Origin: Dorea longicatena
GTDB lineage: Bacteria > Bacillota > Clostridia > Lachnospirales > Lachnospiraceae
DNA length: 64,000 nt
Direction of reading: 5' to 3'
NCBI RefSeq assembly: GCF_025150085.1
Contig: NZ_CP102280.1
Span: forward strand, 325,001 to 389,000
Below, one piece after another: positions 1 through 64,000 of this stretch (the first letter of the stretch is position 1; each line of letters starts with the position of its first letter). The notes beneath the pieces were generated by a model. That model was not told the origin of the DNA. It did no database searches and was given only the letters and a program-made list of their open reading frames with translations. The position numbers and the translations under genes are program-made.

Positions 1-74
1 TGTACAAATGTGGTTGGTATGGATGAGAATATTTATTAGTAAATGTTTGGAAAAATAAAAAAGAAGGAAAAGCG

Positions 75-2306
75 ATGAATTATTTTGATCATGAAGAAAA
101 TGTTAAATTTGTTGATGGAATCTTGGAATATTCACAAGAATGGCAATGGCTGTTTGATTATATTGATAAAAGATATGTTTTTGAAGAACCAAAATCGTGG
201 CATGAATTTGTAGATAATTCATATTCAATAAGAGAATTAATTGTTAGATTTGAAAAAATAAGAAATGTGTGTGCTAAAGAATGGATAATTAATAATTCAA
301 TAATAAAAGAAGGATGGGAACTGGCAAAATTTTATAATGGAAGAATTGATATAGTGACTTGTCAAAAATCAATAAATTCATTAACAGGCAAGCTTATGTT
401 GCTAGTATTGTGGATTACTAAATTACTTAATATTGATAATGGGACAGACTATGATTTTAATATAGGGATGCTACAAGAAAAAAATTATTTTCAATTAGTA
501 AATATCGATGAAATAATTAAAAATCTGGATGAAATTAATGAATTTATAGATAATATTTCAATAACAGGAATAGATGAGATAAAGAAATGTTTAAATGATA
601 ATGTGCATTATATAAAATATGATATAGGAGCAGAAGCTGAAGAGAAAATTAGAAAAAGGGCGAATACTTATAATGCATTTAGATTTGACAGTATAAGAAC
701 TAATTTGGGGGCAACATGGCAAGAAGATACAATATTTATGCTTTTAAGTAGGGATTTGCGAGAAGCTGATTCGGATGGAAAAGTATTAGGCACAGATAAG
801 AAAAATATTATAAGAATAAAAGATGATATAGACAATAAGGATGTTAAATTTATTGTAGAAACAATTTTATTTTATTCTTTTGGAGATATTCCTTCGGATG
901 AATGCATTTTAGCCCATTGTGAGATGATACGTCGAGAAATCATCAATAAAACGGATTTGTTTAATTTAAGTATAAGTTCTTCATGTAAATTTATAGAAAA
1001 ACTTTTTGAAAAAAAATTAACTGGAGACTGGAGAAAAGATACGAGATTTGTGGAAATGTTAAAAGCTTTTCAAGTATATATGACTCCAAATGACATCAGA
1101 AGAATTCAGCAAATGCATATACCATTGTCAAAAGTACAAATTGGAGTATATAAAAAATTTTGCGAATCCAAATATAAGGATATAGAAGAAATTAAAGAAT
1201 TACGTGGAATTAGGGATTATTTTGAAGATAAAGATGTGATAACTGGAATAGATAAAACATATTTTGAAATGTTGAGTGTAAAGTTTGATGAACTCGTAGA
1301 AAACAGTGAAAGAGATATAATCTTGGCGGTATCCTTTTATTATTACATGATTTTTTTGATAAGAGTAAAAAAAGAAAATATGTATATAGATAACCAACGT
1401 ATACAATCTGAGATGTTAAGAATAAAAAAATTATGGAGTACAAATTATTATGAGGATGTAGTTAAGAGTATGCAAGTCATTTCAAGTCAACAAAGAATTT
1501 CTGCTCAAAAATGCAATGAATTTAGCAAACGGATTATGATTAATCCTATTTTATTTTCAAATTTGACAATGTCATACGATCAAAATAAAATTTTAAAAGA
1601 AATGATGAAAGCTGCAGAGAATCCGCTTATAATGCTCGTTTCCAATATAGAAATATCAGAGGTTTTTCCGCGAGAAGGGGCAAAAGTAAATTATAAAAGA
1701 CATGATATCGATGCCAAATTTTTAGAAATTATTTCAGAAATAGTAGAAAACAAAGGATATAAATTGTTGAATAAGATGTTGCCAGAGAAATTTGTCGCAT
1801 ATATTTACCAAAACTGTAAAATTGAGCTTCAATTAAATATTACATTGTTTAATGAAGAGGAAAAAATGTATAATTTAATTAAGGCAAAAGCGCCTATTGA
1901 ATTGTTGGAATATGATAAGAAAATATCACTAGCGATGATAACTCAATTATTCCCTGTTTTGGAAATGCAAATTAGAAAGCTTGTATCTTATTTAGGAATA
2001 TTTCCTTATAAAATAGATGAAGAGGAGTTTATGCAATGCAACGATCCGAGTTCTTTACTTAGAGAATTATTGTTACAAATATATAATGAACAAAAAAGTT
2101 TTGAAAATGTTTCGGATATAATGTTTGTTTATAATTCAATGTATAATAGTAATTTTTTGAATATAAGAAATGAATGTATTCATGGACGAGATTATTTAGC
2201 AGGAGGGAAACTTCGATATGCGTTTAGAGTTACGTTATTGTGCATATATATGGTGATGTTTCGAATTGATACTATTGAAGAAAAGGTTAGTGATTTAATT
2301 GATTAA
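75..2306 (+). CDS. DUF4209/HEPN-like protein with RNxxxHG motif
   Basis: A 743-residue protein, very rich in Lys, Ile, Asn and Glu, with no signal peptide. Near the C-terminus (about residues 698-704) it reads R-N-E-C-I-H-G. This fits the RNxxxHG signature used to define DUF4209 and also the R-x4-6-H motif of HEPN RNases. The region before it is predicted mostly helical, and a short hydrophobic helix follows. The start has a purine-rich ribosome site (AAGAAGGAAA) just upstream. Codon use is far more AT-biased than in genes right of 4.6 kb, which points to horizontal transfer. HEPN proteins are often RNases in toxin or phage-defence systems; that role here is inference. The next gene is about 200 bp away on the same strand. 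The family call is fairly secure, the function is not. Confidence 0.7.
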   Translation: MNYFDHEENVKFVDGILEYSQEWQWLFDYIDKRYVFEEPKSWHEFVDNSYSIRELIVRFEKIRNVCAKEWIINNSIIKEGWELAKFYNGRIDIVTCQKSINSLTGKLMLLVLWITKLLNIDNGTDYDFNIGMLQEKNYFQLVNIDEIIKNLDEINEFIDNISITGIDEIKKCLNDNVHYIKYDIGAEAEEKIRKRANTYNAFRFDSIRTNLGATWQEDTIFMLLSRDLREADSDGKVLGTDKKNIIRIKDDIDNKDVKFIVETILFYSFGDIPSDECILAHCEMIRREIINKTDLFNLSISSSCKFIEKLFEKKLTGDWRKDTRFVEMLKAFQVYMTPNDIRRIQQMHIPLSKVQIGVYKKFCESKYKDIEEIKELRGIRDYFEDKDVITGIDKTYFEMLSVKFDELVENSERDIILAVSFYYYMIFLIRVKKENMYIDNQRIQSEMLRIKKLWSTNYYEDVVKSMQVISSQQRISAQKCNEFSKRIMINPILFSNLTMSYDQNKILKEMMKAAENPLIMLVSNIEISEVFPREGAKVNYKRHDIDAKFLEIISEIVENKGYKLLNKMLPEKFVAYIYQNCKIELQLNITLFNEEEKMYNLIKAKAPIELLEYDKKISLAMITQLFPVLEMQIRKLVSYLGIFPYKIDEEEFMQCNDPSSLLRELLLQIYNEQKSFENVSDIMFVYNSMYNSNFLNIRNECIHGRDYLAGGKLRYAFRVTLLCIYMVMFRIDTIEEKVSDLID

Positions 2307-2509
2307 CAAAATCTTATATATTTTGTCTGTTGAAAATTTCTGAAGATAATATTTAGAAATAATTTTAAATAGGTAAATTTCGTTAATGATGAAAAGAATA
2401 TATTATGAAATCAAAGAAATTATATTTGAAATAAAGAAACATGAAAAAGTTGGCAAAAACAGGTTTTGCAAAATTTAGAAGTGACTGAAATAAAGGGAGA
2501 ACAATTTAT

Positions 2510-3337
2510 ATGAGAGAAATGATTGATTTTGATAATCCAAGTTCATTTCCGAAAGAATTGCAAATGTGGGATGCAAGATTTGAAGATTATATACGAAATA
2601 GGATATCACTAGAAGGCGTAACTGAATGGTGGCAGATAGAGCATCAATTACAGGATTTGTGTCTTAAAGAAAGTAATAGTGTAGTAGACTTTTTAAATAA
2701 TAATTTAGAAACAGAGGTTGCAGTATGGCATTGTACACGAGTTTTAAATGAAGAAGATTTTTGGAGAAATGGAATAATTGTGAGTGGTGGACGTGGCTGT
2801 TTAGGAGAAAAACGTATTAGATTACTCTTGTCACAAATTGGAGTTGCACAAGATATGATAGAAAAAATTTTTAAACATATTTATGTGTATTGGGATAGAA
2901 ATATAGAATCCCGAACGGAATCTGTACACTTTCAAGGAGATAAAAAAACTATTTATAACGATGTTAATGCAAGTATTTTTGCAACTAATTTGGGTGGAGA
3001 AATTGTGCGATGGTCTATTGAGAATATAGACAAGAATTTACATAAAAAAGAACCGTATAAACGGCTTTGGATTTTAGGAAAACCTTGTATAATAAAATTC
3101 AAATGTAAATTATCACAAATGCGAGAACGTTCTAGGACAGATGTAATTGTCGAAATTTTAAAATATTTTATTGTGACGAAGATGTATAAATATCCATATG
3201 AATTTGACTTTACAGGAATGACAATTGGAAGTGTTCCATCTGAAAATATTCTTAGCATAGAAGAAATTGAAAATTTTATTGAAATTCATGAGAAATATGA
3301 AGTAGGTTTCTATGACGAATTGAAAAATAATAAGTAA
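2510..3337 (+). CDS. Hypothetical protein of AT-rich island, possible ART-fold
   Basis: A 275-residue soluble protein that I do not recognise. Around residues 74-89 it has an H-x-T-R segment followed by an F-x3-N-G-I pattern. Near the C-terminus there is a V-P-x-E-N-I segment. Some ADP-ribosyltransferase-fold toxins place a His/Arg-containing first strand and a later Glu in this way, but the match is only a visual hint. Base composition matches the flanking HEPN-like and PIN-like genes, so it probably arrived with them. The start ATG follows a GGGAGAAC ribosome site. No membrane segments or signal peptide are visible. It could equally be an immunity or scaffold protein. Confidence 0.6.
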   Translation: MREMIDFDNPSSFPKELQMWDARFEDYIRNRISLEGVTEWWQIEHQLQDLCLKESNSVVDFLNNNLETEVAVWHCTRVLNEEDFWRNGIIVSGGRGCLGEKRIRLLLSQIGVAQDMIEKIFKHIYVYWDRNIESRTESVHFQGDKKTIYNDVNASIFATNLGGEIVRWSIENIDKNLHKKEPYKRLWILGKPCIIKFKCKLSQMRERSRTDVIVEILKYFIVTKMYKYPYEFDFTGMTIGSVPSENILSIEEIENFIEIHEKYEVGFYDELKNNK

Positions 3338-3438
3338 AGGGTATGTAAGGTGTTAAACACACTACAAAAAGGAAGAGTTGGTTGACAACCCTAAGATATA
3401 AAGTCGAAATAAGTAGTTTAAAAGAAGAGGGGAAAGGT

Positions 3439-4515
3439 ATGATATTTTTAGATGCAAACGCTTTTTATTCATATATGGGGAGAAAGAATGTAGGATTGGG
3501 TGAATCTGCACATGTAAAAGAAAAAGAATTGAGAGGGTATTTAGATTCTATATTTGATAAGAGTCTTCCAACATCTGTTTTTATAGAAATAATGGTTCAT
3601 TTTAGAGATGATAAAAAAAGATTAAAACAAATTTTGGATTTTAGAGGAGAAAAAAAATTATCATTATTCAATAATATTCCCGATTATTGTGTAAGTGATG
3701 TGGAGATGAATTGCATATATCATATGAGTGATAATGATTTAAAGAAATATGCGTATCAATTGTTGAATACAAAGATTGATATTGAAAGCAGATTTAGTTA
3801 TTTATTCTATGAAATAACTAAGAATTTATATTTGGAATACAGATTATCTGAAATGAATAAGTTTACTGAAAATCAGGAAAAAGGCATTTGGGAATTCCTT
3901 GGAAGAAAAGAATTTCAAGAAAATCAGGAAGTAGTAACAAATGAATTTAAAAATGCATTGAAAGTTGGTTATGAACAAGGTAAAGATCAAAATATATTAA
4001 AAGAAAAATATATTGATGTGCTTAACGATGCATGCAAAGTTATAGATTTAACACTTGCAGGATGTGCTGCGTGTATAGAAAATCAAATTGATATTATAGA
4101 GGCTATTCAAAAAGCAAATGCTGAAAGTGATTCAAAAGGTTTTGATGGGTTGAATGGAACTATGCCAGGAATAGTTTCAGTGCTTCAAACCAATATTAAA
4201 TTTTTAGAGTATGCAAAACAGAGAATATCAGATATGTTTTTAAAACATGGATATAATAGATATCAAACGGATTATCTTAAAGAGGTCATGTTTAATGCAT
4301 GGTTTGATAGGGCACAAAAATTAAAGAAGAATGATATTTTTGATATGTTGTGTGCTGGTTGTTTGGGATATATAAGACCATTAAAACAAGGCGAAGTTAT
4401 TTTGGCGAATACAAATTCCTATATTATTTCGTTTGATTCAACTATGGAAAAATATATTCATATTGTAAGACCTGATAATATAAAACTTATTCAAAAGTTC
4501 AAAAATAAAATATAA
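3439..4515 (+). CDS. PIN-like domain nuclease
   Basis: A 358-residue protein from the ATG at 3439, preferred over an upstream TTG at 3382 because a strong GAGGGGAAAGG ribosome site sits just before it. The N-terminus (M-I-F-L-D-A-N-A-F-Y) has the hydrophobic strand plus Asp5 that opens PIN domains. Further acidic residues fall where a PIN fold needs them: Glu50 in V-F-I-E, Asp299/Asp302 in N-D-I-F-D-M, and Asp333 in I-S-F-D-S-T. Between the second and third groups lies a roughly 200-residue helical insertion, much longer than in VapC toxins (about 130 residues in all). PIN domains are Mg2+-dependent RNases. Its place after a HEPN-like gene suggests an RNA-targeting or abortive-infection role, which is inference. 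Confidence 0.65.
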   Translation: MIFLDANAFYSYMGRKNVGLGESAHVKEKELRGYLDSIFDKSLPTSVFIEIMVHFRDDKKRLKQILDFRGEKKLSLFNNIPDYCVSDVEMNCIYHMSDNDLKKYAYQLLNTKIDIESRFSYLFYEITKNLYLEYRLSEMNKFTENQEKGIWEFLGRKEFQENQEVVTNEFKNALKVGYEQGKDQNILKEKYIDVLNDACKVIDLTLAGCAACIENQIDIIEAIQKANAESDSKGFDGLNGTMPGIVSVLQTNIKFLEYAKQRISDMFLKHGYNRYQTDYLKEVMFNAWFDRAQKLKKNDIFDMLCAGCLGYIRPLKQGEVILANTNSYIISFDSTMEKYIHIVRPDNIKLIQKFKNKI

Positions 4516-4570
4516 ACAATGTAAAGTGTGATATCAACTATGCCGGGAACTAATTTTAGAAGTATTTTAT

Positions 4571-6493
4571 TTACATGCTGACGAAAGCGCCGCCAACAGC
4601 TACAAAAAAGTCCTGGACTATTTCGAACCAAAGCTATGGCTTGGTATGACCGCAACGCCAGATAAACGAGACGACAATCTGGAAGGCAGGAACATTTACG
4701 AAATCTTCAATCATCAGATCGCATACGAGATTCGTCTGCAGGATGCGATGGAGGAGGATCTGTTGTGTCCGTTCCATTATTTTGGAATCACGGATCTGGA
4801 TATTATTGCAGATGCGGGGAAATCATCCGAAGAAAAGGTGGAGAACTTCCGCTATCTGACATCCGAAGAGCGTGTGGAAAATGTCATGAAACAGGCGGAA
4901 TATTTCGGATACAGTGGCGACCGCGTGAAGGGGTTGATTTTCTGTAGCCGGATTGATGAGGCGAAGGAATTATCGAAGAAATTCAACGCCAAGGGCTGGC
5001 GGACGCTGGTGCTGAGCGGTAGTGATTCGGAAGAAGCGAGAGCAGCAGCGATCGAACGGCTGGCAGGAGAAGAATCCGAAGATGCCTTGGACTACATCAT
5101 TTCCGTAGACATATTTTCCGAGGGTGTGGACGTGCCGGAGATCAATCAGGTCATCATGCTTCGTCCGACAGAGTCACCGATCGTGTTCATCCAACAGCTT
5201 GGTCGTGGACTTCGTAAAGCTGAGAATAAAGAATATGTCGTTGTACTGGATTTCATCGGAAATTATCGGAATAACTTTATGATTCCGATTGCGCTGTCCG
5301 GCGACCGCAGTTATAACAAGGATAATATCCGCCGTTATGTCACGGAAGGCGGCAGAGTGATTCCGGGTGCGAGCACGATTCACTTCGATGAGATTTCCAG
5401 AAAGCGGATCTTCCAGGCGATTGATAATGCGAACTTCAGCGATATCAAATTAATCCGGGAGAATTATACGAATCTGAAGAATAAGCTGGGGCATATCCCA
5501 GCGCTTGCGGATTTTGATAAGTATGGGGAAATGGATGTGCTGCGGATCTTCGACAATAACAGCCTGGGTTCATATTACAAATTCCTTGTGAAATACGAAA
5601 AGGAATATACCATCCGGCTGTCAGAAGACGAAGAAAAAGCAATCGAATTCATTTCCAAAAAGCTGGCGAGTGGCAAGCGGATTCATGAGCTGGAATTATT
5701 GAAACGTACGTTGCAGTATCGCCATGGAATCATTGGGCGTCTGCGGAAGTATTTATCCGAGAAGTATCATTGTGAGATGAACGAGCACTGCATGGAAAAT
5801 GTGATCAATATGATGACCAATGAATTTCCGACGAGCGCAGCAAAGAAGACTTACGCACAGTGTGTATTTCTGAAGAAGGAACAGGATGATTATGGCATTT
5901 CCGATGTGTATGGGAAAATGTTAGAGAATCCGGAATTCTGTGCGATTCTGGAGGAACTGGTGGACTTCGGAATCTCGAGATATAAGGTCAATTACAGTTA
6001 CCATTATCAGAATACGAATCTGGTATTGTATCAGAAATATACATATGAGGATGCCTGCCGTCTGCTGAACTGGGAGAGAAATGAAGTGCCGCTGAACATC
6101 GGCGGTTACAAATATGATAAGAAGACTAAGACATTTCCGATATTCATTAACTACGATAAGCAGGACAATATCAGCGATACCACGAAATACGAAGATCATT
6201 TCGTAGCAGAGAACCGGCTGATCGCGATTTCCAAAAGTGGAAGAAGCATGGATTCGGAAGATGTGCAGAATTTCCTGAACGCAACAGAACGTGGCATAGA
6301 TGTGCAACTGTTTGTGAGAAAGAATAAGGATGATAAGATATCCAAGGAATTCTATTATCTGGGGCGTGTGATCGCGACCGGGAATGCGAAGCAGTTCGTG
6401 ATGCCGAATACGGATAAGACGGCGGTGGAGATCGAATGGGAGCTGGAGACTCCGGTGAGAGAAGATATTTATCAGTATATTGTGAATGAATAG
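4571..6493 (+). pseudogene. DUF3427-type DEAD/DEAH helicase, 5' half missing
   Basis: The readable part holds helicase motif III (G-M-T-A-T-P), then a complete C-terminal RecA-like lobe with S-E-G-V-D-V-P and Q-Q-L-G-R-G-L-R (motifs V and VI), then a long DUF3427-like tail. Full-length relatives also carry an N-terminal PLD-like nuclease domain, Walker A and the DEAH box. All are absent here. The helicase frame is recognisable back to about 4574 (H-A-D-E-S), and upstream the sequence switches to the AT-rich island and meets a stop at 4529. The ATG at 4646 lies inside motif III and has no ribosome site, so it is not a genuine start. Without Walker A the product cannot be an active ATPase. The break marks the right border of the island. 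Confidence 0.8.
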
Positions 6494-6535
6494 GGACTGT
6501 TACAGGAAGATTTTTGACAGGAGATAAATGGTAAG

Positions 6536-6949
6536 ATGAAGACGATTAGAGTTGTGGCAGCAGTGATAAAGGCAGTAAAGGAAGACGGAAGAACGATGAT
6601 ATTCGCAACACAGCGCGGATATGGCGAGTTCAAAGGCGGATGGGAATTCCCAGGCGGCAAGATCGAAGCCGGGGAGACACCGCAGGAAGCGTTGAAGCGT
6701 GAGATCATGGAAGAACTGGATACGGAAGTTGCGGTTGGTGAATGGATCGAGACGGTGGAGTATGATTATCCGGGATTTCATCTTTCGATGGATTGCTTTT
6801 GGTGTGAGATTGTGAAAGGGGATCTGGTGCTGAAGGAGCATGAGGCAGCCAGATGGCTGACCAGGGAGGAGCTTACGGATGTGGAGTGGCTGCCGGCGGA
6901 TGTGGCGGTTGCGAAGAAGATTGCAGGAGATATGACGCCTGCTGAGTGA
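6536..6949 (+). CDS. Nudix (MutT-like) NTP pyrophosphohydrolase
   Basis: A 137-residue protein with a textbook Nudix box, G-x5-E-x7-R-E-x2-E-E, in the segment from G-G-K-I-E-A-G-E to R-E-I-M-E-E-L. The short MutT-like architecture and the F-K-G-G-W-E-F-P-G-G approach to the box resemble 8-oxo-dGTP/(deoxy)nucleoside triphosphate pyrophosphohydrolases that clean the nucleotide pool. It starts 42 nt after the truncated helicase, with an AGGAGATAAATGGTAAG stretch ahead of the ATG, so the two were probably one transcript. Unlike the helicase it is intact. Substrate specificity cannot be read from sequence. Confidence 0.85.
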   Translation: MKTIRVVAAVIKAVKEDGRTMIFATQRGYGEFKGGWEFPGGKIEAGETPQEALKREIMEELDTEVAVGEWIETVEYDYPGFHLSMDCFWCEIVKGDLVLKEHEAARWLTREELTDVEWLPADVAVAKKIAGDMTPAE

Positions 6950-7050
6950 TCGCATTTTATAATTAACAGCCTATAGGTCTATATGATGAGAAGGGGAAGA
7001 AGAGATGGACTATAAAATATAGAGAGGAATAAGTGGACATTGAAAATGAA

Positions 7051-7091
7051 AAAGAACTCAAATTTGAAGTATAAATTTGAGTTCTTTTTTA
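7051..7091 (+). terminator. Rho-independent terminator
   Basis: An inverted repeat of about 15 bp (AAAGAACTCAAATTT and its complement) around a short loop, ending in seven T. It lies between the Nudix gene and the AlbA_2 gene. Confidence 0.8.
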
Positions 7092-7111
7092 GTTCATAAG
7101 AATAATATTTG

Positions 7112-7136
7112 AGTTTCTTGCATAAACTTAAATATA
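7112..7136 (+). repeat. 25-bp direct repeat, copy 1 (leader of AlbA_2 gene)
   Basis: This 25-bp leader segment recurs exactly at 14348-14372. There it is joined directly to the interior of the second AlbA_2 copy, so the second copy has lost the 340 bp corresponding to 7137-7476. Confidence 0.9.
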
Positions 7137-7171
7137 ATGCTAGAATCTAAAATATAAATGGAGGAACTAAA

Positions 7172-8626
7172 ATGACAACAGAAGAATTATATGACAAACT
7201 AAAATTAATTCAAAAAATGAAATGCGAAACGCAGAATTTGGAATTGAAATCAGCGGAGCAAGGATATCCGAAACGATTATATGATTCTTTGTCAAGTTTT
7301 TCTAATCAGGATGATGGTGGCATTATTGTTTTTGGAATTGATGAGAAACAAGATTATAAAGAAGTTGGTGTTTATGATGCTCAGGACATTCAAAAGAAAA
7401 TTAACGAGCAATGCTTGCAGATGAATCCGGTTGTACGGCCGCTTATTACAGTTGTGGAGAAGGAAAATAAAAAATTTGTTTCTGCTGAAATTCCCGGAAT
7501 AGATTTGGCAGACAGACCTTGCTATTATCAAGGACGTGGAAGGTTGAAGGGGTCCTATACCCGTATTGGGGATAGTGATGAACCGATGACAGAATACGAA
7601 ATATATAGTTATGAAGCATATAGAAGAAAATATCAAGACGATATCCGTGAGGTTCCGAGAGTAACATTAATGTCATTGGATCAGGAAGAACTGAATCGTT
7701 ATGTTGAACTGTTAAAGAGAGGAAAACAAAGATTAGCAACACTTGATAATGAAAGTATTTATGAACTTATGAGCATAAAGCGAGGAGAGAAAGTAACGCT
7801 TAGTGCGACTTTGCTTTTTAGTCCATATCCACAGGCATATTTTCCACAATTGTGTATTACGGCAATTGTAATTCCTGGGAGAACAATAGGAAGTCTTGGC
7901 GACATGGGGGAAAGATTCTCAGATAATCAGAGAATAGAAGGAACAATTCCGGAAATGTTGGATGAGGCATTATTATTTGTGAAACGCAATATGCGGACAA
8001 AGACAATTATAAGTCCGACAACCGGACGAAGAACTGACAGAACAGACTATCCAATAACAGCGGTTAGAGAAGCTATTATAAATGCATTAGTACATCGTGA
8101 TTATAGTATTCATACAGAAGGAATGCCGATTCAACTTATAATGTTTGAAGACAGGATTGAAATACATAATCCAGGTGGATTATATGGAAGAATCACTATC
8201 GACCAATTAGGAAAAATTCAACCGGATACAAGAAATCCGGTACTTGCATCGGCACTTGAAACATTGGGAATAATAGAAAACAGGTATTCGGGAATTCCAA
8301 CAATCCGGATGGAAATGGAGAAATATAACTTAAGACAGCCAGAATTCTTGGATGAAAGAGGAAGTTTTATTGTAAAACTATATAAAGAATCAAAGAATGA
8401 TTATGAAGATATGTCAAATGATGAAGAAACAAATAATTTAATAGTATTTTGTAAAACACCGCGTACAAGAAAGGAAATTTGTGATTATCTGGGGTTAAAT
8501 TCTGTTACTTATGCTATACAGACGTATGTAAATCCATTAGTAGAAGCTGGCGTAATTAAGTTGAGTATTCCAGATAAGCCAAAGAGTCCAAAACAGTTAT
8601 ATTATAGCGTAGAAAGAGAAAAATGA
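7172..8626 (+). CDS. AlbA_2 (Schlafen-like) / HATPase_c_4 putative regulator
   Basis: A 484-residue protein. Residues about 15-130 form an AlbA_2 (Schlafen AlbA-like) domain, with E-L-K-S near the start and G-G-I-I-V-F-G-I after it. A middle region is followed by a GHKL-type ATP-binding domain containing R-E-A-I-I-N-A-L-V-H-R-D-Y and I-E-I-H-N-P-G-G, often labelled 'ATP-dependent DNA helicase RecG-like'. The last 70 residues look like a winged helix (T-R-K-E-I-C-D-Y-L-G-L). Such proteins are usually annotated as putative transcriptional regulators, and some occur in defence islands. The ATG has a GGAGG site 8 nt upstream. From residue 103 to the stop it is duplicated almost perfectly at 14374-15523. 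Confidence 0.8.
   Translation: MTTEELYDKLKLIQKMKCETQNLELKSAEQGYPKRLYDSLSSFSNQDDGGIIVFGIDEKQDYKEVGVYDAQDIQKKINEQCLQMNPVVRPLITVVEKENKKFVSAEIPGIDLADRPCYYQGRGRLKGSYTRIGDSDEPMTEYEIYSYEAYRRKYQDDIREVPRVTLMSLDQEELNRYVELLKRGKQRLATLDNESIYELMSIKRGEKVTLSATLLFSPYPQAYFPQLCITAIVIPGRTIGSLGDMGERFSDNQRIEGTIPEMLDEALLFVKRNMRTKTIISPTTGRRTDRTDYPITAVREAIINALVHRDYSIHTEGMPIQLIMFEDRIEIHNPGGLYGRITIDQLGKIQPDTRNPVLASALETLGIIENRYSGIPTIRMEMEKYNLRQPEFLDERGSFIVKLYKESKNDYEDMSNDEETNNLIVFCKTPRTRKEICDYLGLNSVTYAIQTYVNPLVEAGVIKLSIPDKPKSPKQLYYSVEREK
7477..8626 (+). repeat. 1150-bp direct repeat, copy 1
   Basis: Bases 7477-8626 align without indels to 14374-15523 (constant offset 6897). I counted about seven substitutions by eye. 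The repeat covers most of the AlbA_2/HATPase gene and flanks the sucrose island. Confidence 0.92.
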
Positions 8627-8673
8627 GAGAAGACCAATTCCTGCGGCAGCGTCTGCAGAAAGAAATCCCGATT
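8627..8673 (+). pseudogene. 47-bp stray fragment of the SprT-like gene
   Basis: Directly after the stop of AlbA_2 copy 1, 47 bp match positions 15918-15964, the start of the SprT-like gene, with four scattered mismatches. The match stops at CCCGATT on both sides. It is too diverged to be a recent copy, so it looks like an allele from a related strain. It shows that AlbA_2 once ran straight into this gene here. Confidence 0.8.
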
Positions 8674-8783
8674 GAGATTTCACCTGTTTTAAGAGATTTA
8701 ATAACTGTTATATTTTGTTATTAAATTCTCCGCAAACCCTTGAAAATCTTTGTGTGAATCCTCTATTTCGGACAGGAGATAAT

Positions 8784-8813
8784 TTGACAGGAAATTTCAA
8801 AGAAGAGTATAAT
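8784..8813 (+). promoter_or_regulatory. Sigma-A promoter for scrR
   Basis: TTGACA at 8784-8789 and TATAAT at 8808-8813, 18 bp apart, both matching consensus. It lies about 100 bp upstream of the LacI-family gene. Confidence 0.75.
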
Positions 8814-8853
8814 ACATATTAAGACATTTTGAATCGGCATGTGTCCGGAAGAA

Positions 8854-8879
8854 GCTGTCACTGGCAGGTTCTCTGTATT
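8854..8879 (+). repeat. IS21-end-like repeat, left of sucrose island
   Basis: These 26 bp match 13604-13629 at 22 positions in the same orientation. The right copy stands next to an istB remnant, so this may be a worn transposon end. It lies in the scrR leader. Confidence 0.45.
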
Positions 8880-8918
8880 ATAAGCAGGTTCGAAATAGAC
8901 GCTATGGGGGAAAATAAT

Positions 8919-9908
8919 TTGGAAAAAAAACTGACAATAAATGATATAGCCCAGATGTCCGGTGTGGCAAAAAGTACTGTATCAAGATATCTGAACGGGG
9001 GAAGCGTTAAAGATGCAACGGCCCAGAAGATAAAAAAAATCATCGAAGAAAATAATTATGAGCCGAATCTGTTTGCAAGGCTGAATGCAAAAGAGAGCCG
9101 GATCATAGGACTTACGGTACCTGGATTTAACTCGGTAACAACACCGAGACTTGTAGAAGTAATCGTTGCCTATCTTAAGAAAAATGATTATACACCTCTT
9201 ATCATGCATACGGAAAATGATATCGAAGAAGAAATACGCTGTATCGAACGGCTGAAGAATATGAATGTAGATGGAATTATGGTTCTTGCGACGGGAAGCA
9301 CAAAAGAATACGAAGAAGCAGTAAAGAAGTTAAAAATTCCAATCCTGTTTCTTGGACAACGCTTCCCGGGAGAGAATTCTGTCATTAATGATGATTACAA
9401 TGCAGGATATGCGGTGGGTAATTATATCGGACAACGTAAGTTCAAGGAGATTTATATGCTCTGGGTACCTGAAGATGACCCGGCAGTAGGAGGAGAACGA
9501 CGCCATGGAGTGATCGATGGACTTATGTCCTGTGAGAAAAAGCCAAAAGAAGTCATAGAGACAACGTTCTTTTATGAAAATGCAATTGAAAATGTACAGA
9601 AATTTGTAGATCATATGAAGACACCGGCGGCAGTCGTATGCGCAACAGACCGTATCGCATTTGGCGTGTACAAAGTAATGTCAGAGAAAGGTATACGGAT
9701 ACCGGAAGAAGTATCCGTGGTAGGATTTGGCGATTACGAAGCAGGAGAACTGTTACAGCCGCCACTTACGACGGTAAAATTTGACTGGAAGAACTGGGGG
9801 GAGATCAGTGCTGAGTCGATGATCCAGATGATTTTAGGAAAGCCGGTAAGCCCGCTTCAGGTCAACCCGTATGAAATTATAGAAAGAAAAAGTGTAAAAG
9901 AGAACTGA
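8919..9908 (+). CDS. scrR: LacI-family sucrose operon repressor
   Basis: The N-terminus carries a LacI helix-turn-helix (L-T-I-N-D-I-A-Q-M-S-G-V-A-K-S-T-V-S-R-Y) with hinge helix. A periplasmic-binding-protein-like sensor domain follows (about residues 60-330). Length is about 330 residues, normal for the family. I prefer the TTG at 8919 because GGGGGAAAA lies just upstream and the HTH begins at once; the in-frame ATG at 8904 has no ribosome site. Its own consensus promoter lies upstream and a hairpin terminator follows. The next genes are a sucrose-type PTS permease and a GH32 hydrolase preceded by LacI-type palindromes, so it most likely represses them until sugar or sugar phosphate binds. 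The gene name rests on context. Confidence 0.85.
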   Translation: MEKKLTINDIAQMSGVAKSTVSRYLNGGSVKDATAQKIKKIIEENNYEPNLFARLNAKESRIIGLTVPGFNSVTTPRLVEVIVAYLKKNDYTPLIMHTENDIEEEIRCIERLKNMNVDGIMVLATGSTKEYEEAVKKLKIPILFLGQRFPGENSVINDDYNAGYAVGNYIGQRKFKEIYMLWVPEDDPAVGGERRHGVIDGLMSCEKKPKEVIETTFFYENAIENVQKFVDHMKTPAAVVCATDRIAFGVYKVMSEKGIRIPEEVSVVGFGDYEAGELLQPPLTTVKFDWKNWGEISAESMIQMILGKPVSPLQVNPYEIIERKSVKEN

Positions 9909-9913
9909 GAATC

Positions 9914-9946
9914 AGGCGGATCTGTCAATTTGACAGACCTGCTTTT
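9914..9946 (+). terminator. Terminator after scrR
   Basis: An inverted repeat centred at about 9928/9929 (CTGTCAA / TTGACAG core with flanking G-C pairs), followed by TTTT. It separates scrR from the scrA promoter. Confidence 0.7.
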
Positions 9947-9975
9947 GTGCAATATAGACAAATTTAGATATCAAT

Positions 9976-9995
9976 TTTTGGAACCGTTTCCAAAA
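9976..9995. promoter_or_regulatory. LacI-type operator O1
   Basis: A nearly perfect palindrome, TTTTGGAACCGTTTCCAAAA, about 25 bp upstream of the scrA -35 box. Its half-sites (GGAAC) match those of the operator at 10062-10073. Confidence 0.8.
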
Positions 9996-10019
9996 ATGAA
10001 AGTGCAGTGACGTTTTGTG

Positions 10020-10047
10020 TTGACATACAAAAGCTGATGTATATAAT
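10020..10047 (+). promoter_or_regulatory. scrA promoter
   Basis: TTGACA at 10020-10025 and TATAAT at 10042-10047 with a 16-bp spacer. The promoter is bracketed by two LacI-type operators, which suits repression by steric block or looping. Confidence 0.8.
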
Positions 10048-10061
10048 AAAAACATAGGAAC

Positions 10062-10073
10062 GGAACCGGTTCC
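10062..10073. promoter_or_regulatory. LacI-type operator O2
   Basis: The perfect palindrome GGAACCGGTTCC with A/T flanks, placed where transcription should start. Spacing to the upstream operator is about 82 bp centre to centre, close to eight helical turns. Confidence 0.82.
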
Positions 10074-10101
10074 AAAACAAAACAATACAAGGAGAAGAGA
10101 A

Positions 10102-12021
10102 ATGGGAAAGAACAATGAGTATCTGGAAATATCAAAACAGATCGTAGCCAATATTGGTGGAATGGATAATATCCAGGGAACAGCACACTGTGCAACCAGA
10201 CTCAGGATCGTATTGAAAGATAATGATCTTGCAGATATTGAAAAACTGGAAGATATCGACAAAGTAAAAGGTGCGTTCATAGCAGGTAATCAGTTACAGC
10301 TGATCCTGGGAGCTGGAACAGTGAATGATGTATATGAGGTATTTGCCGAGTATACGAATACACAGAATATGTCACTGGGAGATCTGAAGGAAGAAAGTGC
10401 GAAGAGGCAGAATCCACTTCAGGCAGTGATCAAAGCGTTATCTGATGTATTTATCGGAATCATGCCGGCACTTCTTGCAGCAGCCCTTCTGATGGGAATT
10501 ACAAGCGTCCTTGGCGGACTTGAAGTAGTAAAGACACATGATACCTTATATGCGATCAACCGGCTGGTAAGTCTTGCGTCTACAGGTATCTTTGCAATCC
10601 TTCCAATGGCAGTATGCTATTCAGCCGTAAAAAGATTTGGCGGGAATCCGGTTCTTGGTATGGTAATCGGAGCAATCATGTTAGACAGTTCTCTTGCCAA
10701 TGCTTACCAGGCTGCACAGGGAACCGTTGATATAGAAGTTATCCGTCTGTTCGGACTGAAGATTGAGATGGTAGGATTCCAGGGAGGAATCATCATCGCG
10801 CTTATGATGGGATTTGTAGTTGCAAAACTGGATAAATTCTTCAATAAGGTAATTCCGGATGTAATCAAGCTTCTGGTTGCACCAATGCTGACAGTATTTA
10901 TCTCTACGGTATTACTTTTTACACTTGTAGGTCCGGCAGGACGAATTCTTTCTAATGGAATCACAGACGGACTGATGTGGGGTACAGAACATCTGGGAGC
11001 ATTCGGGTATGCGTTATTTGCCGGAGTTCAGCAGATCGTAGTTATCACAGGTCTTCATCACATTATCGGTGCGGTAGAAGCACAGCTTATTGCATCGACA
11101 GGAACAAACTTTTTAAATCCACTGATGTCTGTAGCTTTATTTGGACAAAGTGGTGCGGTACTTGGTTATCTTTCCCTGAACTGGAAGAACTTAAAAGCCA
11201 GAGAGCTTTGTATTCCAAGTTTCTGCTCGACATTATTTGGTATCAGTGAACCGGCAATCTTCGGAGTAAACTTACGTTACAAGTTTCCACTGATCGGTGG
11301 ATGTATCGGTGGTGCAGTTGCAGGTGCATATGTATACTATTCAAAGCTTACTGCTCTTGGATTCGGTACAACTGCACTTCCTGGAATGGCAATTGCTAAT
11401 CCGGCACATCACGGGTACATTAACTACATCATTGCACATGCAATCGCGATTATGATTGGATTTGTATGTACAGTCATCTTTGGAAAAATGTGGTCAGCAC
11501 CGGATAAGAATAAAAATGACAAAAAGAACGATACAAAAGAAAATGATACAACAAAGGCAGTTATTACAGAAGAGCCTGGTGCAGTCTATGCAGCAGCAGA
11601 GGGAACAGTAAAAGATATCGAAGCATCGACAGATCCGACATTTGCAAACAAGGTACTTGGAGACGGTGTCGTTATCTTTCCGGAAGACGGAACCGTTATG
11701 GCACCATGTAAGGCAACCGTATCACTCGTATATCCAACCGGACATGCAATCGGACTTACAACTGCAGATGGAGCAGAGATCCTGATTCACTGCGGGGTAG
11801 ATACCGTCAATATGAACGGTGAAGGATTTGAGACACTTGTAAAAGAAGGACAGGAAGTAACAGCAGAAGAAGCACTTATCAGATTTGACATCGACCTGGT
11901 GAAGAAGCATGGATACTCTCCGGAGATTCTTGTTATCTTCACAGAGCTTCCGGAAGGAAAGACCATCAAAACAGAAGAAAAACATATTGCAAAAAATGAT
12001 AAGATGGCTGAAATCGTGTAA
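10102..12021 (+). CDS. scrA: Sucrose-type PTS permease, EIIBCA
   Basis: A 639-residue three-domain phosphotransferase permease. The EIIB domain (about 1-90) has the phosphorylatable Cys30 in H-C-A-T-R-L-R. The EIIC membrane domain (about 110-460) has roughly ten hydrophobic segments and a G-I-S-E-P-A-I-F-G-V motif typical of sucrose/trehalose/beta-glucoside permeases. After a Lys/Asp-rich linker, the Glc-type EIIA domain (about 485-620) has active-site His563 in I-L-I-H-C-G-V. It takes up and phosphorylates the sugar using PEP via EI and HPr. The ATG follows an AAGGAGAAGAG site. scrB starts 21 nt downstream. Sucrose is inferred from the GH32 partner. Confidence 0.88.
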   Translation: MGKNNEYLEISKQIVANIGGMDNIQGTAHCATRLRIVLKDNDLADIEKLEDIDKVKGAFIAGNQLQLILGAGTVNDVYEVFAEYTNTQNMSLGDLKEESAKRQNPLQAVIKALSDVFIGIMPALLAAALLMGITSVLGGLEVVKTHDTLYAINRLVSLASTGIFAILPMAVCYSAVKRFGGNPVLGMVIGAIMLDSSLANAYQAAQGTVDIEVIRLFGLKIEMVGFQGGIIIALMMGFVVAKLDKFFNKVIPDVIKLLVAPMLTVFISTVLLFTLVGPAGRILSNGITDGLMWGTEHLGAFGYALFAGVQQIVVITGLHHIIGAVEAQLIASTGTNFLNPLMSVALFGQSGAVLGYLSLNWKNLKARELCIPSFCSTLFGISEPAIFGVNLRYKFPLIGGCIGGAVAGAYVYYSKLTALGFGTTALPGMAIANPAHHGYINYIIAHAIAIMIGFVCTVIFGKMWSAPDKNKNDKKNDTKENDTTKAVITEEPGAVYAAAEGTVKDIEASTDPTFANKVLGDGVVIFPEDGTVMAPCKATVSLVYPTGHAIGLTTADGAEILIHCGVDTVNMNGEGFETLVKEGQEVTAEEALIRFDIDLVKKHGYSPEILVIFTELPEGKTIKTEEKHIAKNDKMAEIV

Positions 12022-12042
12022 GGATAAGGTGGACAGGAACAG

Positions 12043-13485
12043 ATGAACAAAGAGACATATTTAACAGAATATCCGAAGCATGAAAGTATGAGGGAGAATG
12101 TAAAAAAAGATAAAAACAGACTTCACTTTCATATGATGCCGCCGACAGGCTGGATGAATGATCCGAATGGTCTGTGTGAATTTCAGGGTGTGAATCATAT
12201 TTATTTCCAATATACACCATTTCTTGCCGGATGGGGAACGAAGCTTTGGGGACATTACACAACAAAGGATTGGATTCATTATAAAGAAGAAGAGCCGTTC
12301 CTTTATCCGGACGAAGAATGGGACAGAGACGGTGTATATAGCGGATCAGCCTATACCTGTGAAGATGGAATTCACTATTTTTACACAGGAAATGTAAAAC
12401 TCTGGGATAAAGATTATGATTATATCATGAATGGACGGGAACAGAATACGATTCACGTATTCAGTCCGGATGGAAAGAATATTGCATACAAGAAGCTTGT
12501 AATGACCAATGATGATTATCCGGTGAATATGTCCAAGCATGTCAGAGATCCAAAAATCTATAAAAAAGACGGCCGTTATTATATGATCCAGGGAGGCCGT
12601 GATGCGGAATCTTATGGCTGTGCACTTTTGTTTTGTTCCGACGATCTGGAACACTGGAAATGGTACGATACGGTGCGGACAGCAAAGCCATTTGGTTATA
12701 TGTGGGAATGCCCGGATCTGTTCGAGATTGACGGCCAGCAGATTATGACATGCTGTCCACAGGGAGTAGATCAGAAGGGATATGATTACCAGAATGTGTA
12801 CCAGTGTGGATATTTTCCGGTAGAGTTTGACCTGAAGAACAAATCATACAGCTTTGGAAAATTTCAGGAATTTGACAAAGGATTTGACATCTATGCGACA
12901 CAGACATTTGCAGATGAAGCGGGTAGAAGAATCCTGATTGGCTGGATGGGGATTCCGGATGCAGATTATGATAATGATGCAACGGTTGCATATGACTGGA
13001 TCCATGCACTTACCATGCCAAGAGAACTGGAATGGAAAGATGGAAAGATCTTACAGCATCCATTAAAGGAGATGAAAGATCTGCGTAAAAATGCATTTAC
13101 CTGCGAGCTGGAAGCATTTACAAAGTGGGCGCCTGCGGACTGCTGTTTTGAACTGAGACTTGACGTGGAAGAAGCAAAAAATCTGGAGCTTAAGCTTCGT
13201 GAAGATGTTACAATAAGCTGGAAGGACGGGCTTTTTACCTTATCGATGGGAGAAAGCGGACGTGGAAGAAAGCAGCGCTTTGCTAAGGTGGAAGAGCTTT
13301 CGGATATTACCATCTTTTCGGATACATCAGCCATTGAGATATTCATTAATAACGGGGAAACGGTTCTGACAACAAGAGTATATAGTGAACATCTTGAACA
13401 GAAAGTAGAGCTTGTATCCAGAGAGGTAAAGGGAAGCGTTCATGGATATGAACTTGGATCATTCGAGGTTGAATATAAAAAATAG
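12043..13485 (+). CDS. scrB: Sucrose-6-phosphate hydrolase (GH32)
   Basis: A 480-residue glycoside hydrolase family 32 enzyme. All three catalytic signatures are present: W-M-N-D-P-N-G with nucleophile Asp40, R-D-P in V-R-D-P-K-I-Y (transition-state stabiliser), and E-C-P-D-L in W-E-C-P-D-L (acid/base Glu). The C-terminal third is the usual beta-sandwich. There is no signal peptide, so it acts in the cytoplasm on sugar phosphate delivered by ScrA, giving glucose-6-phosphate and fructose. It is co-transcribed with scrA and ends at a strong terminator. No fructokinase gene is seen in the window, so fructose phosphorylation must be encoded elsewhere. Confidence 0.9.
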   Translation: MNKETYLTEYPKHESMRENVKKDKNRLHFHMMPPTGWMNDPNGLCEFQGVNHIYFQYTPFLAGWGTKLWGHYTTKDWIHYKEEEPFLYPDEEWDRDGVYSGSAYTCEDGIHYFYTGNVKLWDKDYDYIMNGREQNTIHVFSPDGKNIAYKKLVMTNDDYPVNMSKHVRDPKIYKKDGRYYMIQGGRDAESYGCALLFCSDDLEHWKWYDTVRTAKPFGYMWECPDLFEIDGQQIMTCCPQGVDQKGYDYQNVYQCGYFPVEFDLKNKSYSFGKFQEFDKGFDIYATQTFADEAGRRILIGWMGIPDADYDNDATVAYDWIHALTMPRELEWKDGKILQHPLKEMKDLRKNAFTCELEAFTKWAPADCCFELRLDVEEAKNLELKLREDVTISWKDGLFTLSMGESGRGRKQRFAKVEELSDITIFSDTSAIEIFINNGETVLTTRVYSEHLEQKVELVSREVKGSVHGYELGSFEVEYKK

Positions 13486-13533
13486 ATTCCGGACTGCATA
13501 AGATATAACAGGTGAATATACGGAAAAGAAAAT

Positions 13534-13582
13534 AAAAATGTGGACAGGTTCCTGAAAAAAGAGGTGCCAGTCCACATTTTTT
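13534..13582 (+). terminator. scr operon terminator
   Basis: An 11-12 bp stem (AAAAATGTGGAC with GTCCACATTTTT) around a loop of about 24 nt, followed by T-rich sequence. It ends the scrA-scrB transcript. Confidence 0.82.
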
Positions 13583-13603
13583 ATACCATAGTATGCAAGA
13601 GAT

Positions 13604-13629
13604 GCTGTCAGTGGCAAGTTTTATGTATT
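13604..13629 (+). repeat. IS21-end-like repeat, right of sucrose island
   Basis: This copy matches 8854-8879 at 22 of 26 positions. A further shorter GTGGCAAGTTTT copy lies near 13652-13663. Repeated internal ends of this kind are usual in IS21-family elements, and an istB remnant follows. Confidence 0.5.
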
Positions 13630-13836
13630 GCCATGCATTTGTAAGAAGTAGCAGGTGGCAAGTTTTTTGTATCTGACTGCAAATTCCGCTTCATCGGATC
13701 ACCGATTCCGCTAGCAACGGATCAGTTTTTCAGGTCGTAACGGAACACTTTTCCGCTTCGTCGGATCACGCATTCTTATAAAGTGTTATAGTTTTTTCGT
13801 AGTCATTATTTTTAGATTACGAAAGGAGGCATTTTT

Positions 13837-14258
13837 ATGCAGGACTACAACACTATTATTGGTGCTATTCAGATGCGTCTGAATAAGTGCCCAACCAGAT
13901 CTGTTATGGATCGTTTTCGAATCGGATCAAGCACTCTTATCTGCTTCAAGAATCCGCCCATGCGCATAGTGAAGATAATTACTATGAGTATTCAAACAAG
14001 ATGGCCGGTTATGATCTTCTTGTTATAGATGATTTTGGATTGATGGACTTAAATCTTGACAAGTGCCGTGATCTCTTTGAAATCATCGAAGCTAGAGATT
14101 GCCGAAAATCAACAGTCATCATCTCGCAGATGCCAGTAGCGAACTGGTACCAATTGTTTGGTGATAACACATATGCAGATGCATGTCTCAGCCGCATGAC
14201 CTCTAAAGCATATCGATTAGACTTTCCAGGTCGCGATAGACGTGTAGAAAGCAAGTAA
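13837..14258 (+). pseudogene. IS21-family istB remnant
   Basis: A broken ATPase helper gene of an IS21-type transposon. The first ~40 codons read in one frame (M-Q-D-Y-N-T-I-I-G). The C-terminal part reads in another frame and contains the Walker B-like Y-D-L-L-V-I-D-D-F-G-L, then I-I-S-Q-M-P-V and Y-A-D-A-C-L-S-R-M, all typical of IstB. The middle, including Walker A, is deleted, and no istA transposase is present. A good ribosome site (AAAGGAGG) precedes the original ATG. The element is dead and marks a past insertion at the sucrose island border. Confidence 0.8.
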
Positions 14259-14263
14259 CTTTA

Positions 14264-14341
14264 TTAACAAACAGGGCAATGATCCGTTCCTAGCGGAACA
14301 GCGCTCCGCTCATGCGGAGCGAGTGCTCTGTTTTTGCGGAA
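14264..14341 (+). repeat. Hairpin-rich tail of the IS remnant
   Basis: Short inverted repeats (TCCGTTCC/GGAAC and GCTCCGC/GCGGAGC) are followed by TGCTCTGTTTTTGCG, which looks like the 3' end of an insertion element with a built-in terminator. Related palindromic sequence (CATCGGATC, GGATCAC) lies at about 13690-13780. Confidence 0.4.
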
Positions 14342-14347
14342 TATGCA

Positions 14348-14372
14348 AGTTTCTTGCATAAACTTAAATATA
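14348..14372 (+). repeat. 25-bp direct repeat, copy 2
   Basis: Identical to 7112-7136, the leader of the first AlbA_2 copy. One base later the sequence jumps to the homologue of position 7477, so 340 bp were deleted at this point. Confidence 0.9.
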
Positions 14373-14373
14373 G

Positions 14374-15523
14374 TGTTTCTGCTGAAATTCCCGGAATAGA
14401 TTTGGCAGACAGACCTTGCTATTATCAAGGACGTGGAAGGTTGAAGGGGTCCTATACCCGTATTGGGGATAGTAATGAACCGATGACAGAATACGAAATA
14501 TATAGTTATGAAGCATATAGAAGAAAATATCAAGACGATATCCGTGAGGTTCCGAGAGTAACAGTAATGTCATTGGATCAGGAAGAACTGAATCGTTATG
14601 TTGAACTGTTAAAGAGAGGAAAACAAAGATTAGCAACACTTGATAATGAAAGTATTTATGAACTTATGAGCATAAAGCGAGGAGAGAAAGTAACGCTTAG
14701 TGCGACTTTGCTTTTTAGTCCATATCCACAGGCATATTTTCCACAATTGTGTATTACGGCAATTGTAATTCCTGGGAGAACAATAGGAAGTCTTGGCGAC
14801 ATGGGGGAAAGATTCTCGGATAATCAGAGAATAGAAGGAACAATTCCGGAAATGTTGGATGAGGCATTATTATTTGTGAAACGCAATATGCGGACAAAGA
14901 CAATTATAAGTCCGACAACCGGACGAAGAACTGACAGAACAGACTATCCAATAACAGCGGTTAGAGAAGCTATTATAAATGCATTAGTACATCGTGATTA
15001 TAGTATTCATACAGAAGGAATGCCGATTCAACTTATAATGTTTGAAGACAGGATTGAAATACATAATCCAGGTGGATTATATGGAAGAATCACTATTGAC
15101 CAATTAGGAAAAATTCAACCGGATACAAGAAATCCGGTACTTGCATCGGCACTTGAAACATTGGGAATAACAGAAAACAGGTATTCGGGAATTCCAACAA
15201 TCCGGATGGAAATGGAGAAATATAACTTAAGACAGCCAGAATTCTTGGATGAAAGAGGAAGTTTTATTGTAAAACTATATAAAGAATCAAAGAATGATTA
15301 TGAAGATATGTCAAATGATGAAGAAACAAATAATTTAATAGTATTTTGTAAAACACCGCGTACAAGAAAGGAAATTTGTGATTATCTGGGTTTAAATTCT
15401 GTTACTTATGCTATACAGACGTATGTAAATCCATTAGTAGAAGCTGGCGTAATTAAGTTGAGTATTCCAGATAAGCCAAAGAGTCCAAAACAGTTATATT
15501 ATAGCGTAGAAAGAGAAGAATGA
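14374..15523 (+). pseudogene. AlbA_2/HATPase gene, second copy lacking 5' end
   Basis: This copy aligns base for base with 7477-8626 and keeps the middle region, GHKL ATP-binding domain and winged helix. It lacks the start codon and the first ~102 residues, which make up most of the AlbA_2 domain. An open frame reaches back to an ATG at 14312, but those codons come from transposon and leader sequence, not from the gene. The few changes are scattered, and the frame stays open, so the duplication is recent. The stop codon overlaps the ribosome site of the ArsC-like gene, the likely ancestral arrangement. Any product would be a truncated ATPase/wHTH protein that might interfere with the full-length one. 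Confidence 0.82.
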
Positions 15524-15536
15524 GAGAGGAACAAGG

Positions 15537-15878
15537 ATGAACATACAAATATTCGGAATCAAGAAAAGCTTCGACAGCAAAAAAGCAGAACGCTTTTTCA
15601 AAGAGCGCGGAATTAAATACCAGTTCGTAGATATGAAAGAAAAAGGTCTGAGTAAAGGTGAATTCAATTCGGTATGCCAGGCTGTCGGAGGATATGAAAA
15701 ACTGATCGATCAGGAGTGCAAGGATAAAGATCTGCTTGCGTTGATTACTTATCTTGCAGAGGAAGATAAAGCAGAAAAGATTTTGGAAAATCAAAAGATG
15801 ATCAAGACACCGATTGTTCGTAATGGAAAGCAGGCAACGGTAGGATATCGGCCGGATGTGTGGAAGAATTGGAAATAG
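15537..15878 (+). CDS. ArsC/Spx-family protein without the catalytic Cys
   Basis: A 113-residue thioredoxin-like protein of the ArsC/Spx/YffB family. The N-terminal strand reads I-F-G-I-K-K-S-F-D-S-K-K-A, where active family members have a Cys in place of the Ser after K-K. The late T-P-I-V-R-N-G element (the cis-Pro loop) and a C-terminal helix are present. Loss of the redox Cys makes arsenate reduction unlikely; a Spx-like binding role or another function is possible. The gene has a GAGGAACAAGG ribosome site and follows the AlbA_2 copy by 13 nt. The SprT-like gene starts 23 nt after it, suggesting one operon. Confidence 0.8.
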   Translation: MNIQIFGIKKSFDSKKAERFFKERGIKYQFVDMKEKGLSKGEFNSVCQAVGGYEKLIDQECKDKDLLALITYLAEEDKAEKILENQKMIKTPIVRNGKQATVGYRPDVWKNWK

Positions 15879-15901
15879 ATGCATATGGAGAGTGCGAGAA
15901 G

Positions 15902-16603
15902 ATGACATATTACAACCGAGAAGACCAATTCCTGCGACAACGCTTGCAGAAAGAAATCCCGATTTTACGGGCATTAATACAAAATCTATATGAAGAACTG
16001 GACAGAAAACTCCATTTGAATGGTGCAAAAGTGCCGATAACATTTGGATATGACACGGACACACTGGGATCTTACACTAGACGAAGTGCACATGAAAAAG
16101 AGCATTTTCATTTTTCGCTGTTGTTTATTGCATATGGTGTGAAGAATCCGCTGTCCAAAGAGGATCGCATAGATTTATTCAAACACGAATACGCCCATTA
16201 CATGCAGTACAATATGCAGATTCCCGAAAAGTATAAATGGCAGGCGGGAACACACGGAAGTGCTTGGAAATACTGCTGTTCTCTAATCGGAGCGGCGCCG
16301 ACGCCGTATTATAAGGCGGGCGAAGCGCTTATGAATCATGACTACGATAAAGTATTAAAGAACAGGATTCATGATAAGTCCGTGCCGGTCCGGGATACTT
16401 ATCAGCAACTGAAGACTGCACAGAAGAAAAAAGATGAAGTGGTTCAGTATAAGCTTGGCGATGCAGTGACACATCCGAAATTCGGACATGGAATTGTGGA
16501 GAAGATTAATCAGAGATCTGGCGGGGTGCATTTACATATCCGGTTTGATGGGGAAGTGAAGTGTATCGATCAGAAATGGTTGTCACGGAAGAAGTATACG
16601 TAA
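15902..16603 (+). CDS. SprT-like zinc metalloprotease-fold protein
   Basis: A 233-residue protein from the ATG at 15902. It has the zinc-binding H-E-x-x-H motif at His95-Glu96-His99 in K-H-E-Y-A-H-Y-M, as in SprT/Spartan-type DNA-protein crosslink proteases. A later His in G-T-H-G-S-A-W could be the third ligand. The last ~50 residues (L-G-D-A-V-T-H-P-K-F-G-H-G) resemble the small SH3/KOW-like domain found at the C-terminus of UvrD/CarD-type proteins and may bind protein or nucleic acid. An upstream ATG at 15860 would overlap the previous gene and is less likely. A 47-bp piece of its 5' end also lies at 8627-8673. Confidence 0.75.
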   Translation: MTYYNREDQFLRQRLQKEIPILRALIQNLYEELDRKLHLNGAKVPITFGYDTDTLGSYTRRSAHEKEHFHFSLLFIAYGVKNPLSKEDRIDLFKHEYAHYMQYNMQIPEKYKWQAGTHGSAWKYCCSLIGAAPTPYYKAGEALMNHDYDKVLKNRIHDKSVPVRDTYQQLKTAQKKKDEVVQYKLGDAVTHPKFGHGIVEKINQRSGGVHLHIRFDGEVKCIDQKWLSRKKYT

Positions 16604-16660
16604 AAAGATATACGTAAAGAGATATGTGTAAAGAGTATATGTGAAAAGATTCAGTAAAAA
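16600..16660 (+). repeat. Degenerate ~16-bp tandem repeats
   Basis: About four imperfect units of the type GATATACGTAAAGA run from the stop of the SprT-like gene (for example GATATACGTAAAGA, then GATATGTGTAAAGA). There are no spacers and no conserved palindrome, so it is not a CRISPR array. It is probably slippage-prone intergenic sequence. Confidence 0.55.
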
Positions 16661-16827
16661 CAAATAAGCAAGGTAGTGAAGTATCTGAAGAGGATAAACG
16701 TACACGAAGAACGTTAGAAGATGAGATGACATTTTTCGTGTGCGTAAATTTATATATTGACATACTATCAAAGCGATACTAACATAAAGATAATAATATA
16801 GGACGAAAAAAGAAAGAGGTAGTAATC

Positions 16828-17664
16828 ATGCGGAAAAAATCAGAAATGCAAAAGGCTAACGAAGAATTTGTAAAGACTTACGATGATTCAAAATATCCAA
16901 AACCATCCGTAACTGCAGATATCGTCATTTTCGGAATGTTTGACAAAGAAGAAGATAATTACAGAAAAATAGCCGAGAAAGAGTTAAAGGTACTTTTAAT
17001 CCAGAGAGGTGCGGCACCATATGAAGGCTGTTATGCCCTTCCGGGCGGATTCGTTGGTCCGAAGGAAACCATCGGCGAAGCCGCAGAACGTGAATTAAAA
17101 GAAGAGACAAACTGCAACTGTAATTTCCTGGAACAGTTCGGTACCTACAGCAATCCAGACCGTGATCCGAGAAGATGGGTGATCAGCAATGGATACATGG
17201 CACTTGTCAATGCTGGACAGGAAATAATCCAGGCAGGAGATGATGCTTCAGATGCAAAGTGGTTTGATGTGTCATTTCAGGAAGAAGCCGGTATATGGAA
17301 TCTGTGTCTGACACATGGGGATGAGAAGCTTCATGCAAGATTAGAAGAGACAACTTCGAAGTGGGATGTAAAGAAGAAATTCAAGACGATAGAAAGTGAT
17401 GACCTTGCATTTGACCACGAGCTGATTCTTGCAGATGCAATCGTACAGCTTCGCAAGTGGATTACGGAGACGCATATAGCGTTCCGGCTTTTACCGGAGA
17501 AGTTTACATTGAGAGAATTGCAGCAGATTCATGAGACGGTGCTGGATACGAAGCTTCTGGTTCCGGCGTTTCGAAGAAAAGTGGCTGATCTGGTAGAAGA
17601 TACCGGGGAGATGACGGGGGATGCCGGGCATCGGCCGGCGAAGTTGTATCGGGAGAAAAGATAA
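16828..17664 (+). CDS. Nudix hydrolase with C-terminal winged helix (NrtR-like)
   Basis: A 278-residue protein. A Nudix box (G-x5-E-x7-R-E-L-K-E-E-T) sits near residues 72-94 inside a domain covering about 25-170. The C-terminal ~80 residues (F-R-L-L-P-E-K-F-T-L-R-E-L-Q-Q-I-H-E) match the winged-helix of NrtR-type regulators, which control NAD or sugar metabolism and sense ADP-ribose through a Nudix domain. The box here looks catalytically intact, so it may be an ADP-ribose pyrophosphatase, a regulator, or both. It stands alone with a good AAGAGGTAG site. No NAD genes are adjacent. Confidence 0.82.
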   Translation: MRKKSEMQKANEEFVKTYDDSKYPKPSVTADIVIFGMFDKEEDNYRKIAEKELKVLLIQRGAAPYEGCYALPGGFVGPKETIGEAAERELKEETNCNCNFLEQFGTYSNPDRDPRRWVISNGYMALVNAGQEIIQAGDDASDAKWFDVSFQEEAGIWNLCLTHGDEKLHARLEETTSKWDVKKKFKTIESDDLAFDHELILADAIVQLRKWITETHIAFRLLPEKFTLRELQQIHETVLDTKLLVPAFRRKVADLVEDTGEMTGDAGHRPAKLYREKR

Positions 17665-17696
17665 ACTTTAGTAAGAAGAAAGGGCTGTGCATACTA

Positions 17697-17828
17697 ATGA
17701 TGAAATTTTTATTCTTGATACTTTTCATAATTTTGGAAAAAAGAACATTTAGAGCAATTGTGGCATTGCCGGCAGGCATTGTTACAGCCGGGTATATGGA
17801 AGAGATTAATAAAGATGAATCTTTGTAA
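17697..17828 (+). CDS. Possible small membrane protein (43 aa)
   Basis: A short frame opens M-M-K-F-L-F-L-I-L-F-I-I-L, a single hydrophobic helix, then a charged tail. A purine-rich stretch (AAGAAGAAAGGG) precedes it, but at about 14 nt the spacing is long. It ends 16 nt before the esterase start. No family is recognised and it may be untranslated. Confidence 0.3.
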   Translation: MMKFLFLILFIILEKRTFRAIVALPAGIVTAGYMEEINKDESL

Positions 17829-17844
17829 TTTAGGAGAATTGCAG

Positions 17845-18615
17845 ATGGAAGATAAAGAGAAAAAGCAAATGCTTACAACGGAGCTAACAAAAGAAAAGAG
17901 CGGCAGGAGTGCCGGGATGATTCAGGATATGTCAATAAACGGAATCAAACTACATCTCGCTCAGAACGGAACCGGCGGCCCGGTTATCTTCTGGGGTATG
18001 TATCCACATCAGCAGAACGAAGTAGAACATCTGTGGGAATCTCTACTGGAACTTGTGCCGGAACAAAATTTCCTGCTCGTCGCATTTCAGGTGGAAGACT
18101 GGAATCGGGATTTTTCGCCTTGGGAAGCAGCGGCGGTATTCGGGAAGGAAGGCTTCGCCGGACAAGGTCTGAAGACGCTGAGATGGCTGACAGAGGAATG
18201 TGTGCCACATATTGACCGGACTTTTGGTGTGAAAGACAGGGAACATTGGCTGATGGGATATTCGCTTGCCGGATTATTCGCGCTATGGGCAGCTTATGAA
18301 AGTGACGTGTTTTCTGGAATTGTATGCTGTTCGGGTTCGTTGTGGTTCCCGGACTGGGACCATTATGTGAGGAATCATGTGATTCAGAGTAAATGTAGCG
18401 TGTATCTGAGCCTTGGCGGAAAGGAAGAGAAGGCGAAGAACAAAGTAATGGCAGCGGTCGGTGACAGGACCAGGGCGCAGGAAGGGCTGTTACAGGAGGA
18501 CTCGATGGTGGAATCCGTGGTTTTAGAGTGGAATGCGGGAGGGCATTTTGCAGATGCGGGGAAAAGGCTGGCTAAGGGCGTGAAATGGATGTTTGGAGTG
18601 AAAAGTGGCTTATAA
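17845..18615 (+). CDS. Alpha/beta-hydrolase, esterase-D-like
   Basis: A 256-residue protein from the ATG at 17845, chosen for the TAGGAG site 8 nt upstream; an in-frame upstream extension has none. It is a putative esterase of the alpha/beta-hydrolase fold. The nucleophile elbow G-Y-S-L-A-G supplies the catalytic Ser, and a late H in W-N-A-G-G-H-F-A could be the catalytic His. There is no signal peptide. The arrangement resembles the PF00756 family (acyl-ester or siderophore esterases). Its natural substrate is unknown. Confidence 0.75.
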   Translation: MEDKEKKQMLTTELTKEKSGRSAGMIQDMSINGIKLHLAQNGTGGPVIFWGMYPHQQNEVEHLWESLLELVPEQNFLLVAFQVEDWNRDFSPWEAAAVFGKEGFAGQGLKTLRWLTEECVPHIDRTFGVKDREHWLMGYSLAGLFALWAAYESDVFSGIVCCSGSLWFPDWDHYVRNHVIQSKCSVYLSLGGKEEKAKNKVMAAVGDRTRAQEGLLQEDSMVESVVLEWNAGGHFADAGKRLAKGVKWMFGVKSGL

Positions 18616-18708
18616 TATAAGTTGAGGGTGTTAAGGTTTCATGGTATCATAATCAGTATAGAAGAACAGTGTGACAGATTATGTTATTACAACCGGAGGT
18701 GAAAATCA

Positions 18709-19164
18709 ATGAACAAAGCAGACAAAGCAGAATCCCTCTTCCGCACAGGCTACAACTGCAGCCAGTCGGTCTATGCAGCATTTGCGGAAGAACTGGGAAT
18801 AACAGTGGAAGAGGCAGCAAAAAAAGCAAGCCCGTTCGGAGCGGGATTTGGCAAGCTGCGTGAGGTATGCGGAGCCGTGACAGGAATGGTCATGGTAATC
18901 GGTGATCTGTACGGATATGACGATCCGAAAGATGCGGCGGGGAAAAAGCAGCTTTATGTACTTGTGCAGAAGCTTTGTGGATCCTTTGAAGCTTCGGAAG
19001 GAAGCCTGATCTGCCGGGAACTTCTCGGGCTGGAGAAGGGCGAAGATCTGGAAGAGCCTGCGGTCAGAACGGAAGCGTATTATCAGAGCAGACCTTGTGT
19101 GAAAGCATGCAGAAGGGCAGCGGAGATTCTGGAAGAGTATGTGAAAGAGCAGAAAAGAAAATGA
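18709..19164 (+). CDS. C_GCAxxG_C_C family protein
   Basis: A 151-residue protein with the family's cysteine pattern: N-C-S-Q-S-V, then V-C-G-A-V-T-G, then single Cys in K-L-C-G-S, L-I-C-R-E and R-P-C-V-K-A-C. The family is annotated as a putative redox-active or metal-binding cysteine protein, common in Clostridia. No export signal is seen. The start has GGAGGTGAAAATCA upstream. Its stop codon overlaps the start of the HD phosphohydrolase (ATGA), so the two are translationally coupled. A paralogue is encoded at 58212-58736. Confidence 0.85.
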   Translation: MNKADKAESLFRTGYNCSQSVYAAFAEELGITVEEAAKKASPFGAGFGKLREVCGAVTGMVMVIGDLYGYDDPKDAAGKKQLYVLVQKLCGSFEASEGSLICRELLGLEKGEDLEEPAVRTEAYYQSRPCVKACRRAAEILEEYVKEQKRK

Positions 19165-19718
19165 GTGAATACATTACGACCTACACAGGAAAACATTTTA
19201 AACCAACAGAACCGGATCCGGAGTTATTTGACATAGCAGACATTGCACATGCGCTGTCCCTGATATGCAGAGGAAATGGTCATGTGAAGATGTTCTGGTC
19301 GGTCGGGGAACATTGCATTTGCTGTGCAAAAGAGGCAAAGGCGAGAGGTCTGTCGGATAGGATGGTGCTTGCATGCCTGCTTCACGATGCAAGCGAGTGT
19401 TATATGTCGGATGTTCCGTCGCCTTTTAAGAAGGAACTGCCGGAATATAATGAACGCGAAGAACGTATGCTTTCTATGATTTATGAAAAATTTCTCGGTT
19501 CGGACCTGACACCGGAAGAGAAGATGCAGTTGAATGCGATTGATAAGGCAATGCTATGGTATGATCTGACGTTTCTTCTGGGAGAGAAACAGGAGAGCGA
19601 AGCGCCCGAATTGCATATTGATCTGAGGTATGAGGTCAGAGCATTTGGTGAGGTGGAAGAAGAATACCAGAGGATTTTTGAAGAACAGCTTATAACCGTA
19701 CAGAATAAAAGAATCTAA
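19161..19718 (+). CDS. HD-domain phosphohydrolase, YfbR-like
   Basis: A 185-residue HD-superfamily metal-dependent phosphohydrolase. The metal motif H-D is seen in L-L-H-D-A-S-E, preceded by V-G-E-H and followed by a late Asp (I-D-K-A-M-L-W), giving the H...HD...D layout. The size and the Y-M-S-D-V-P-S-P-F-K-K segment after the HD motif are as in YfbR-like 5'-deoxynucleotidases. The start at 19161 overlaps the previous stop by 4 nt (ATGA). The exact nucleotide substrate is not resolvable. Confidence 0.8.
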   Translation: MSEYITTYTGKHFKPTEPDPELFDIADIAHALSLICRGNGHVKMFWSVGEHCICCAKEAKARGLSDRMVLACLLHDASECYMSDVPSPFKKELPEYNEREERMLSMIYEKFLGSDLTPEEKMQLNAIDKAMLWYDLTFLLGEKQESEAPELHIDLRYEVRAFGEVEEEYQRIFEEQLITVQNKRI

Positions 19719-19754
19719 AATCGTACGGATAAGATAGAAAAGGAGGAATACATT

Positions 19755-20678
19755 ATGTTACACGAAGTATCTTTTGCGTCCTACAACGGACGTGACCAGG
19801 TCCAGGGATGGATCTATGTTCCGGCTTGCAAACCGAAGGGAATCGTCCAGGTGATCCACGGATTTGGGGAACATTCCAGACGTTATCTGCACATGATATC
19901 TGCCTTCATGGATGCGGGTTATATCGTGGCAGCAGACGATCATGTAGGACATGGGAAGACAGCAATGGTCAATAATGTGTGGGGCGACTGGGGAGACAAA
20001 GGACCGCATACAATGATGGAAGACGAGCATACATTGAAAGGAATCGTGTGTGAAAAATATCCGGATCTGCCATATTTCTTATTCGGACACAGCATGGGAT
20101 CTTTTATCACAAGAGATTTCATTGCAAAATACGGGGACGAACTGGCCGGGGCAACTATCTGCGGAACAACGGGAATCTTCCGCGGGGCAGAAGAGACGGG
20201 AAAGAAATTAAAAGAAGCGATCGATGCAGGACATGGAGAAGAATCCGATCCGTCATATACCGGAGAACTGATGGGATGGATGTGTGAGCGCTGTGGAGAG
20301 GTCAGCATCGGAAATGAGTGGATCTGTGCCGATCCGTATGTACAGCGGGATCATGCCGATGATCCGTTTGATGCATTTACCAGACCGACCAGCAACCGTT
20401 CGGTATATGATTTCATCCAGATGATGTTACAGATCGAGGGAACAAAGTGGGCCGAAAAAGTGCCGACAGACATGCCAATCTATAATATTGCGGGAGATCA
20501 GGATCCGGTAGGTGAGTATGGTGTCGGTGTATATCAGGTAAGTAACTGGCTGGTACAGACCGGACATAACGTAACGACGAAGCTGTACTCGGGATACCGT
20601 CACGAGATACATAATTATGCTGAGATTAAGAACGAAGTCGAAGCGGGTATTATTGCATTCATGGACAAGGCATTATAA
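19755..20678 (+). CDS. Alpha/beta hydrolase, monoacylglycerol lipase-like
   Basis: A 307-residue cytoplasmic hydrolase of the Hydrolase_4 (lysophospholipase/monoglyceride lipase) group. It has the oxyanion H-G-F-G-E-H-S-R-R-Y segment, the nucleophile elbow G-H-S-M-G-S, a late Asp in A-G-D-Q-D-P-V-G, and a His in Y-R-H-E-I-H-N, completing the Ser-Asp-His triad. The ribosome site is AAGGAGG. It ends about 135 nt before a terminator and is likely monocistronic. Lipid esters are the expected substrate. Confidence 0.85.
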   Translation: MLHEVSFASYNGRDQVQGWIYVPACKPKGIVQVIHGFGEHSRRYLHMISAFMDAGYIVAADDHVGHGKTAMVNNVWGDWGDKGPHTMMEDEHTLKGIVCEKYPDLPYFLFGHSMGSFITRDFIAKYGDELAGATICGTTGIFRGAEETGKKLKEAIDAGHGEESDPSYTGELMGWMCERCGEVSIGNEWICADPYVQRDHADDPFDAFTRPTSNRSVYDFIQMMLQIEGTKWAEKVPTDMPIYNIAGDQDPVGEYGVGVYQVSNWLVQTGHNVTTKLYSGYRHEIHNYAEIKNEVEAGIIAFMDKAL

Positions 20679-20812
20679 AAATGTATTAGGTGTCGGGAAG
20701 GATTATAATTCAAAAAACATAGAGATAAAGACATAAAAAGTACAATAGCATTTGTGATAGCGATTGTCGTGATCAGTGTAGATAAGAAAGACGTAAGGGA
20801 AATTTGATTTTC

Positions 20813-20848
20813 AGGGACTCCGGTTTTATGAAACCCGGAGTCCTTTTT
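20813..20848 (+). terminator. Rho-independent terminator
   Basis: A strong stem GGACTCCGG/CCGGAGTCC with a loop of about 10 nt, followed by TTTTT. It separates the lipase gene from the riboflavin promoter. Confidence 0.85.
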
Positions 20849-20898
20849 GAAAAAAATTATTTTTTGATCTCTGATTGGAATGCATTGATATCTTTTGC

Positions 20899-20927
20899 TT
20901 TACAAATGATATATAAAGTATTATGAT
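20899..20927 (+). promoter_or_regulatory. Riboflavin operon promoter
   Basis: TTTACA at 20899-20904 and TATGAT at 20922-20927 with a 17-bp spacer, placed just before the FMN aptamer. Confidence 0.75.
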
Positions 20928-20939
20928 AAAAAAAACGAA

Positions 20940-21046
20940 ATCTTCAGGGCAGGGTGCGATTCCCTACCGGCGGTAAAGCCCGCGGGCCGAGAGGCATGAT
21001 CCGGTGTGATTCCGGAGCCGACAGTATAGTCTGGATGAAAGAAGAT
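20940..21046 (+). ncRNA. FMN riboswitch (RFN element)
   Basis: The conserved RFN blocks appear in order: AGGGCAGGGTG, ATTCCC, CCGGCGGT, AGCCCGCG, GATCCGGT, TTCCGGAGCCGACAGT and GTCTGGATG. The P1 stem is closed by ATCTTC (20940-20945) and GAAGAT (21041-21046). It binds FMN and, with the hairpin at 21085-21119, should stop transcription of the rib operon when FMN is plentiful. Confidence 0.96.
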
Positions 21047-21084
21047 GATGGTACAGTTATTTTAATAGATGAATGTAGTGTCTG

Positions 21085-21119
21085 AGCTCTGAGATGGTGA
21101 TCCATTTCAGAGCTTTTTT
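21085..21119 (+). terminator. Riboswitch expression-platform terminator
   Basis: An inverted repeat (AGCTCTGAGATGG with its near complement) followed by TTTTTT, 38 nt after the aptamer and about 95 nt before ribD. Confidence 0.85.
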
Positions 21120-21214
21120 GGTTAACAGATCATTTGTCAGTTATATGTAACAGATCATTTCCCCTGTAGGTATCCTGCAGGGGTTTTTGTATAACTAAGA
21201 AAGAAGGAAGAGAA

Positions 21215-22351
21215 ATGACGGATCAGGAATACATGCTCCGGGCAATCCAGCTTGCAAAAAAGGGAGAAGGATGGACAAATCCGAATCCGATGGTAGGTGC
21301 GGTGATCGTAAAAGACGGCCGGATCATCGGGGAAGGTTATCATAAAAAATGCGGAGAACTTCATGCAGAGCGCAATGCAATCGCATCGCTTACAGAATCG
21401 GCAGAGGGTGCGACAATCTATGTTACGCTGGAACCATGCTGTCATTATGGCAAGACACCGCCGTGTACGGAAGCGATCATAGAACAGAAGATTAAAAAAG
21501 TGGTGATTGGTTCCAGGGATCCGAATCCAAAGGTGGCAGGAAAAGGTGCACAGATATTGCGTGAATCGGGAATTACAGTAGTTCAGGATTTTATGCGGGA
21601 AGAATGTGACTGTCTGAACCCGGTATTCTTCCATTATATTACGACGAAGACACCGTATGTAGTGATGAAATATGCCATGACACTGGATGGGAAAATTGCG
21701 ACAAAGACGGGTGCATCGAAGTGGATCACAGGAGAACCGGCCAGACAGGAAGTGCAGCATATGAGGCACCGGTATATGGGTATTATGGCCGGTATCGGGA
21801 CTGTACTTGCGGATGATCCGATGTTGAATGTCCGGGTAGAAGGATGGAAAAGTCCGGTCAGAATAGTATGCGACAGCAGTCTTAGGATACCGCTTGACAG
21901 CCAGATCGTAAGAAGTGCAAAAGAGTACCGGACAATCGTGGCTTATGCAGGACGGGAAGAGAACGAAGAAATAACAGAAAAAATAGAACGGTTACATGCG
22001 AAAGGCGTGGATACTGTCTGCTGTCCGGATGAAAAAGGTCAGATAGACCTTAAAAAGCTGATGACATATCTTGGAAATGAGGGCATTGACAGCATTCTGC
22101 TGGAAGGCGGGGGCACGCTGAACGACAGTGCACTGCGGGCAGGAATTGTAAAAGAGGTACACTGTTTTATCGCACCAAAATTATTTGGCGGAAAGAACAG
22201 TAAGACACCGGTGCAAGGAATCGGCATCGGACTTCCATCAGAAGCATTGAAACTGAAATGTACGGATATCTGCCGGATCGGTGAAGACATCAGGATAATC
22301 TGTCAGGTATGTGAAAAAGAACAGGAGGGGCCATGTTTACAGGAATCGTAG
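21215..22351 (+). CDS. ribD: Bifunctional riboflavin deaminase/reductase RibD
   Basis: A 378-residue enzyme. The N-terminal deaminase (about 1-145) has the zinc motif H-A-E in L-H-A-E-R-N and P-C-C-H-Y-G-K-T-P-P-C. The C-terminal reductase (about 150-365) begins P-Y-V-V-M-K-Y-A-M-T-L-D-G-K and includes the L-L-E-G-G-G-T-L segment. It converts 2,5-diamino-6-ribosylamino-pyrimidinone 5'-phosphate to 5-amino-6-ribitylaminouracil 5'-phosphate. It is the first gene of the riboswitch-controlled operon, and its 3' end overlaps ribE by 19 nt. Confidence 0.96.
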   Translation: MTDQEYMLRAIQLAKKGEGWTNPNPMVGAVIVKDGRIIGEGYHKKCGELHAERNAIASLTESAEGATIYVTLEPCCHYGKTPPCTEAIIEQKIKKVVIGSRDPNPKVAGKGAQILRESGITVVQDFMREECDCLNPVFFHYITTKTPYVVMKYAMTLDGKIATKTGASKWITGEPARQEVQHMRHRYMGIMAGIGTVLADDPMLNVRVEGWKSPVRIVCDSSLRIPLDSQIVRSAKEYRTIVAYAGREENEEITEKIERLHAKGVDTVCCPDEKGQIDLKKLMTYLGNEGIDSILLEGGGTLNDSALRAGIVKEVHCFIAPKLFGGKNSKTPVQGIGIGLPSEALKLKCTDICRIGEDIRIICQVCEKEQEGPCLQES

Positions 22352-22986
22352 AAGAGAAAGGATCGGTCCGCTATATGCAGCTGACCGGAGAGTCGGGAGT
22401 TCTGGCAGTCAAGGCGAAGAAGGTATTGGAAAGAACGAAGATCGGTGACAGTATCGCAGTCAATGGAGTGTGTCTGACAGTTACATCACTTCAGCCGGAT
22501 GGATTTACTGCAGATGTGATGGCAGAGACCATCAGGAGAAGCAGTCTGGGAAGCTGTAAAGTCGGAAGTCAGGTGAATCTGGAACGGGCGATGGCTGCAG
22601 ACGGAAGATTTGGAGGACATATCGTAAGCGGTCATATTGACGGAACCGGTGTGATCCGGTCTCTGACCCGGGAGGAGAATGCCATCTGGGTATCTATTGG
22701 AACATCGCCGCAGATATTACATCTGATCGTAGAAAAAGGCTCCATCTGTATAGATGGCATCAGCCTGACGGTGGCAAAAGTAGAGGAAGAGGGATTTCAG
22801 GTATCGGTTATCCCGCATACAGGAGAAGAAACAACGCTTTTGGAAAAAGTGCCGGGCGATTCGGTGAATCTTGAGAATGATGTGATCGGAAAATACGTAG
22901 AAAGGCTGTTAGGCCTTGGAAAGAGTGAAGAAGAGAAAAAAGAATCCGGAATTACGATGGAATTTTTGCAGGAATTCGGATTTTAG
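22333..22986 (+). CDS. ribE: Riboflavin synthase alpha chain
   Basis: A 217-residue enzyme built from two lumazine-binding repeats. The first opens with M-F-T-G-I-V-E-E and includes V-N-G-V-C-L-T-V. The second has G-H-I-D-G-T-G and I-D-G-I-S-L-T-V. It dismutates two molecules of 6,7-dimethyl-8-ribityllumazine to riboflavin and is usually a trimer. The start lies inside ribD, with a CAGGAGGGG site in the ribD coding sequence, indicating coupled translation. It is also called ribC in E. coli nomenclature. Confidence 0.95.
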   Translation: MFTGIVEEKGSVRYMQLTGESGVLAVKAKKVLERTKIGDSIAVNGVCLTVTSLQPDGFTADVMAETIRRSSLGSCKVGSQVNLERAMAADGRFGGHIVSGHIDGTGVIRSLTREENAIWVSIGTSPQILHLIVEKGSICIDGISLTVAKVEEEGFQVSVIPHTGEETTLLEKVPGDSVNLENDVIGKYVERLLGLGKSEEEKKESGITMEFLQEFGF

Positions 22987-23004
22987 AACAGGAGGATAAA
23001 TAGA

Positions 23005-24222
23005 ATGTCACAAAACAATCAGTACAATACAATCGAAGAGGCACTAAGGGATCTGAGGGAAGGAAAGGTTATTCTGGTTACAGATGATCCGGACAGAGAG
23101 AACGAAGGGGATCTGGTATGTGCAGCAGAGTTTGCAACACAGGAGAATATCAATTTTATGGCGACTTATGCGAAAGGGCTTATCTGTACACCGATGAGTG
23201 CGGAAATTGCAGCAAGGCTTAACTTTCCACCGATGGTTGCGGAGAATACCGATAATCACAGCACAGCATTTACCGTTGCAGTGGACCATGTTGATACAAC
23301 GACAGGTATTTCGGCAGCAGAACGTTCTTATACAATCATGAAATGTGTGGATGAAGATGCGAAGCCGGAAGATTTCAGAAGACCGGGACATGTATTTCCA
23401 CTCATTGCCAGAAAAGGCGGAGTCCTGGTGCGGAACGGACACACAGAGGCAACGACTGATCTGGTGAGACTGGCTGGATTGAAAGAATGCGGCGTGTGTT
23501 GTGAGATTATGAAAGAAGATGGCACAATGATGCGTACACCACAGTTGTGGGAACTTGCAAAAGAGCATAATCTTACATTTATTACGATCCGTGATCTTCA
23601 GGATTACATGAGAATCCATGAAAAACATGTAAAAGAAGAGGCGGTTGCAGACCTTCCGACGCAGTATGGAGATTTCAGACTTCACGGATATATCAATGAT
23701 ATTACAGGAGAACATCACCTTGCACTGGTAAAAGGTGATATCGGAGACGGTGAAGATGTACTTTGCAGGGTACATTCGGAGTGCCTGACAGGTGATGCAT
23801 TTGGCTCGCTCAGATGTGACTGTGGTCTGCAGCTTCAGACAGCGATGCGTCAGGTAGAAGCAGAAGGCAGAGGAATCATTCTTTACATGAGGCAGGAAGG
23901 CAGAGGAATCGGGCTGCTCAATAAGATCAAGGCATATGCACTGCAGGAGCAGGGATATGATACGGTAGAGGCCAATGTAAAGTTGGGATTTGCACCGGAT
24001 CTCAGAGAGTACTGGATCGGAGCGCAGATATTATCGGATCTCGGAGTGAAGTCATTGAGACTTCTGACCAATAATCCGGACAAAGTCTATGGACTTGGTG
24101 GGTTTGGGCTGAAGATCAATGAAAGAGTACCGCTGGAGATCCCACCGCAGAAGTATGATCTGAAATATATGAAGACAAAACAGGAAAAGATGGGACACAT
24201 TTTCAAAGAAATAGAATTATAA
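23005..24222 (+). CDS. ribBA: DHBP synthase / GTP cyclohydrolase II
   Basis: A 405-residue bifunctional enzyme. The N-terminal half (about 1-205) is 3,4-dihydroxy-2-butanone-4-phosphate synthase, with [10 protein letters not shown] and G-H-V-F-P-L. The C-terminal half is GTP cyclohydrolase II: zinc Cys in H-S-E-C-L-T-G and R-C-D-C-G, and the R-Q-E-G-R-G-I-G-L motif. It supplies both precursors of the pathway, from ribulose-5-phosphate and GTP. The AGGAGGATAAATAG ribosome site is near ideal. It follows ribE by 18 nt. Confidence 0.96.
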
Positions 24223-24254
24223 AAAGATTTAATGAATAACAGGAGGAAGAAATC

Positions 24255-24728
24255 ATGAGACAGATCAATTTAGTAGAAGGAAAAGTAGTAGCACCTGAGG
24301 GAATGAAAGTCGGAATTGTGGCTGCCAGATTCAATGAGATCATTGTGAATAAGTTATTGGGCGGAGCCGTCGACGGGCTGGTAAGACATGGGGTAGAAGA
24401 AGAGAACATTACGGCTGCATGGGTACCGGGAGCATTTGAGATTCCGCTGACTGCACAGAAGATGGCACAGTCCGGAAAGTATGATGCAGTCATCTGCGTG
24501 GGAGCAGTTATCCGCGGGGATACTTCCCACTATGATCTGGTGTGTAATGAATCGGCCAAAGGAATCGCGCAGGTTGAACTTGCAACAGGAATTCCGGTAT
24601 TATTCGGAGTAATCACAACAGAGAATATCGAACAGGCTATCGCACGTGCAGGAAGTAAAGCAGGAAATAAAGGATATGACTGTGCATTGTCCGCAATTGA
24701 GATGGTAAATCTGATGAAGCAGCTTTAA
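24255..24728 (+). CDS. ribH: 6,7-Dimethyl-8-ribityllumazine synthase
   Basis: A 157-residue lumazine synthase, the usual family length. It shows the substrate-binding W-V-P-G-A-F-E-I-P and the catalytic-loop [11 protein letters not shown] with the acid/base His. It condenses 5-amino-6-ribitylaminouracil with dihydroxybutanone phosphate, and such enzymes assemble as 60-mers or pentamers. A GGAGGAAGAAATC site precedes the ATG. It completes the core pathway in this operon, and a HAD phosphatase gene starts 13 nt after its stop. Confidence 0.96.
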
Positions 24729-24741
24729 TCAGGTGCAGCCG

Positions 24742-25386
24742 ATGGTGAAAACAATCATTTTTGATTATGATGGAACGATACATAATACTCTTGGAATCTA
24801 TGAGCCGGCGTTCAGGGAAGCTTATCAGTGGTTGGCAGAACAGAATGTTGTAGAGGAACAGAAGATAGAGACGGCGCAGATCGCAGGATGGCTGGGCTTA
24901 AACAGCAAAGAAATGTGGGATACATTTCTGCCGGAATTAGATCAGAGATACAAAGATCAGGCGAGTGCGATCGTGGGAGATTCCATGGTCAGGCAGATCA
25001 GGAAGCACCGGGCAGTGTGGTATCCGGGAGCGGAAGAGATGCTTACAGCTTTGAAGAACAGAGGATATCATCTTGTGATCTTAAGCAACTGTAAAGTGGC
25101 ATACCGCAAAGCACATTGGGAAGAATTCCGAATGGAAAGATGGTTTGAACAGTTTTATGACTGTGAATCGTATGGTTTCTGCCCTAAGACGGAGATCGTG
25201 CAGGAAGTTATCCGGGACTATCCGGGACCTTATCTGGTGATCGGAGACAGAAGACAGGATTTGGAATGTGCCAGATCCTGTAAAAGTCCGTTTATCGGAT
25301 GCCTGTATGGTTATGGTGAGAAGGGAGAACTGGATGGAGCAGATTATTTTGTGAAATCTGTAGAAGAGATAACCGGAATCGTATAA
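24742..25386 (+). CDS. HAD-superfamily hydrolase in the rib operon
   Basis: A 214-residue phosphatase of the PGP/beta-phosphoglucomutase-like HAD subfamily. The Asp nucleophile motif is D-Y-D-G-T-I near the N-terminus. L-S-N-C-K gives motif II, a following Lys motif III, and G-D-R-R-Q-D-L-E motif IV. A helical cap lies between motifs I and II. I chose the ATG at 24742; a GTG at 24733 is also in frame. It closely follows ribH and precedes the next regulatory leader, so it belongs to the rib transcript. Riboflavin synthesis needs a phosphatase between the RibD and RibH steps, often a HAD enzyme, and this is a natural candidate. That role is inference. Confidence 0.8.
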   Translation: MVKTIIFDYDGTIHNTLGIYEPAFREAYQWLAEQNVVEEQKIETAQIAGWLGLNSKEMWDTFLPELDQRYKDQASAIVGDSMVRQIRKHRAVWYPGAEEMLTALKNRGYHLVILSNCKVAYRKAHWEEFRMERWFEQFYDCESYGFCPKTEIVQEVIRDYPGPYLVIGDRRQDLECARSCKSPFIGCLYGYGEKGELDGADYFVKSVEEITGIV

Positions 25387-25499
25387 TGTGAAAAAATGCA
25401 CAAAAATAGAACTGTATTTTTGTAAATTATGTTTAATTCCACTCTTGCGCTTTACAAGAAAAAAGTGTAAAACATTAAGTAAGCTAAAAAAAGTAAATA

Positions 25500-25808
25500 A
25501 GAAATGCAATGAAAGGGATACGTCATAAAAGTTAACTGGAATTCAGAGAGCCGTTGGATGGTGTGAAACGGCAGAAAGTATTTTATGATATCACCCAGGA
25601 GCATCCCGCTGAAATATACAGGTTGGAAGAATCAACATAGTCAGGTATCAAGTAAGCCGGGACGTTGTCTTCACGTTACAGAAGAAACTGTTAGATATTT
25701 TGACAGTAACAAGTGGTTGTGGTTAGTGATGACTGCAGTAAAACGAAGTGGTACCACGGAAGAATATTCCGCCTTTGTTATCCGAAAGGATAGCGAAGGC
25801 GTTTTTTT
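25500..25808 (+). ncRNA. T-box riboswitch leader of cstA
   Basis: The hallmark T-box sequence AAGTGGTACCACGG lies at 25746-25759. Upstream, GGGAT (25515-25519) can pair with ATCCC (25602-25606) to form the base of Stem I, with an AGAGAG bulge and a CCGTT/AACGG hairpin inside. Downstream, a GC-rich hairpin followed by TTTTTTT (25769-25808) is the terminator. Uncharged tRNA should favour the antiterminator and switch on cstA. The TGGT element predicts a tRNA with discriminator A. I could not assign the specifier codon with confidence; AGC and ATC overlap at 25600-25604. Confidence 0.85.
25769..25808 (+). terminator. T-box attenuator hairpin
   Basis: Stem CCGCCTTTGTTATCC with GGATAGCGAAGGCG, a 4-nt loop, then seven T. 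It overlaps the sequence needed for the antiterminator. Confidence 0.85.
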
Positions 25809-25846
25809 ATATATTTACTTTAAAGAGAAAGAAGAGGGATTGTTTT

Positions 25847-27544
25847 ATGAGTGGAATATTAATGATGATCATTGCCATTGTTGTGCTTGGTGGAGCATAT
25901 CTTCTTTATGGTCGTTATCTCCAGAACAAATGGGGCATTGACCCAAATGCCAAAACTCCGGCATATGAGATGGAAGACGGGGTTGACTATGTACCGGCCG
26001 ATACGAACGTCGTATTCGGTCACCAGTTTGCATCAATCGCAGGTGCAGGTCCGATCAATGGACCGATCCAGGCAGCAATCTTCGGATGGCTTCCGGTACT
26101 TTTGTGGATCTTAATCGGAGGGGTATTCTTTGGAGCTGTTCAGGATTTCGCATCTATGTATGCATCTGTAAAGAATAAAGGACGTACAATCGGATATATC
26201 ATTGAAGAATATATCGGAAAATTAGGTAAGAAATTATTCCTGTTATTCTGCTGGCTGTTTTGTATTCTGGTCGTTGCAGCTTTTGCTGATGTTGTAGCCG
26301 GAACTTTTAATGGATTCTCAGTAAGTGAAGCCGGAAAAGTAACAAAAATTGCAGCTAACGGTGCAGTCGCAACTACTTCTATGATATTTATCTTAGAAGC
26401 AGTCGGACTTGGAATGTTTTTGAAGTATACGAAATTCAACAAGTGGATTAATACAGCGGTTGCAATCGTATTATTGGTAGCAGCAATCGCACTGGGACTT
26501 CACTTCCCAATGTATGTAGGACTGGATGCATGGCATCTCATCATCTTCGTTTACATCCTGATTGCCAGTGTCGCTCCTGTATGGGCGCTTCTTCAGCCTC
26601 GTGACTATCTGAATAGTTACCTTTTGATTTTTATGATCGTTGGTGCGGTTATTGGTGTATTTGTAGCAAATCCATCTTGTAACCTTCAGGCATTCACAAG
26701 CTTTAACGTAGATGGACAGTATATGTTCCCAATCTTATTTGTAACGATCGCTTGTGGTGCGGTTTCCGGCTTCCATTCACTGGTATCTTCCGGTACAGCA
26801 TCCAAACAGATTAAGAATGAGAAGAACATGCTTCCTGTATCATTCGGAGCAATGTTAATGGAAAGTATGCTTGCAGTTATTGCACTGATCGCAGTTGCAT
26901 CTTTTGCCAAAGGTGAAGCAGCAGCACAGGGACTGACAACACAGCCTCAGATTTTCGCCGGAGCGATTGCGAACTTCCTGTCAGTTATTGGTCTGCCACA
27001 TTCACTTGTATTCACACTGATTAACCTGGCAGTATCCGCATTTGCATTGACATCACTGGACTCTGTAGCCAGAGTCGGACGTCTGTCGTTCCAGGAATTC
27101 TTTATCGATGACGATACAGATATGGATCATCTGAATCCATTCATGAAAGTGGTAACAAATAAATACTTTGCAACAATCATTACACTGGTACTTGCATATT
27201 TCCTGACCAAAGTCGGATATGCAGAGATCTGGCCACTGTTCGGTTCAGCCAACCAGCTGTTATCTGTACTGGCACTGGTAGCCTGCGCAGTATTCCTTAA
27301 GAAGACAAAACGTCAGGGATGTATGCTCTGGATTCCAATGGTATTCATGATGGCAGTTACATTTACAGCACTTGGTATGACGATCGTGAAACTGACAAAA
27401 GCATTCCTGACAACAGGGCTGGATCTTGGAAATACATTACAGTTGATTTTTGCCGTATTGCTTCTGATCCTTGGTGTGTTGGTTGCAATCCAGGGTGTAA
27501 AGAAACTTCTTGAAAAAACAGATGATAAGAAAGCAACAGCTTAA
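25847..27544 (+). CDS. cstA: CstA-family transporter (peptide/pyruvate type)
   Basis: A 565-residue integral membrane protein of the carbon-starvation CstA family, with about 14-16 hydrophobic segments. It has the conserved early G-H-Q-F-A-S-I-A-G-A-G-P-I-N-G-P stretch and a late W-P-L-F-G-S-A-N-Q. I start it at the ATG at 25847, after an AGAAGAGGGAT site; the longer in-frame version would run back into the T-box terminator. CstA proteins import peptides or pyruvate. Control by a T-box implies that supply of an amino acid is the purpose here, favouring a peptide or amino-acid role. A decayed paralogue lies at 49593-50290. Confidence 0.9.
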   Translation: MSGILMMIIAIVVLGGAYLLYGRYLQNKWGIDPNAKTPAYEMEDGVDYVPADTNVVFGHQFASIAGAGPINGPIQAAIFGWLPVLLWILIGGVFFGAVQDFASMYASVKNKGRTIGYIIEEYIGKLGKKLFLLFCWLFCILVVAAFADVVAGTFNGFSVSEAGKVTKIAANGAVATTSMIFILEAVGLGMFLKYTKFNKWINTAVAIVLLVAAIALGLHFPMYVGLDAWHLIIFVYILIASVAPVWALLQPRDYLNSYLLIFMIVGAVIGVFVANPSCNLQAFTSFNVDGQYMFPILFVTIACGAVSGFHSLVSSGTASKQIKNEKNMLPVSFGAMLMESMLAVIALIAVASFAKGEAAAQGLTTQPQIFAGAIANFLSVIGLPHSLVFTLINLAVSAFALTSLDSVARVGRLSFQEFFIDDDTDMDHLNPFMKVVTNKYFATIITLVLAYFLTKVGYAEIWPLFGSANQLLSVLALVACAVFLKKTKRQGCMLWIPMVFMMAVTFTALGMTIVKLTKAFLTTGLDLGNTLQLIFAVLLLILGVLVAIQGVKKLLEKTDDKKATA

Positions 27545-27578
27545 TCATTATTTTATTCGTAATAAGAACATATAAGAG

Positions 27579-27620
27579 AAACTGTGGTAATAGCGTGAAG
27601 GTTATTATCGCAGTTTTTTT
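27579..27620 (+). terminator. cstA terminator
   Basis: Stem AACTGTGGTAATA with TATTATCGCAGTT and a T-run. The rest of the 27.6-27.8 kb gap is AT-rich and probably holds the mgl promoter, with TATAAT at 27750-27755 but no clear -35 box. Confidence 0.78.
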
Positions 27621-27816
27621 GTTTTATATTATATATAGTAGAGACAGATTCTGCGCAATTGGATAAAATGTATAAAAAAACATAGGTCAATATAAAAATA
27701 TTGATAATTAATCCAAAAATATTCTATGTCAAAAAAATAGTGTTGTTATTATAATGAGATTAGTCAATGAGTTAGACGCGATTAAAAACAAAACGCACAA
27801 AACAGGAGGAAAGAAA

Positions 27817-29100
27817 ATGAAAAAGAAAAAAGTATTTGCACTCATGATGGCAGCAACACTTGCATTATCACTGGCAGGCTGCGGAGGATCTTCGTCAGGT
27901 GATTCAAAATCATCAGGATCTTCAGACAGCAGTTCTGTAGCCAATAAGGACAAACCGCTTTGCTGGTTTAACCGTCAACCTTCTAATAGTTCAACAGGGG
28001 AATTGGACAAAGAAGCGTTGAATTTCAACAAAGATACTTATTATGTAGGATTTGATGCTAATCAGGGAGCAGAACTTCAGGGAGAGATGGTTGTTGATTA
28101 TATCAAAGCAAATGCTGATAAGATTGACAGAAATGGTGATGGAGTTATCGGATACGTACTTGCAATCGGTGACATCGGACATAATGATTCTATCGCACGT
28201 ACACGTGGTGTTCGTGCGGCACTTGGAACAGGAGTTAAAGATGGTGACGAAGTTGCTTCCAAGCCGGCAGGAACAAACGTAGACGGAAAAGCAAAAGTTG
28301 TCCAGGATGCTAAGATTGATGTAGACGGAAAAGAATTTACAGTCCGTGAGCTTGCTTCTCAGGAAATGAAGAACTCAGCAGGGGCAACATGGGATGCGGC
28401 TACAGCAGGTAACGCAATCGGAACATGGGAAGCTTCTTTCGGAGATCAGATCGATATTGTTGTTTCTAACAATGATGGTATGGGAATGTCAATGTTTAAT
28501 GCATGGGCAAAAGATAACAAAGTTCCTACATTCGGATATGATGCAAACAGTGACGCTGTTGCAGCAATCGCTGATGGATACGGCGGAACAATCTCTCAGC
28601 ATGCAGATGTTCAGGCTTATCTGACATTAAGAGTACTCCGTAACGCACTTGACGGAGCAGACGTGGATACAGGTATTGGTACAGCAGATGATGCCGGTAA
28701 CTGCCTGACAGAAGGTGAAGATTACAGATACAGCGAAGAAGAAAGATCTTACTACGCATTAAATGTTGCAGTAACAGCTGATAATTACAAAGACTTTACA
28801 GATTCAACAAAGATTTATGACAAAGTGTCAAAACAGCTTGATTCAAGCAAGAGTCCATCTAAGAAAGTATGGCTTGATATTTACAATGCATCAGACAACT
28901 TCCTGAGCTCAACATACCAGCCACTTCTTGAGAACTATGATGATCTCCTTAACCTGAAGGTTGATTACATCGGTGGAGATGGACAGACAGAGTCAAACAT
29001 CACAAACCGTCTCGGAAATCCAAACGAATATGATGCATTTGCAATTAACATGGTTAAGACAGACAATGCATCAGCATACACATCACTTCTCTCAAAATAA
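27817..29100 (+). CDS. mglB: Galactose-type ABC transporter binding lipoprotein
   Basis: A 427-residue lipoprotein. The N-terminus is a Lys-rich signal peptide ending in the lipobox L-A-G-C, followed by a Ser/Gly-rich linker. The mature part is a type-I periplasmic binding fold. It contains an EF-hand-like calcium loop (D-R-N-G-D-G-V-I) near residues 105-112, a hallmark of the galactose/glucose-binding protein MglB, and an N-N-D-G-M-G hinge segment. It is longer than E. coli MglB (about 330 residues). The start has an AGGAGGAAAGAAA site. It delivers sugar to MglA/MglC encoded next. Galactose or glucose is likely but not proven. Confidence 0.87.
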   Translation: MKKKKVFALMMAATLALSLAGCGGSSSGDSKSSGSSDSSSVANKDKPLCWFNRQPSNSSTGELDKEALNFNKDTYYVGFDANQGAELQGEMVVDYIKANADKIDRNGDGVIGYVLAIGDIGHNDSIARTRGVRAALGTGVKDGDEVASKPAGTNVDGKAKVVQDAKIDVDGKEFTVRELASQEMKNSAGATWDAATAGNAIGTWEASFGDQIDIVVSNNDGMGMSMFNAWAKDNKVPTFGYDANSDAVAAIADGYGGTISQHADVQAYLTLRVLRNALDGADVDTGIGTADDAGNCLTEGEDYRYSEEERSYYALNVAVTADNYKDFTDSTKIYDKVSKQLDSSKSPSKKVWLDIYNASDNFLSSTYQPLLENYDDLLNLKVDYIGGDGQTESNITNRLGNPNEYDAFAINMVKTDNASAYTSLLSK

Positions 29101-29185
29101 GAGACTGGTTAAATGGTAAATGAATGAAACGCAGAGGGGTGTCAGAGATGATACCCTTCTTTCATCAAGAAAAGGAAGCAGAGTT

Positions 29186-30694
29186 ATGACAGTAGATAAG
29201 AATAAATACATCTTATCGATCAATGGCATGAGTAAGTCGTTCGGTAGAAACAAAGTTCTGAAACATATAAACCTGAATGTCAAACCTGGGACCATTATGG
29301 GACTTATGGGTGAAAACGGTGCCGGAAAATCGACAATGATGAAATGTCTCTTTGGTACTTATCAGAAAGATGAGGGGACAATTATATTAGACGGCAGAGA
29401 AGTAAATTTCTCGGGACCAAAAGATGCACTGGAAAACGGAGTAGCGATGGTACACCAGGAATTGAACCAATGTCTTGAAAGAAGCGTTGTAGATAATATG
29501 TTTCTTGGACGATATCCAAAGAATTCTTTTGGAATTGTCGATGAAGGAAGAATGAAAAAGGAAACTGCAAATCTCTTCAGACAGCTTGGAATCACAGCAA
29601 ATCTGACACAGCCAATGAAAAAAATGTCTGTGTCCCAGCGGCAGATGTGTGAGATTGCAAAAGCTATTTCCTATCATTCCAAAGTAATTGTACTGGATGA
29701 ACCAACCTCATCCCTGACAGCACCGGAAGTTGAGAAACTTTTCAAGATGATGCGTCAGTTGAAAGCACAGGGAATTTCGCTGATTTATATATCACATAAG
29801 ATGGATGAGATATTCAATATATGTGATGAGATATCTGTGCTCAGAGATGGTAGTCTGGTTATGACAAAAGAGTGCAAAGATACAGATATGAATGAACTGA
29901 TATCGGCAATGGTTGGGCGCTCGCTGGATAACAGATTTCCACCTGTTGACAATGAGCCCGGAGAGAAGATTCTCTCTGTACAGAATCTTTCGTCAAAATA
30001 TGCACCAAAGATTCAAAATGTATCCTTTGATATCAGAAAAGGAGAAATATTTGGATTTTACGGTCTGGTTGGTGCCGGACGTACGGAACTTTTAGAAACA
30101 ATTTTCGGAATCCGCACAAGAGCAGAAGGAAATGTAATATACGATGGAAAGATTATGAACTTTTCATCGCCGAGAGATGCAATGGATCATGGATTTGCCC
30201 TGATCACAGAAGAAAGAAAAGCTAATGGTCTGTTCTTAAAAGGCGATATTACATTTAATACGACCATCGCTAACATGAACCATTATAAGAATGGTGCAGT
30301 GCTGTCACATGACAGAATGGTACGTGCAACTGCGGAAGAGATTAAAATCATGCATACAAAGTGTATGGGCCCGGATGATATGATCACAAGTCTTTCCGGA
30401 GGAAATCAGCAGAAGGTAATCTTCGGAAAATGGCTGGAGCGTTCACCGAGTGTATTCATGATGGATGATCCGACACGAGGAATTGATGTTGGTGCGAAAT
30501 ATGAGATTTACGAACTGATCATCAATATGGCAAAGCAGGGGAAAACAATTATTGTTGTATCTTCTGAGATGCCGGAGATTCTTGGTATTACGAACCGTAT
30601 CGGTGTTATGTCAAACGGACGACTGGCCGGAATCGTAAATACAAAAGAGACGAACCAGGAAGAATTATTGAGACTCAGTGCAAAATATCTGTAA
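29186..30694 (+). CDS. mglA: Sugar ABC transporter ATPase, two ABC domains
   Basis: A 502-residue tandem ABC ATPase from the ATG at 29186. The first domain has Walker A G-E-N-G-A-G-K-S-T, V-S-Q-R-Q signature and Walker B V-L-D-E-P-T. The second has a degenerate Walker A, G-L-V-G-A-G-R-T-E, with L-S-G-G-N-Q-Q-K signature and M-M-D-D-P-T-R-G-I-D. This one-good, one-degenerate layout is typical of MglA/RbsA proteins. An upstream in-frame extension to 29120 lacks a plausible ribosome site. It powers import through MglC. Confidence 0.9.
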   Translation: MTVDKNKYILSINGMSKSFGRNKVLKHINLNVKPGTIMGLMGENGAGKSTMMKCLFGTYQKDEGTIILDGREVNFSGPKDALENGVAMVHQELNQCLERSVVDNMFLGRYPKNSFGIVDEGRMKKETANLFRQLGITANLTQPMKKMSVSQRQMCEIAKAISYHSKVIVLDEPTSSLTAPEVEKLFKMMRQLKAQGISLIYISHKMDEIFNICDEISVLRDGSLVMTKECKDTDMNELISAMVGRSLDNRFPPVDNEPGEKILSVQNLSSKYAPKIQNVSFDIRKGEIFGFYGLVGAGRTELLETIFGIRTRAEGNVIYDGKIMNFSSPRDAMDHGFALITEERKANGLFLKGDITFNTTIANMNHYKNGAVLSHDRMVRATAEEIKIMHTKCMGPDDMITSLSGGNQQKVIFGKWLERSPSVFMMDDPTRGIDVGAKYEIYELIINMAKQGKTIIVVSSEMPEILGITNRIGVMSNGRLAGIVNTKETNQEELLRLSAKYL

Positions 30695-30712
30695 CAGAGA
30701 GGGGTATGGAAG

Positions 30713-32365
30713 ATGGCAGAAAAAAGCATTATCATTTCGGCAGAAGAAGAAGCAATACTTTTGAAACCGATTGACGAATATGTTGGAAAAATACAGGAGC
30801 AGATCGATGCACTGCGTGTGGAAGGATCTGACAAAGTCAACAGTTTAAAAAATCAGATTGCAATAGCAAAAGAGAATAAGAACTTAACAAAAGAAGAACA
30901 GAATAAGATTATCGGGGAATGTAAGAAGAATCTGGAGAAGGCAAAAGCAACAGAAGATGCAAATAAACAGCAGATTGCAAAACTGATCGCAGATGCTGAA
31001 AGTTTTCTTTCCAAACATTACAACAGTGAGTATTATAACATTGTTGCAAAGAGCTGCGAAGCAGAGAAAAAAGCGGAAAACAGTAATTTTGAAAAATTAA
31101 AAGCGGATCTGCAGGAAGAACATAAGAAGGCAGTCAGCAGCCTGAAAGATGCAGAAGAGATCAAAGCTGAAAAATACACATATAAGAATAAATTATATGA
31201 TGCGCAGATGACACATGAATCCAGGATCCAGGAGATCAAGGATAGAAAACATGATGCATACATGCATAAGTTCCACCTAATCGATCTGCTCAGAATGTCA
31301 AAATATACATTTGCACAGAAGCAGGCACAGAATTTTGAAAATTACAAGTACACATTTAATATGACACAGTTCTTGTATAAGAACGGTCTGTATATTGTAA
31401 TTATCATGATCTTTATCGCATTGTGTATTATTACACCATTCGTGAAAAATACACAGCTTTTTACAACCACAAACATCCTTAACATTTTGCAGCAGGCTTC
31501 ACCGCGAATGTTCCTTGCACTTGGAGTTGCCGGTCTGATCCTTCTGACAGGTACAGACCTTTCTGTAGGACGTATGGTTGGTATGGGTATGGTTACAGCA
31601 ACCATTATCATGCATAACGGAATTAACACAGGTACTGTGTTTGGACATGTTTTTGATTTTTCGGGTATGGCACCGGCATCAAGAGCTATATTAGCATTAT
31701 GTGTGTGTATACTTTTCACAACTGTATTTGCAATGACAGCCGGATTTTTCATGGCAAGATTTAAGATGCATCCATTTATTTCAACGATGGCAAATATGTT
31801 GATCATCTTTGGTCTTGTTACATATGCTACAAAAGGAGTTTCTTTTGGTGCGATTGATCCGACAATCCCAAATATTTTTATTCCACAGGCAGGACGTTTT
31901 CCGATGATTATTTTATGGGCAGTAGTTGCGATTGCTGTTGTATGGTTTATCTGGAATAAGACAACATTTGGAAAAAATTTATATGCAGTTGGTGGAAATC
32001 CAGAGGCGGCAGCTGTATCAGGAATCTCGGTATTTAAAGTAACGATGGGAGCATTTATCCTTGCAGGTATCCTTTATGGATTCGGTTCATGGCTGGAGTG
32101 TGTACGAATGGTTGGATCCGGTAGTGCCGCTTACGGACAGGGATGGGATATGGACGCCATTGCAGCCTGCGTAGTTGGTGGAGTTTCCTTTACCGGTGGT
32201 ATTGGTAAGATATCGGGAGTTGTGACAGGTGTACTGATCTTTACATCATTGACCTATTCTTTGACGGTTCTTGGTATTGATACAAACCTTCAGTTTATTT
32301 TTGAAGGTATCATTATTCTGGCAGCAGTAACACTTGACTGTCTGAAATATGTACAGAAGAAATAA
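30713..32365 (+). CDS. mglC: Sugar ABC permease MglC with long coiled-coil N-terminus
   Basis: A 550-residue permease. Residues about 220-550 form the normal BPD_transp_2 membrane domain with 8-10 segments (for example L-T-G-T-D-L-S-V-G-R and A-A-V-S-G-I-S-V). The first ~200 residues are an additional Lys/Glu/Ala-rich region predicted to be coiled-coil and cytoplasmic. Classical MglC is about 335 residues and lacks it. The start follows a GAGAGGGGTATGGAAG site 19 nt after mglA. The operon ends at the terminator 43 nt downstream. The extension could regulate the pump or link it to other proteins; this is inference. Confidence 0.88.
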   Translation: MAEKSIIISAEEEAILLKPIDEYVGKIQEQIDALRVEGSDKVNSLKNQIAIAKENKNLTKEEQNKIIGECKKNLEKAKATEDANKQQIAKLIADAESFLSKHYNSEYYNIVAKSCEAEKKAENSNFEKLKADLQEEHKKAVSSLKDAEEIKAEKYTYKNKLYDAQMTHESRIQEIKDRKHDAYMHKFHLIDLLRMSKYTFAQKQAQNFENYKYTFNMTQFLYKNGLYIVIIMIFIALCIITPFVKNTQLFTTTNILNILQQASPRMFLALGVAGLILLTGTDLSVGRMVGMGMVTATIIMHNGINTGTVFGHVFDFSGMAPASRAILALCVCILFTTVFAMTAGFFMARFKMHPFISTMANMLIIFGLVTYATKGVSFGAIDPTIPNIFIPQAGRFPMIILWAVVAIAVVWFIWNKTTFGKNLYAVGGNPEAAAVSGISVFKVTMGAFILAGILYGFGSWLECVRMVGSGSAAYGQGWDMDAIAACVVGGVSFTGGIGKISGVVTGVLIFTSLTYSLTVLGIDTNLQFIFEGIIILAAVTLDCLKYVQKK

Positions 32366-32407
32366 TAAATAAAAGACTGTTTATACAGGTTTATACAAAA
32401 AGAAGTA

Positions 32408-32449
32408 GACCGTCCTGCTCATCGGAAAGATGAAAGGGACGGTTTTTTT
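32408..32449 (+). terminator. mgl operon terminator
   Basis: ACCGTCC pairs with GGACGGT around a loop that contains a second small hairpin (CTCATC/GATGA), then seven T. Confidence 0.8.
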
Positions 32450-32583
32450 CAACATGATGCGTTCGAAAGGAATTTGTGAGTAAAAAAATTTTGAAGGCAG
32501 ATTTTGTATTTGGATATGTTATAAGAGACGTAAATTTGTTATACTGGAATAAACGTATAGCGGCCATGAAGAAGGGGAAAAAG

Positions 32584-34182
32584 ATGGAACGATATAAAGT
32601 GATTCTCGTAGATGATGAAGCCGAAGTCATCGATATGATAGAGAAAAAAATTCATTGGAATGATCTGGGGTTTGAGGTGGCAGGAAGTGCGACAAATGGG
32701 GTGAAAGCACTGGAATTAGTAGAAAAACTCCAGCCGGATGTGGTGCTGACGGATATTAAGATGCCTTATATGGACGGGTTAGAGTTATCCAGAAGGCTGA
32801 ATCGGGAATATCCGAATATTTATATCATGCTCTGTACGGGATTTGATGAGTTTGAATATGCGAAAGAAGCAGTGCATCTGGAAATCAAGGAATATATGCT
32901 TAAACCGGTCAATGCAACAGAATTGTCAGAAAGCCTGACCAATCTGAAACATACGCTGGACAGAGAAAGAGAAGAAAAATTAAATGTAAAAAAATTAAAT
33001 GATTATTTTCAGGAAGTACTTCCGAAATTACAGTCCAATTTTTTTATTTCATTAATTGAAGGAAGAGTAGAAAAAAAGGATTATGAAAGATTTTTACAGG
33101 CGTATCAGGTAGATATGAAAGGACCTCTCTTTGGCTGTGTAATCTTCCACACATCGGAGAACCATGTGCCCGAAGGCATGAACCCACTGCTTTTATCCAT
33201 GTCGGTAGAAAGAGAGATCAAGCAGAGACTGATGAATCAGTGGAACTGTCGAGAATTTATATATATGGGAAATACACTGCTGATTCTGGAACTGGATGCG
33301 GAAGATAAGATTACCCAGATAACAGATGCCTGTGACAGATTCTGCCGGTGGGCGTACCGCATCATGGGTGCGGTTGTTACAGCGGGGATCGGAACCGTGT
33401 GTGACAGCCTGTATGAGATCAGTCTTTCCTATGAGAGGGCAAGAGAAGCAGTTTCTTACAGGGTTTTATACGGAACAAAACGGGCAATTAATATTGGAGA
33501 GATTGTTCCGAAGGAACAGATCAAACCGGTTCAGTCAGAAGAGTCAAGGATGCAGATGCTATTTCGTGCAATTCGTATAGGAGATTCGGCAGAGATAGAG
33601 CGGGCAGCACATGGAGAGATGGAAAAGCTTCATAAAAATACAGAAACCATGAGTCAGTATAATCTTGCTACAATGGAGATAGTCAGTGGATTTTTTAAGT
33701 TCTGTACAGATAATTCGCTGGATTTCAATAAAATATCCGGTAATATGCAGAATATTTACGAAAAAGTATCGCAGATGGATGAGAGTTCACTGACAGCATG
33801 GATTGTGCAGATGTCGGAAACAATCAGTGAAAAGCTGAAATGTGCAAGAAACAGTTCTGCCAGACGGCTCATTGTGGAAGCACAGAACATTGTGAAAGAA
33901 AGGTATATGGAGGCGGATATATCATTGGACGAGGTATGTGCGGTTCTCGGTGTATCGAATTCTTATTTTTCTTCTGTATTTAAAAAAGAAGCGGGAAAAT
34001 CGTTTATCTCTTATTTAACAGATTACAGAATGGATATTGCGGCAGAGATGATATTAAATACAGATGAGAAAAGTTACACAATAGCAGAAAAAGTGGGGTA
34101 TCTCGATGCCAATTATTTTAGTTATGTATTTAAAAAGAAGTTTGGAGTTTCTCCTTCGAAGTATAGAGCATCTGTAAAGTAG
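32584..34182 (+). CDS. YesN-type response regulator with AraC DNA-binding domain
   Basis: A 532-residue regulator from the ATG at 32584, preceded by GAAGGGGAAAAAG. The receiver domain (1-125) has D10-D11, phosphoacceptor Asp57 in L-T-D-I-K-M-P, and Lys in Y-M-L-K-P-V. A long linker follows. The C-terminal ~100 residues are an AraC-type double helix-turn-helix ending G-Y-L-D-A-N-Y-F-S-Y-V-F-K-K. It is the partner of the YesM-like kinase encoded 14 nt downstream. Its place directly after mglBAC suggests it activates that operon. Confidence 0.9.
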   Translation: MERYKVILVDDEAEVIDMIEKKIHWNDLGFEVAGSATNGVKALELVEKLQPDVVLTDIKMPYMDGLELSRRLNREYPNIYIMLCTGFDEFEYAKEAVHLEIKEYMLKPVNATELSESLTNLKHTLDREREEKLNVKKLNDYFQEVLPKLQSNFFISLIEGRVEKKDYERFLQAYQVDMKGPLFGCVIFHTSENHVPEGMNPLLLSMSVEREIKQRLMNQWNCREFIYMGNTLLILELDAEDKITQITDACDRFCRWAYRIMGAVVTAGIGTVCDSLYEISLSYERAREAVSYRVLYGTKRAINIGEIVPKEQIKPVQSEESRMQMLFRAIRIGDSAEIERAAHGEMEKLHKNTETMSQYNLATMEIVSGFFKFCTDNSLDFNKISGNMQNIYEKVSQMDESSLTAWIVQMSETISEKLKCARNSSARRLIVEAQNIVKERYMEADISLDEVCAVLGVSNSYFSSVFKKEAGKSFISYLTDYRMDIAAEMILNTDEKSYTIAEKVGYLDANYFSYVFKKKFGVSPSKYRASVK

Positions 34183-34195
34183 AACAGTAATCCGT

Positions 34196-36061
34196 ATGAA
34201 GGGAACAGGAAAAAGCGTGAAAAAAAGAAAAAAAGATTCGGATTTCAAAAAAAATGTTGTATTTAATATACAGTCAATCATCATGTCTGTTCTTATGGCG
34301 ATTACACTTGTCACGATTGTAACTATGGGACTCCTTTTGTATCAAAGATTTAAGCTTGCGATTGATAAGATGGCAGTATCAAATACAGAGGCGACGGTGG
34401 AAAGCACGGTAGACAGGGTGAATTCGGACCTGTTAGATATCAGGCAGATTTTTAATGCAGCGAATTATAATATCGTACAGGAATTTGATATATCCAGTGA
34501 AAAATTTGCTGAACAGTTCAGCTTATTATACGAGGTGAATTCGGATAAAATCGAGAGTCTGGCATTATATGGGAACGAAGGCCGGCTGATTGCTTCGGAA
34601 CCGGTTGCTGTTGAAAAAGAAAATATAGATGTAACGGGACAGGACTGGTATAAGAATGCCGAGAGTGCAATTGAAAATGTACATTTTTCCGTTCCGCATA
34701 TTCAGAATTTGTATGAAGATGGTCTGTATCGTTATCATTGGGTTGTTTCACTGAGTCGTTATGTGGATATAAACGATGGGGAGATTCCGGGAAGCGGAGT
34801 CCTTCTTGTAGATATGAAATATTCGGTGATCGAAGATGTCTTAAAGCAGATTAATGATTCTTCGGAAGGAATCTATTATTATATGATCAGCCGTGACGGA
34901 CAGATGATCTATCATCCGAGAAAAACAGAGATGGCCAGGGGACTGTTTGAGGAGAATAGTCTGAAGGCTTCCGGGTATGAGGAGGGCACTTATGAGATCA
35001 CAACAGACGGACACAAGGAAAGTGTAGTGGTTGGCAACATTGCCTATACAGGATGGAAACTGATCGGAGTTGTACCGGAGAGCGTGCAGACTGCAAGAAT
35101 TAACAATTTCAGATATTATATCTTTACAACAATCATGGTTCTTATGATGATGCTTCTGGAAGGAAACAGGCTGATTTCCAGAAAAATATCCAAACCGATT
35201 CGGAAACTGGATGAATCGGTTAAAACATATGAAGCAGGAGGAAAAACGGATATTTACATAGGAGGTTCTTCAGAAATACGACATTTGGGTTATTCTGTTC
35301 AAAGATCATATGAACGGATTGAGACGCTTATGGAGGAAATTATCCGTCAGCAGAATGAACGGAGAAAAAGTGAACTGGATGCATTACAAAGTCAGATTAA
35401 TCCACATTTTCTGTATAATACACTGGAATCTATTACTTGGATGATCGAAGCACAGAAAAATGAAGAAGCAGTTATTATGATCTCCGAACTGGCAAAGCTT
35501 TTAAGAGTCAGTTTATCCCGCGGAAAGACGATCATTCCGGTTAAAGATGAACTTCAGCACAGCAGAAGCTATATGAATATCCAGCTTGTGCGTTATAAAG
35601 AACGTTTTCAAATGGAATTTCAGACGGATAAAGAGATAGAAGATTATTGTATTGTAAAATTAGTCATTCAGCCGATTCTCGAAAATGCAATTTATTACGG
35701 CGTGGGAAATATGGATGAGGACGATGAAGGAAAAATCACAGTCCGGGGAGAAAAGAAAGAAGACGATATTTACATTATTATAGAAGATAATGGAATGGGA
35801 ATGCGAAAAGAAGTTCTGGAAAATATCCTGAAAGATAACAATAAAGTTCCAAAACATGGTTCGGGTGTTGGCGTGATCAATGTGCATTCCAGAATTCAGC
35901 TGATGTTTGGTGAGCAATATGGCCTGGAGATATATAGTGAACCGGATGAGGGGACCAGGGTTGTTATCCATATACCGGCAATTCCATATACAAAGGAGAA
36001 TGCAGAACAATTGGAGATGCAGAAATATATACAGGGGAGGGATGTAGATGAAAAAGAATAA
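34196..36061 (+). CDS. YesM-type sensor histidine kinase
   Basis: A 621-residue membrane kinase. One transmembrane segment near residues 20-45 and another near 300-320 bracket an extracellular dCache-like domain. A HAMP-like linker (I-S-K-P-I-R-K-L) follows. The His_kinase domain has phosphoacceptor His404 in P-H-F-L-Y-N-T-L, and a HATPase_c domain ends the protein (E-D-N-G-M-G-M and G-S-G-V-G-V). It phosphorylates the YesN-like regulator in response to an external or periplasm-side signal. Its 3' end overlaps the next gene by 14 nt. Confidence 0.9.
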   Translation: MKGTGKSVKKRKKDSDFKKNVVFNIQSIIMSVLMAITLVTIVTMGLLLYQRFKLAIDKMAVSNTEATVESTVDRVNSDLLDIRQIFNAANYNIVQEFDISSEKFAEQFSLLYEVNSDKIESLALYGNEGRLIASEPVAVEKENIDVTGQDWYKNAESAIENVHFSVPHIQNLYEDGLYRYHWVVSLSRYVDINDGEIPGSGVLLVDMKYSVIEDVLKQINDSSEGIYYYMISRDGQMIYHPRKTEMARGLFEENSLKASGYEEGTYEITTDGHKESVVVGNIAYTGWKLIGVVPESVQTARINNFRYYIFTTIMVLMMMLLEGNRLISRKISKPIRKLDESVKTYEAGGKTDIYIGGSSEIRHLGYSVQRSYERIETLMEEIIRQQNERRKSELDALQSQINPHFLYNTLESITWMIEAQKNEEAVIMISELAKLLRVSLSRGKTIIPVKDELQHSRSYMNIQLVRYKERFQMEFQTDKEIEDYCIVKLVIQPILENAIYYGVGNMDEDDEGKITVRGEKKEDDIYIIIEDNGMGMRKEVLENILKDNNKVPKHGSGVGVINVHSRIQLMFGEQYGLEIYSEPDEGTRVVIHIPAIPYTKENAEQLEMQKYIQGRDVDEKE

Positions 36062-37001
36062 AATTACATTCCTGATACTGGAGTGTATTTTCCTGATACT
36101 GACATTATTTTTTGCATGGAAGATTTTTGACCGGGATGTGCCGGAAAAACGAGTGGCGGTGATCTTACCGGAATCAGGAGATAACCGGTGGAATTCACTG
36201 ATTAAAGGGATGAAGCAGTCGGCGAAAATAAACAATCTTCATATGATTATCTGTAATACAGATGAAATTGAAAATGCAGAGATGGAAAAAGAAATTATAA
36301 AAGAGCAGAAGCACAACAATATAGATGCATTTATCATATGTCCGGCACCGGGAAGTGATACGAAAGACATGTTAAAAAAACAGTGTGCCAAGACGCCATA
36401 CACACTGATCATGGAGGATGTATATTCCAAAGAAGGCGGGAATTCCGGTAATCCGGTAATCGGACCGGATTATTATAAGATAGGTTCTGAACTTGGAAAG
36501 CAGCTGGGAAAGAAGCGGCAGAAAATCGGAGTTGTCGCAAACTGGAAAGAATCAAAGTCAGATCAGGATGCGATCCGGGGATTAAGGGATTCACTGAAAG
36601 ATACCAAAAGTGAGATCGACTGGTATTGTTACCGGAAAAAAGATCAGAATATCTATGAAAAAGTAAGTAAAAAAGATAAAGTAGATGCAATAGTGGTTCT
36701 GGATCCACATGCATTGGAAGAACTAGGCGAGCAGTCTGATGAAGATTCATATCAGGGAGCGGACATATATGGCATTGGGAGCAGTGTAAAAGCGGTAGTG
36801 TTATTGGATAACGGAAATATCCAGGGACTGGTGGTTCCGGATGCCTATGAGATCGGATATAAAAGTGTCGGGGAAATGGCACAAAGGCTGGAACACAGAT
36901 TCTACAGGCTAAAAGGCTATAAGACAGAGATAAAGGTGTTTGACAGAGATGAATTTTCATTAAATGATAATTTGGAAAGGTTCTTATATTCTTATGAGTA
37001 A
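36048..37001 (+). CDS. Membrane-anchored periplasmic-binding-type sugar sensor
   Basis: A 317-residue protein with one N-terminal hydrophobic helix but no lipobox Cys, then a type-I binding-protein fold (R-V-A-V-I-L-P-E-S-G-D-N-R-W). Calcium-loop residues of MglB are absent. It overlaps the YesM kinase gene by 14 nt and the next binding-protein gene by 8 nt, so the three must be co-translated. No ABC genes accompany it, hence I infer a sensing rather than transport role. Confidence 0.78.
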   Translation: MKKNKITFLILECIFLILTLFFAWKIFDRDVPEKRVAVILPESGDNRWNSLIKGMKQSAKINNLHMIICNTDEIENAEMEKEIIKEQKHNNIDAFIICPAPGSDTKDMLKKQCAKTPYTLIMEDVYSKEGGNSGNPVIGPDYYKIGSELGKQLGKKRQKIGVVANWKESKSDQDAIRGLRDSLKDTKSEIDWYCYRKKDQNIYEKVSKKDKVDAIVVLDPHALEELGEQSDEDSYQGADIYGIGSSVKAVVLLDNGNIQGLVVPDAYEIGYKSVGEMAQRLEHRFYRLKGYKTEIKVFDRDEFSLNDNLERFLYSYE

Positions 37002-38031
37002 AAAAAACAGAAAAAGAAGAAGTATGATAGCAGTTATCCTGCTGATTGCTTTTCTGATTACCGGATGTGAAGACAAGAGTGTAAAGAGAGATCATATCAT
37101 TCGGATAGGAGTTGTAACCTATACGCAGGATGATCCATTTATCAATGCTATGACGGATCAGTTAAAAGAGAATCTGAAAAAAATGGAAACAGATCTTATG
37201 AAAATCATCACAACGGTAAAAAACGGCGATGATAATCAGCAGGATCAAAATGAGATCGTTGAGGAGATGATTGACGCCGGCTGTGATGTATTGTGTGTGA
37301 ATCTGGTTGACAGAACGGCACCATCCCGTATTATCAGGATGGCAAAACAAGAAGATATCCCGGTTCTCTTTTTTAACAGGGAGCCGGTCAGGGAGGATCT
37401 GATGCAATGGGAGAAGCTGTATTATATAGGATGTAACGCAGAGCAGTCCGGGATCATGCAGGGAGAAATTGTGGCGGATTATATTAAGAATCATCCGGAG
37501 GTTGATAAGAATCAGGATGGGAAGATTCAGTATATACTTCTGGAAGGAGAGGCCGGACATCAGGATGCCATCAGCAGAACAGACTATTCGGTTAAGACCT
37601 TGCTTGAACAGGGGATTGATCTTGAAAAATTGAGTTATCAGTTTGCAGACTGGAACCGTGGACAGGCTGAAAACAGAATGAGTCGTCTTATTGAACAATA
37701 TGGAGATGAGATAGAACTGGTTATTTCCAATAATGATGAGATGGCACTGGGAGCAGTGGCAGCCTGGCAGAAGGCCGGATATGACTGCCGGAACTGGCCT
37801 GTCATATTTGGAATTGACGGTCTGGACGATGCGCTGGAGGCAATCAAGACTGGAAAAATGAAGGGAACCGTCTATAATGATAAAGAGGATCAGGCAATGG
37901 AATTGGCGAAATTATCGGTAGAGATTGTCTGTGGAAAAGACACAAATCGGAAACATTTAAAGGAAGGCAGATATTATGTCTCCGAATATTGCCGTGTGGA
38001 TAGCAGTAATGTAGATCATTTTTTGAAATAA
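36994..38031 (+). CDS. MglB-like sugar-binding lipoprotein, likely sensor subunit
   Basis: A 345-residue lipoprotein from the ATG at 36994, which overlaps the previous stop. The signal peptide ends in the lipobox L-I-T-G-C. The mature protein is a type-I binding fold with the calcium loop D-K-N-Q-D-G-K-I (about residues 169-176) and N-N-D-E-M-A-L-G, as in galactose-binding proteins. It is clearly related to the MglB encoded at 27817 but has no Ser/Gly linker. Coupled to a YesM kinase, it resembles the XylFII-LytS arrangement in which a binding protein feeds a sensor kinase. That parallel is inference. Confidence 0.82.
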   Translation: MSKKNRKRRSMIAVILLIAFLITGCEDKSVKRDHIIRIGVVTYTQDDPFINAMTDQLKENLKKMETDLMKIITTVKNGDDNQQDQNEIVEEMIDAGCDVLCVNLVDRTAPSRIIRMAKQEDIPVLFFNREPVREDLMQWEKLYYIGCNAEQSGIMQGEIVADYIKNHPEVDKNQDGKIQYILLEGEAGHQDAISRTDYSVKTLLEQGIDLEKLSYQFADWNRGQAENRMSRLIEQYGDEIELVISNNDEMALGAVAAWQKAGYDCRNWPVIFGIDGLDDALEAIKTGKMKGTVYNDKEDQAMELAKLSVEIVCGKDTNRKHLKEGRYYVSEYCRVDSSNVDHFLK

Positions 38032-38048
38032 TAATGAGGAAATAGAAA

Positions 38049-38618
38049 ATGGATAACGCATGGATAATTGCATTTTACAAAGAAACAGATCCGGTAAAAA
38101 GACTGGAGTTATTAAAAGCAAATACCGGCGACGGAGAGTCGGAGAAAGACAAATACCGGAAACAGTTATGGATTGCAAGATATGGAAAACGAACACCCGT
38201 AAAAGATGAATTTATGAGATGTCTTATGGAAATGAAATATCTGGCAGAGGGTACGACAGTGGATCTGGGAGGAAAACGGAGAAAGCAGGGAGCGAAGATA
38301 GCTGCCACTTTGGGGCTGTCAGAATCACTGCTTCAGGAAAATGTATATAAGGAAATTCTTTTGCAGGAGCTTCAGAATGTCTTTTTGAAATTCATTGAAG
38401 TCAGCAGGGGAGGAAGAGCATTTACGTCACTTGTATTTGGAATGGGACAGATGTCAGAAGAAGGAGTGACAAAAAAGATTGCGCAGCAGATTAGTATGAT
38501 CGCTTTTCGTGCACCGCATCTGCTTCATATGGAGAAAGAGTTTGCGCTGTTACAGGAGGCGGCGCTTGAGGCTTTCAGGCAGGTATATCCGAACAGGGAA
38601 CATTTCCTGAAAAAATAA
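38049..38618 (+). CDS. Conserved hypothetical protein (possibly DUF6553)
   Basis: A 189-residue soluble, mostly helical protein starting 17 nt after the sugar-binding gene. I do not recognise a catalytic motif. There is a basic patch (G-G-K-R-R-K-Q-G) near the middle. The overall look resembles the DUF6553 group of clostridial proteins, but I cannot confirm that. It may be part of the sensor operon by spacing. No terminator is seen before it. Confidence 0.65.
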   Translation: MDNAWIIAFYKETDPVKRLELLKANTGDGESEKDKYRKQLWIARYGKRTPVKDEFMRCLMEMKYLAEGTTVDLGGKRRKQGAKIAATLGLSESLLQENVYKEILLQELQNVFLKFIEVSRGGRAFTSLVFGMGQMSEEGVTKKIAQQISMIAFRAPHLLHMEKEFALLQEAALEAFRQVYPNREHFLKK

Positions 38619-38730
38619 AGATAAAAATAAAATAAATAAAGATAAAGATAGCAGGCATGTATAGCGGATAAAAAGAACGAATGTTCGAAAAGCACTTGAA
38701 AACAAGAACACTTGTTTGTATAATGGAACT

Positions 38731-40257
38731 ATGAATATAGAAATCAAAAACAGTAATTATACAACACAGGAGAAATTACAGATTCTCGCTGATGCGGCAA
38801 AATATGATGTAGCATGTACGTCAAGTGGTTCAAGCCGCCGGGGAAAGAAAGGAGAACTCGGCAATACAGAGGCATGCGGCATCTGTCACAGTTTTGCAGC
38901 GGACGGAAGATGTATTTCTTTATTAAAGATTCTGATGACAAATCATTGTGCCTATGATTGTAAATATTGCATTAATCGTGCAAGCAACGATGTGAAACGG
39001 GCAACATTTACACCCGAAGAGATCTGTGAACTGACGATTGAGTTTTACAAGCGGAATTATATAGAAGGCCTTTTCTTAAGCTCCGGAGTTTTGAAAAATC
39101 CGACATACACGATGGAAAAGATGTGTGAGACTTTACTGCTGCTTCGCACAAAATATCATTTTAACGGTTATATCCATGTGAAGACGATTCCGGGAGCTTC
39201 GGATGAACTTCTTGCAGCGGCAGGATATCTGGCCGATCGTATCAGTGTCAATCTGGAACTTCCAACGGAAGAGGGGCTTCGGACTCTTGCACCGAATAAG
39301 ACAATGAAGACAATCCTTAATCCTATGGGAAAGGTTCAGAATACAATTGCTGCACACCGGATGGCCATCGGAAAGACAGCATATATGGAAAGAAGCAGGG
39401 GAAATCAACTGTTAAATAACGGCATTTTTTCGGAAATATCCAAAAGGAATTATCGGGAAAGCCTGGAAGAAAAAAAGAAGACAGACAGACTGTCGGATGG
39501 AAAGGACGGAACTTTGCCTTCTCAAAAAGAAATGGGGAGAGTGGATGGACTCCTTACATGGGACAATGCATATCAGTTAGCACCCCATGATATGTCTGGT
39601 TTAAAGCGTCGTTTTGCACCTGCTGGGCAGAGTACACAGATGATCATCGGTGCGACGGGGGAAAGTGACTATACATTATTGCAGACGACCCAGCAGTTGT
39701 ATCAGGGCTTTGATCTGAAACGAGTGTTTTACTCAGCATATATTCCGCTGAATGAGGATGATGCACTGCCGGGACTTGGAACACCGACACCGCTTTTGCG
39801 TGAACACCGCCTCTATCAGGCAGATTGGCTGCTTAGATTTTATGGATTCCAGGCAGGTGAATTATTGTCGGAAGAAAAGCCGGATTTCAATGAACTGATC
39901 GATCCAAAGTGTGACTGGGCATTACGCCATCTCGAACAATTTCCTGTGGAAATAGAGACTGCAAGTTATGCAAGATTGCTTCGGGTACCGGGAATCGGTC
40001 CCAAATCCGCCAGCCGGATCACACATGCAAGACGGTATGGAAGACTGGATTTTGCAAGCTTAAAGAAGATGGGTGTGGTACTTAAGCGGGCGCATTATTT
40101 TATTACCTGTGGGGGAAAACAGATGTATCATACACCGGTTGAAGCATCGTATATTATGAGACAACTGGTGAGTGTAGATAAGAAAGATGTGTGGAATATA
40201 GAACATTCCAATGAATCTTATGTGCAATTGTCGTTGGCAGACTTTGGGATTGGGTAG
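38731..40257 (+). CDS. Putative DNA modification/repair radical SAM protein
   Basis: A 508-residue protein from the ATG at 38731. The radical SAM motif C-x3-C-x2-C is seen in N-H-C-A-Y-D-C-K-Y-C-I-N and should hold a [4Fe-4S] cluster. The C-terminus has a helix-hairpin-helix DNA-binding motif, V-P-G-I-G-P-K-S-A. This pairing matches TIGR03916 (rSAM_link_UDG), a family normally linked to a TIGR03915 protein and a uracil-DNA-glycosylase-like domain. The TIGR03915 partner is next, 6 nt away. Biochemical function is not established for this family. Confidence 0.88.
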   Translation: MNIEIKNSNYTTQEKLQILADAAKYDVACTSSGSSRRGKKGELGNTEACGICHSFAADGRCISLLKILMTNHCAYDCKYCINRASNDVKRATFTPEEICELTIEFYKRNYIEGLFLSSGVLKNPTYTMEKMCETLLLLRTKYHFNGYIHVKTIPGASDELLAAAGYLADRISVNLELPTEEGLRTLAPNKTMKTILNPMGKVQNTIAAHRMAIGKTAYMERSRGNQLLNNGIFSEISKRNYRESLEEKKKTDRLSDGKDGTLPSQKEMGRVDGLLTWDNAYQLAPHDMSGLKRRFAPAGQSTQMIIGATGESDYTLLQTTQQLYQGFDLKRVFYSAYIPLNEDDALPGLGTPTPLLREHRLYQADWLLRFYGFQAGELLSEEKPDFNELIDPKCDWALRHLEQFPVEIETASYARLLRVPGIGPKSASRITHARRYGRLDFASLKKMGVVLKRAHYFITCGGKQMYHTPVEASYIMRQLVSVDKKDVWNIEHSNESYVQLSLADFGIG

Positions 40258-40263
40258 GAAATT

Positions 40264-41037
40264 ATGAAGATATATACTTGTAAGGATCGTCTGGAGGACA
40301 TTATGACCTGCATCTATGATGCCTGGTCGGAAGCTTTACGAATCGGTCATGATCAGATACAATTAAAGAAAGAACCGATATTACAGCAGACAATGTTTGA
40401 TGAATATGTCCATGTAGACGGGGATAATGTGAAAGCAGAAAAAGTAATCCGTTCTGTTCGCAGAGATATTTCCGATGAAGCATATCTGGATGTATATTAT
40501 GCAACCCTTTCTGCGGAGGAAGATGCGTTACAGGCAATCTATAATTTTCTGCGTGTCGGATTTGCAGTGGGAAGTAAGGTACTGGAACAGTATTCGAATC
40601 CTCATGTGATGCGCATGTTGGAACTTCGGCGGAAAGTCGGTAATGAAAGCCATCATTTTAATGAATTTGCACGATTCCAGTCGCTGGACAGAAAAGTCTA
40701 TGTCAGTCATCTGGAACCCAAAAGTGATGTGATCATGCTGGTTGGCAGACATTTTGCGGACCGGATGCCATCAGAACATTGGATGATCATAGATGATAAC
40801 CGGAAAACAGCATGCGTACATCCAAAAGACGGAACAAACTATCTGCGTTATCTGACGGATGACGAATTTGAGTCACTTCGTAAAACAGAACAGTATGAAG
40901 ATGAATATACAGAGATGTGGAAGACGTTTTTTCAGGCGGTTGCGATCAAAGAGAGGGAGAATTATGTGTGTCAGCGGAATTTGTTCCCAATCTGGAAGAG
41001 GAAGCATGCGGTGGAATTCAGAACGCTAAGGATATGA
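40264..41037 (+). CDS. TIGR03915-family putative DNA repair protein
   Basis: A 257-residue protein, the usual companion of the rSAM_link_UDG radical SAM protein. It opens with the conserved I-Y-T-C-K-D-R-L-E-D-I-M-T-C-I-Y-D-A-W and has a central H-F-N-E-F-A-R-F segment followed by a D-R-M-P-S-E-H-W-M-I-I-D-D region. In many species a UDG-like domain is fused to its C-terminus. Here the protein stops without one, and no UDG gene lies nearby. It starts 6 nt after its partner. Confidence 0.85.
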   Translation: MKIYTCKDRLEDIMTCIYDAWSEALRIGHDQIQLKKEPILQQTMFDEYVHVDGDNVKAEKVIRSVRRDISDEAYLDVYYATLSAEEDALQAIYNFLRVGFAVGSKVLEQYSNPHVMRMLELRRKVGNESHHFNEFARFQSLDRKVYVSHLEPKSDVIMLVGRHFADRMPSEHWMIIDDNRKTACVHPKDGTNYLRYLTDDEFESLRKTEQYEDEYTEMWKTFFQAVAIKERENYVCQRNLFPIWKRKHAVEFRTLRI

Positions 41038-41106
41038 GCATAAAAACTTACGAATCCTGAAAGAAATATCTGTCAGGAAGAGAATCATTGAAAGGGGAAC
41101 AAATCA

Positions 41107-41736
41107 ATGCAGCAAAATTTAAAAGTGTTAATGTTAAATGGAAGCCCACGGGCTAATGGCAATACATCTGTTGCATTAAAAGAAATGGAACAGGTATTTA
41201 AAGATAACGGAATCGAGACAGAGATCATACTGGTCGGCAATAAAGATATTCGAGGCTGTATCGCCTGTGGTTCCTGCTATGAGAAAGGCAAATGTGTATT
41301 CAACGATATGGTAAATGAACTGGCACTAAAGTTTGAAGAAGCCGATGGACTTGTCGTTGCAAGCCCGGTATATTATGCGTCAGCAAATGCGACACTGATT
41401 GCCTGTCTTGATCGTTTGTTCTACAGCAGTCATTTTGACAAGACGATGAAAGTCGGAGCAAGTGTTGTATGTGCGAGACGCGGTGGTTGTTCGGCAACAT
41501 TTGATGAATTGAACAAGTATTTTACAATCTCCGGAATGCCGGTTGCATCAAGCCAGTATTGGAACAGCATTCATGGACGTATGCCGGGTGAGTCAGAGCA
41601 GGACGGAGAAGGAAAACAGACGATGCGTACACTTGCAAGAAATATGACATTCTTGATGAAGAGTATTGCGCTTGGAAAAGAACAGTTCGGATTACCGGAA
41701 AAGGAAGAACGAATTGCGACACATTTTATACGGTAA
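41107..41736 (+). CDS. Flavodoxin-like NAD(P)H-dependent FMN reductase
   Basis: A 209-residue flavoprotein. The FMN phosphate loop is G-S-P-R-A-N-G-N-T-S. A Cys cluster (C-I-A-C-G-S-C-Y-E-K-G-K-C) follows at about 55-67, and a P-V-Y-Y-A-S motif contacts flavin. These are features of the iron-sulfur flavoprotein/multimeric flavodoxin WrbA-like group. It probably acts as an oxidoreductase using NAD(P)H or ferredoxin. The ribosome site is GAAAGGGGAAC. A GNAT gene follows. Confidence 0.85.
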   Translation: MQQNLKVLMLNGSPRANGNTSVALKEMEQVFKDNGIETEIILVGNKDIRGCIACGSCYEKGKCVFNDMVNELALKFEEADGLVVASPVYYASANATLIACLDRLFYSSHFDKTMKVGASVVCARRGGCSATFDELNKYFTISGMPVASSQYWNSIHGRMPGESEQDGEGKQTMRTLARNMTFLMKSIALGKEQFGLPEKEERIATHFIR

Positions 41737-41755
41737 TGGGATTGGAGAAAAGCAA

Positions 41756-42277
41756 ATGACAGATACACATATTTCAGAAAGATATGAATTTAGAAACATA
41801 AAACAGAACGAAGCAGAAGAAGCAGCAGAGATCGAAAGGATCTGTTTTCCGCCGAATGAAGCCTGTTCTAAGAAGCATATGAAAGACCGTGTTGCCGGAA
41901 TTGCGGATTTATTTCTGGTAGCGATTGATAAAGAAAATGGAAAGATGGCAGGTTTTTTAAATGGACTAGCGACGGATGATGAGATATTAAAAGACGAGTT
42001 CTTTACAGATGCCAGTCTGCATAACCCGGAAGGCAAGAATGTCATGCTTCTGGGATTGGATGTACTGCCGGAATACCGCAGTCAGGGACTTGCAAGAGAA
42101 CTGGTACACCGGTATCTCGAAAGAGAATGGGGAAGGGGAAGAAAAGAGATTATCCTTACCTGCCTGGAATCGAAGGTAGCGATGTATGAGAAATTCGGAT
42201 TTAAAGATAAAGGAATCGCGCAGTCAACCTGGGGCGGGGAAGAATGGCATGAGATGAGTGTAAAGAATCAGAATTAG
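41756..42277 (+). CDS. GNAT-family N-acetyltransferase
   Basis: A 173-residue protein from the ATG at 41756, with GGAGAAAAGC before it. The acetyl-CoA-binding motif A appears as L-D-V-L-P-E-Y-R-S-Q-G-L-A-R-E-L, with Q/R-x-x-G-x-A. The target of acetylation is unknown. It lies 19 nt after the flavodoxin-like gene and may share its transcript. Confidence 0.82.
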   Translation: MTDTHISERYEFRNIKQNEAEEAAEIERICFPPNEACSKKHMKDRVAGIADLFLVAIDKENGKMAGFLNGLATDDEILKDEFFTDASLHNPEGKNVMLLGLDVLPEYRSQGLARELVHRYLEREWGRGRKEIILTCLESKVAMYEKFGFKDKGIAQSTWGGEEWHEMSVKNQN

Positions 42278-42336
42278 AACACTGGAAAAAATGTATCAGC
42301 AAGAGAATAAATAGGCAAGAATACGGGAGGTACAAT

Positions 42337-42552
42337 GTGAGCAAAATAGTAAATATAAATACCACATCAACAAAAGAAGAACAGTTAAAAGACCTGATAA
42401 CATCCATCCAACAAGTAAAAGATTCTCTGGTAAATATACTGGATGAATATGAAGAAGCCGGTGAAGTGGATAAAGCAGACACTCTGACGGAAGCGTTGGA
42501 TGCATTGGAAGATGCATACGATGTGGTTAATGATGTACTGTTAGATGACTGA
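42337..42552 (+). CDS. Small acidic protein (71 aa)
   Basis: A 71-residue, strongly acidic, helical protein beginning at a GTG with an excellent GGGAGGTACAAT site. Heptad-like spacing of Leu, Ile and Val suggests a coiled coil. No Cys, membrane segment or recognised family is present. It may be a small binding or regulatory protein. Confidence 0.6.
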   Translation: MSKIVNINTTSTKEEQLKDLITSIQQVKDSLVNILDEYEEAGEVDKADTLTEALDALEDAYDVVNDVLLDD

Positions 42553-42567
42553 TAAAATAGTAAAAAT

Positions 42568-42663
42568 AGTCTGGAAGAGAACCGGGAGATTCCGGTGGAG
42601 TATTATGAGGCGTATATCCTTACAGAGATACAGAATTATTATGTGGAGAAATTTACGGTATAA
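42568..42663 (+). other. Possible 3' gene remnant
   Basis: An open stretch of about 31 codons (S-L-E-E-N-R-E-I-P-V-E-Y-Y-E) without a start codon or ribosome site runs to a stop just before a terminator. It reads like the tail of a lost gene, but it is too short to assign. Confidence 0.2.
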
Positions 42664-42694
42664 GGAGTGGGACATTGACGTTCCACTCTTTTTG
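42664..42694 (+). terminator. Rho-independent terminator
   Basis: GAGTGGGAC pairs with GTTCCACTC around a short loop, followed by TTTTT. Confidence 0.8.
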
Positions 42695-42772
42695 ATATAA
42701 ACTATAGCCTATATGTGTATAGTAAAATATAGACGTTATATTATAGTTGAAAAGTAAGGAGAGTACATACAA

Positions 42773-43996
42773 ATGAAGAGTTTTTATGAGTGGTACAGAA
42801 AGCATATCACCGGTGCGATTTTCGTCGGACTGATCCTCGGAATCCTGACCGGACTGTTTTTGGCGGGACGGTTTAACGTGGTTCTGACTGCAACAAGTGT
42901 ACTGGGAAGTATCTATATGAGTGCATTGAATATGATGATCTTCCCACTGGTATTTTGTTCGATCGTAATGGGGATTGCGAGCATCGGAAGTGCCAAGACG
43001 ACAGGTAAGATCACAGGAGCGGCAATGCTGTTCTTCCTGTGCACAACAGCAATCGCAAGTTTTGTTGGACTGATCATTCCGAGACTGATCTGTCTTGGAA
43101 AAGGCGTTAGCTTTAAGATGGCTACATCTGATATTCAGGCAACCAAGATGGACAGCATTCTTGATACGATCAAGGGACTGATCCCGTCTAACCCGGTATC
43201 CGCATTTGCAGAAGGTAATATGCTGCAGGTGCTGGTATTTGCGCTGATTATGGGATTCACACTGATTGCGATTGGAGAAAAAGGTGAGCCATTATTAAAG
43301 GTCATCGACTCCTGCAATGAAGCATGTCTGAAGATCATCAGTACGGTGATGTATTTCACACCGATCGGAGTCTTCTGTACGATCGTTCCGGTTGTAGAGG
43401 CGAATGGTACAAAGACGATCGTATCACTGGCTACGCAGCTGATTATCTTATATGTCGCATTCTTTGGATTTGCATTTATCGTATATGGCGGCACAGTGAG
43501 CATTCTCGGCAAGACAAGTCCGGTGAAGTTCTTCAAGGCGATCATGCCGGCGGCACTGAATGCATTTGGTACATGCTCAAGTTCAGCTACCATTCCGCTG
43601 AGTAAAAGCTGTGTCGAAGATAAACTTGGAGTTCCGAACCAGATCTCAAGTATCACGATCCCGCTTGGAGCAACGGTTAACATGGATGCTGTATCGATCC
43701 TGATGTCCTTTATGATCATGTTCTTTGCAAATGCATGCGGCGTGCATGTCAGCATTTCCATGATGATCATCATCCTTCTGGCGAACGTCCTTCTGTCAGT
43801 CGGAACACCGGGAATCCCGGGAGGTGCAATCGCATCATTCGCGGCACTTGCTACAATGGCCGGACTTCCTGCAGGAGTTATGGGTGTCTACATTAGTATC
43901 AATACTCTGTGCGATATGGGAGCAACCTGTGTTAATGTTATCGGTGATATGGCAGGATGTGTCGTGCTGAAAGAGAAGATTGAGATTGAAAAATAG
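42773..43996 (+). CDS. Dicarboxylate/amino acid:cation symporter
   Basis: A 407-residue membrane protein of the DAACS (GltP/GltT/SstT) family. It has the re-entrant loop Ser-rich stretch G-T-C-S-S-S-A-T-I-P-L-S, the N-M-D-A Na+-site motif in V-N-M-D-A-V, and a late G-I-P-G-G-A. It imports glutamate, aspartate, serine/threonine or C4-dicarboxylates with Na+ or H+. The precise substrate is unclear. It has an AAGGAGAG site and overlaps nothing; the EamA gene starts 25 nt after. Confidence 0.88.
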   Translation: MKSFYEWYRKHITGAIFVGLILGILTGLFLAGRFNVVLTATSVLGSIYMSALNMMIFPLVFCSIVMGIASIGSAKTTGKITGAAMLFFLCTTAIASFVGLIIPRLICLGKGVSFKMATSDIQATKMDSILDTIKGLIPSNPVSAFAEGNMLQVLVFALIMGFTLIAIGEKGEPLLKVIDSCNEACLKIISTVMYFTPIGVFCTIVPVVEANGTKTIVSLATQLIILYVAFFGFAFIVYGGTVSILGKTSPVKFFKAIMPAALNAFGTCSSSATIPLSKSCVEDKLGVPNQISSITIPLGATVNMDAVSILMSFMIMFFANACGVHVSISMMIIILLANVLLSVGTPGIPGGAIASFAALATMAGLPAGVMGVYISINTLCDMGATCVNVIGDMAGCVVLKEKIEIEK

Positions 43997-44021
43997 AACC
44001 AGAATTCCAGAGAGTAAAGAA

Positions 44022-44969
44022 ATGTCACAAATGCAAATTTCAGAAAAACAAAATATATTAACCAGAACATGGGTAGTCGCAGCTCTGGCGTGTGTCTGCT
44101 GCATCTTATGGGGCAGTGCAATTCCCGTGATCAAGACAGGCTACCAGATTCTTGCCGTTGATTCAGCGGACACCGCAAGTCAGATTGTTTTTGCCGGTAT
44201 CCGGTTCGCACTGGCGGGAATTCTTGTATTACTGTTCGCATCCATCCGGGAAAAAAGAGTTGTCCTTCCGGACGGAAAGATATTCAAGTATGTTATCCCA
44301 GTTTGCTTTGCTCAGACCTTCGTCCAGTACTTTTTCTTTTACATCGGAGTGGCACATACATCCGGTGTAAAAGGCGGGATCATCACAGGTCTAGGCAATT
44401 TTATTGCAATTTTAATGGCATGTCTGTTAGTAAGAAATGAAAAGATGACAGGCAGAAAACTTGCTGGCTGCATCCTCGGATTTGCGGGAGTCGTGATCAT
44501 CAACATGGCAGGCGGCTCTATGGACATGGGATTCAGGCTGACAGGAGAAGGCTTCGTGCTGATCGCGCAGCTTTCTTATGGAGCGTCAACCGTACTGATC
44601 AATATTTTCTCCAAAAAAGTATCACCGGTTATTTTAAGCGGTTGTCAGTTCTTCATGGGAGGTGTGTTGCTGTTCATAGTCGGAATCCTGATGGGCGGAC
44701 ACTTGGATCATATGTCGATTGCAGGAGTAGTATTGATTCTCTACCTGGCAATGGTATCGGCTGTGGCGTATACACTCTGGTCGGTTCTGCTGGCGCATAA
44801 CGAAGTATCGAAAGTGGCGATTTTCGGATTTGTCAATCCACTTTGCAGCGTGGTGTTATCGGCGTTGGTTCTTGGAGAAGTCAGCCAGGCATTTAATGCA
44901 AGAAGTCTGAGTGCATTGATTTTGGTTTGTGTGGGAATTTATATTGTGAATTGTAAAAGGAAAAAATAA
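44022..44969 (+). CDS. EamA/DMT-superfamily transporter
   Basis: A 315-residue protein with ten predicted membrane segments in two EamA repeats (about 20-150 and 170-310). The first repeat opens C-C-I-L-W-G-S-A-I-P and the second F-V-L-I-A-Q-L-S-Y-G-A-S. Such proteins export amino acids or metabolites. I chose the ATG at 44022 after an AGAGAGTAAAG site; the upstream in-frame extension overlaps the symporter gene and is not needed. Confidence 0.85.
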   Translation: MSQMQISEKQNILTRTWVVAALACVCCILWGSAIPVIKTGYQILAVDSADTASQIVFAGIRFALAGILVLLFASIREKRVVLPDGKIFKYVIPVCFAQTFVQYFFFYIGVAHTSGVKGGIITGLGNFIAILMACLLVRNEKMTGRKLAGCILGFAGVVIINMAGGSMDMGFRLTGEGFVLIAQLSYGASTVLINIFSKKVSPVILSGCQFFMGGVLLFIVGILMGGHLDHMSIAGVVLILYLAMVSAVAYTLWSVLLAHNEVSKVAIFGFVNPLCSVVLSALVLGEVSQAFNARSLSALILVCVGIYIVNCKRKK

Positions 44970-45012
44970 AAGAAGCGGAAAAAGTTGTGAATGTAAACTT
45001 TTTCCGCTTCTT
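44970..45012. terminator. Bidirectional terminator
   Basis: A long stem, AGAAGCGGAAAAAGTT with AACTTTTTCCGCTTCTT, between convergent genes, with A- and T-runs on either side. It can serve both the EamA gene (+) and the MATE gene (-). Confidence 0.82.
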
Positions 45013-45015
45013 ATT

Positions 45016-46413
45016 TTATAATTTCCCTTCCGGAATCTTACTAATAATTGTCTTATAAATTTTGATCAAAAATGCCGTAGACACAATAAATGATATCACT
45101 TCCGCAATCGGGAAAGCCCACCACACTATATGTAAGCCACCAATCTTAGACAAGATATAAGCTGACGGGATCAGCACAACCAGCTGACGCATGATGGATA
45201 CGATCATACTGAATACTGCTTTGCCAAGTGCCTGGAATACGGTACCGGCAATGATGCAGAACCATGCGATCAGATAATGGATACCGATGATACGAAGTGC
45301 CGGAACACCGATTTTCAGCATGGCGTCAGACGCATTGAACATTCCAAGTAATACCTGTGGGATACCTTCAAAGCAGAGGAATCCAATGAAAGTAAGGCAG
45401 AATGCAGTCGTCAGACTGATCCGGATCGTCTTGATCATACGATTTCTCTGCTGTGCACCATAGTTGTAAGCAATGATCGGCGTGATACCATTGTTCAGAC
45501 CGAATACCGGCATGAAGAAGAAACTCTGAAGCTTGAAGTATACACCGAATACAGCAGTTGCAGTTGAAGAAAATTCAATCAGAATGCGGTTCATCGAATA
45601 AGTCATGATCGATCCGATAGACTGCATAATAATAGATGGAATACCTACTGCATAAATGTGTCCGATCAGACGGATATCCGGTCGGAAGCCTTTGCAACTT
45701 AATGATACGTCATGGTTATATTTGTGATTACAGGTTCCGGCAACGATTCCGGCAACACATTGTCCGATAACGGTCGCAACGGCGGCTCCGGTAACACCCA
45801 TCTTCGGAAATCCCAGAAGACCGAAGATCATGATCGGGTCCAGGATAATGTTTGTAATCGCACCACATAACTGAGAAGTCATACTGAAGATAGTTCTTCC
45901 GGTAGAAGTCAGTAACCGTTCAAAGAAGATCTGTGTGAACAGACCAAAGGAAAAGATCATAACCGTACTCAGGTAATCAATTCCAAGTTCCATGATCTCG
46001 ACATCTGCGTTTCCAATCTGACTTGCATAGAAAGGTCTTACGATCGTAAAGCCGAGGATTAAAAATACAATGTAACTGATGGCATAGATAAATGCCGCAT
46101 TATCAGCAATTTTATTCGCCTTTTTAAAGTTATGTTCTCCCAGTGATTTTGACAGGAGGGCATTCATACCGACGCCGGTACCGGTAGCTACCGCGATCAG
46201 AAGTGTCTGAAGCGGGAAGGCTAACGATACAGCAGTCAGTGCATTTTCTGATAATTTTGCTACGAAGATACTGTCAACGATGTTATAAAGCGCCTGTACC
46301 AGCATAGAAACCATCATTGGCAGTGACATATTGAATACTAATTTTCCGACGGGCATTGTTCCCATCTTATTTTCTGCTGCAGGAGCAGATCCACGTTCAC
46401 TCATAGTTCTCAT
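45016..46413 (-). CDS. MATE-family efflux transporter
   Basis: A 465-residue protein with 12 hydrophobic segments and the two MatE repeats (about 25-185 and 250-410). The first repeat includes P-M-M-V-S-M-L-V-Q-A-L-Y-N-I-V-D-S-I-F-V. It exports drugs or cationic metabolites using Na+ or H+. The family match is clear (DinF/NorM-like subgroup), the substrate is not. It is monocistronic, with a GAGGAATG site ahead of the start on the minus strand. Confidence 0.88.
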   Translation of the reverse strand: MRTMSERGSAPAAENKMGTMPVGKLVFNMSLPMMVSMLVQALYNIVDSIFVAKLSENALTAVSLAFPLQTLLIAVATGTGVGMNALLSKSLGEHNFKKANKIADNAAFIYAISYIVFLILGFTIVRPFYASQIGNADVEIMELGIDYLSTVMIFSFGLFTQIFFERLLTSTGRTIFSMTSQLCGAITNIILDPIMIFGLLGFPKMGVTGAAVATVIGQCVAGIVAGTCNHKYNHDVSLSCKGFRPDIRLIGHIYAVGIPSIIMQSIGSIMTYSMNRILIEFSSTATAVFGVYFKLQSFFFMPVFGLNNGITPIIAYNYGAQQRNRMIKTIRISLTTAFCLTFIGFLCFEGIPQVLLGMFNASDAMLKIGVPALRIIGIHYLIAWFCIIAGTVFQALGKAVFSMIVSIMRQLVVLIPSAYILSKIGGLHIVWWAFPIAEVISFIVSTAFLIKIYKTIISKIPEGKL

Positions 46414-46569
46414 TCCTCCACAGAGACGCCTGGGAATCAGGACGTCTATTCATATATTTTTTCACTCTTTTTCATTAGGTACAATGATATATGATAGCAT
46501 GAATGTAGGGATGATTCAATAAATAATGTAAAATTGTTTCATATCAAACTTTAATGAGTAGTTAGTGTT

Positions 46570-47505
46570 CTACATATGGAAATATTCTTTCATCTGATCC
46601 AGGATGATCTGCATCAGTCTGGTACGTGCTTCTACGCTTGCCCAAGCAATATGCGGCGTAATGAAAAGCCGGCGGCTGTCCTGGATCTTGATAAGCGGAT
46701 TTTTCTCACTCATTGGTTCGGCAGATAAGACATCCAGACCTGCGGCAGCAATTTCGCCATTTACAAGTGCGTCGTAGAGATCCTGTTCAACAACGATCGG
46801 ACCACGGCCGAGATTCAGGAAGATACAGGTTTCTTTCATCTTTGCAAATGCGCATTTATCCAGAAGATTTTCGGTGTGTTCATTCAATGGTGCATGGACA
46901 GAGATAATATCCGAAGTGGTAAGCAAGGTATCGAAATCAACCTGCGTATATCCATCCTGTGCAGGGCGTCCGGAGGCTGAATAATAGATGACATTTGCAC
47001 CAAATGCCCGGGCAATTTGGGCAACGCGGCGTCCGATCGCGCCAAGTCCGATGATTCCCCACGTCTTGCCATTGATCTCTGAAAAATGTTCTGCAAAGTG
47101 AGTAAAAGAAGTATCGTTAATATAATTTCCATCTTTTACATAATCATCGTAATAGCGCAGCTTTTCAAGCAGATAGAAAAGCATGGCAAATGTATGCTGA
47201 GTAACTGTTTCTGTGGAATAACCGGCAACGTTTCTCCAGGCAATTTTGTGGGAATCCAGATAGTCTTTATCCAGATTGTTGGTTCCGGTTGCAGTAACAC
47301 AGACCAGTTTCAGATTCTTTGCTGTTCCGACCGTATTTTCATTGATCGGAACTTTGTTAATGATAAGAACATCTGCGTCTTTCACGCGTTCCGGAGCTTC
47401 TTCCGGAGTGGTAAAGTTATATTTGGTAACTTCACCAAGTGAATCAAATCCGGACAGGTCAATATCGTCCCCGATTGTTTTGGCATCTAAAAATACAATT
47501 TTCAT
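46570..47505 (-). CDS. D-2-hydroxyacid dehydrogenase
   Basis: A 311-residue NAD(P)-dependent dehydrogenase. The Rossmann dinucleotide motif is G-L-G-A-I-G-R-R-V. Catalytic Arg/Glu lie in the middle of the catalytic core, and His in T-P-H-I-A-W-A-S completes the triad. It resembles glycerate/hydroxypyruvate reductase types. The likely reaction is reversible reduction of a 2-keto acid. The gene lies 30 nt after the Ca2+ antiporter gene on the same strand, so the two may be co-transcribed. Confidence 0.87.
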   Translation of the reverse strand: MKIVFLDAKTIGDDIDLSGFDSLGEVTKYNFTTPEEAPERVKDADVLIINKVPINENTVGTAKNLKLVCVTATGTNNLDKDYLDSHKIAWRNVAGYSTETVTQHTFAMLFYLLEKLRYYDDYVKDGNYINDTSFTHFAEHFSEINGKTWGIIGLGAIGRRVAQIARAFGANVIYYSASGRPAQDGYTQVDFDTLLTTSDIISVHAPLNEHTENLLDKCAFAKMKETCIFLNLGRGPIVVEQDLYDALVNGEIAAAGLDVLSAEPMSEKNPLIKIQDSRRLFITPHIAWASVEARTRLMQIILDQMKEYFHM

Positions 47506-47535
47506 AAAATGTCCGTCCTTTCATAATTACAAATA

Positions 47536-48540
47536 TTAACGCATGCAGATATATACCATATAAGCGGCATATAATACCAGCATGATAATTCCTTCTTTAC
47601 GGTTGATTTCCTTCGAAGTCCATGCAAAGACGAGAGTGATTGCACTGATTATGATAAGGAAAGCAATGTCGATTATATTTTCCAGAGCGAATCCCACCGG
47701 ACTGATTGCTGCCGCGACACCGAGTACAAAAAGGATATTGAAGATATTAGAGCCGATGACATTACCAAGTGCCATATCGACTTCGTCCTTTCTGGCGGCA
47801 ACGATGGAGGTGACAAGCTCCGGAAGACTGGTTCCCATGGCAATGATCGTAAGTCCAATCAGTGTCTGGCTAAGTCCCAGACTGGATGCAATTGTGGATG
47901 CCCCGTCAACGACGAAATCACCGCCATATTTGATCGCAATCATACCGCCCAGTATGAAAATGAGACATTTCCATAACGGAAGGAGGTTGATATGGGAGGC
48001 AACCTGCTCGATTTCTTCTTCGGAAAGTGAGCTTCTCACTTTTTGTGCAGAAGAAGAATCCGCAGAAGTTATATTGTGACGTGCTCTTTTGGCAGAGCGG
48101 ATCATCCAGAGCAGATATCCGGCAAATATAATAAGGAAGATAATTCCGTCTATCCGTCCGAGTGTCATGCCAAGATATCCAAGCAAAAGCAAAAGTCCCG
48201 CACAGAAGATAGATAACGGGAATTCTTTCTGTAAAGTACTTTTCTGTACAGCAAGCGGAACGAATAAAGAACAGACACCGCAGACTACTAACAGGTTAAA
48301 AATGTTGGATCCGACAGCATTACTGATAGCGAGGGAATTATTGCCGGTGAGGGAGGCAGTCACGCTGACGGCGCATTCTGGAAGACTGGTTCCCATGGCT
48401 ACGATGGTCATCCCGATGATCATAGAAGGAATCCGGAGACGTTTTGCTACAGCAGAACTTCCCTCTACAAAAAAATCTGCACCCTTGATCAGCAGGACAA
48501 ATCCGATAATTAATATAGTGAATGATTTGAATAATAACAT
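47536..48540 (-). CDS. Na+/Ca2+ antiporter-like protein (CaCA, YrbG type)
   Basis: A 334-residue membrane protein with two inverted alpha-repeats. Each has the ion-site motif G-T-S-L-P-E followed by G-S-N-I-F-N (residues about 50-85 and 215-250). About ten membrane segments are predicted. It should exchange Ca2+ for Na+ or H+. The dehydrogenase gene follows in the same direction. Confidence 0.88.
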   Translation of the reverse strand: MLLFKSFTILIIGFVLLIKGADFFVEGSSAVAKRLRIPSMIIGMTIVAMGTSLPECAVSVTASLTGNNSLAISNAVGSNIFNLLVVCGVCSLFVPLAVQKSTLQKEFPLSIFCAGLLLLLGYLGMTLGRIDGIIFLIIFAGYLLWMIRSAKRARHNITSADSSSAQKVRSSLSEEEIEQVASHINLLPLWKCLIFILGGMIAIKYGGDFVVDGASTIASSLGLSQTLIGLTIIAMGTSLPELVTSIVAARKDEVDMALGNVIGSNIFNILFVLGVAAAISPVGFALENIIDIAFLIIISAITLVFAWTSKEINRKEGIIMLVLYAAYMVYICMR

Positions 48541-48661
48541 ATGAATCTCCTTTTCTTATATAGACAATAATATAGAGGAAATAAGTGCCAGTGTCAATGT
48601 ATGCAATTTATTCTTCCCAAACTCGCAGAATTACTGTATATTTATAGAGAAAAATAAAAGT

Positions 48662-49261
48662 ATGTTAAGTATGATCATTGATAACATCAGCTCATTTATG
48701 TACAGTAAACTGTTAGTTATCATATTAATCGGAGCTGGTGTGTATTTTACAATCCGGACGAGCTTCCCGCAGGTGCGTCTGTTTCACAGTGCCTGTAAAG
48801 CAGTAATGGAGAAACCGGATGATGAAGATGTAGTCTCTTCTTTTCAGGCACTTATGGTCTCCACTGCATCAAGAGTTGGTACGGGAAATATTGTAGGTGT
48901 ATCTTCCGCAATCTGTATCGGTGTTTATTGACACATTATTATTGTGTACGGCAACCGCAATGATGTGTATGTCATCCGGAGTTGCCCCGTCAGAAGCACT
49001 TCAGGGAGCACCATGGGTACAGGCCGCACTTCAGGAATCGCTTGGAACATTCGGGCCGGTATTCATCACCGTGTCTATGGTATTATTTGCATTTACGACA
49101 CTGCTTGGTAACTGCTTTTACTGTGACAACCTGTTGACATTCTGTCTAATACGACAATGAAGGCATTGAAAGATTATGAAAGACAGCTTAAAATGGGAAT
49201 GAATCCGGTGTTCAAGAGTAAGGATATCGGAATGAAAGAGAAGCTTGACTGCTGGAAGTAG
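48662..49261 (+). pseudogene. Na+:alanine symporter (AGCS), internally deleted
   Basis: Three pieces of an AGCS symporter are visible in different frames. The N-terminal piece (48662 to about 48925) reaches V-G-T-G-N-I-V-G-V. A central-to-late piece (about 48925-49130) includes F-A-F-T-T-L-L-G-N-C-F. A C-terminal tail (about 49155-49261) has T-M-K-A-L-K-D-Y-E-R-Q. Family members are about 450-480 residues; most of the middle has gone and the junctions shift frame. The gene is dead but its order is intact. Confidence 0.85.
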
Positions 49262-49295
49262 CGAAAGTAGTAAGAAATATAAGGTGGTGAGTGAT

Positions 49296-49565
49296 ATGTA
49301 TTATGTACCGGACGGGACAAAGGAATGCGGATATTATGAATGCAGGAAATGCGGAAACCGTTTCCTGTCATTACAAACGATGAAGTATATTCCATGCCCG
49401 GACTGCGAACAGGAGATAGATTACGAGATCGGACCGGACGAGTCATTAGAAGATGTGCTGGATACAGCGGAGCTCCTTCAGAAGATTGAAGGCGAGGAAG
49501 AGGTTGAAAAGATGGATGCGCTTTTGAGTCTTGCAATTACTGGTGGGGATTGTAATTGGATTTGA
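49296..49565 (+). CDS. Small zinc-ribbon protein
   Basis: An 89-residue protein from the ATG at 49296, with AAGGTGGTGAGT before it. Two C-x2-C pairs (E-C-R-K-C-G and P-C-P-D-C-E) form a likely zinc ribbon at about residues 15-37. The C-terminal half is acidic. It may bind nucleic acid or protein. An upstream ATG at 49245 lies inside the AGCS pseudogene and is less likely. Confidence 0.65.
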   Translation: MYYVPDGTKECGYYECRKCGNRFLSLQTMKYIPCPDCEQEIDYEIGPDESLEDVLDTAELLQKIEGEEEVEKMDALLSLAITGGDCNWI

Positions 49566-49592
49566 TTTGCGCTTTAATTCTTAAAAATTAAT

Positions 49593-50290
49593 CTATGCAG
49601 ATTCTTTCTGTGCTTTAAAGTAAGCTTTCAGCGAATTGATGACAATAATAAGGCCAAGTGCCATCAGAAGAATTGCAATGATAAGCTGTAAGCCTTCTAC
49701 CCGGAATGTGGCAGATCCGGCTGCGTAAGCTTTGACAAGTCCGATGGTTCTTTCTACCAGTGCGGACAGTAACTGGTTGGCAGATCCGAACAGTGGCCAG
49801 ATATTGGCATATCCGATACGTGCAACGGCGTCCAGACTGGTAAGTGCCAGTGCAGATACACACATGGTCATAAAGCACTGTGCGATGTAAACCGGGATAC
49901 CGAACATTTCAAAGAATCCGGCAACGCCGCTTGAGAATACCTGGAATGGTGTTCCTGCGGCCGGTGTTCCGTCAGCAGCGGCTGCAGCACCTGCGACGCA
50001 AAGTGCAAGTACGGCCAGAAGACTTTCCAGAACCATGGCTCCGTAACCAACTTTTAACATATCTTTTTCATTCGATACAGTCTTAGATGAAGTACCGGAA
50101 GATTCATAGCCGGATGTGCGACAAGAAGTCCAAGTGCGGTACCGGCGATCATTCCGATGAACATATAAATTGTCATTGTATCACGAGGCTGTTTGATCAG
50201 CCAGATTGGAAGTACTGCTGCAAAGAAGATGTAAACAAATGTAACATAAGTCCATGCATTTTGAGGAATTTCTGCAGGTTTTAAATATAA
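49593..50290 (-). pseudogene. CstA-family transporter remnant, several internal deletions
   Basis: Minus-strand reading gives a CstA-type segment with W-T-Y-V-T-F-V-Y-I-F-F-A and K-Q-P-R-D. A frame jump at about 50100 leads to G-T-S-S-K-T-V-S-N-E-K-D-M-L. The next stretch has L-T-S-L-D-A-V-A-R-I-G, which is then joined directly to Y-A-N-I-W-P-L-F-G-S-A-N-Q. Compared with the intact CstA at 25847, the N-terminus and two internal blocks are missing. It cannot form a transporter. Confidence 0.85.
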
Positions 50291-50292
50291 TA

Positions 50293-50315
50293 ACAGAGTG
50301 CACTCTGTTTTTGCG
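50293..50315. terminator. Short hairpin with T-run
   Basis: The perfect palindrome ACAGAGTGCACTCTGT followed by TTT. Its right half and GTTTTTGCG tail resemble the end of the IS remnant at about 14330, which may make it a fossil of the same element. Nothing else is seen between here and 50400. Confidence 0.5.
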
Positions 50316-50400
50316 AAATCACAAGAAGAAATGAGCTTATATTCTACGGGTAGCGGTATCCTGGAAACAGAAATAGTCCGGATGGCAGACGGTTCATGTA

Positions 50401-51183
50401 TTAAATAATGCTTTTCTTTAAAATATCCACGGTATGTGATCCGGCGCCCACAAGCTCCGGCCGTTCACACACCGAAAGATGATACCGGATAAAAGTCTCG
50501 AATGTCTCCTCATCCATCGCATTCAGCACCGGACGCATATAATCCGAAGGTCCGTCGGCAGAGATGACCTTGATTCGTTCCAGACCGGCAGCTTTATTAT
50601 AAGCATCCATATCTTCCAGGCGGACATAATCATAAAGGTCTTCAGGTTTGGGTTGTACACGGAAGTTGTCGTCAATCTTTCCGTTCTCGATACATTCTAA
50701 GATATGATTCTGTTTGAATCCATAGGTCAGCACGCTGTACTCATTCATGCAATAAGCAACAAGAATTACACCATCATCTTTCAATACACGTCTGGCTTCG
50801 GTCAGTGCTTTGACTTTATCTTCCATAGAATATAGATGATACATTGGACCAAAGACCAGAACTAAATCAAATTCCTTATCCGGAAAGCGGGAAAGTTTCA
50901 TTGCATTTCCCTGATAGGCTTTTACAGAACTGTTTTTCTTTTTTAAGATCCCAAGATTATATTTAACCAGTTCAACAGCGGTAACATCGTAACCTTCTTC
51001 GGCAAGGGCTACACTGTAACGGCCGGTACCGGCACCTACATCCAGAATTTTTGCTGATTTATCTTCCGGAAGATATTCATGTATATATTTCATAGAAGTG
51101 GTAAATTCTACTTGTCCATGTCGGCTTCCAAGGCGTTTTTCTTCGTTAAATTTATTATAATATTTCTCAAGTTCAGTCATCAT
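50401..51183 (-). CDS. Class I SAM-dependent methyltransferase
   Basis: A 260-residue cytoplasmic methyltransferase. The SAM-binding motif I is L-D-V-G-A-G-T-G-R-Y, followed by an acidic residue at the end of strand beta2 (T-A-V-E-L) and motif post-I/IV F-D-L-V-L-V-F-G. The substrate is not predictable. It is monocistronic and faces the divergent RNA methyltransferase gene. Confidence 0.85.
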   Translation of the reverse strand: MMTELEKYYNKFNEEKRLGSRHGQVEFTTSMKYIHEYLPEDKSAKILDVGAGTGRYSVALAEEGYDVTAVELVKYNLGILKKKNSSVKAYQGNAMKLSRFPDKEFDLVLVFGPMYHLYSMEDKVKALTEARRVLKDDGVILVAYCMNEYSVLTYGFKQNHILECIENGKIDDNFRVQPKPEDLYDYVRLEDMDAYNKAAGLERIKVISADGPSDYMRPVLNAMDEETFETFIRYHLSVCERPELVGAGSHTVDILKKSII

Positions 51184-51354
51184 AGTGAAAGATTCTCCTT
51201 ACATCAAAATAAATATCTGCTCATACTTTATCCACTTTAACATAAAGTCCGGGCTTATGTGCATAAAATATTTATGGAATTGAGAAAATTTATTTCATTC
51301 TGTATAATGAGATAACAATAAGATCCAGATGATAATAAAAAAGAGGAAATGATC

Positions 51355-52218
51355 ATGAACAATACAGAAAGCATAAATGAAAAAATAATACAGAATATGA
51401 TAGAAATTACGGATTTTGACGCTCCGGAACTAGATGTATATGCAAGACTTACAGAAGCACAGCTCTTGAACAAGGATCATCCGGAGGATGGACTGTTTAT
51501 TGCAGAAAGTCCGAAAGTTATTAGCCGGGCATTGGATGGAGGATATGAGCTTGTGTCTGTTCTGGTGGAAAAAAAGCAGGTTTTGGAAGATGCGGAAACG
51601 ATAGCTGTACTTGGAAAATGTGGCAATGTACCGGTATATACGGCAGAATTTGAAGTACTTACGAAACTTACGGGATTTAAACTGACCAGGGGAATGCTAT
51701 GTGCGATGAAAAGAAGGAGGTTGCCTGGCCTGCAGGAAATCTGTAGCGGATGTGACAGAATAGCAGTATTGGAGAATGTAATGAATCCTACAAATGTAGG
51801 AGCGATTTTCCGCTCTGCGGCAGCACTTCACATGGACGCGGTGATTCTGACAGGGGGATGCAGTAATCCACTTTACAGGCGGGCAAGCCGTGTAAGTATG
51901 GGGACAGTATTCCAGATTCCGTGGACATTTGTGGATAACTCTGTAATCTGGCCGGAAGAAGGAATGAAGATATTGCGTGAATTGGGATTTAAGACGGCGG
52001 CGATGGCTTTGAAAGAAGATTCTGCAAGCATTGATGATCCGGAACTTATGAAAGAAGATAAGCTGGCAGTGATACTGGGAACAGAAGGAGACGGACTGGC
52101 GCCGGAGACAATTGCAGACTGCGATTATACGGTAATGATTCCAATGTCGCATGGTGTAGATTCGCTGAATGTCGCGGCCGCCAGTGCAGTAGCATTCTGG
52201 CAGTTGGGAAAGAGATAA
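51355..52218 (+). CDS. TrmH/SpoU-family RNA methyltransferase
   Basis: A 287-residue SPOUT methyltransferase. Motif 1 is N-P-T-N-V-G-A-I-F-R-S-A, motif 2 contains I-L-G-T-E-G-D-G-L, and motif 3 has I-P-M-S-H-G-V-D-S-L-N-V-A-A-A. An N-terminal RNA-binding part precedes it. It should 2'-O-methylate tRNA or 23S rRNA. I start at the ATG at 51355, 7 nt after GAGGA; the ATG at 51349 is too close to the ribosome site. Confidence 0.88.
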   Translation: MNNTESINEKIIQNMIEITDFDAPELDVYARLTEAQLLNKDHPEDGLFIAESPKVISRALDGGYELVSVLVEKKQVLEDAETIAVLGKCGNVPVYTAEFEVLTKLTGFKLTRGMLCAMKRRRLPGLQEICSGCDRIAVLENVMNPTNVGAIFRSAAALHMDAVILTGGCSNPLYRRASRVSMGTVFQIPWTFVDNSVIWPEEGMKILRELGFKTAAMALKEDSASIDDPELMKEDKLAVILGTEGDGLAPETIADCDYTVMIPMSHGVDSLNVAAASAVAFWQLGKR

Positions 52219-52341
52219 ATAGGACAGATAAAATATTAGATATGCTGCAGTTGAAGAATTGCTTATAAAAAGAATGTAAAATAAACAGACTTGTGTTATG
52301 ATAAAAAGCAAAAAGACAGAAAGTATAGGAGGAATCATAGA

Positions 52342-52947
52342 ATGTATATTACATGCCTGGATGTTGAAGGAGTATTAGTACCGGAAATATGGATCGCATT
52401 TGCCGAGGAAAGTGGAATCCCGGAATTAAAAAGAACGACAAGAGATGAACCGGATTACAATAAACTGATGAGATGGAGACTGGACATTTTAAAGGAACAC
52501 GGACTTGGAATCAAAGAGATTCAGGAGACGATCGCCAAGATTGACCCGCTTCCGGGAGCGAAAGAATTCTTAGACGAACTGCGCTCATTTAGTCAGGTAA
52601 TCCTGATCAGTGATACATTTACAGAGTTCGCACAGCCTTTAATGGAAAAGCTTGGAAGACCGACACTGTTCTGCAACAGCCTTGAGATTGCAGATAACGG
52701 TGAGATCACAGACTTTAAGATGCGTGTGGAAAATTCCAAACTCAGCACCGTAAAAGCACTGCAGTCCATTGGATTTGACACGATCGCAAGCGGTGATTCA
52801 TACAATGATCTGGGCATGATCCAGGCAGGAAAAGCAGGATTCTTATTCCGAACGACTGAGAAAATTAAGGAAGATTATCCGGAGATTCCGGCTTATGAGA
52901 CGTATGAGGAACTGCTGGGAGCAATCAAATCGGTAATTTCTATTTAG
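52342..52947 (+). CDS. thrH: ThrH-type phosphoserine phosphatase/homoserine kinase
   Basis: A 201-residue HAD protein from the ATG at 52342. The first motif is unusual for HAD phosphatases, C-L-D-V-E-G-V-L-V-P-E-I-W, and matches ThrH, which dephosphorylates phosphoserine and can transfer phosphate to homoserine. The rest (L-I-S-D-T-F-T-E-F and G-D-S-Y-N-D) matches motifs II-IV. The ribosome site is AGGAGGAATC. It may support serine or threonine synthesis. No partner genes are adjacent. Confidence 0.88.
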   Translation: MYITCLDVEGVLVPEIWIAFAEESGIPELKRTTRDEPDYNKLMRWRLDILKEHGLGIKEIQETIAKIDPLPGAKEFLDELRSFSQVILISDTFTEFAQPLMEKLGRPTLFCNSLEIADNGEITDFKMRVENSKLSTVKALQSIGFDTIASGDSYNDLGMIQAGKAGFLFRTTEKIKEDYPEIPAYETYEELLGAIKSVISI

Positions 52948-53219
52948 TTCATCATCGTGGCTTACTCCGGTCCATGAGAAAGACTTGGTATTATGTTTGT
53001 TGCTGGATGTCACGATGCAGAAGTTCTAAGGCAGTCCGCCTTCCCTAAGAACGAAAGGGTCTCCGCTCAAAACTCACCCCTACGGGGTTCAAACAGTTCG
53101 CTCCGTCCCTTTAACGGGAAGTCAAACTGCCTAAGAACTTCTACACATCGCGCCAAAATACGCATCAAACACAATACCAAGTCTTTCTCATGTCGTGATT
53201 GGCCAATGATAATGAATTC
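52948..53219. repeat. Long imperfect palindrome (~270 bp)
   Basis: The arms of about 90 bp pair over most of their length. For example 52974-52999 (ATGAGAAAGACTTGGTATTA and 6 further bases) pairs with 53166-53191 with one mismatch, and 53018-53035 pairs with 53126-53144. The loop region has its own small hairpin (CCCCTACGGGG). No coding frame is supported. It lies between the convergent thrH and sulP genes and resembles a MITE-like or structured-RNA element. Confidence 0.75.
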
Positions 53220-53231
53220 AATAGAGGGATT

Positions 53232-53314
53232 GTAACCGTTGTGTAGCCGGAAAGTTGTGGTGAAACCATTGATTTTCCGGCTTTTTCGTACACTTCCGGT
53301 ATCACAAAGGTTAC
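53232..53314. repeat. Nested hairpin with terminator-like core
   Basis: GTAACCGTTGTG (53232) pairs with CACAAAGGTTAC (53303). Inside lies GCCGGAAA/TTTTCCGGC followed by TTTTT. It directly follows the long palindrome and may end thrH transcription. Confidence 0.6.
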
Positions 53315-53361
53315 GGTTCCTCTGTTTAATTATTTCGGTCGGTGACAGCCGCCATGATGCA

Positions 53362-55005
53362 TTAAATAGAAATTTCCTCCGCATGCGCAAGCGCCGCCGA
53401 TATATTCGGACAGAAATTCTCCCGTCCAACCAGCTCCACGAATCCGGCCTTCTCCATAACCTTCATCGGCTGTTCATTCACATGCGAGAATACCAGCGTA
53501 ATTCCCTTATTTTCACATACTTTTGTCAGGTTAAATAATGCGTTCATCGCGGTACTGTCGATTGCCGGAACACTTCGCATACGAAGAACCAGGCAGGTCG
53601 TAAAGTCTTTGACAACAATGTGCTCGATCGCATCTGCAGCACCAAAGAACAATGGCCCGGTGATCTCATAGACACGGATCTGCAGTGGAAGCTTCTTCAG
53701 ATGTGCATCCACATCCGGTGTATCATCGTCCACGTAAGTCCAGCCATCGACATGCGTTTCCTCACTCATACGCTTGATGAAGAGAAGACATGCAAGCACC
53801 ATGCCGATCTCGATCGCAACCACAAGATCGAACAGGATCGTGAGAATGAAAGTTGCAAATAACACGATGATATCACTTTTCGGTGCAGTGCGGATTAAGT
53901 GTACGAATGTACGCCACTGGCACATATTATATGCTACGATAAACAGGATTGCTGCGATGGTCGGCATTGGGATCATTCCGGCGAATGGCATCAGTACGAC
54001 GAGTACGATGACCAGTGTGATGGAGTGCACCATTCCGGCAACCGGTGTGCGTCCGCCATTTTTGATGTTGGCAGCGGTTCTTGCGATCGCTCCTGTGGCA
54101 GGGATACCTCCGAATAAAGCAGAGGCGATATTACCGGCACCCTGGGCAACCAGTTCCATGTCGGAACGGTGCTTTCCGTTGATCATTCCGTCTGCGACGA
54201 CGCAGGAAAGAAGTGATTCGATCGCAGCAAGCACAGCAATGGTAAATGCATTTGGAAGCGCATTTTCTATAATATGCAGATTCACAGCCGGCAGATGAAA
54301 TGCCGGAAGCGAATTACTGATCGTGTAAAGATTTCCAATTGTAGATACCTTAAGCGGCAGGAACTTTACCATCAGGATTCCGACGATAACGGCAATCAGG
54401 GAACCCGGAATCTTTTTGAAGATCACCGGTGAGATGATCAGGATCGCAAGGCTTACGATACCAACGATCAAAGCAGCGGTATTCATGGTAGAAATATTTT
54501 CAATAAATGCTTTGAATTTTTCTGTGGTTTCAATCGGCTTTACACCGTCCGGATAAGTGACTCCGAAGAAATCCTTTAACTGTCCGATGACGATCGTAAC
54601 GGCGATTCCGGATGTGAAGCCGGTTGTGATCGTATACGGAATGAATTTGATCAGACTTCCGAAGTGACAAAGGCCCATCAGGATCAGGAAGATACCTGCA
54701 AGGATGGTTGAAATCACGAGCCCGTCCAGTCCGTCTTTGGCGACAATACCCGCAACGATGGTTGCAAATGCAGCGGTCGGTCCGGCAATCTGTACACTGC
54801 TTCCACCAAGTGCAGAGATAACAAATCCCGCAACGATGGCCGTGAAGATTCCGGCTTCCGGTCCGACACCGGAGGCCAGTGCAAGTGCAATGGACAGCGG
54901 AAGTGCGATGATCGCAACGATGATTCCGGCGGTCACATCTTTTACAAACTGGGTACGGTCGTAAGATTTCAGTGAAGTCAGTAACATTGGTTTCAATGAA
55001 TTCAT
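53362..55005 (-). CDS. SulP-family anion permease with STAS domain
   Basis: A 547-residue membrane protein. Residues about 15-400 form the SulP transport domain (I-A-L-P-L-S-I-A-L-A-L-A-S-G-V and later G-G-I-P-A-T-G-A-I-A-R-T). The last ~110 residues are a STAS domain with the A-I-D-S-T-A-M-N loop. SulP proteins move sulfate, bicarbonate or other anions with H+ or Na+. No sulfur genes are adjacent, so the anion is uncertain. Confidence 0.9.
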   Translation of the reverse strand: MNSLKPMLLTSLKSYDRTQFVKDVTAGIIVAIIALPLSIALALASGVGPEAGIFTAIVAGFVISALGGSSVQIAGPTAAFATIVAGIVAKDGLDGLVISTILAGIFLILMGLCHFGSLIKFIPYTITTGFTSGIAVTIVIGQLKDFFGVTYPDGVKPIETTEKFKAFIENISTMNTAALIVGIVSLAILIISPVIFKKIPGSLIAVIVGILMVKFLPLKVSTIGNLYTISNSLPAFHLPAVNLHIIENALPNAFTIAVLAAIESLLSCVVADGMINGKHRSDMELVAQGAGNIASALFGGIPATGAIARTAANIKNGGRTPVAGMVHSITLVIVLVVLMPFAGMIPMPTIAAILFIVAYNMCQWRTFVHLIRTAPKSDIIVLFATFILTILFDLVVAIEIGMVLACLLFIKRMSEETHVDGWTYVDDDTPDVDAHLKKLPLQIRVYEITGPLFFGAADAIEHIVVKDFTTCLVLRMRSVPAIDSTAMNALFNLTKVCENKGITLVFSHVNEQPMKVMEKAGFVELVGRENFCPNISAALAHAEEISI

Positions 55006-55264
55006 GTGTAAATTTTACCCTTTCTCTTTTGTTTTATTCCTCTAATCTATAAAAATAACTTTAAAAGTATATCATAGGAAGAAAGCCGAAGGGGGAGTGT
55101 TTGCATTTATATACAATTTTGTGGGAAATATATAGAGTAGTACGTGGAAAAAGGCTTGAAATTCATAGTACGAAAGTCTATAATATGTTGCGGGCAGTTA
55201 TGATACTGCACACGATAGTTAGAAAATCAATGATAAAATTCAACAAAAAAGGCAGGTGAACAGA

Positions 55265-55354
55265 ATGGACGGTTGCGATAGTCATGGGCGAAGTTGCAGC
55301 ATAGGATGGAAATTAAAAAGTTTATTAAGCAACAGTCGATTCTGTTTGAGTTAA
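55265..55354 (+). CDS. Possible leader peptide A upstream of mgtE (29 aa)
   Basis: A small ORF with an AGGTGA ribosome site 8 nt before the ATG. It reads M-D-G-C-D-S-H-G-R-S-C-S-I-G-W. It overlaps ORF B in another frame. Such ORFs in Mg2+-transporter leaders can act as sensors; here only the sequence and position support it. Confidence 0.3.
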   Translation: MDGCDSHGRSCSIGWKLKSLLSNSRFCLS

Positions 55355-55410
55355 TTGCTGTACATTTAAGAGAAGCTCTAAGCGGCAAGTTCTCGGTACA
55401 GGCATCATAG
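55306..55410 (+). CDS. Possible leader peptide B upstream of mgtE (34 aa)
   Basis: A second small ORF, reading M-E-I-K-K-F-I-K-Q-Q-S-I-L-F-E-L-I, overlapping ORF A in a different frame. It looks protein-like but has no clear ribosome site. The rest of the 55006-55579 gap shows no match to the M-box Mg2+ riboswitch that I could see, and no terminator. Confidence 0.3.
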   Translation: MEIKKFIKQQSILFELIAVHLREALSGKFSVQAS

Positions 55411-55579
55411 ATTTCTTTTATTTCTTATCCTATTTCCCAATGAGTATTACAAGTGAATAATAGCAGTCGTTTCATGGAGGATATGATCGTTACATATCCT
55501 GCAGTGTGTTTATGGTGAAGAAAACTGGAAAATGTATATCCGGTTATAGTGCATTAGGAAAAGGACAGGAGGTAAAGGT

Positions 55580-56968
55580 ATGGAAAACAAAGATTATACA
55601 GTCGAGATACTGGAAATCATCAGAAGTAATACATCACCAGGTATTATGAGAAACAGACTGGAAGATTATCATGCAAATGACCTTGCAGAAGTATTTCCAC
55701 AGCTGAAAGTATCAGAGAGAAGAAAAATCTGCAGAATCCTGGATCTGGACATGCTTTCTGATATCTTCGAGCATATCGATGAACAGGAAGCGGCAGAATA
55801 TCTGGATGAGATGGATATCAAAAAAGCGGCAGCGATCCTTTCGGCAATGGAGACGGACGCAGTTGTGGATGTTCTGCAGATGATTCCGAAAGAGAAGAAA
55901 AATCTGCTGATCGAATTAATGGATGACGATGCCAGAAAAGATATGGCAATCATCGCTTCCTTTGATGAGGAAGAGATCGGAAGCAGAATGACAACGAACT
56001 GCATCATGATCCGTGAGAATCTGACGGTGAAGCAGGCAATGAGCAGTCTGGTAGAACAGGCAGCAAAGAATGATAACATTTCTACGTTATTTATGGTAAC
56101 GGAAGATAATACATTTTACGGAGCAATGGATCTGAAAGATCTGATCATCGCAAGAAGAGAGTCTCCGTTAGAAGATCTGATCGCGACATCGTACCCATAT
56201 GTATATGGAAATGAGCTGATCGATGACTGTATCGAGAGATTGAAAGATTATTCCGAGGATTCCATCCCGGTACTGGATAATGACAACAAGCTTCTCGGAG
56301 TCATTACATCCCAGAGTATGGTAGACCTGGTTGATGATGAGATGGGTGAAGATTATGCGAAGTTCGCCGGTTTGACCGCGGAGGAAGATTTGAAAGAACC
56401 ATTAAGAGAAAGTATCAAGAAGAGACTTCCGTGGCTTCTGGTACTGCTGGGACTTGGAATGGTCGTTTCATCCGTAGTCGGTCTGTTTGAAGAAGTGGTA
56501 AGTCAGCTTACGATCATCATGTGTTTCCAGTCACTGATCCTGGATATGGCAGGTAACGTAGGTACGCAGTCACTGGCCGTAACGATCCGTGTACTGATGG
56601 ATGAGTCACTGACCGGAAAGCAGAAGGCAGAACTGGTATTTAAAGAAATGAAGATTGCATTTTCGAATGGATCGATCCTTGGAATACTGTCGTTTGTAGT
56701 GATCGGACTTTATATTGCATTATTTAAAGGGAAGACATTCGTATTTGCATATGCGGTATCCGGATGTATCGGAGTGTCACTGTTGTTGGCGATGGTAATC
56801 TCAGGAGCGGTTGGAACATTGATTCCGTTGTTCTTTAAGAAGATTCATGTAGACCCGGCGGTTGCTTCGGGACCACTTATCACAACGGTCAATGACCTTG
56901 TGGCAGTTGTATCTTATTACGGACTGAGCTGGATATTCCTGATCAATATGGTGCATCTGGTTGGCTAG
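55580..56968 (+). CDS. mgtE: Magnesium transporter MgtE
   Basis: A 462-residue MgtE. The N-terminal helical MgtE_N domain (about 20-130) is followed by two CBS domains (about 135-260; E-D-S-I-P-V-L-D) that sense cytosolic Mg2+. The C-terminal five-segment channel domain contains Q-S-L-I-L-D-M-A-G-N-V-G-T-Q and V-A-S-G-P-L-I-T-T-V-N-D. It admits Mg2+ when internal levels fall. The start has GGACAGGAGGTAAAGGT upstream. A LysR regulator follows 45 nt later. Confidence 0.93.
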   Translation: MENKDYTVEILEIIRSNTSPGIMRNRLEDYHANDLAEVFPQLKVSERRKICRILDLDMLSDIFEHIDEQEAAEYLDEMDIKKAAAILSAMETDAVVDVLQMIPKEKKNLLIELMDDDARKDMAIIASFDEEEIGSRMTTNCIMIRENLTVKQAMSSLVEQAAKNDNISTLFMVTEDNTFYGAMDLKDLIIARRESPLEDLIATSYPYVYGNELIDDCIERLKDYSEDSIPVLDNDNKLLGVITSQSMVDLVDDEMGEDYAKFAGLTAEEDLKEPLRESIKKRLPWLLVLLGLGMVVSSVVGLFEEVVSQLTIIMCFQSLILDMAGNVGTQSLAVTIRVLMDESLTGKQKAELVFKEMKIAFSNGSILGILSFVVIGLYIALFKGKTFVFAYAVSGCIGVSLLLAMVISGAVGTLIPLFFKKIHVDPAVASGPLITTVNDLVAVVSYYGLSWIFLINMVHLVG

Positions 56969-57013
56969 TTTAAGTTACAGTTAGAATGATAGTTAGAATG
57001 AAGACAGATAGTC

Positions 57014-57922
57014 ATGGACATTAAAGATTTAAAAGTATTTCATACAATAGCAAAAGAAGAAAGTATTGCAAAGGCATCCCGTATTCTCTATATGACGCCT
57101 CAGGGGATCAGTAAGATTGTAAAGAACCTGGAGGCAGAGATGGGATGCCGTCTCTTTACACGTAATAAATCCGGCATGCAGCTCACAGAAAGCGGAAGAC
57201 GTTTTTTAGAATATACGGATAAGGATATCGAAGATTATTATCAGGTGAAGAAGGATATCCTGCATATAGAACAACGACAGCGCAAAGTAGTGGATCTTTT
57301 GTCGGCATATGGAATCATCCGTATGGTGACGCCGGACTGCATTGCGGAATTTTGTAAGAAATATCCGGATATAGAATTCCATTACAGGGAGTACCCGGAT
57401 CTGCAGGCAGAGCGTCTGTTTGCTGAAAATGAAGGAAATGTTGCGTTTTCCATCGGAGAATTTGATGAGGAGTTATATCATGTAGTTCCGTTGGAAACAT
57501 TTCCGATTAAGCTTCTGGTAAATGAACAGGATCCGTTAAGTGAACAGGAAAGTGTGACAATTGAAGATCTGAAAAACAGGCCGCTATATATTGAAAGCAG
57601 TCAGTTTGCAATTTATCATCTGATCATGAAGAAATGTGAAGAAGCCGGGTTCCAACCGGATATCGCATTTCAGACCAGTGGATTCAGTTTGTGCCATAAG
57701 ATGGTGAAGGAAAATAAAGGCATATCCGTGACGGTGGATTTTGTCTTTGATGACATGAAAGAACAAGGGCTGAGACTGATCCCATTTTCGGATGATGTGT
57801 ATGAGTGGAAAGCATGTATGATTACCAGAAAAGAAGAAGCGGAGAATGAAGCAGTACAGTGCTTCCTGCAGTTTATACAGGAATGGATCGGGAAAATTAA
57901 GAGTGGAGAGATTATCCGGTAG
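57014..57922 (+). CDS. LysR-family transcriptional regulator
   Basis: A 302-residue LTTR. The N-terminal winged helix is M-D-I-K-D-L-K-V-F-H-T-I-A-K-E-E-S-I-A-K, with recognition helix T-P-Q-G-I-S-K-I-V-K-N-L. The effector domain covers about 90-295. The ribosome site is weak. LysR proteins often regulate a neighbour; mgtE (upstream) and the C_GCAxxG/TDT pair (downstream) are both candidates. The effector is unknown. Confidence 0.88.
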   Translation: MDIKDLKVFHTIAKEESIAKASRILYMTPQGISKIVKNLEAEMGCRLFTRNKSGMQLTESGRRFLEYTDKDIEDYYQVKKDILHIEQRQRKVVDLLSAYGIIRMVTPDCIAEFCKKYPDIEFHYREYPDLQAERLFAENEGNVAFSIGEFDEELYHVVPLETFPIKLLVNEQDPLSEQESVTIEDLKNRPLYIESSQFAIYHLIMKKCEEAGFQPDIAFQTSGFSLCHKMVKENKGISVTVDFVFDDMKEQGLRLIPFSDDVYEWKACMITRKEEAENEAVQCFLQFIQEWIGKIKSGEIIR

Positions 57923-57996
57923 GAACCTGAAACAGAACAGGATGGAGATAACGCATAAGAAAAAAGTTGATATAAAGTAACAAAAAGTTGCGGATA

Positions 57997-58050
57997 AGCC
58001 ATAAATTCTACATTGTCAACAAATTGACAGTGGAAGATTTATGGCTTTTT
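57997..58050 (+). terminator. Long-stem terminator
   Basis: A stem of about 22 bp with a few mismatches (AGCCATAAATTCTACATTGTCA and its complement) and an ACAAA loop, followed by TTTTT. Confidence 0.85.
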
Positions 58051-58111
58051 GTATAGAAATTTTCTAAAATAGACGGATTGAATAAGTCAAAGAATCTATA
58101 GATAATCTCAC

Positions 58112-58141
58112 TTTAACAAATAAATTTTATATAGCTATAAT
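58112..58141 (+). promoter_or_regulatory. Probable promoter of the C_GCAxxG/TDT pair
   Basis: A consensus TATAAT at 58136-58141 and a weak TTTAAC at 58112-58117, 18 bp apart, ahead of the 58212 gene. An AGGAGG ribosome site lies between promoter and start. Confidence 0.55.
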
Positions 58142-58211
58142 ATAAATATATGGGCATTGGGGAATGCCCGGAGAAGATTTATTTTTAATTTATTTTAGGA
58201 GGTATTAATTT

Positions 58212-58736
58212 ATGAACATCGGAGTAACAGAAATCAGCCCAAGAGCGGTGCAGAGAGCAGCAGAGAAGAATTTTAAAAGCGGGTATTACTGTTGTGAGGC
58301 ATTGATGTGCACCATCCGTGATGAATTTAAACTGGATGTACCAAAAGAAGTCATTGCAATGTCATCCGGTATGGCTGTCGGAGCAGGCAAATCGGGATGT
58401 GTCTGTGGCGCATTCAACGGAGGTCTGCTTGCACTTGGAATGTTCTTCGGAAGAACAGAGCAGGACGGGCCAACCAATCCAAAGAGCGTAAAATGTATGG
58501 AATTGGTTCACGAACTGCATGACTGGTTCAAGAAAGCTAATGGGAAGAATGCAATCTGCTGCAGAGTTCTGACAAAAGAATTCAACATGGGACAGGGTGA
58601 GCACAAAGAACAGTGTATTTTTTTCACAGGACTGTGCGCATGGAAAGTAGCACAGATTGTCTGTCGTGAACTGGGAATCAAGAATCTGGACGAAATTGAT
58701 GAACCGGCAGAACGTCGTGCAATTGCAGATATCTAG
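58212..58736 (+). CDS. C_GCAxxG_C_C family protein, second paralogue
   Basis: A 174-residue Cys-rich protein: Y-Y-C-C-E-A-L, V-C-G-A-F-N-G-G, then C-M-E-L, I-C-C-R-V-L, Q-C-I-F-F-T-G-L-C and V-C-R-E. It matches the same redox/metal-binding family as 18709-19164 but is longer and Cys-richer. The AGGAGGTATTAATTT ribosome site is ideal. A TDT transporter gene follows 38 nt later and is very likely co-transcribed. The role is unknown. Confidence 0.83.
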   Translation: MNIGVTEISPRAVQRAAEKNFKSGYYCCEALMCTIRDEFKLDVPKEVIAMSSGMAVGAGKSGCVCGAFNGGLLALGMFFGRTEQDGPTNPKSVKCMELVHELHDWFKKANGKNAICCRVLTKEFNMGQGEHKEQCIFFTGLCAWKVAQIVCRELGIKNLDEIDEPAERRAIADI

Positions 58737-58774
58737 AATGCATAGATCCAGACTAGAAAGGAAGACAAGATATT

Positions 58775-59695
58775 ATGAAAGATGTAATCAAAAAAATACC
58801 GATTCCAATCTGCGGAGTCATGCTTGGAGCGGCATCTTTAGGTAACCTGCTTCAGAGCTATTCAGAAGGAATCCGTTATGTGTGTGGAGTGTTCGCAGCA
58901 TTTCTGCTGATCCTGGCACTTCTGAAGCTAATTATGTTTCCGGGAGCTGTGAAGGAAGATATGAAGAATCCGATCATGGCAAGCGTATCAGGAACATTTC
59001 CGATGGCACTTATGATCTTAAGTACCTATGTAAAACCATTTATCGGACAGGCGGCTTATTATATCTGGCTGTTTGCGATCGCATTACATATCGTGCTGAT
59101 CATTTATTTTACGGTGAAATTTGTATTTAAATTGCAGATGCCAAAGGTATTCGCAAGTTATTATATCGTATATGTTGGAATTGTCGTTGCATCAGTCACG
59201 GCACCTGCTTATGAGAAACTTGCAATCGGAAGTGCAGCATTTTGGTTTGGATTTGTGACACTGATCCTGTTACTGATCCTGGTTACATACCGCTATGTGA
59301 CGGTGAAAGAAGTACCGGATCCGGCAAAACCACTGATCTGTATCTATGCGGCACCGACAAGCCTCTGTATCGCAGGATATGTACAGTCTGTCATGCCGAA
59401 ATCTTACGGATTCCTGATGGGAATGTTTGTAGTTGCAACGGTGATCTACATCTTTGCACTTGTAAAAGCAATCGGCTATTTGAAGATGCCATTCTTCCCA
59501 AGCTATGCGGCATTCACCTTCCCATTTGTCATCAGTGCGATCGCTTCAAAACAGATGATGGCATGTGCAATGAATATGGGACATCCAATGCCGTTCCTGA
59601 AATATGTGGTATTGATCGAGACGATTATTGCGGTTGTTCTGGTTGTGTATACTTATATCCGATTTATGGCATTTATCTTTGGTGGAAAGAAATAA
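58775..59695 (+). CDS. TDT-family transporter (TehA/SLAC1-like)
   Basis: A 306-residue protein with ten evenly spaced hydrophobic helices and few charged loops, as in the tellurite-resistance/dicarboxylate transporter (TDT) family that includes TehA and SLAC1 anion channels. It opens P-I-P-I-C-G-V-M-L-G-A-A-S-L-G-N. Anions such as dicarboxylates or sulfite are plausible cargo. It shares a transcript with the Cys-rich protein. Confidence 0.8.
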   Translation: MKDVIKKIPIPICGVMLGAASLGNLLQSYSEGIRYVCGVFAAFLLILALLKLIMFPGAVKEDMKNPIMASVSGTFPMALMILSTYVKPFIGQAAYYIWLFAIALHIVLIIYFTVKFVFKLQMPKVFASYYIVYVGIVVASVTAPAYEKLAIGSAAFWFGFVTLILLLILVTYRYVTVKEVPDPAKPLICIYAAPTSLCIAGYVQSVMPKSYGFLMGMFVVATVIYIFALVKAIGYLKMPFFPSYAAFTFPFVISAIASKQMMACAMNMGHPMPFLKYVVLIETIIAVVLVVYTYIRFMAFIFGGKK

Positions 59696-59718
59696 ATAAA
59701 ATAATAAAAAATAATAAA

Positions 59719-59751
59719 GAGTGGCTGCTTGTTGTAGGGCAGCCGCTTTTT
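59719..59751 (+). terminator. Rho-independent terminator
   Basis: AGTGGCTGC pairs with GGCAGCCGCT around a TTGTTGTA loop, followed by TTTT. Confidence 0.85.
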
Positions 59752-59808
59752 ATGTTACACTAAACAAAGACAATTTACAGAGACAGGGGTGAAAGGAGGA
59801 AAACGGCT

Positions 59809-60984
59809 ATGAAATATAAATTTGATGAAATCATTGACAGAAGCAGGACAAATTCGTTTAAATGGAAAGCCAGAGAATTGAAAAATAATGGGCATGAGAT
59901 GTATCCAATGTGGGTGGCGGATATGGAATTTGATGCCTCTCCGGCAATTCAAAAACGTTTGGCCGACAGAGTGAAAGAAGGCGTATTTGGCTATGAACTG
60001 TTGTCAGAAGATTATTATAAGGCAGTACAATATTGGTTGAAAAAAAGGCATGGCTGTGAAATTCCAGAAGGACAAATAGTATACTGTGCGAATATGATGA
60101 GCGGACTCAGTATCATCCTTCAGGAATATACAGAAGAGCAGGATGAAGTAATGATGAATGTTCCAACATATGGAAATTTCTATCATACGATTGAGGGGTG
60201 TGGACGTGCGGTCAACGGCAGCAAGCTGAGAGAAGTGAATGGAAGATTTACATTTGATCTTGAAGATATGGAGCGGAAAGTGACGAATAGAACAAAAGCA
60301 TTTTTGTTGTGTAATCCGCATAATCCGACAGGAACTGTATGGACAGAACAGGAACTGGAAGGAATCTGTCGGTTTTGCAAGGCACATGAACTACTTATTA
60401 TTTCGGATGAGGCGCATTATGATTTTGTGTTTCACGGACAGCATACAATGTTGAGAAAGATTGTTGAGAAATATGATGTATCATCAGTTACGATGATATC
60501 TCCGGGAAAGAGTTTTAATGTGGCAGGCGTACAGACAGCAGCATTGCTTGTAGACGGAGATACGATGAAGAAGCAAATTATGAGCCGGATGAATGCAATG
60601 GCTTATCCATTTGAACATGCATTTGCGGAAGGAGTAACAGTCGGAGCATATATGGAAAGTGAAGAATGGTTCGAGGAAGTCTACCGTTATATTAAAGAAA
60701 ATAAAGAAATGACAGTTCAGTATATCAGGGAAAATATTCCGCATCTTAGAGTGCCGGAATCGGAAGCTACTTATCTGTTATGGGTGGACTGTAGCGCTAT
60801 GAAGATGACAGATGAAGAGATTATTGAATTCTGGAAAAATGAATGTGGTATAATACCAAGTGGCGGTTTGGAATTTGGTGAGGCAGGAAGTCAGTATGTC
60901 AGATTGAATCTGGCCTGCCCGAAGAAAATACTGCTTAGGGTATTGGAGAATATGAAAAAAGGATTTGACGGATTGAAAAGCTAA
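59809..60984 (+). CDS. MalY/PatB-type PLP aminotransferase, C-S lyase-like
   Basis: A 391-residue fold-type I PLP enzyme. The Schiff-base Lys sits in S-P-G-K-S-F-N-V-A-G. Earlier N-P-H-N-P-T-G and S-D-E-A-H-Y-D-F bind the cofactor, and a late R-L-N-L-A-C-P supplies the carboxylate Arg. MalY/PatB enzymes cleave cystathionine or cystine (C-S lyase) and MalY also modulates regulators. The GGAGGAAAACGGC ribosome site is good. It may work with the amino-acid importer encoded at 62.2 kb, which is inference. Confidence 0.87.
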   Translation: MKYKFDEIIDRSRTNSFKWKARELKNNGHEMYPMWVADMEFDASPAIQKRLADRVKEGVFGYELLSEDYYKAVQYWLKKRHGCEIPEGQIVYCANMMSGLSIILQEYTEEQDEVMMNVPTYGNFYHTIEGCGRAVNGSKLREVNGRFTFDLEDMERKVTNRTKAFLLCNPHNPTGTVWTEQELEGICRFCKAHELLIISDEAHYDFVFHGQHTMLRKIVEKYDVSSVTMISPGKSFNVAGVQTAALLVDGDTMKKQIMSRMNAMAYPFEHAFAEGVTVGAYMESEEWFEEVYRYIKENKEMTVQYIRENIPHLRVPESEATYLLWVDCSAMKMTDEEIIEFWKNECGIIPSGGLEFGEAGSQYVRLNLACPKKILLRVLENMKKGFDGLKS

Positions 60985-60996
60985 ATCCTATAAATA

Positions 60997-61049
60997 AAAA
61001 ATAAGTGTATGAAGTATAGAAATGTTTATGCTTCATACACTTATTTTTG
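60997..61049 (+). terminator. Rho-independent terminator
   Basis: A stem of about 17 bp (AAAATAAGTGTATGAAG and its complement) with an A/T-rich loop and a TTTTTG tail. The rest of the gap to 61195 holds nothing else I recognise. Confidence 0.85.
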
Positions 61050-61195
61050 TTGTGGATTCTGTTGTAGTATTATTTTGTGGATGCAAGTTCAATGGCTTTG
61101 GGAAGATCAAATCTTTATTATAAGTATAATAGAATATCAGCTGAATGGCTTATAGATTAAAATGATACATCGGTTAAATTATAGAAATATCAAAT

Positions 61196-61225
61196 TTGAT
61201 AGAAGAAATTAGGTGATGGTATAAT
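61196..61225 (+). promoter_or_regulatory. Promoter of the VOC gene pair
   Basis: TTGATA at 61196-61201 and TATAAT at 61220-61225, 18 bp apart, with AAGGAGG just before the ATG at 61257. Confidence 0.7.
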
Positions 61226-61256
61226 TAGTTAGAGTAGCAAAAAAGGAGGAACGGAC

Positions 61257-61619
61257 ATGACAAAATATTCATACACATTAGTTGTTGAAGATATAGAAAA
61301 ATCAGTAGCATTTTACCAGCAGTATTTCAACTGGAATGCAGACAGAAAAGGGAAAGAGTCTGCGTGGATAAACACAAAATCTCCACTTGTATTCAGTATG
61401 GTTGAAAAGACTTATCTATATGCCGGTCTTGGAATTTCAGAAGAAGAATTACCGGAGCAGTCTTTCTGTACCTGGCTTTACGGATCAGAAGAAGAACTTT
61501 TGGCTGAAAAAACGGAGCTGCTGAGAAAAGGGCTGGTACAGATTGGGGCATTAGGTCACTTTCTGAGAGATGAAAATGGCAGAATCTGGGAGTTGAGAAA
61601 AGAAGGAGATTTAATTTAA
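61257..61619 (+). CDS. VOC-family (glyoxalase-like) protein 1
   Basis: A 120-residue VOC-fold protein with beta-alpha-beta-beta-beta repeats (Y-T-L-V-V-E-D-I-E-K-S-V-A-F-Y-Q-Q-Y-F, and a terminal D-E-N-G-R-I-W-E-L). The Glu near the end could be a metal ligand, but the usual His is not obvious. Function may be binding or isomerisation. Its stop overlaps the next start (TAATG), so translation is coupled. Confidence 0.82.
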   Translation: MTKYSYTLVVEDIEKSVAFYQQYFNWNADRKGKESAWINTKSPLVFSMVEKTYLYAGLGISEEELPEQSFCTWLYGSEEELLAEKTELLRKGLVQIGALGHFLRDENGRIWELRKEGDLI

Positions 61620-62053
61620 TGGGAAAACATACAGCACATGGATATTTGGTAGAAGATGTATATAAAGAAGCGGAAAAATTCACAAAACTGTTTGGTTTTA
61701 AACCAGCGAGGATTGATGAGACATTTGCCGGATTTCCGATGGAAGGAAAGGTGGAGTTTTTTCTGTGGCAGTGGAAACATCTAGAGGATAATCTTGGAAA
61801 GGAAGTAATGGCAAAGGTAAAATATCGGGATCAACAGGCAATTCGATGTGACACACCGGAAGAAGTGGACGAAGCATATGAACAGCTGAAAGCGGAGGGG
61901 ATGGAATTTATTTCAGAACCAAAAGACTATGAGTGGAATGCCCGCTGTGTATATTTTTTGGATGCGTCAGGACATATGTGGGAAATATATTGCTGGACAG
62001 GTGCAGTGCCGTTAGGAGATCTGGACCCGGCCAAGGAAAAGAATGGATTATAG
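61619..62053 (+). CDS. VOC-family (glyoxalase-like) protein 2
   Basis: A 144-residue VOC protein opening G-K-H-T-A-H-G-Y-L-V-E-D-V-Y-K-E-A-E-K-F and ending in D-A-S-G-H-M-W-E-I-Y-C-W, with a typical strand ending in Glu. It is encoded one base into the first VOC gene's stop, so the pair may form a heterodimer. The substrate is unknown. Confidence 0.82.
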   Translation: MGKHTAHGYLVEDVYKEAEKFTKLFGFKPARIDETFAGFPMEGKVEFFLWQWKHLEDNLGKEVMAKVKYRDQQAIRCDTPEEVDEAYEQLKAEGMEFISEPKDYEWNARCVYFLDASGHMWEIYCWTGAVPLGDLDPAKEKNGL

Positions 62054-62209
62054 AAATGAAGACGAAATAGTTGGATGGTGCATAGAATGATTGCAATAAA
62101 AACATAGATGACATCTATGAATAATGCAACATATAAAAACAATCAATTTGAGTTATTTGATGGAAAATGAGACAATCAAATAAGTGATTAAGAATGGAGG
62201 ATTAAACAA

Positions 62210-63067
62210 ATGAAAAGAAAAATTATAAGCACATTGTTATGTGTATCTATGTGTGCTGCATTGATGATGGGGTGCGGTCAGTCAGACAAATCGGACACAA
62301 AAGAGAACAAGAAAACAGAAGAGTCAAAAGATGAAGCAAAAGACGACAAGTTGGACCTTGGTCTGGATGTTGATTCTGTAACAGTTGCAACATCACCGGG
62401 ATATGAGCCGTTTGAGTTTGAAGAGGATGGTGAACTGAAGGGTTATGATGTGGATATCTGGAATGAATTTTCTGAGAGAACAGGGATTGAAGTAAAATGG
62501 GAGTATGCTGATTTTAGCGGGCTTCTTGGATTACTTTCTTCGGGAAAGGCAGATGCAGTATCTGCGCAGATGTCCCCAACAGAAGAAAGAAAGGATTCAT
62601 ATTTATTCTCTGATCCGGTTGATTATTATGGTTCTACAGTGGTAGTTGCGAAAGATAATGACGAGATTAAGAGTGTAAAAGATCTGTCTGGAAAAACAGT
62701 AGGTGTTGGTTCCGGAAACTCTATGCAGCAGGCTGTAGAAGACATGTATCCAAAGGGTGATGTTAAGTTTGAAGTATATACATCTGCAACTTTGGAAGCA
62801 ATGTTTGATGATATTGCTTATGGACGTATCGATGCAGTACTTGCTCAGGACATTCAGACATACATGGCTATGAAATCAAATAAGAATCTTAAAATCAAAG
62901 TTTTGGAACCATTTGCATATGATACAGCAAATATTGTATTTGCAAAGGATAATACAGAGTTGTGTGATGCTATGAACAAATTTATCAAGATTATCAAAGA
63001 AGATGGTACTCTGCAGGAAATCTCTGAGAAATGGATTGGTGCAGATATTACTACTAAGAAGGAATAA
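62210..63067 (+). CDS. Amino-acid ABC transporter binding lipoprotein
   Basis: A 285-residue lipoprotein with signal peptide and lipobox L-M-M-G-C, then a Lys/Glu/Asp-rich linker. The mature part is a type-II polar-amino-acid binding fold (SBP_bac_3): Y-E-P-F-E-F-E-E-D-G-E-L-K-G-Y-D-V and later G-K-T-V-G-V-G-S-G-N. The start follows ATGGAGGATTAAAC. It delivers a polar amino acid (cystine, glutamine or similar) to the permease encoded 2 nt downstream. Confidence 0.9.
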   Translation: MKRKIISTLLCVSMCAALMMGCGQSDKSDTKENKKTEESKDEAKDDKLDLGLDVDSVTVATSPGYEPFEFEEDGELKGYDVDIWNEFSERTGIEVKWEYADFSGLLGLLSSGKADAVSAQMSPTEERKDSYLFSDPVDYYGSTVVVAKDNDEIKSVKDLSGKTVGVGSGNSMQQAVEDMYPKGDVKFEVYTSATLEAMFDDIAYGRIDAVLAQDIQTYMAMKSNKNLKIKVLEPFAYDTANIVFAKDNTELCDAMNKFIKIIKEDGTLQEISEKWIGADITTKKE

Positions 63068-63069
63068 CT

Positions 63070-63753
63070 ATGACTTATTTAACAGAAACGTTTATCCCAT
63101 ATACAAAAGTATTGACTCCGCTGCTTTTAGAAGGATTATGGATTACGATATATGTTTCGGCTTTAGCCTTTCTGCTTAGTATTATATTGGGAGCTATATT
63201 GGCAATTATCCAGCATTTTCGCGTAAAAATATTAAGTCAGCTTGCAAAAGTCTATGTATCATATTTCAGGGGTACACCGCTGTTGATTCAGTTGTTTCTG
63301 TTTTATTATGGATTACCAATGGTATTTGATGTAATGAAACGGTGCCCGAAAACATTTGCGTTGGTGCTGTGTTTGGGACTTAACAGCGCAGCATATATAT
63401 CTGAGAGTATACGTGGAGCAATTGAAAGCGTAGATAAAGGACAGTATGAAGCGAGTATTGCATTTGGACTGACACATCCGCAGATGATGCTGAAGATTAT
63501 ACTTCCGCAGGCAGCTGTTGCAGCAATCCCTCCAATTGTGAATTCATGTCTGGATATTATCAAAATGTCTTCTCTTGGAATGACGATTGGTATTCAGGAT
63601 ATTATGGGTGAAGCTCAGTTGACAGCAGCTACATATTACAAGACATTTGAGACATATATACTGGCAGCAGTATTTTACTGGATACTGGCTATTGTATTGG
63701 GAGTAGTACAGAAAAAGGTTGAAAAGATAATAAGCTCTGCTTATCAGAAATAG
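63070..63753 (+). CDS. Amino-acid ABC transporter permease
   Basis: A 227-residue permease of the HisM/GlnP class with five or six membrane segments. The Y-F-R-G-T-P-L-L-I-Q-L motif and the EAA loop (E-A-S-I-A-F-G-L-T-H-P-Q-M-M-L-K-I-I-L-P-Q) are intact. It forms the channel with the ATPase encoded next. The start lies 2 nt after the binding-protein stop. Confidence 0.9.
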   Translation: MTYLTETFIPYTKVLTPLLLEGLWITIYVSALAFLLSIILGAILAIIQHFRVKILSQLAKVYVSYFRGTPLLIQLFLFYYGLPMVFDVMKRCPKTFALVLCLGLNSAAYISESIRGAIESVDKGQYEASIAFGLTHPQMMLKIILPQAAVAAIPPIVNSCLDIIKMSSLGMTIGIQDIMGEAQLTAATYYKTFETYILAAVFYWILAIVLGVVQKKVEKIISSAYQK

Positions 63754-63801
63754 TTATGAGGGGGTGTGGATAACATCCCCTTATACATATAGGAGAAACA
63801 T

Positions 63802-64000
63802 ATGCTTGAAATTAAGAATTTGTCAAAAAGTTTTGGGAATCAGCAGGTACTGGATCATATTAGTCTGAAAATTGAAAAAGGAAAAGTAATTGCGGTTATT
63901 GGTCCATCGGGAACTGGTAAATCAACACTTCTTCGCTGTATTAATGTACTGGAAAGACCGGAAGAAGGAACAATCCAGCTGGATGATCAAATATTCGATT
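63802..64000 (+). CDS. Amino-acid ABC transporter ATPase (partial, runs off window)
   Basis: The first 66 codons are seen. They open [11 protein letters not shown] and include Walker [10 protein letters not shown]. An AGGAGAAACAT site precedes the ATG. The Walker B, signature and switch motifs lie beyond the right edge. It completes the importer started at 62210. Confidence 0.88.

What the first reader, a model, noticed from the sequence alone, without database searches (positions are those of the whole stretch)
75..4515. AT-rich three-gene cassette: HEPN-like, unknown and PIN-like proteins
Three consecutive same-strand genes share an AT-rich composition unlike everything right of 4.6 kb. The first carries RNxxxHG (DUF4209/HEPN), the third has the acidic set of a PIN nuclease with a large insert, and the middle one is unplaced. 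Two different RNase-type folds with an unknown partner would fit an uncharacterised RNA-targeting defence or toxin module. The motifs are seen; the joint function is inference.
Basis: partly seen in the sequence, partly recalled or inferred. Interest (0 to 1): 0.78.

Follow-up and report, generated by a model that had tools for sequence, protein, structure and literature searches.

The report
Three stacked HEPN, ART-like, PIN genes
Three neighbouring bacterial genes look like three separate predicted anti-phage or toxin-type enzymes (two RNA-cutting types and one ADP-ribosyltransferase-like protein) parked side by side in a defence island, rather than parts of one shared machine.

Summary
In detail: three same-strand genes of 27-30% GC fill 75-4515, and no 4.5-kb stretch to the right is as AT-rich. 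The island continues to the left, outside the window: SEFIR, Shedu, Gabija and a type II R-M set with Vsr precede the first gene. The cassette lies between a decayed piece of a DUF3427 helicase gene and a second such gene cut open just after its DEAH box. P1 (743 aa) is a divergent DUF4209-type HEPN relative (profile-profile 85-92%; controls 0.1-0.3%; invariant RNEC-H-GR). P3 (358 aa, start 3439) has a VapC-like PIN fold with a long helical insert. None reaches a Pfam or PADLOC family. Joint function is not supported: in every relative locus examined, each gene lies without the other two, next to R-M genes, DdmDE, integrase-like ORFs, prophage-like ORFs or a helicase. Best reading: three independently mobile, probably single-gene modules stacked in one island. 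Ordinary in kind, with two leads: an R-M-linked ART-like family and a DUF4209-like gene that is third in a DdmDE operon.

The parts
75..2306 (+). P1, 743 aa: divergent DUF4209/C6orf70-type HEPN relative with a long N-terminal part and RNECIHGRDY near the C-terminus (R698, H703)
   Evidence: ORF; invariant motif in 8 sequences; profile-profile match to 4 DUF4209 proteins with the RNxxxHG motif in register, controls at 0.1-0.3%; no Pfam family at E up to 1 and only one weak PADLOC hit, E 0.028
2510..3337 (+). P2, 275 aa: ART-like fold, with H74-C-T-R77 on the first long strand and invariant G162-G163-E164
3439..4515 (+). P3, 358 aa: VapC-like PIN protein with a helical insert between E50 and D299
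4589..6493 (+). 5'-truncated DUF3427 helicase (type IV restriction-like); right boundary of the cassette, homology begins just after the DEAH box. Not part of a joint system
   Evidence: PADLOC mREase_IV 483 bits, profile 367-953 of 953; Pfam DUF3427; DNA homology to an intact 985-aa relative in a same-genus genome starts at window 4589

Best explanation
The three genes are separate, probably single-gene, defence or toxin-type modules stacked next to one another in a defence island of an unnamed bacterium (probably Lachnospirales, inferred from the names of relatives). The DNA around them is a broken DUF3427 helicase-Nudix locus that now holds the island. P1 most likely works as an HEPN RNase: its long N-terminal part senses an infection signal and the R698/H703 sites of a dimer cut host or invader RNA (motif and homology shown; fold, sensing, dimer and cutting inferred). 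P3 most likely works as a VapC-type metal-dependent RNase whose long helical insert restrains it or recognises a trigger, because there is no room for a VapB-like gene beside it (predicted fold and acidic set shown; control by the insert inferred). P2 most likely transfers ADP-ribose from NAD+ to a nucleic acid or protein during infection, as an accessory in R-M islands (predicted fold and R-M neighbourhood shown; activity and target inferred). The likely outcome in each case is growth arrest or phage block, reached independently.
For: Linkage not conserved: P3 in 2 of 392, P2 in 3 of 392, P1 in 3 of 392 genomes of the order, own genome included each time. In 12 relative-bearing genomes searched whole, P2 was found in 3 and P1 in 2; of the 8 of these known to bear P3 (G384, G392-G398), P1 was in 0 and P2 in 1 (G392, 76 bits, on a contig other than that of its P3). 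0 of 9 named P3 loci have P1 or P2 in the DNA held, and 0 of 3 P1 loci and 0 of 3 P2 loci elsewhere have another of the three. P1 relatives: third gene after DdmD and DdmE in G336; some 2.4 kb from an integrase-like ORF in G373; alone between six tRNA genes and an integrase-like ORF in G467. P2 relatives: after a type III Res gene (G310), after methylase, HsdS and one more gene (G392), a broken copy downstream of a GmrSD-HNH gene (G314). P3 relatives: about 30 nt after a MkoC-like helicase gene, near recombinase-like ORFs, between phage portal-like and terminase-like ORFs, among housekeeping-like ORFs (ORF labels without a family hit are by eye). Known defence genes lie immediately to the left: SEFIR, SduA, GajA/GajB, MTase_II, REase_II, Vsr.
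Confidence: 0.72

Rival explanations
1. One joint module: HEPN RNase, ART and PIN RNase act together, for example the ART modifies or licenses the two RNases, or they form a layered abortive-infection response.
For: Same strand, same composition, gaps of 203 and 101 nt, and three predicted enzyme types common among toxins.
Against: No relative locus examined keeps two of them together and no other genome searched holds two close relatives; partners differ from genome to genome.
Confidence: 0.1
2. P2 and P3 form a two-gene unit (toxin with modifier or antidote) and P1 is an unrelated neighbour.
For: P2 and P3 are only 101 nt apart, and both families have many relatives in the protein collection (97 and 86 proteins).
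Against: 0 of 9 named P3 loci have P2 in the DNA held (3 of the 9 are partial matches near contig ends). Of 8 other P3-bearing genomes searched whole, none has a close P2 and one has a distant P2 on another contig. The 3 P2 loci elsewhere lie beside restriction-type genes without P3.
Confidence: 0.13
3. P1 is an add-on effector of the R-M or other DNA-targeting system just upstream, turning a DNA-sensing event into RNA cutting.
For: In G336 the P1 relative starts 6 nt after the DdmE gene of a DdmDE pair; a published survey states that the C6orf70/DUF4209 family occurs in R-M related operons (PMC3710099, passages seen); here P1 follows a type II R-M set.
Against: 520 nt with a decayed helicase piece separate Vsr from P1; two other P1 relatives (G373, G467) lie near integrase-like ORFs, with no ORF similar to the G336 DdmD or DdmE in the DNA held.
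Confidence: 0.2

Closest known systems
C6orf70/DUF4209 (PF13910) HEPN family
   Same: The RNxxxHG motif and a preceding P-x-x-E-x-x-x-R block align in register; the family is reported in R-M related operons
   Different: P1 and 5 relatives give no PF13910 match at E up to 1; P1 is 743 aa with its own conserved N-terminal blocks
VapC/FitB PIN toxins
   Same: Whole PIN fold in the model and conserved acidic positions
   Different: 358 aa instead of about 130; long helical insert; no room for a VapB-like gene beside it; no PIN family among the Pfam hits shown for 32 members
ADP-ribosyltransferases (Tpt1/KptA, DarT, TreX/TreTu, Scabin, and the catalytic chains of pertussis- and cholera-type toxins)
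   Same: Core ART fold in the model; H-x-T-R on the first long strand
   Different: Each single match is weak; extra N-terminal helices; active-site glutamate not identified; free-standing gene in R-M surroundings
DdmDE plasmid and phage defence
   Same: A P1 relative is the third gene of such a run in G336
   Different: No DdmD or DdmE among the ORFs of the window cassette or of the 15 kb to its left named

Membership tests
DUF4209/C6orf70 HEPN (P1) | Conserved RNxxxHG motif | tested here: met
   R698, N699, H703, G704 invariant in 8 of 8 sequences
DUF4209/C6orf70 HEPN (P1) | Pfam PF13910 score above cut-off | tested here: not met
   No PF13910 match in 6 of 6 members at E up to 1; no PF13910 match in the own genome. 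So P1 is called a divergent relative, not a PF13910 member
DUF4209/C6orf70 HEPN (P1) | Homology by profile-profile comparison | tested here: met
   hhalign 84.6% and 91.6% in the two directions over 219-220 columns, 8 P1-type against 4 DUF4209 proteins; 4 unrelated pairs, the reversed alignment and 8 column shuffles all 0.1-0.3%
DUF4209/C6orf70 HEPN (P1) | HEPN helical fold | not tested
DUF4209/C6orf70 HEPN (P1) | RNase activity | not testable with these tools
   Needs the protein
PIN domain (P3) | PIN fold | tested here: met
PIN domain (P3) | Conserved acidic residues at the PIN positions | tested here: met
   D5, E50, D299, D302, D333 invariant in 32 of 32; their assignment to PIN sites is recalled
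PIN domain (P3) | Pfam PIN family match | tested here: not met
   No PIN family among 25 of 26 families shown for 32 members at E up to 1, and no family at all for P3 itself
VapBC toxin-antitoxin (P3) | Small antitoxin gene adjacent | tested here: not met
   The gap before P3 is 101 nt, and 73 nt lie between its stop and the start of the helicase homology, too short for a separate antitoxin gene; the gene before it is the 275-aa P2
ART superfamily (P2) | ART fold | tested here: met
ART superfamily (P2) | Catalytic triad (R-S-E or H-Y-E) | tested here: inconclusive
   H74, R77, E164 invariant in 35 sequences; H and E kept and R replaced by K in the distant L032 copy; no superposition of side chains was possible
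ART superfamily (P2) | Known ART family by sequence | tested here: not met
   1 of 35 members gives Pfam PARP at E 0.096; better-scoring weak hits are to unrelated families (Bmt2, 6 members, best E 0.0012; Parb-CE, 4 members, best E 0.0086)
A conserved three-gene defence system | The three genes co-occur and stay adjacent in other genomes | tested here: not met

The most novel reading that the evidence does not exclude
The P1 family is a general plug-in RNase effector for DNA-sensing defence: in G336 it is the third gene of a DdmDE operon and in the window it follows a type II R-M set, so that recognition of foreign DNA by one system would switch on HEPN cutting of RNA. The ART-like P2 family would play a parallel plug-in role for R-M systems, making this island a set of interchangeable second-line effectors.
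Probability: 0.15. Interest if true: 0.75.

Novelty: new member of a known kind. Interest (0 to 1): 0.4.

Why it matters
Three protein families that reach no Pfam or PADLOC family in our scans can now be given a likely superfamily and a test: a divergent DUF4209-type HEPN, an R-M-linked ART-like family, and a large PIN protein. The DdmDE-linked relative of P1 gives a directly testable question about whether Argonaute-type plasmid defence can carry an RNA-cutting third gene. The case also shows that being neighbours in a defence island does not by itself make a system.

Tried and rejected
Joint module: rejected as the main reading for lack of conserved linkage.

Family libraries: Pfam, PADLOC, NCBIfam and PHROGs gave no hit over a cut-off for P1-P3. 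Weak hits seen and set aside because neither the fold nor most other members bear them out: for P2 DarA_C (E 0.021), RecX (NCBIfam, E 1.4e-4, 22 bits against a cut-off of 266), Bmt2 (6 of 35 members, best E 0.0012), Parb-CE (4 of 35, best E 0.0086); for P1 PDC-M52B (E 0.028) and single-member Pfam hits (best E 0.046); for P3 relatives single-member hits (best RepB_C, E 0.0017). Sequence search of solved structures gave nothing usable (best E 0.041 with P2, to a C-type lectin).

Phage, plasmid and viral collections: no match for P1, P2, P3 (viral contigs, 34-36 plasmids, 37-39 phages), nor in plasmids for P0028 and the L025, L032, L014 copies.

The promoter scan was little above shuffles (44 against mean 36.1, sd 6.5) and gave no plus-strand terminator-like site, so operon structure stays open. 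A short stretch shared by the two ends of the cassette was seen by eye and judged chance.

Contig lengths of the P2 and P3 hit lists were compared by eye for signs of shared contigs: one coincidence (2463 bases), not usable.

Literature: DUF4209 gave 1 paper, of which I saw passages. DdmDE with HEPN gave 2; PIN domain, defense island and HEPN gave 7; three of DdmDE, Argonaute, operon, additional gene gave 47, 15 listed; of these I saw only listings with the starts of abstracts. No claim is made that the DdmDE link is unpublished.

Full report
What is there. The window is bases 325001-389000 of a genome held as a single 2.92-Mb contig. At its left end lie P1 (75-2306, 743 aa), P2 (2510-3337, 275 aa) and P3, all on the plus strand. 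P3 is listed from a TTG at 3382, but most relatives aligned begin at the position of the ATG at 3439 (358 aa), which by eye has the better ribosome-binding-type stretch. GC is 0.269, 0.300 and 0.272 for the three genes, with GC3 of 0.19-0.21; the lowest GC of any 4.5-kb stretch beginning right of 4.6 kb is 0.378.

Surroundings. Reading 15 kb to the left (L003) shows that the window cuts a defence island. PADLOC names, in order, a type IV restriction-like helicase, bSEFIR, SduA (Shedu), GajA and GajB (Gabija), a type II methyltransferase, a type II restriction enzyme and Vsr. SEFIR to Vsr have GC of 0.30-0.37. In the 520 nt between Vsr and P1 is a decayed piece of helicase DNA, 83% identical over 285 bases to window 5286-5570. 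To the right of P3 the same kind of helicase gene is 5'-truncated: DNA homology to an intact 985-aa relative in a same-genus genome (G694) starts at window 4589, just after the DEAH box. In G694 the helicase is followed by a Nudix-like gene, as the fragment is here, so the island sits in a broken helicase-Nudix locus. The cassette between the two helicase pieces is about 4.65 kb.

P1. P1 has no Pfam match at E up to 1, and its 5 relatives of alignment A3 have only single-member weak hits. One relative, P0028 (33% identity), bears the name DUF4209 in a source. I took four proteins above the PF13910 cut-off from four other genomes and compared profiles with P1 and 7 relatives. About 220 C-terminal columns align at 84.6% probability (91.6% the other way), with NIRNECIHGR opposite NLRN...HG. 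Four unrelated pairs, the reversed alignment and eight column shuffles scored 0.1-0.3%. P1 is thus a divergent relative of DUF4209, a family that a published survey places in the HEPN superfamily, predicts to be active and reports in R-M related operons (PMC3710099, passages seen). The fold of P1 itself was not predicted.

Linkage. In 392 genomes of the order, P3 was found in 2, P2 in 3 and P1 in 3, the own genome included each time and no other genome on two lists. A scan of named genome contigs gave 9 P3 loci, three of them partial matches near contig ends; the ORFs of 60 aa or more in the DNA held contain no P1 or P2. In 12 relative-bearing genomes searched whole, P2 was found in 3 and P1 in 2. 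Of the 8 among them that bear P3 (G384, G392-G398), none has P1 and one, G392, has a distant P2 (76 bits) on a contig other than that of its P3. A phylum sample gave P1 in 2 of 299, own included. The ORFs of the 3 P1 loci and 3 P2 loci fetched from other genomes hold none of the other two families. Searches of phage, plasmid and viral collections gave nothing.

Contexts elsewhere. P1 relatives: G336, starting 6 nt after a DdmE gene (solved-structure match E 2.7e-17) that overlaps a DdmD gene (E 1.6e-64); G373, with an integrase-like ORF about 2.4 kb away; G467, alone between six tRNA genes and an integrase-like ORF. P2 relatives: after a type III Res gene in G310; after a methylase, an HsdS and one more gene in G392; a broken copy in G314 downstream of a GmrSD-HNH gene, with a short recombinase-like ORF between. 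P3 relatives: about 30 nt after a MkoC-like helicase gene (L009), between portal-like and terminase-like ORFs (L011), near recombinase-like ORFs (L008, L010, L014), among housekeeping-like ORFs (L007). The '-like' ORF labels without a family hit are by eye.

Conclusion. The data support three independent modules stacked in one island, each probably able to act alone. One joint module is not supported, though the number of loci with readable neighbours is small (3, 3 and 6 near-complete). Mechanisms beyond predicted fold and motif are inference.

Noticed in passing
L025:2748-10875 (G336:C6): DdmD (PDB match E 1.6e-64), DdmE (E 2.7e-17) and a P1 relative form a tight three-gene run, the third gene starting 6 nt after the second; a 156-aa ORF follows.
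   Followed up: partly
L003:3843-14554 (left of window): Defence island with bSEFIR, SduA, GajA/GajB and a type II R-M set with Vsr immediately before the cassette.
   Followed up: yes
L003:14647-14930 and window 5286-5570: A decayed 285-base piece of a DUF3427 helicase gene, 83% identical to the copy right of the cassette, lies left of P1.
   Followed up: yes
window 7477-8637 and 14374-15534: A 1161-base stretch covering most of the Schlafen/AlbA_2-type gene at 7172-8626 is duplicated at 99.2% identity (Pfam).
   Followed up: no
L008:9564-11344: A P3 relative is followed by an ORF with RNWLMHGR, an RNxxxHG motif, and an HNH-like ORF (both read by eye, no Pfam hit): PIN and HEPN-like genes near each other again, but the HEPN-like one is not a P1 relative.
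   Followed up: partly
L009:3394-9056: A P3 relative starts about 30 nt after a MkoC-like helicase gene (PADLOC E 4.9e-70) that follows an AlbA_2-type gene.
   Followed up: no
L011:2-3017: A P3 relative lies between portal-like and terminase-like ORFs of a prophage-like fragment (read by eye).
   Followed up: no
L023:5428-6225: Broken P2 copy in two pieces downstream of a GmrSD-HNH gene, with a short recombinase-like ORF between.
   Followed up: no
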